DNA from: Chloroflexota bacterium
GTDB taxonomy: Bacteria; Chloroflexota; Anaerolineae; Anaerolineales; Anaerolineaceae
NCBI GenBank assembly: GCA_029265085.1
Contig: JAJUJY010000112.1
Location: forward strand, 1 to 14,786
Reading direction: 5' to 3'
DNA length: 14,786 bases
Under the pieces are notes generated by a model. It saw nothing but the letters and a program-made list of their open reading frames with translations, was not told the DNA's origin and made no database searches. This document shows positions 1-14,786 of the stretch, one piece after another. Every line of letters starts with the position of its first letter. Position 1 is the stretch's first letter. Position numbers and translations under genes: made by a program.

Positions 1-940
1 CGCGCATTACCTTGCCAAAGGTAGATAATGGAACCAGGTTATTTTGGGCATTGGCTGGAATAGAAATCTTCAAATTACGCCATTTTTTTTGAGACAGTAA
101 ACTTTGGATGGGAATGGACTGCCAACTAACCGTAATTCGTTTGGAATCTGCGGTAAGATTTTTCGGATTTGGTAGCTGATCGGGAGTATCTACCTGGATA
201 AATTGAACAGATTCAGCAGCGCTGTTATGAGCACCAAATAATAGAATGGAAGTGGTGGTAATTGCTCCTGGAAAGAGATTAAGTGGCTTTTTAAACCAGA
301 CTACCGCCTGTAATGAGCGCTTGGCGAGAATCTGGGTTTTAATCAGTTGTCCGTAATCGGCATTTAAGAACTCAAATGGCAGAATAAAAGCAGCTCTACC
401 GTTGGATTCAAGCTGGTGGAGGGATTTAAGGAGAAAAAGCGAGTAAATATTGGTTTGCCGGTCTATTTTTATGCCTAAACGATTTTCCAGCAAATAAATT
501 TGGTCATTTCTTTTGGGGTGGTTCTTAAAACGTTGATATGGCGGGTTGCAAAGAATTGCTGGATAACGCTTTTCCCAATCATTTTCCAAAAAATCTTGGC
601 GAATAATATTGAATTGATCACCGTTCCGAGGGATCAAACAATTAGTTGCAAGCGAATGAATTTCAGGCTCTAGCTCAAAGCCTGTAAAAATTAAAGGTTG
701 GGAGTAATTTTTTTGACAGGCTCGGAAAAATATACCGGTACCAAGCGCCGGATCTAAAACATGTTTTGGGCTCCCTTCTGCTAGAACCCAGGTAGACATC
801 CAATCGGCAATAAGAAATGGAGTAAAGTACTGCCCCCAGGTTTTGCGATGTTGAAGAGCCTTTTTTGCGATCCATTCGTTTTCAAAATGGTCGCTAAAGT
901 AATCGGCAGGGAATGTCTGGTCTGGCTGATTGGAGTTCAT
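1..940 (-). CDS. N6-adenine DNA methyltransferase, M.TaqI-like (partial, 3' end outside window)
   Basis: The minus-strand frame from ATG at 940 stays open to the left edge, giving the first 313 residues. It predicts a class I SAM-dependent enzyme that methylates adenine N6 in DNA. Visible motifs are GQYFTP (36-41, motif X region), LDPALGTG (62-69, SAM-binding motif I), GFELEP (87-92, acidic residue after strand 2), QDFLEND (115-121) and the catalytic NPPY (132-135, motif IV). A later block, GRAAFILPFEFLNADYG (181-197), resembles the part of M.TaqI that follows motif IV. This order (X, I, IV) is the gamma-class arrangement; the target-recognition region would lie beyond the edge. The start is firm because an in-frame TAA lies at 955-953 and no other ATG, GTG or TTG intervenes. 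It is transcribed divergently from the two-component pair. Whether it is solitary, part of a restriction-modification pair, or fused to a nuclease (type IIG) cannot be seen. Confidence 0.9.
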   Translation of the reverse strand, partial: MNSNQPDQTFPADYFSDHFENEWIAKKALQHRKTWGQYFTPFLIADWMSTWVLAEGSPKHVLDPALGTGIFFRACQKNYSQPLIFTGFELEPEIHSLATNCLIPRNGDQFNIIRQDFLENDWEKRYPAILCNPPYQRFKNHPKRNDQIYLLENRLGIKIDRQTNIYSLFLLKSLHQLESNGRAAFILPFEFLNADYGQLIKTQILAKRSLQAVVWFKKPLNLFPGAITTTSILLFGAHNSAAESVQFIQVDTPDQLPNPKNLTADSKRITVSWQSIPIQSLLSQKKWRNLKISIPANAQNNLVPLSTFGKVMR

Positions 941-951
941 CTTCAGTCGGG

Positions 952-960
952 ATTATAGCA
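952..960 (-). promoter_or_regulatory. Extended -10 promoter candidate for the methyltransferase
   Basis: Read on the minus strand, 960-952 is TGCTATAAT, a perfect extended -10 element (TGn plus TATAAT). No good -35 hexamer sits 16-18 bases upstream, as expected for extended -10 promoters. Initiation about 7 bases downstream would fall near 945, leaving only a few bases ahead of the ATG at 940. The transcript would then be leaderless or nearly so, which agrees with the absence of a Shine-Dalgarno sequence at proper spacing. This is sequence-pattern evidence only. Confidence 0.5.
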
Positions 961-996
961 TGGAGAATAAATTCCTTATCCAGTTTTTACGGTTTT

Positions 997-1002
997 GATA
1001 AT
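997..1002 (+). promoter_or_regulatory. Weak -10-like hexamer ahead of the two-component operon
   Basis: GATAAT at 997-1002 matches five of six bases of the -10 consensus and points toward the plus-strand kinase. The -35 region 16-18 bases upstream (around 974-981) is poor. It is the best candidate in the 76-base divergent spacer, which would then hold promoters for both directions within about 50 bases. Confidence 0.25.
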
Positions 1003-1016
1003 TGAGTTAAGGTACA

Positions 1017-2690
1017 ATGATTAACATTGAGGTGGGTTTCAATCATGGTTTCCAGCAATATGCTTTTTCCCCATCTGAAGAGAAATTAGAAATGACCCAA
1101 ACGCGAATTTTAGTTGTGGATGATGAGGTTGGAATCGCCCGTTTGTGCAAGCGATTGTTAGAGCAAGCGGGTTATGAAGTGATCATCAGTACGCATCCGT
1201 ATGAGGCAATCCGTTTGTTGTCAGAACAGCGATTTGATGTTTTGGTAACGGATGTGCGCATGCCGTTATTGGATGGTTTTGAGTTGGTAAACCGTGCCAG
1301 AATGCTGCAAAGTGATCTGGCTGTTTTGCTGATGACAGGGTTTGGTACGGTTGAGACGGCTATCCAGGCCTTGCATAGAGGAGTGGATGGGTTAATCCTT
1401 AAGCCTTTTGAATCGAGTGAAGATTTAGTTCGCAGTGTTGAACAGGTGTTGAGAGATTACCGCAGCCGCATTGACGCAAATCGATTGCATATTCTGAGAC
1501 CATTGTTTGAGATCAATGAAGAAATTTTTACTGAAGATGATCCGGCGGTACTTACTGCAGCGATTGAACAAGCGTTTATTGCTCAGTTTCAGACATATAG
1601 GGTGGAAATATTTACGAAGAATGAGCATGGATGGGAGTCCATCGCTGATCACACTGAAATTGATTTGAATTCAAAGCTTGTTATTGATATCGAATTGAAT
1701 AAGGCGTGTGAAACGAACACTGCCTATTTGGTCACTAGCGAAGAAAATGAAGAAGGGCTCTTTGCATCATGGCTTTTACTGCATGCTTATAAGGATGCAT
1801 TAATAGTTCCTGTAATGCACCGGGGAAGATGGCTGGTATATATCAGCTTAAGAAAAAATGAAGCTAGAGAAATTCGAGAACCGGACCTGGAATTTGCGAT
1901 GATCCTAGGAAGGCAATCTTCCATTGCACTTGAAAATATCTGGCTTGTTCATAATTTGAATGTGTCATTACGTCAATTGAGCGAATCCCAAAAGAAATTA
2001 ATCCTGGCTGAAAAAATGTCTGCTTTGGGCCGCTTGATGGCGAATGTAGCTCATGAGGTTAATAATCCCTTGCAAGCAGTTCAAAATTGTTTGCATTTGG
2101 CAATCCGAAATGATGTGTCTCATGAACAGAAAAATGAATATTTACTGATGGCGCGGGGTGAAATTGAGCGGCTTTCCGATTTTGTGCAAGGGGCGTTGGA
2201 ATTTTACCGGCCCAGCGGGGTTGAAAAGCAGATAATTTCGATGGGCGAAGTGATCCAAAAAACGCTCAATTTGATCCAAACCCAACTTAAACAAAAACAG
2301 ATTGAATGTCATATTTCGATCCAGGAAAATTTACCCAAAATCCTGGCGGTACGAGATCAATTACAACAGGTTTTTCTAAATTTATTTATCAATGCGATGG
2401 ATGCTGTCCAGGGTTGTCCAGATCCTAAACAAATTTGGATCGATGCTTGTGAGACGGATCAATTTTTGGAAATTACCATTGAAGATTCTGGTCCTGGTAT
2501 ACCCTATGATTTTGAAGGAAAAATCTTTGAGCCATTTGTCTCAACAAAATCAGGCGGAACCGGGTTGGGTTTATCGATTAGTTATGAAATCATTGTTGAT
2601 GTTCATCAAGGCCAGTTAGAAATCTGCCCACCCCGATATGGGCAAGGTGCCTGTTTTCGAATTCAGATTCCTAAGGGTAGTACACAATGA
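1017..2690 (+). CDS. Histidine kinase with N-terminal receiver domain (REC-GAF-HisKA-HATPase)
   Basis: A soluble 557-residue kinase. An N-terminal REC domain (about 29-148) has acidic D35/D36, phosphoacceptor D79 in TDVRMP, T107 and K129 in LKPF. A GAF-like region follows (about 165-310), then HisKA with H346 in AHEVNNPL, and HATPase with N-box N455/N459, DSGPGIP (490-496), FEPF (504-507) and GGTGLGLS (513-520). No membrane segment is seen. The HEVNNPL box and short catalytic domain resemble NtrB-type kinases. Its stop overlaps the next start (ATGA, 2687-2690), so translation is probably coupled and the following regulator is the likely partner; the N-terminal REC may receive signal from another kinase. 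The start is uncertain: 1017 has AAGG four bases ahead, but residues 1-25 match no domain, and Met26 (1092), four residues before the first REC strand, is an equally good candidate. Confidence 0.93.
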   Translation: MINIEVGFNHGFQQYAFSPSEEKLEMTQTRILVVDDEVGIARLCKRLLEQAGYEVIISTHPYEAIRLLSEQRFDVLVTDVRMPLLDGFELVNRARMLQSDLAVLLMTGFGTVETAIQALHRGVDGLILKPFESSEDLVRSVEQVLRDYRSRIDANRLHILRPLFEINEEIFTEDDPAVLTAAIEQAFIAQFQTYRVEIFTKNEHGWESIADHTEIDLNSKLVIDIELNKACETNTAYLVTSEENEEGLFASWLLLHAYKDALIVPVMHRGRWLVYISLRKNEAREIREPDLEFAMILGRQSSIALENIWLVHNLNVSLRQLSESQKKLILAEKMSALGRLMANVAHEVNNPLQAVQNCLHLAIRNDVSHEQKNEYLLMARGEIERLSDFVQGALEFYRPSGVEKQIISMGEVIQKTLNLIQTQLKQKQIECHISIQENLPKILAVRDQLQQVFLNLFINAMDAVQGCPDPKQIWIDACETDQFLEITIEDSGPGIPYDFEGKIFEPFVSTKSGGTGLGLSISYEIIVDVHQGQLEICPPRYGQGACFRIQIPKGSTQ

Positions 2691-3454
2691 ACCAATACAG
2701 AATTCTCGTTGTTGATGATGAAGATATTCCGCGCTTAACGCTTTTGCGGATTCTGCAATTGGAAGGTTTCCAGGTGACAGCCGTCGGGAGTGGTGAAATT
2801 GCACTGCTAGAGCTTGAAAAATCTCCTTTTGATGTGATGGTTCTGGATTTAAAAATGGGTGGGATGGGAGGGGTGGAAGTCCTGGAAAAGGTTGTCCCTG
2901 CTTATCCAAATCTGAAAATAATCATCTTAACCGCCTATGCTTCAGTAGAAACCGCGGTTCATGCGCTGCGTTATCGGGTAACAGATTATTTGCAAAAGCC
3001 ATTAGATCCGGAAATGATCTTGGTGAGCGTTCGGCGTGCTTTAGGTGAAGATTCATTGAAAGGGGTAGCTGAGCAAAAGACAGTCTATGACGCGCTGCCC
3101 AGCGATGCCAGCCAGAAATCAGTTTTTCATTTATCAAATGGAATTGTGATTGACTGTATGCGCAGATCGATTGCCACAGCCGAAGAAAAAATATTATTAA
3201 CACCAACCGAAGCAAAAGTATTGTGTATCTTATTGCTTAACCACACGCTTGTGATCTATCATGAAGATCTTGTCCAGCAAGTCTATGGATATCGTGTCAA
3301 TGCGGTGGAAGCTGCAAAAATTCTTCGCCCGCTAATGTCCCGCTTAAATAAAAAAATAATCAAAATACCCGGTGGAAAGGACTGGATCAAGAATATTCGA
3401 GGGTCCGGTTACTTATTGGAGATTATCGACACACGGATCGAAAGCAAATCCTAA
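2687..3454 (+). CDS. OmpR/PhoB-type response regulator
   Basis: A 255-residue DNA-binding regulator. The receiver domain (about 4-118) has D10/D11, phosphoacceptor D54 in VLDLKM, T82 in LTAYAS and K104 in QKPL. The C-terminal winged helix (about 148-246) shows LTPTEAKVL (171-179), the recognition-helix region around 206-224 and the wing signature IRGSGYLL (237-244). It should bind DNA and change transcription when phosphorylated by the kinase encoded directly upstream, with which it overlaps by four bases; AAGGG at 2673-2677 can serve as ribosome-binding site. Oddities: the usual proline and acidic residue after the phosphoacceptor (DxxMPxxDG) are glycines here (DLKMGGMGG, 54-62), and the recognition helix is less basic than usual. 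Targets are not evident. The gene ends 26 bases from the convergent transporter gene. Confidence 0.93.
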   Translation: MNQYRILVVDDEDIPRLTLLRILQLEGFQVTAVGSGEIALLELEKSPFDVMVLDLKMGGMGGVEVLEKVVPAYPNLKIIILTAYASVETAVHALRYRVTDYLQKPLDPEMILVSVRRALGEDSLKGVAEQKTVYDALPSDASQKSVFHLSNGIVIDCMRRSIATAEEKILLTPTEAKVLCILLLNHTLVIYHEDLVQQVYGYRVNAVEAAKILRPLMSRLNKKIIKIPGGKDWIKNIRGSGYLLEIIDTRIESKS

Positions 3455-3480
3455 ATCTTCTTATGCAGGCGTTTGGAAAA

Positions 3481-4428
3481 TTATTTTTGCCAGGGTAATT
3501 GAGTAGTCGGTATCTTGGGTGGATTGAGCCACGCCAACCATCCGGTGGAATATCTCTTTTCTGGCGTATATTTATCAAAGCCGACCAACACTAAACTGGC
3601 CCCAATAACAGCTGCTCCAATCCACTGCAAGATTGACAAACTTTCGCCAAGCATAATATTTGCCAACACAACGGTAACTAGCAGTTCACTCAAACCTAAC
3701 AACGCAGTTTGTAGGCCGCCAAGTTGTTTTACCCCCATGAACAGTGTAATCCGAGACAGGAAAGTAATGATGCCCATGCCCAGAATGGGTAAGTAGTTGG
3801 TTTGTGCCAACGCGGGTAAGTGACGGTCAAATATAATAAATGCCAGAATGACAGTGCATGCCATGGATACCAGGGTGTAAAATGTGACTGTGGGCGGCGG
3901 GGCTTCATACAAAATACGTTGGTTAATGATCAGGTGTAGGGCATAAAAAATAGCAGACGCTAACATCATTCCTGCGCCAATCAGATCCACATGTTCTTTG
4001 CCTGTGCTTAACAATAATACGACCCCGGGAAGGGTGAGAATTAAGCGGAATAGTGTCAAACGGCTGATCGTATGCCGGTCTAATAACAGCCAAAATGCCA
4101 GGAATAGTGGATACAGGGAATAGAGTAAATGTCCGATACTGGCACTAATTCTGGTTAATGCAGTGTAATAAAAAATGGATCCAATCCCGTTGCAAAACCC
4201 TGCCAAAAAACTACCCATGAGACCAACCGGATATATATAAAAATACTGTCGTTTAAACAGCATCAGGATCAACAAAAGCAGAACTGCTATGCCGGTACGA
4301 AGAGCAACTACGGATAGCGGGGAAAATCCGGACAAAAGGGCTTGCTTGCCAAAAATCGGTATGATCCCTAGCAATAAGGCTGATGATAATGCAGCTGTGA
4401 TCCCTTGTGTCCGGATTTTTTGATTCAT
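3481..4428 (-). CDS. EamA/DMT-superfamily transporter
   Basis: A 315-residue, strongly hydrophobic inner-membrane protein with about ten membrane helices arranged as two EamA repeats (about 10-143 and 152-285). Characteristic stretches include PIFGKQAL (24-31), a repeat-1 helix ending LPGVVLLLSTG (133-143), and LGESLSILQWIGAAVIGA (260-277), the usual end-of-repeat-2 signature. A polar tail of about 30 residues (287-315) follows the last helix. The family includes exporters of amino acids and metabolites such as the threonine/homoserine exporter RhtA, but the substrate cannot be read from sequence. It starts 14 bases after the stop of the PLP enzyme-REC gene, with AGGA at 4437-4434 five bases before its ATG, so it is the last gene of the five-gene operon. 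Export or import of the neighbouring enzyme's product or substrate is a reasonable inference. Confidence 0.92.
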   Translation of the reverse strand: MNQKIRTQGITAALSSALLLGIIPIFGKQALLSGFSPLSVVALRTGIAVLLLLILMLFKRQYFYIYPVGLMGSFLAGFCNGIGSIFYYTALTRISASIGHLLYSLYPLFLAFWLLLDRHTISRLTLFRLILTLPGVVLLLSTGKEHVDLIGAGMMLASAIFYALHLIINQRILYEAPPPTVTFYTLVSMACTVILAFIIFDRHLPALAQTNYLPILGMGIITFLSRITLFMGVKQLGGLQTALLGLSELLVTVVLANIMLGESLSILQWIGAAVIGASLVLVGFDKYTPEKRYSTGWLAWLNPPKIPTTQLPWQK

Positions 4429-4442
4429 TGATTTCCTGGATC

Positions 4443-6131
4443 TTATTTCAACAAAGCGCGGACTTCATCTAATAATTCGTCCGACATAAAGTCACCTTTT
4501 TGCATCATGGTTTGGATATGTCCATTCAGCCGTTCTTTTTCTGCAGGGGTTAATTCTTTGGCTGTGACAATAATGACCGGGATGGAAGCTGTTTCCGGGT
4601 TGGCTTGCAATGCATCCATAACGGCAAACCCATCCATTTCGGGCATCATCAAATCGAGAATCACCAGGTTGGGAAGCTCTTTTTGAATTAGCTGAACCGC
4701 TTCTTTTCCATTGGTCGCTTCAAAAATGGCATAGTTGCCCTGTGCCTGGAGGATTCGGCGAACCAACCTGCGTACATCTGGGTTATCGTCCACAATTGCA
4801 ATGCATGGGAAGCGGTCTGTTGAGACTTTGCTCAAGGCTGCCAGGAGTCCTTCTTCCGGATTTTCCTCCATGGTTTGAGACGGCAAAATCACGTTTCTGG
4901 CCCATCCTTCGCCAAGGATGTTTCTTTCTATTGGCATGGTGTGGCCGGTAATATTCACTGCTACGGTTTCATGAGGTTGGATTTGCCCGGAACGGACGAG
5001 TTTAATCAAACCGGCAAATGACACCGCTGCAGCTGGTTCAACACTCAACCCTTCCATTTTTGCTAAGAAGTGCATCGACCGGAACGCTTCTTCGTCTGAA
5101 ACACTTTCAAAGATACCGCCTGATCCCTGGAGCATCTTTTGGCGCAGCAGTGTATACGTCCGGCCCGGATCGCCCGTAGCCAGGGTAGCAATTAATGTGT
5201 GGGGGGACTGAATTGGGATGGCAGTCTCACGGCCTTGTTTCCAGGCGTGTACCATGGGCGCACAGCCATCCACCTGAACGATGCCCATTTTCGGAATTTT
5301 GTCTATTAATCCCATCTGTTTTAATTCGGCAAATCCTTTGGCAACACCCAGCGGGCCCATCCCGCCGCTGACAGATTGGAAATACCAGTCTGGGGCTTTC
5401 CATATCGGCAGATGTCCATTTTCGTCGGGCTCTGTTGGGGTACCAATCTGTGCGGTTATTTGTTCGCAAATTTCAAAAGCCAGGGTTTTCATTGCTTCAA
5501 CGCAGGGAATACTGCGCGCACCAGTATCCAGGTAAAGCCCGCGTTGGCGGGCAAATTCTGCGGCTACCTGTTTGGCCTGATCGTATGAACCAGTAACTTT
5601 TATGACCTGTGTCCCATAAATCGCTACTTCTCGCATTTTGGCTGCGGGGACAAGACTGGTTAGAAAGGCATAGAGTTTAATTCCCGCCCGGGCGGCATAG
5701 GCAGAATAGGCAATTGCGACATTGCCAGTAGAAGCAACGACCATTTCGGTGATGCCAGCTTCTTTTAAGGCCGCAATGGTAATGGCTGCCTGCCGGTCTT
5801 TAAAAGAATGGGTTGGTCCCTGTCTTTCATCTTTTAAATAGATATTATTCCTTCCCAGGATCATCCCCAGGTTGAGCGCACGAATAAGCGGTGTTCCACC
5901 AGCTGCAAGGGTCAAATCAGGGTTAGGCCGTTGTACAGGCAGTAATTCGCGATACCGCCAGATATCAAAAGGACGATTTTTGATTAATTCGGGTAATGAG
6001 TTAGCGATTTCCTGATAATTGTAACGGGCTTCTCTCCAGGAACCACCACATTGTGGGCAAATACTGGCACCTGGGGTGTAAAGAGCGATATGTCCGCAGT
6101 CAAGGCATTCAACGTTAAAGTGGGTTGTCAT
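4443..6131 (-). CDS. Threonine-synthase-like PLP enzyme fused to C-terminal receiver (REC) domain
   Basis: A 562-residue fusion. The N-terminus has a zinc-ribbon-like pair, CLDCGH (9-14) and CPQCGG (25-30), as in many archaeal-type threonine synthases. The fold-type II PLP domain (about 75-412) has GPTHSFKDRQA with probable Schiff-base K111, the phosphate/substrate loop STGN (134-137), GSYDQA (181-186), SVSGGMGPLG (253-262), SVEPAAAVS (363-371) and TGHTMP (395-400). Threonine synthase converts O-phosphohomoserine to threonine, but two motifs differ: the usual GNxGN loop is SGGMGP, and the usual TGHGLK is TGHTMP, so the substrate is unproven. After a linker of about 30 residues a full receiver domain follows (443-562): D448/D449, phosphoacceptor D493 in LDLMMPEMDG, T523 and K545, the last followed by Gly instead of Pro. 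The gene sits 26 bases after the giant kinase gene, with AAAGG at 6147-6143. One uninterrupted frame makes a sequencing artefact unlikely. Confidence 0.92.
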   Translation of the reverse strand: MTTHFNVECLDCGHIALYTPGASICPQCGGSWREARYNYQEIANSLPELIKNRPFDIWRYRELLPVQRPNPDLTLAAGGTPLIRALNLGMILGRNNIYLKDERQGPTHSFKDRQAAITIAALKEAGITEMVVASTGNVAIAYSAYAARAGIKLYAFLTSLVPAAKMREVAIYGTQVIKVTGSYDQAKQVAAEFARQRGLYLDTGARSIPCVEAMKTLAFEICEQITAQIGTPTEPDENGHLPIWKAPDWYFQSVSGGMGPLGVAKGFAELKQMGLIDKIPKMGIVQVDGCAPMVHAWKQGRETAIPIQSPHTLIATLATGDPGRTYTLLRQKMLQGSGGIFESVSDEEAFRSMHFLAKMEGLSVEPAAAVSFAGLIKLVRSGQIQPHETVAVNITGHTMPIERNILGEGWARNVILPSQTMEENPEEGLLAALSKVSTDRFPCIAIVDDNPDVRRLVRRILQAQGNYAIFEATNGKEAVQLIQKELPNLVILDLMMPEMDGFAVMDALQANPETASIPVIIVTAKELTPAEKERLNGHIQTMMQKGDFMSDELLDEVRALLK

Positions 6132-6157
6132 TTAATCTAATACCTTTGAAATAGAAA

Positions 6158-9100
6158 TTAAGCTCGCCAGCGTTTTAATGCGTCTTCCAGTGTATTCAAT
6201 AAATCGCGTTCACGCAGCAAGCTCTTATTCAGCATCTGTTGACCAAATTCCGCCAGCAGTTGGTGCTGCTCCGGGGTTAAGTCTGCGCCAGTGACAATAA
6301 TGACCGGGGTCTTTCGCATGTCCGGGTCGGAGCGGAATTTTTCCAGCAAGTCGAATCCGTTCATATCTGGCATAAACAGATCCAGTAAGATTGCATCCGG
6401 GCGGGCTGTTTGTAATATTTCGATGGCAGCTTTGCCGCCTTGGGCGGTGATTACTTTAAATTTACTGTTTTCCTGGATTGATTTTTCGATTAAGCGCAAA
6501 TCATCAGCCGAATCATCGATGACAAGGATTTGATTGATTTTTCCATCTCTATTCAGGCGATTAAGCGCATTAATTAAATCTTCCTGCAGGAATGGTTTAA
6601 CAAGGTAATCGGATGCCCCGATACTGAATCCTTTTTCTTCATCTTCCATGATGCTGCAAACGATGATGGGAATATCGCGGGTGGCCGGATCATTTTTTAG
6701 CTCGTGCAGAACTTGCCATCCGTCTTTCTCGGGCATCATGATATCCAGGGTAATTGCAAAAGGCTTAATCTCTTTGGCCTTCTCCACGGCTTTCTTGGGA
6801 TCGGTTAAAGAAACAATCCGGTAACCGCTCGGTTGTAAGAATCGCTCATATAAATTGATCACTTGTTGGTCATCATCAATCGAAAGGATTGTGTTGATTT
6901 GATAAGGAAGTGTAGAAGTATCGGCGATTGTTTCTTCTTCTTTTACCTGAATGGGTAATGTGAAGAAGAATGTGCTCCCTTTTCCGACTTCACTTTCAAG
7001 TAATCCAATCCGGCCTTTGTGCAATTCAATAAATGAACGGCAAATGGAAAGACCCAAACCGGTGCCGCCTGTCTTGCGGGTGGGGGAATCGTCAACCTGA
7101 GAGAAGGGTTGGAACAATTTATCACGGTCAGCTTCGGCAATGCCATCCCCGGTGTCGGATACCATGATCATAACTTCGGGTTTTCCATCAGGGCTGGTGA
7201 CCGTCTTGGCATCAATTGATATCAAGCCCTCTTCCGTAAATTTGGCCGCATTTGATACAAAGTTTAGCAATACCTGCCGGACACGGGTGGCATCCGCAAC
7301 AACGATTGGTAAGTTCGGTTCAATTTTCTGTTCTAGTCGAATGGATTTATCTTTGACCAACCCAATGGCAGTGGACATCACTGTATTAATAATGTCCGGA
7401 ATACTGACATCAGAGAATTGCAATTCCATTTTACCGGCTTCGACTTTGGATAAGTCCAACACATTATTAATCAAACCGAGTAAATGTTGCCCGGAATTGT
7501 ATATCGAAGTCAAATCTTGCTGTTGTACTTCGTTGATGGGACCGTCGATACCTTTTAGAATGACTCGTGAAAAGCCGATGATTGAGTTTAATGGGGTACG
7601 CAGCTCATGGCTCATATTGGCCAGGAACTGACTCTTTAACCGGTCCACTTCGCGAATTTCCTGGTAAGCTTTTTGCGCCAATTCGTATGAACGGGCGTTC
7701 TCAATCGCAACGGCAATCTGATCAGCAAGAATCAGCAGCACGCTGACATCTGCCTGACTGAATGCATTCAGGTGTCTGGATTGAATATCCAGTGCGCCGA
7801 TAATACGATTACCAATTTTTAATGGGATACCCATTTCAGACTGAGTCTCAGGCAGTTCGGGATGGGCAAGCTGCAGATTGTTGTTGGAAACATCATTGAC
7901 GACGACCGGTTCACCTGTAGCTGTCGTACGGCCAATGACAGAGCGCGACCCGACCAATATTTTTTGCCCTTTGGCGAGAATTTTTTCTGCGGCTTGACCG
8001 CTGGCTTCTTGAATATGGGCAACTGTGCCTTCGGGATTAAGCAGGAACAAGGCTGTGTGATAGAAATCAAAACGCTCGACCATCAAGTTTACAATGCGTT
8101 TTAAGAGAGCGTCTTGAGCCAGGGTGCTGTTGGTGTCTCGCGCAATTTCAGCAGCTGTTTCAAGCTCAAGCGCGCGGCGCTGTGCTTCACGCAGTAACCG
8201 CTGTCTTTCAATCGCGACTGAGATACCATTACCTACTGTTTGGAAGAGCCGAATGGTATCTTGATCATATGTAAGCTTTTTCTTTGCAGAAATGGTCATC
8301 AGACCAACCAGCCGTCCCGCGCTGAGCAGCGGAACGATACATCCTGATTGAATTTTGTTTCTCAACAAAGTTTCTTTGGAAATTGCATCAATTTCGGATA
8401 ATCTGACATCATTAAATACCAGAACGTCTTGGTTAACCTTCTTGACCAAGGGGAAATCGGCAACCGGAATGTGCAAACCTAAGGGAATGTGCTCATTCTT
8501 GCGATCAAAGTCCCCGACAATTTCCAGATCGATAATTGCACCGTCAGGGGTTTGATTGACCAAAATAATGGAAACGTGGTCTGCATCTGCCGGTAGTACT
8601 TTTTGAGCAATTAATTCAGACAAGTCTTGAGCACCGCGTGCCTGCGAAATTCCGGAACTGAGGTTGTATAACAATTCGGTTTCAGAAAGAGCCTGTTGGG
8701 TTTGTTCGAATAAACGCAGGTTTTCAACACCGGTAGCCATCTGGTCAACCAATGGGGGATAGGTGCGAATTTCACGTCCGCTGAAGTAATGGCGGTCTTC
8801 TGTCAGCAAAACAAGAGCACCCAGTTGGCTTTTCCCAGCCCATAAAGGTAAAACAGCCAAAGAACGAACTGCCTGATTGATTAATTCGTCTTGAATATCC
8901 CGATCAAGTTTTGCTTCCAGGATGTCATCAATAAACAACGGCGATTCTGTGGTAATTAACCGGCTTAATACTGAATTGGATAACTCTGTACCAACCGGCA
9001 GCGGGGGAGTACCTCGTCCGCTGTACCAATTTGCGCGCACGGAATGCGAAATGATTTTTCCAGAAGGATCTTTTTCAGTCAGAATTAACAGACCGCGATT

Positions 9101-11086
9101 AAGTGCATGGACTCGCATGCCTGTGGCAATTGAAGCGACCATTTCCTGGAAGTCGTTGGCTAAAGCAAGGCGGTGGCTGATTTTATACAAGTTTTCGGAT
9201 TCATCCAGCGATGCTTGTAACTGTTCCAGCAGGTCCTGCCGGACAAAAGTGTTTGCCAGGGCGTCAGCAGCCACACGTAAAACACTAATTTCGTCGTTCT
9301 GCCAGGTATGCCCGGTTTCCATTTGCTCAAAGGCAATGAATCCAGGGGTTGAGTTCTTTCCCGGAACGGCCAACAGTAGAATGGATTGGATCCCCTGGTT
9401 GGCGAGAAAATCATGTTCCAATCCTTCCAGTTGATCTACTTTTGCAACAAACCAGCCATTCTCACGGAGTGCACGCCCCCAGGTGGGGAATAGGGCAACC
9501 GGCATGTGTAAAATTTTGGTGCGTTCAATCGGATGAGCAATATCCGGCTTTGTCCATACATTTTGAGCCGTCCAATACAAGCCCTGCTCATCTTCCTTAA
9601 CTTGAGAGAAATAAACCCGATCAGCCTGGGAAGCTTGTCCAAGATGCTGCAAGACTTCGGGCAGCCCTTTGATACCGAATTCGGAGAGTGTGGCAACAGC
9701 CTGCGCAATACTCGCCTGATAGCGTTCGCGGTTTTCGATTGCGGTCAGGGCGGAGGTAATTTCTTTAAACAGGTTTGCGTTTTCCAGTGCAACGGTTACC
9801 TGAGAGGCAATTGTCGATAACAATTCGATTTGCACATCGTTATATGCATTTTCCGTGGTGTAGTCTTGAAGGACAATGGCCCCCAGAACTTTATCGCTGG
9901 TAATCAGAGGCACAGCCAGGATAGAGCCAGGGATTTTTTCCGGAATGGGAATGCCCCGTTGAGAAAGCTCATCTCGAACATGGTTTGGAACAATCATCGG
10001 AACCTGGTTCAGAATTACATAATCCGCGATGCCGTTTCCAATTTTCCGATTGGGCAGGTCAATCTTTTGTCCTTCTTGCAGCACGATGGGAAAGCTGAGG
10101 GTGTCTTTTTCAAAGACTGTTAATAGAAAATTCGGACTGTTTAAAACCTGGCTAACGGTTTGGAAGAGTAATTCGTAAATTTCTTCCGGAGAAGTTAACC
10201 GAGCCAGCTCCTGCCCAATCCGGTTTAAAGTAGCCAGGTCCTGGTTACGCCGTGTAATTTCTTGTTCTGCGCGGACTCTTTCCGAGAGCTCCTGTTGAAC
10301 CGTTGCGTATAGTTGTGCATTTTCAATAGCTAACGAAAGTTGAGCGACAACTTCTTGAACCAACTGCCGTTCATCATCACTCCAGACTCGCTGCTTTTCT
10401 TCGTCTAGGATTTCAACAATGCCAAGTCCCTGTGCCTTTAAGTCAACGGGTAATGCCAACACGGCTGGGGCAGTCGATTGGGCATTTTGGGTAATTAATT
10501 TCTTCTGTGCAGCGCTTAATTTTCCCGCTGTTGACCAATAGTTCTGTGCGGGGAGTAATGAATCGCCCTCTATAGCAACACCGGTAACTTTTTCATTTGT
10601 TGCACGATGTTCTGCCAGCGGATGAATGGGTACCGCCTTGGCGGATTCTACCGGTCTGGCAGGTTGGGAGGTTGTTTCAATTTCTCCGGAAAGAATTTGA
10701 ACGTATCCGTGATAGTTATTGCCTTCACCATTTACAGCAGGGCGAAAGAAAATGGTCAACCGGGATGGAACGAATGCTCCCTCTCTGGTTAAAAAGTGGA
10801 TATCCACTTCAGCAGGAAAGACTTCGCCTTGCAGTGCATTTTTTATGGTTGACCGGGATGCTGCCGCTACAGCCACATCCTTGATGGATTGACCTATGAA
10901 ATGGGTTGGTTGAAAACCCAGGCAGTCCGTTACGTCTGACGAGATTGTCCGATAGATCCCATCGGCAGAACATTCCCATGACCACCCTGAAGCAGCGCGA
11001 TTTTCCTCAGGGTGGATTGGCGCAACGGCATCTTCAAAATTGGCAAAGAGATTCTCAAGCCGGCTGTGCAACTTTTTCTTCGACAT
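6158..11086 (-). CDS. Giant soluble hybrid histidine kinase (PAS, multi-GAF, HisKA, HATPase, REC-REC)
   Basis: A 1642-residue cytoplasmic kinase with no membrane segment. Domains in order: PAS-like (about 31-135); a short, degenerate GAF (about 170-260); GAFs at about 287-440, 455-620, 635-795, 805-965 and 975-1135, joined by helical linkers each beginning after a motif like ALENA or AIENA; HisKA with H1160 in MSHELRTPLN; HATPase with N-box N1275/N1279, DTGDGIA (1311-1317), FQPF (1325-1328) and GGTGLGLS (1340-1347). Two receivers close the protein: REC1 with D1404/D1405, D1448, S1478 and K1497 (VKPF), and REC2 with D1524/D1525, D1569, T1599 and K1621 (NKS, no proline). GAFs may bind small ligands or mediate dimer signalling; no ligand can be named. 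No HPt or DNA-binding domain is present. Its ATG lies inside parA (32-base overlap) and the PLP enzyme-REC follows 26 bases later, making that receiver a likely phosphorylation target (inference). Confidence 0.95.
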   Translation of the reverse strand: MSKKKLHSRLENLFANFEDAVAPIHPEENRAASGWSWECSADGIYRTISSDVTDCLGFQPTHFIGQSIKDVAVAAASRSTIKNALQGEVFPAEVDIHFLTREGAFVPSRLTIFFRPAVNGEGNNYHGYVQILSGEIETTSQPARPVESAKAVPIHPLAEHRATNEKVTGVAIEGDSLLPAQNYWSTAGKLSAAQKKLITQNAQSTAPAVLALPVDLKAQGLGIVEILDEEKQRVWSDDERQLVQEVVAQLSLAIENAQLYATVQQELSERVRAEQEITRRNQDLATLNRIGQELARLTSPEEIYELLFQTVSQVLNSPNFLLTVFEKDTLSFPIVLQEGQKIDLPNRKIGNGIADYVILNQVPMIVPNHVRDELSQRGIPIPEKIPGSILAVPLITSDKVLGAIVLQDYTTENAYNDVQIELLSTIASQVTVALENANLFKEITSALTAIENRERYQASIAQAVATLSEFGIKGLPEVLQHLGQASQADRVYFSQVKEDEQGLYWTAQNVWTKPDIAHPIERTKILHMPVALFPTWGRALRENGWFVAKVDQLEGLEHDFLANQGIQSILLLAVPGKNSTPGFIAFEQMETGHTWQNDEISVLRVAADALANTFVRQDLLEQLQASLDESENLYKISHRLALANDFQEMVASIATGMRVHALNRGLLILTEKDPSGKIISHSVRANWYSGRGTPPLPVGTELSNSVLSRLITTESPLFIDDILEAKLDRDIQDELINQAVRSLAVLPLWAGKSQLGALVLLTEDRHYFSGREIRTYPPLVDQMATGVENLRLFEQTQQALSETELLYNLSSGISQARGAQDLSELIAQKVLPADADHVSIILVNQTPDGAIIDLEIVGDFDRKNEHIPLGLHIPVADFPLVKKVNQDVLVFNDVRLSEIDAISKETLLRNKIQSGCIVPLLSAGRLVGLMTISAKKKLTYDQDTIRLFQTVGNGISVAIERQRLLREAQRRALELETAAEIARDTNSTLAQDALLKRIVNLMVERFDFYHTALFLLNPEGTVAHIQEASGQAAEKILAKGQKILVGSRSVIGRTTATGEPVVVNDVSNNNLQLAHPELPETQSEMGIPLKIGNRIIGALDIQSRHLNAFSQADVSVLLILADQIAVAIENARSYELAQKAYQEIREVDRLKSQFLANMSHELRTPLNSIIGFSRVILKGIDGPINEVQQQDLTSIYNSGQHLLGLINNVLDLSKVEAGKMELQFSDVSIPDIINTVMSTAIGLVKDKSIRLEQKIEPNLPIVVADATRVRQVLLNFVSNAAKFTEEGLISIDAKTVTSPDGKPEVMIMVSDTGDGIAEADRDKLFQPFSQVDDSPTRKTGGTGLGLSICRSFIELHKGRIGLLESEVGKGSTFFFTLPIQVKEEETIADTSTLPYQINTILSIDDDQQVINLYERFLQPSGYRIVSLTDPKKAVEKAKEIKPFAITLDIMMPEKDGWQVLHELKNDPATRDIPIIVCSIMEDEEKGFSIGASDYLVKPFLQEDLINALNRLNRDGKINQILVIDDSADDLRLIEKSIQENSKFKVITAQGGKAAIEILQTARPDAILLDLFMPDMNGFDLLEKFRSDPDMRKTPVIIVTGADLTPEQHQLLAEFGQQMLNKSLLRERDLLNTLEDALKRWRA

Positions 11087-11837
11087 ATTTCATGATCTCC
11101 TGGGCTAATTGGCGGTATTGCATGGCAGACCGACTTTTGGGAGAATGGTAAATAATCGGTAATCCGGCAACCGGTGATTCGCGTAATTTTGTATCAATCA
11201 TGATGACCGAATCCAAAACACCGTTGGTAAAACTGGAGCGGAGTTGTTCGCTCATCGTGCGGTGGATGCGGTTGCGGCGGTCAAACATGGTTAACAACAG
11301 CCGGTAGGTGAGGTTTGGGTTGGTTTGGGTGCGAACCCGCCGGATCAGGCTCATCATATTCTTTAATGCATAAATGGAAAAATATTCCGGTTGTGTAGGG
11401 ATAATTAACAAATTCGAGGCGGTTAGCGCGTTTAAGACGATTGCACCTAAAAAGGGAGGGCAGTCCATCAGCACATAATCAAAGTCATTTTTGTCGGTCA
11501 ATAAATTCTTTTTAATGGTTGATTCATAGCCGGGGCGGGTTGGCAAAATGCGCTCTACAAATCCCATTTCATTATTTGCCGGAATGACGAACAAGCCTGG
11601 GATGCCTGTTTCCATCCAAAGGGCTTCCCCTTTAATGCCCTCTAATAGCATCGAGACAATTGTTTTGGGTGATTTGGTTGGATCTAATCCCAAGGCAAGG
11701 GTCAAGTTGGCTTGAGAATCCAGATCGATTAATAATACTTTCTTGCCGGATTCAACCAGGGCTGCGCCTAAAGATAAGGTTGTGGTTGTTTTGGCAACCC
11801 CACCTTTTTCATTGGTTACAGAAATTACATAAGCCAT
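11055..11837 (-). CDS. ParA/Soj-family ATPase (orphan, no ParB nearby)
   Basis: A 260-residue ParA/MinD-superfamily ATPase. The deviant Walker A is EKGGVAKTTTT (10-20) with signature K11 and P-loop K16; the usual second-position glycine (KGGVGKT) is alanine. Walker A' is LLIDLDSQAN (35-44, D38/D40) and the later motif VLMDCPP (122-128) carries D125. Length is typical for chromosomal-type ParA without an N-terminal DNA-binding domain. Such proteins dimerise on ATP, bind nucleoid or membrane surfaces and position DNA or protein cargo. No parB or parS-like site is visible; instead the gene is sandwiched between a membrane sensor and a giant kinase. That suggests a role in placing a signalling complex, as known for ParA relatives that position chemoreceptor arrays, but here this is inference. 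GAGG (11847-11844) is a good ribosome-binding site six bases before ATG. Its last 32 bases overlap the kinase gene. Confidence 0.93.
   Translation of the reverse strand: MAYVISVTNEKGGVAKTTTTLSLGAALVESGKKVLLIDLDSQANLTLALGLDPTKSPKTIVSMLLEGIKGEALWMETGIPGLFVIPANNEMGFVERILPTRPGYESTIKKNLLTDKNDFDYVLMDCPPFLGAIVLNALTASNLLIIPTQPEYFSIYALKNMMSLIRRVRTQTNPNLTYRLLLTMFDRRNRIHRTMSEQLRSSFTNGVLDSVIMIDTKLRESPVAGLPIIYHSPKSRSAMQYRQLAQEIMKYVEEKVAQPA
11097..11101 (-). promoter_or_regulatory. Ribosome-binding site inside parA for the giant kinase
   Basis: Minus-strand AGGAG at 11101-11097 lies within the last codons of parA, ten bases before the ATG at 11086. A nearer ATG (11093-11091) is in the parA frame, not the kinase frame. 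The site supports 11086 as the kinase start and implies that the two genes are translationally linked. Confidence 0.6.
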
Positions 11838-11864
11838 AAATCACCTCGAATTTCAGCTCAATGC

Positions 11865-14783
11865 TTACTGCTGCGTGAAAGAATGCCCATGATTACCATG
11901 ATTGCCGTTTGAATTTTCATCATCGTCAGATAATGACTTCTTGAGCAATATTTGGACTCTAGTTGCTGATAAAGCACGCTGTAATTCAGCTACGGCAATT
12001 TCAATCATGGATTGCGGATCATTGGTAGCACGAATCTTGCCAGTTATGTCAAGCACTTTCCGTTCACGTTCTGCGCGGCGGATGGTGTTATCTAACAGGC
12101 GCGCATTTTCAAGGGCTAATCCAACCTGGTCAGAAACCGCCCGAATTGCATTCACTTCATCATTTGTCCATAAACGGTCAGCCAAAGTCGCATCTTGTAG
12201 ATGGATTACGCCAATTGTCTCACCTCGTAGCATGATCGGTACGGCAAGGATGGCAGGATTATCGTTCGCTGCTGCACTGGCAATCACCTGGCCTGTATCA
12301 AAGACTGTTGCCAGGATTGGGTTAATGCTGTCATCTGTTTCTACAATTCCGCGGGGTGTGTAAACAAATCCTTTGAATGGTTTTTCTTTGGTAGTAGTTG
12401 CCCATTCTTGCCGTAAATATTGCCTGTGTACACGCTGCGCCTCTTCCAACGCGGCCATTGTATTTGTCAACAATTGGTTATTTAAAATCGCAATCGCAAT
12501 CTGGTCAGCCAGGGTTGAGAATAACTCGATATCTTCTTGCGTAAACACGTTAGATACGGTTGACTGTACGTCCAAAGCGCCAATGACCTGATTGTTGGCT
12601 TTTAATGGTAAAGCCATTTCAGACCGGGTTAAAGGCAGATCAGGATTGTTAAAGTACACTGCGTCTTGACCTACATCCGTGGCAATACGAGCCTCTCCTC
12701 GACCTGTTGCATAACCTACGATACCTACCTGGCCTACTTTTAACTTGTGCTGCCGGGCTAACATTCGCTGTCCGCCCTCGCTATTTGCTGCACGAAGAAC
12801 CGCAAATTCACCTTTGGAGTCGAGCAAGAAAATACCTACATGATAGAAACCAAACCGTTCCGAAATCATGCTGGTAACCTGGGTCAGTAAGGCTTCAAGA
12901 CCCTGAGTTGATACGATACTACGGGCTACATCGGATACTGTTTGCAGCTGGCGAGAGCGGTACACCAGTGCATCGTTTTGTGCAGCCAGTTCTTTTGTGC
13001 GCTCTCGCACGCGGTCTTCCAATTCATTAATAAAATTCCGCAGCTGGCCGGTCATCGAGTTGAAGGCGTTGGCTAATTTTCCAATCTCATCATTGGATTC
13101 TACCTGCGCCTGCGCTTGAATATCCCCTGAGGAGATTTTCTCTGCGGTTCGTTGTAAGCGGACAATGGGGGTGCTGAAAAATCGTGCTGCGATGGTCGCG
13201 ATAACACCAATTACTGCCGCGAACAGGGTCGCAATCAGGGTGGAAAGACGGTATTGGTCTTGTAATAAGGCCAATAATGCGGTTTGTTCCTGGACGAACA
13301 GGATAAACCAGGATTTCGATTTCAGGGAGGTGATAGCCCCGTTTTCTAACAAATTATTGGTGTTTGGATTAACGTCCGTAGTGAAATACGGTGTCACCAA
13401 ATAATTTTCCAGACTTTTGGATATCTTGGGTAAGTTTGTGGAAATTTGAAAAGAGGAATAATCGGGCAGGCGATTAACCCGTTTAAGAGATTCAAACTCA
13501 TTGGAGGTTAATGGCACCAGGAATGAAAAAATTCGATTCGGAGTTAATGTGTCTGCAACACGCATGTCATTTTCATCAACTAAAATTGGGTGCGAACGCA
13601 AGCCAACTAAATTATTGTATTTTGACAAGATGTTTTGAAAAATTAATGCATCATACTTCATTCGGATCACGCCAATGATTTGTTGGCGCTGACTGCGGAT
13701 TGGGCTGGCGAAATAGACATAAGCGTTACCATTCTCTGGGGAAAACAGAATGGGTGACACATATGTCTGGCCAGTTTGGACGGTTTGGATGAAATAGTCG
13801 GTTAAACCTTCATTTTTGCCAATATCTACAGGATTTGTGTCGTAGATATTGTTTCCTTTTAAATTGAGGATTGCATAAGATCGCAGGTAAGCCTGTTCTT
13901 TGGTTTGCAATGATCCCAAGACAACTTGTAAATCGCGTTCTTGTTGGCTATCTGGGCGAGAGTCGGGAGCCATTTCCAAATAATTAATAAATACTGGTAG
14001 TTTGGCTTCTTTTTCAATTGCATCTCGGTTGGATTCAATAAAGTTGTCAATTTGGGTTGCCACCTGTTCGGCTGCTAACATCAAGGATTGGTTTTTCTGG
14101 TTTTGCAGCGCAGTAATAATAAAACGAGTTTCAATGATCGATAAGAAAATCAGTGGAATGATTGCAATAGCCAATGAACCTGTGACCAATTTGATCCGCA
14201 GATTGTTGACCACGTATTCCATCGAGAGCAGCACGAGATATAAAATGACCAGTAAACCCAGGATTGCAGGAGCGTAAATCTCAATGATGGGAAGAGAAAT
14301 TTGTTGAAATGGGGAGAAAGAACCGATAAAGGCGGCTAAAATGGAGAATGCGTAGCTGAGAGAAACACTCAAATCCAATTTTTGGTCAGCTAAAGTGCCG
14401 GTGGCGATAATGATCCCAAAAATAAAACAAATGGCCGCAATCATTAAGGAAACATTGGAAAACACCATTGCAAAAATCACCAATAAAGACTGCACGACAA
14501 TTCCCAACATCATCGATTGCAATGAATAATCGGAAGATAATTGGTTGGTCAGAACGAACAAACTGACCAGATAGGCGGCAGCGCAACTTGCAGCAATCAC
14601 AATCAATTGCCAGCTGGGTTGGGAAAATACTGTAAAAGTGAAGATCAGGGTGGCAATTCCCAAAATCGTTGAGGTAAATGCCGCAATTCGGCTGGCCAAT
14701 CTCTTCCGTTGTTGATCCATTGGATTTGGCAGCGGGGGTGATTGTGGGTTTAAGATGGATTCAATGTCTGGAGAAGCGTTCAT
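11865..14783 (-). CDS. Membrane sensor: multi-TM, Cache-like domain, HAMP, GAF-GAF, no output domain
   Basis: A 972-residue membrane sensor. About seven hydrophobic helices (roughly 32-217) come first, then an extracytoplasmic region (about 220-510) with a double-Cache-like pattern, for example YVYFASPIRS (355-364) and IIGVIRMKYD (369-378). A further membrane helix (513-533) leads into HAMP (about 534-590) with a coiled-coil exit (ELEDRVRERTKELAAQN, 587-603). Two GAFs follow (about 612-770 and 790-895), then a partial GAF-like start (about 909-948) and a His/Asn/Gly-rich tail (NGNHGNHGHS, 959-968). There is no HisKA, HATPase, cyclase, methyl-accepting or REC domain, so it must signal through a partner. 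It is 27 bases upstream of parA and two genes upstream of the giant kinase, whose GAF at 975-1135 closely resembles its first GAF. The start is provisional: only three bases precede the ATG, so an upstream extension cannot be excluded. Confidence 0.88.
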   Translation of the reverse strand: MNASPDIESILNPQSPPLPNPMDQQRKRLASRIAAFTSTILGIATLIFTFTVFSQPSWQLIVIAASCAAAYLVSLFVLTNQLSSDYSLQSMMLGIVVQSLLVIFAMVFSNVSLMIAAICFIFGIIIATGTLADQKLDLSVSLSYAFSILAAFIGSFSPFQQISLPIIEIYAPAILGLLVILYLVLLSMEYVVNNLRIKLVTGSLAIAIIPLIFLSIIETRFIITALQNQKNQSLMLAAEQVATQIDNFIESNRDAIEKEAKLPVFINYLEMAPDSRPDSQQERDLQVVLGSLQTKEQAYLRSYAILNLKGNNIYDTNPVDIGKNEGLTDYFIQTVQTGQTYVSPILFSPENGNAYVYFASPIRSQRQQIIGVIRMKYDALIFQNILSKYNNLVGLRSHPILVDENDMRVADTLTPNRIFSFLVPLTSNEFESLKRVNRLPDYSSFQISTNLPKISKSLENYLVTPYFTTDVNPNTNNLLENGAITSLKSKSWFILFVQEQTALLALLQDQYRLSTLIATLFAAVIGVIATIAARFFSTPIVRLQRTAEKISSGDIQAQAQVESNDEIGKLANAFNSMTGQLRNFINELEDRVRERTKELAAQNDALVYRSRQLQTVSDVARSIVSTQGLEALLTQVTSMISERFGFYHVGIFLLDSKGEFAVLRAANSEGGQRMLARQHKLKVGQVGIVGYATGRGEARIATDVGQDAVYFNNPDLPLTRSEMALPLKANNQVIGALDVQSTVSNVFTQEDIELFSTLADQIAIAILNNQLLTNTMAALEEAQRVHRQYLRQEWATTTKEKPFKGFVYTPRGIVETDDSINPILATVFDTGQVIASAAANDNPAILAVPIMLRGETIGVIHLQDATLADRLWTNDEVNAIRAVSDQVGLALENARLLDNTIRRAERERKVLDITGKIRATNDPQSMIEIAVAELQRALSATRVQILLKKSLSDDDENSNGNHGNHGHSFTQQ

Positions 14784-14786
14784 GCC

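Follow-up and report, generated by a model that had tools for sequence, protein, structure and literature searches.

What does a two-component receiver do at the end of a threonine-synthase-like enzyme, and what kind of enzyme is it? The question is raised by a gene in a 14,786-nucleotide stretch of DNA from a Chloroflexota bacterium (Anaerolineaceae; GCA_029265085.1, contig JAJUJY010000112.1), which is referred to below, in its full length, as the window. The minus strand of positions 4443..6131 holds a single open reading frame of 562 amino acids with an ATG start and zero internal stops, and the plus strand is full of stops over this interval. A preliminary description made from the letters of the sequence had read here one uninterrupted frame with a pyridoxal-phosphate (PLP) enzyme and a receiver (REC), and the Pfam matches to PALP and Response_reg confirm this reading; its residue numbers (K111 in SFKDR, STGN at 134-137, D448/D449, D493, T523, K545) are correct as well. 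The enzymatic output is N-terminal and the receiver C-terminal, with the following features:

4443..6131, minus strand: gene for the fusion of a threonine-synthase-like PLP enzyme and a receiver (open reading frame, Pfam, homologues, alignment)
6048..6107, minus strand: zinc-ribbon-like CxxC...CxxC, residues 9-28 (alignment)
4944..5912, minus strand: PALP domain (PF00291, fold-type II PLP), residues 74-396 (Pfam, E 2.1e-62)
5799-5801, minus strand: Schiff-base Lys111, in SFKDR (alignment)
4806..4895, minus strand: linker, residues 413-442 (alignment)
4464..4802, minus strand: receiver (Response_reg, PF00072), residues 444-556 (Pfam, E 2.6e-22)
4653-4655, minus strand: phospho-acceptor Asp493 of the receiver (alignment)

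The PALP plus REC architecture, which the preliminary description had proposed to look for in other proteins, was found in 239 of 239 proteins besides that of the window, i.e. in all 119 other homologues among the matches listed for the window protein (70-76% identity) and in all 120 proteins among the matches listed for the Herpetosiphon-type protein. As all of these homologues carry both Pfam domains, the fusion is not due to chance. A strong full-length match (E 8.7e-81 or better) is present in 100 of 298 sampled Anaerolineae genomes (counted by hand from the tables and including partial or broken copies in G062, G117 and G145). Below these genomes, the matches listed contain a broken copy in G273 and then unfused PALP proteins with 35-40% identity (E 2.7e-70 or weaker). 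With the enzyme half as the query, 42 of 400 Chloroflexota genomes gave matches at E 1.4e-123 or better, at 56 places in all (again counted by hand), followed by a gap down to the next match at 4.1e-66, and the REC fusion is present at all 56 places (44 + 12, in two separate checks); both genome searches scored at most four candidates per genome, and a poorly ranked unfused member could be missed. One fusion is carried by Herpetosiphon giganteus (class Chloroflexia). A scan with exact peptides taken from the window protein gave 13 fusion loci, each labelled Anaerolineae, and one relative from an Asgard archaeon (33%) whose match is confined to the enzyme part. The fusion spans two classes of Chloroflexota, and every complete copy examined is fused. 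The homologues with both domains, the peptide scan, the 100 genomes, the 56 fused places and the alignment rule out a sequencing artefact or frame error as well as the chance adjacency of two genes; the preliminary description had named a lack of fused homologues together with a frame break between residues 412 and 443 as grounds for rejecting its reading, and neither was found.

Candidates for deviating architectures were rejected. Short matches that might have been unfused members of the subfamily proved to lie at contig edges (L234, L235, L238, L239, L240) or to have broken frames (L236, L237), and there was no clean unfused gene among the short matches examined, from which G211:C329 and G271:C268 (one stop) were left out. 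Larger fusion partners were suggested by two long frames, one in G109 (1784 aa) and one in G050 (1157 aa); since the approximately 1000 extra N-terminal residues of the former (L105) gave zero Pfam matches, they are read as a stretch without stops that precedes the real start codon. Some genomes (e.g., G161, G177, G282, G289) possess two diverged fusion copies, often each beside other signalling genes.

Residue conservation was assessed in an alignment of 133 rows, i.e. the window and 132 loci, with the over-long frame of L105 excluded; L075-L077, being the same genes as L004, L003 and L007, are not part of the 133-locus set. The enzyme halves have a minimum pairwise identity of 45% (median 55%, 130 rows). 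Lys111 and Asp449 are invariant (133/133), Asp493 is D in 132 rows with one gap, and K545 is K in 130 rows with three gaps; position 523 is T in 95 rows and S in 37 (one gap), position 448 is split between D (67 rows) and E (66 rows). Each of the zinc-ribbon cysteines 9, 12, 25 and 28 is a Cys in 132 rows, a Gly follows K545 directly in 126, and the Ser/Thr-Gly-His motif (395-397) belongs to the conserved set of the fusion proteins. Both halves retain their catalytic or phosphotransfer residues, and from the strict conservation of Asp493, Asp449 and K545 it follows that the capacity of the receiver for phosphorylation is preserved about as strictly as the PLP lysine of the enzyme. The marks of a two-component receiver (acidic pair, Asp, Thr/Ser, Lys, and a kinase nearby) are all present in the fusion. 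The linker shows no frame break in the window and varies between 24 and 47 residues across 130 alignment rows; in the predicted structure, the linker region has low pLDDT at 401-404 and 406-430, and the linker, being poorly predicted, lends no support to a contact between receiver and enzyme.

The fusion gene is the fourth of five consecutive minus-strand genes. The other four, and the terminal receiver of the kinase, are:

11865..14783, minus strand: dCache-HAMP-GAF-GAF protein, first of the five (Pfam; kept in near relatives)
11055..11837, minus strand: ParA/MinD-like ATPase, whose end overlaps the kinase start (Pfam; kept in near relatives)
6158..11086, minus strand: hybrid histidine kinase of 1642 aa with GAF repeats, HisKA, HATPase_c, REC, REC (Pfam; position conserved)
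6167..6538, minus strand: terminal receiver of the kinase, about residues 1517-1640 (falls into the fusion-receiver clade of the REC tree)
3481..4428, minus strand: EamA/DMT-family transporter, 14 bp downstream of the fusion (Pfam)

The position of the fusion directly after a giant hybrid kinase, as described previously, is borne out: the kinase frame ends 26 bp upstream of the fusion gene in an operon-like run. On the plus strand, another kinase, together with a regulator of the OmpR type (1017-3454), converges on this operon. The order of the genes for the dCache protein, the ATPase and the hybrid kinase is kept in near relatives. The dCache-HAMP-GAF-GAF protein is the probable membrane sensor of the operon; Pfam found neither a kinase nor a methyl-accepting domain in it, and it would therefore have to work through a partner. 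EamA directly follows the fusion in the window, as it does in 12 of 13 near relatives; the stretch of the remaining one stops at a contig edge. This transporter may export the product of the enzyme, but as only 30 of the 84 loci with enough sequence have it in the first 2.9 kb downstream, export is a guess at the level of the lineage.

Is the linkage to a kinase a general feature of the fusion? A kinase was counted as directly upstream if its catalytic domain lay within 400 bp on the same strand, and the ratio was taken over the 128 of 133 loci with at least 900 bp upstream (five were dropped for too little flank). A kinase is directly upstream in 94 of these 128 fusion loci, with a median gap of 17.5 bp, compared with 0 of 37 unfused PALP loci, which were drawn from the 13 near-relative genomes only; two of the 37 have a neighbour, on one side or the other, with a REC or kinase. 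The loci are related by descent, and the locus counts are therefore not independent. At 22 of the 133 loci no kinase was seen in the examined stretch, several of these stretches ending at contig edges, and some kinase-less copies adjoin genes of unrelated housekeeping functions (MtnA, PNPase, RNase Y, Na/H exchanger). Kinase association is conserved in most fusion loci, and on the strength of this arrangement the adjacent hybrid kinase is the probable phosphodonor.

The kinase and the enzyme divide the receivers between them. The upstream kinase has its own RECs in 63 of the 94 loci and no receiver in the remaining 31, and the enzyme is followed by two tandem receivers in 23 of the 133 loci (frames of approximately 700 aa; L107, L109, L117, L118, and others). 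None of the 63 kinases with RECs is paired with a two-REC enzyme and 15 of the 31 REC-less kinases are, both among related loci, so that the Fisher test on this contrast gives no fair probability; a single-domain receiver follows in 23 of the 31 REC-less kinase loci. Seen from the side of the enzyme, all 15 two-REC enzymes with a kinase directly upstream stand beside a receiver-less kinase, and 14 of them are then followed by a single-domain receiver. A tree of 112 RECs unites the receivers of the fusions, including the second ones, with the terminal RECs of the upstream kinases in a single clade (51 rows, 100/98), distinct from the CheY-like RECs, the RECs of REC-kinases and the internal kinase RECs. 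In this REC sample, a K-P pair near the REC end is present in 14 of the 16 internal kinase RECs and in all 18 CheY-like ones, and absent from all 29 fusion RECs and all 16 terminal kinase RECs. The simplest reading is that the receiver of the enzyme was derived from, or is shared with, a hybrid kinase.

The identity of the enzyme half is less straightforward than its database names, 'threonine synthase' or 'pyridoxal-phosphate dependent enzyme' in many homologues. Sequence and structure comparison places the threonine-synthase fold and the PLP lysine in this domain, and it has in common with ThrC (TIGR00260; 2zsj, 1v7c, 2c2b) the fold, the PLP lysine in SFKDR, the STGN loop and the Ser/Thr-Gly-His near the end, at approximately 30% identity to bacterial ThrC structures. 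It differs in the REC, which the ThrC proteins examined lack, and in the GNAGN loop of ThrC, which is replaced by SGGxGP. With the PRK08197-type 'threonine synthase' (NF006050) it shares the zinc-ribbon start, the Gly-rich PLP-phosphate loop and the GCAP motif; this model gives the best NCBIfam score of the window protein, 244.2 bits, yet below the cut-off of 303, and the PRK08197-type proteins keep an EPYR Arg, are unfused and form a clade separate from the fusion. The score against cysteate synthase (TIGR03844; CapA2, 9k3c), which has no REC either, is 118.8 bits with a cut-off of 324.9. At four loci (L114, L184, L192, L195), the fusion is closely followed by an unfused threonine-synthase paralogue of the PRK08197 type; three of them have a REC gene in between. 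The arrangement hints at a two-enzyme module. The neighbours of kinase-less copies were also considered as a guide to the substrate; these include MtnA, ribonucleotide reductase, PNPase, RNase Y and the isocitrate/isopropylmalate dehydrogenase family, a set too mixed to name a pathway. The ribonucleotide reductase near one such copy (L124:1833-6284, plus strand) contains intein and LAGLIDADG domains.

If the fusion were a true threonine synthase, i.e. a second ThrC under kinase control, the kinase would directly adjust threonine synthesis, and the preliminary description had indeed suggested that the fusion gates primary metabolism. Apart from fold and names, this is favoured by 11 fusion copies in 10 genomes of a second set of 20, which pass the TIGR00260 cut-off with 168-189 bits versus 167.1, whereas the window protein (161.4 bits) and the fusions in all 13 genomes of a first set stay below it, and the window protein lies under every NCBIfam threonine-synthase cut-off shown. 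A separate, better-scoring ThrC is present in 31 of the 33 fusion-bearing relative genomes (13 + 20); of the two exceptions, G161, with no ThrC above 179.5 bits, speaks for a threonine synthase, and G013 has none above 173.6. In the tree, the fusion enzymes form a clade apart from ThrC on a long stem. The Arg of NSxNPxR (Thermus R160), which has a role in phosphate binding, is present in 5/5 PDB ThrC alignments and in 8/8 ThrC proteins of fusion-bearing genomes; the same column in the fusions is A, G, S, C, T or V in 131 of 133 rows (the six commonest residues tallied). Position 206 of the same loop carries an R or a K in 123 of the 133 rows and position 211 is basic in 92, and these residues could stand in for the ThrC Arg and serve an acidic group of the substrate. 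With the cut-offs, the separate clade, the Arg column and the separate ThrC taken together, control of threonine metabolism is not supported, and we regard a second ThrC as unlikely.

Two further readings leave the substrate aside. The PLP domain might be a sensor rather than an enzyme, in which a bound amino acid tunes how the receiver drains or stores the phosphoryl groups of the kinase, comparable to the MocR-type transcription factors, which use an aminotransferase fold. The C-terminal place of the REC, as in hybrid kinases, its common clade with kinase-terminal RECs and the fact that most of the adjacent kinases already have RECs of their own would fit such a role; a pure sensor, however, would be freer to drift than a domain with conserved catalytic Lys, Ser/Thr-Gly-His and zinc ribbon, although the Lys is weak counter-evidence, as a PLP-binding sensor would keep it too. 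We consider this reading rather improbable. Least probable, and indeed very doubtful, is that the receiver only recruits the enzyme to a kinase/ParA complex, controlling location or oligomer state with the catalytic rate unchanged. The poorly ordered linker of the predicted structure and the ParA-like ATPase, which is in the operon of the window and in that of 11 of 13 near relatives (contig edges cut short the two remaining stretches), are consistent with it, but ParA is found in only one of 20 more distant stretches (L120), with the phosphotransfer residues still conserved.

PLP enzymes encoded with a kinase circuit have a precedent in the signal synthases LqsA/CqsA, which have a different PLP fold from the fusion and are not known to carry a receiver on the enzyme. 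Receivers attached to enzymes have been reported as well. The statement that DNA-binding, cyclic-nucleotide or kinase modules are the usual partners of receivers has to be qualified, for multiple bacterial cases of receivers on standard metabolic enzymes are mentioned, with reference to Galperin 2006 and 2010, in section 14 of PMC5847659. The same section describes KaiC-REC and BcsA-like-REC of archaea as response regulators with enzymatic output; like the fusion, they combine a REC with an enzyme and are lineage-restricted, but they are archaeal and contain other enzymes, whereas the fusion has a PLP enzyme, is widespread in one bacterial phylum and usually stands beside a kinase. No PALP-REC protein was found in a literature search whose reach ended short of Galperin 2006 and 2010, which may mention one. 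The fusion is thus apparently an undescribed example of an already known principle.

The explanation that we favour, and think likely to be right, is a response regulator with a threonine-synthase-like PLP enzyme as its output, in which the adjacent kinase phosphorylates Asp493 and so alters the activity or assembly of the enzyme. It would be a response regulator built backwards, with the output first and the receiver last. The GAF and dCache sensor modules of the operon would inform the adjacent histidine kinase, which would pass the phosphoryl group, presumably directly, to Asp493, and the phosphorylated receiver would change how active the PLP domain is, in one direction or the other, or how it assembles. 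The output would be an active enzyme of a distinct threonine-synthase-like subfamily, catalysing a beta- or gamma-replacement or an elimination on an amino acid, probably other than O-phosphohomoserine, and the EamA transporter may export what it makes.

For pathway reconstruction, these data are a caution against counting the fusion genes as ThrC. What bears the label of threonine synthase in this large family seems to be an enzyme that aspartyl phosphate controls directly. As the enzyme and its receiver are encoded next to the probable kinase, and cultured hosts are at hand (Anaerolinea, Bellilinea, Longilinea, Ornatilinea, Herpetosiphon), direct switching of a PLP enzyme by a kinase is testable with one purified pair. 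More tentatively, this PLP subfamily, found only with a receiver, might represent a new class of two-component output that makes a small molecule derived from an amino acid, possibly an exported signal or an osmolyte, on the command of multi-GAF/dCache kinases. The targets of most two-component systems characterised so far are transcription, second messengers or motility; if such an output class is real, phosphorylation would set metabolite output directly, without transcription.
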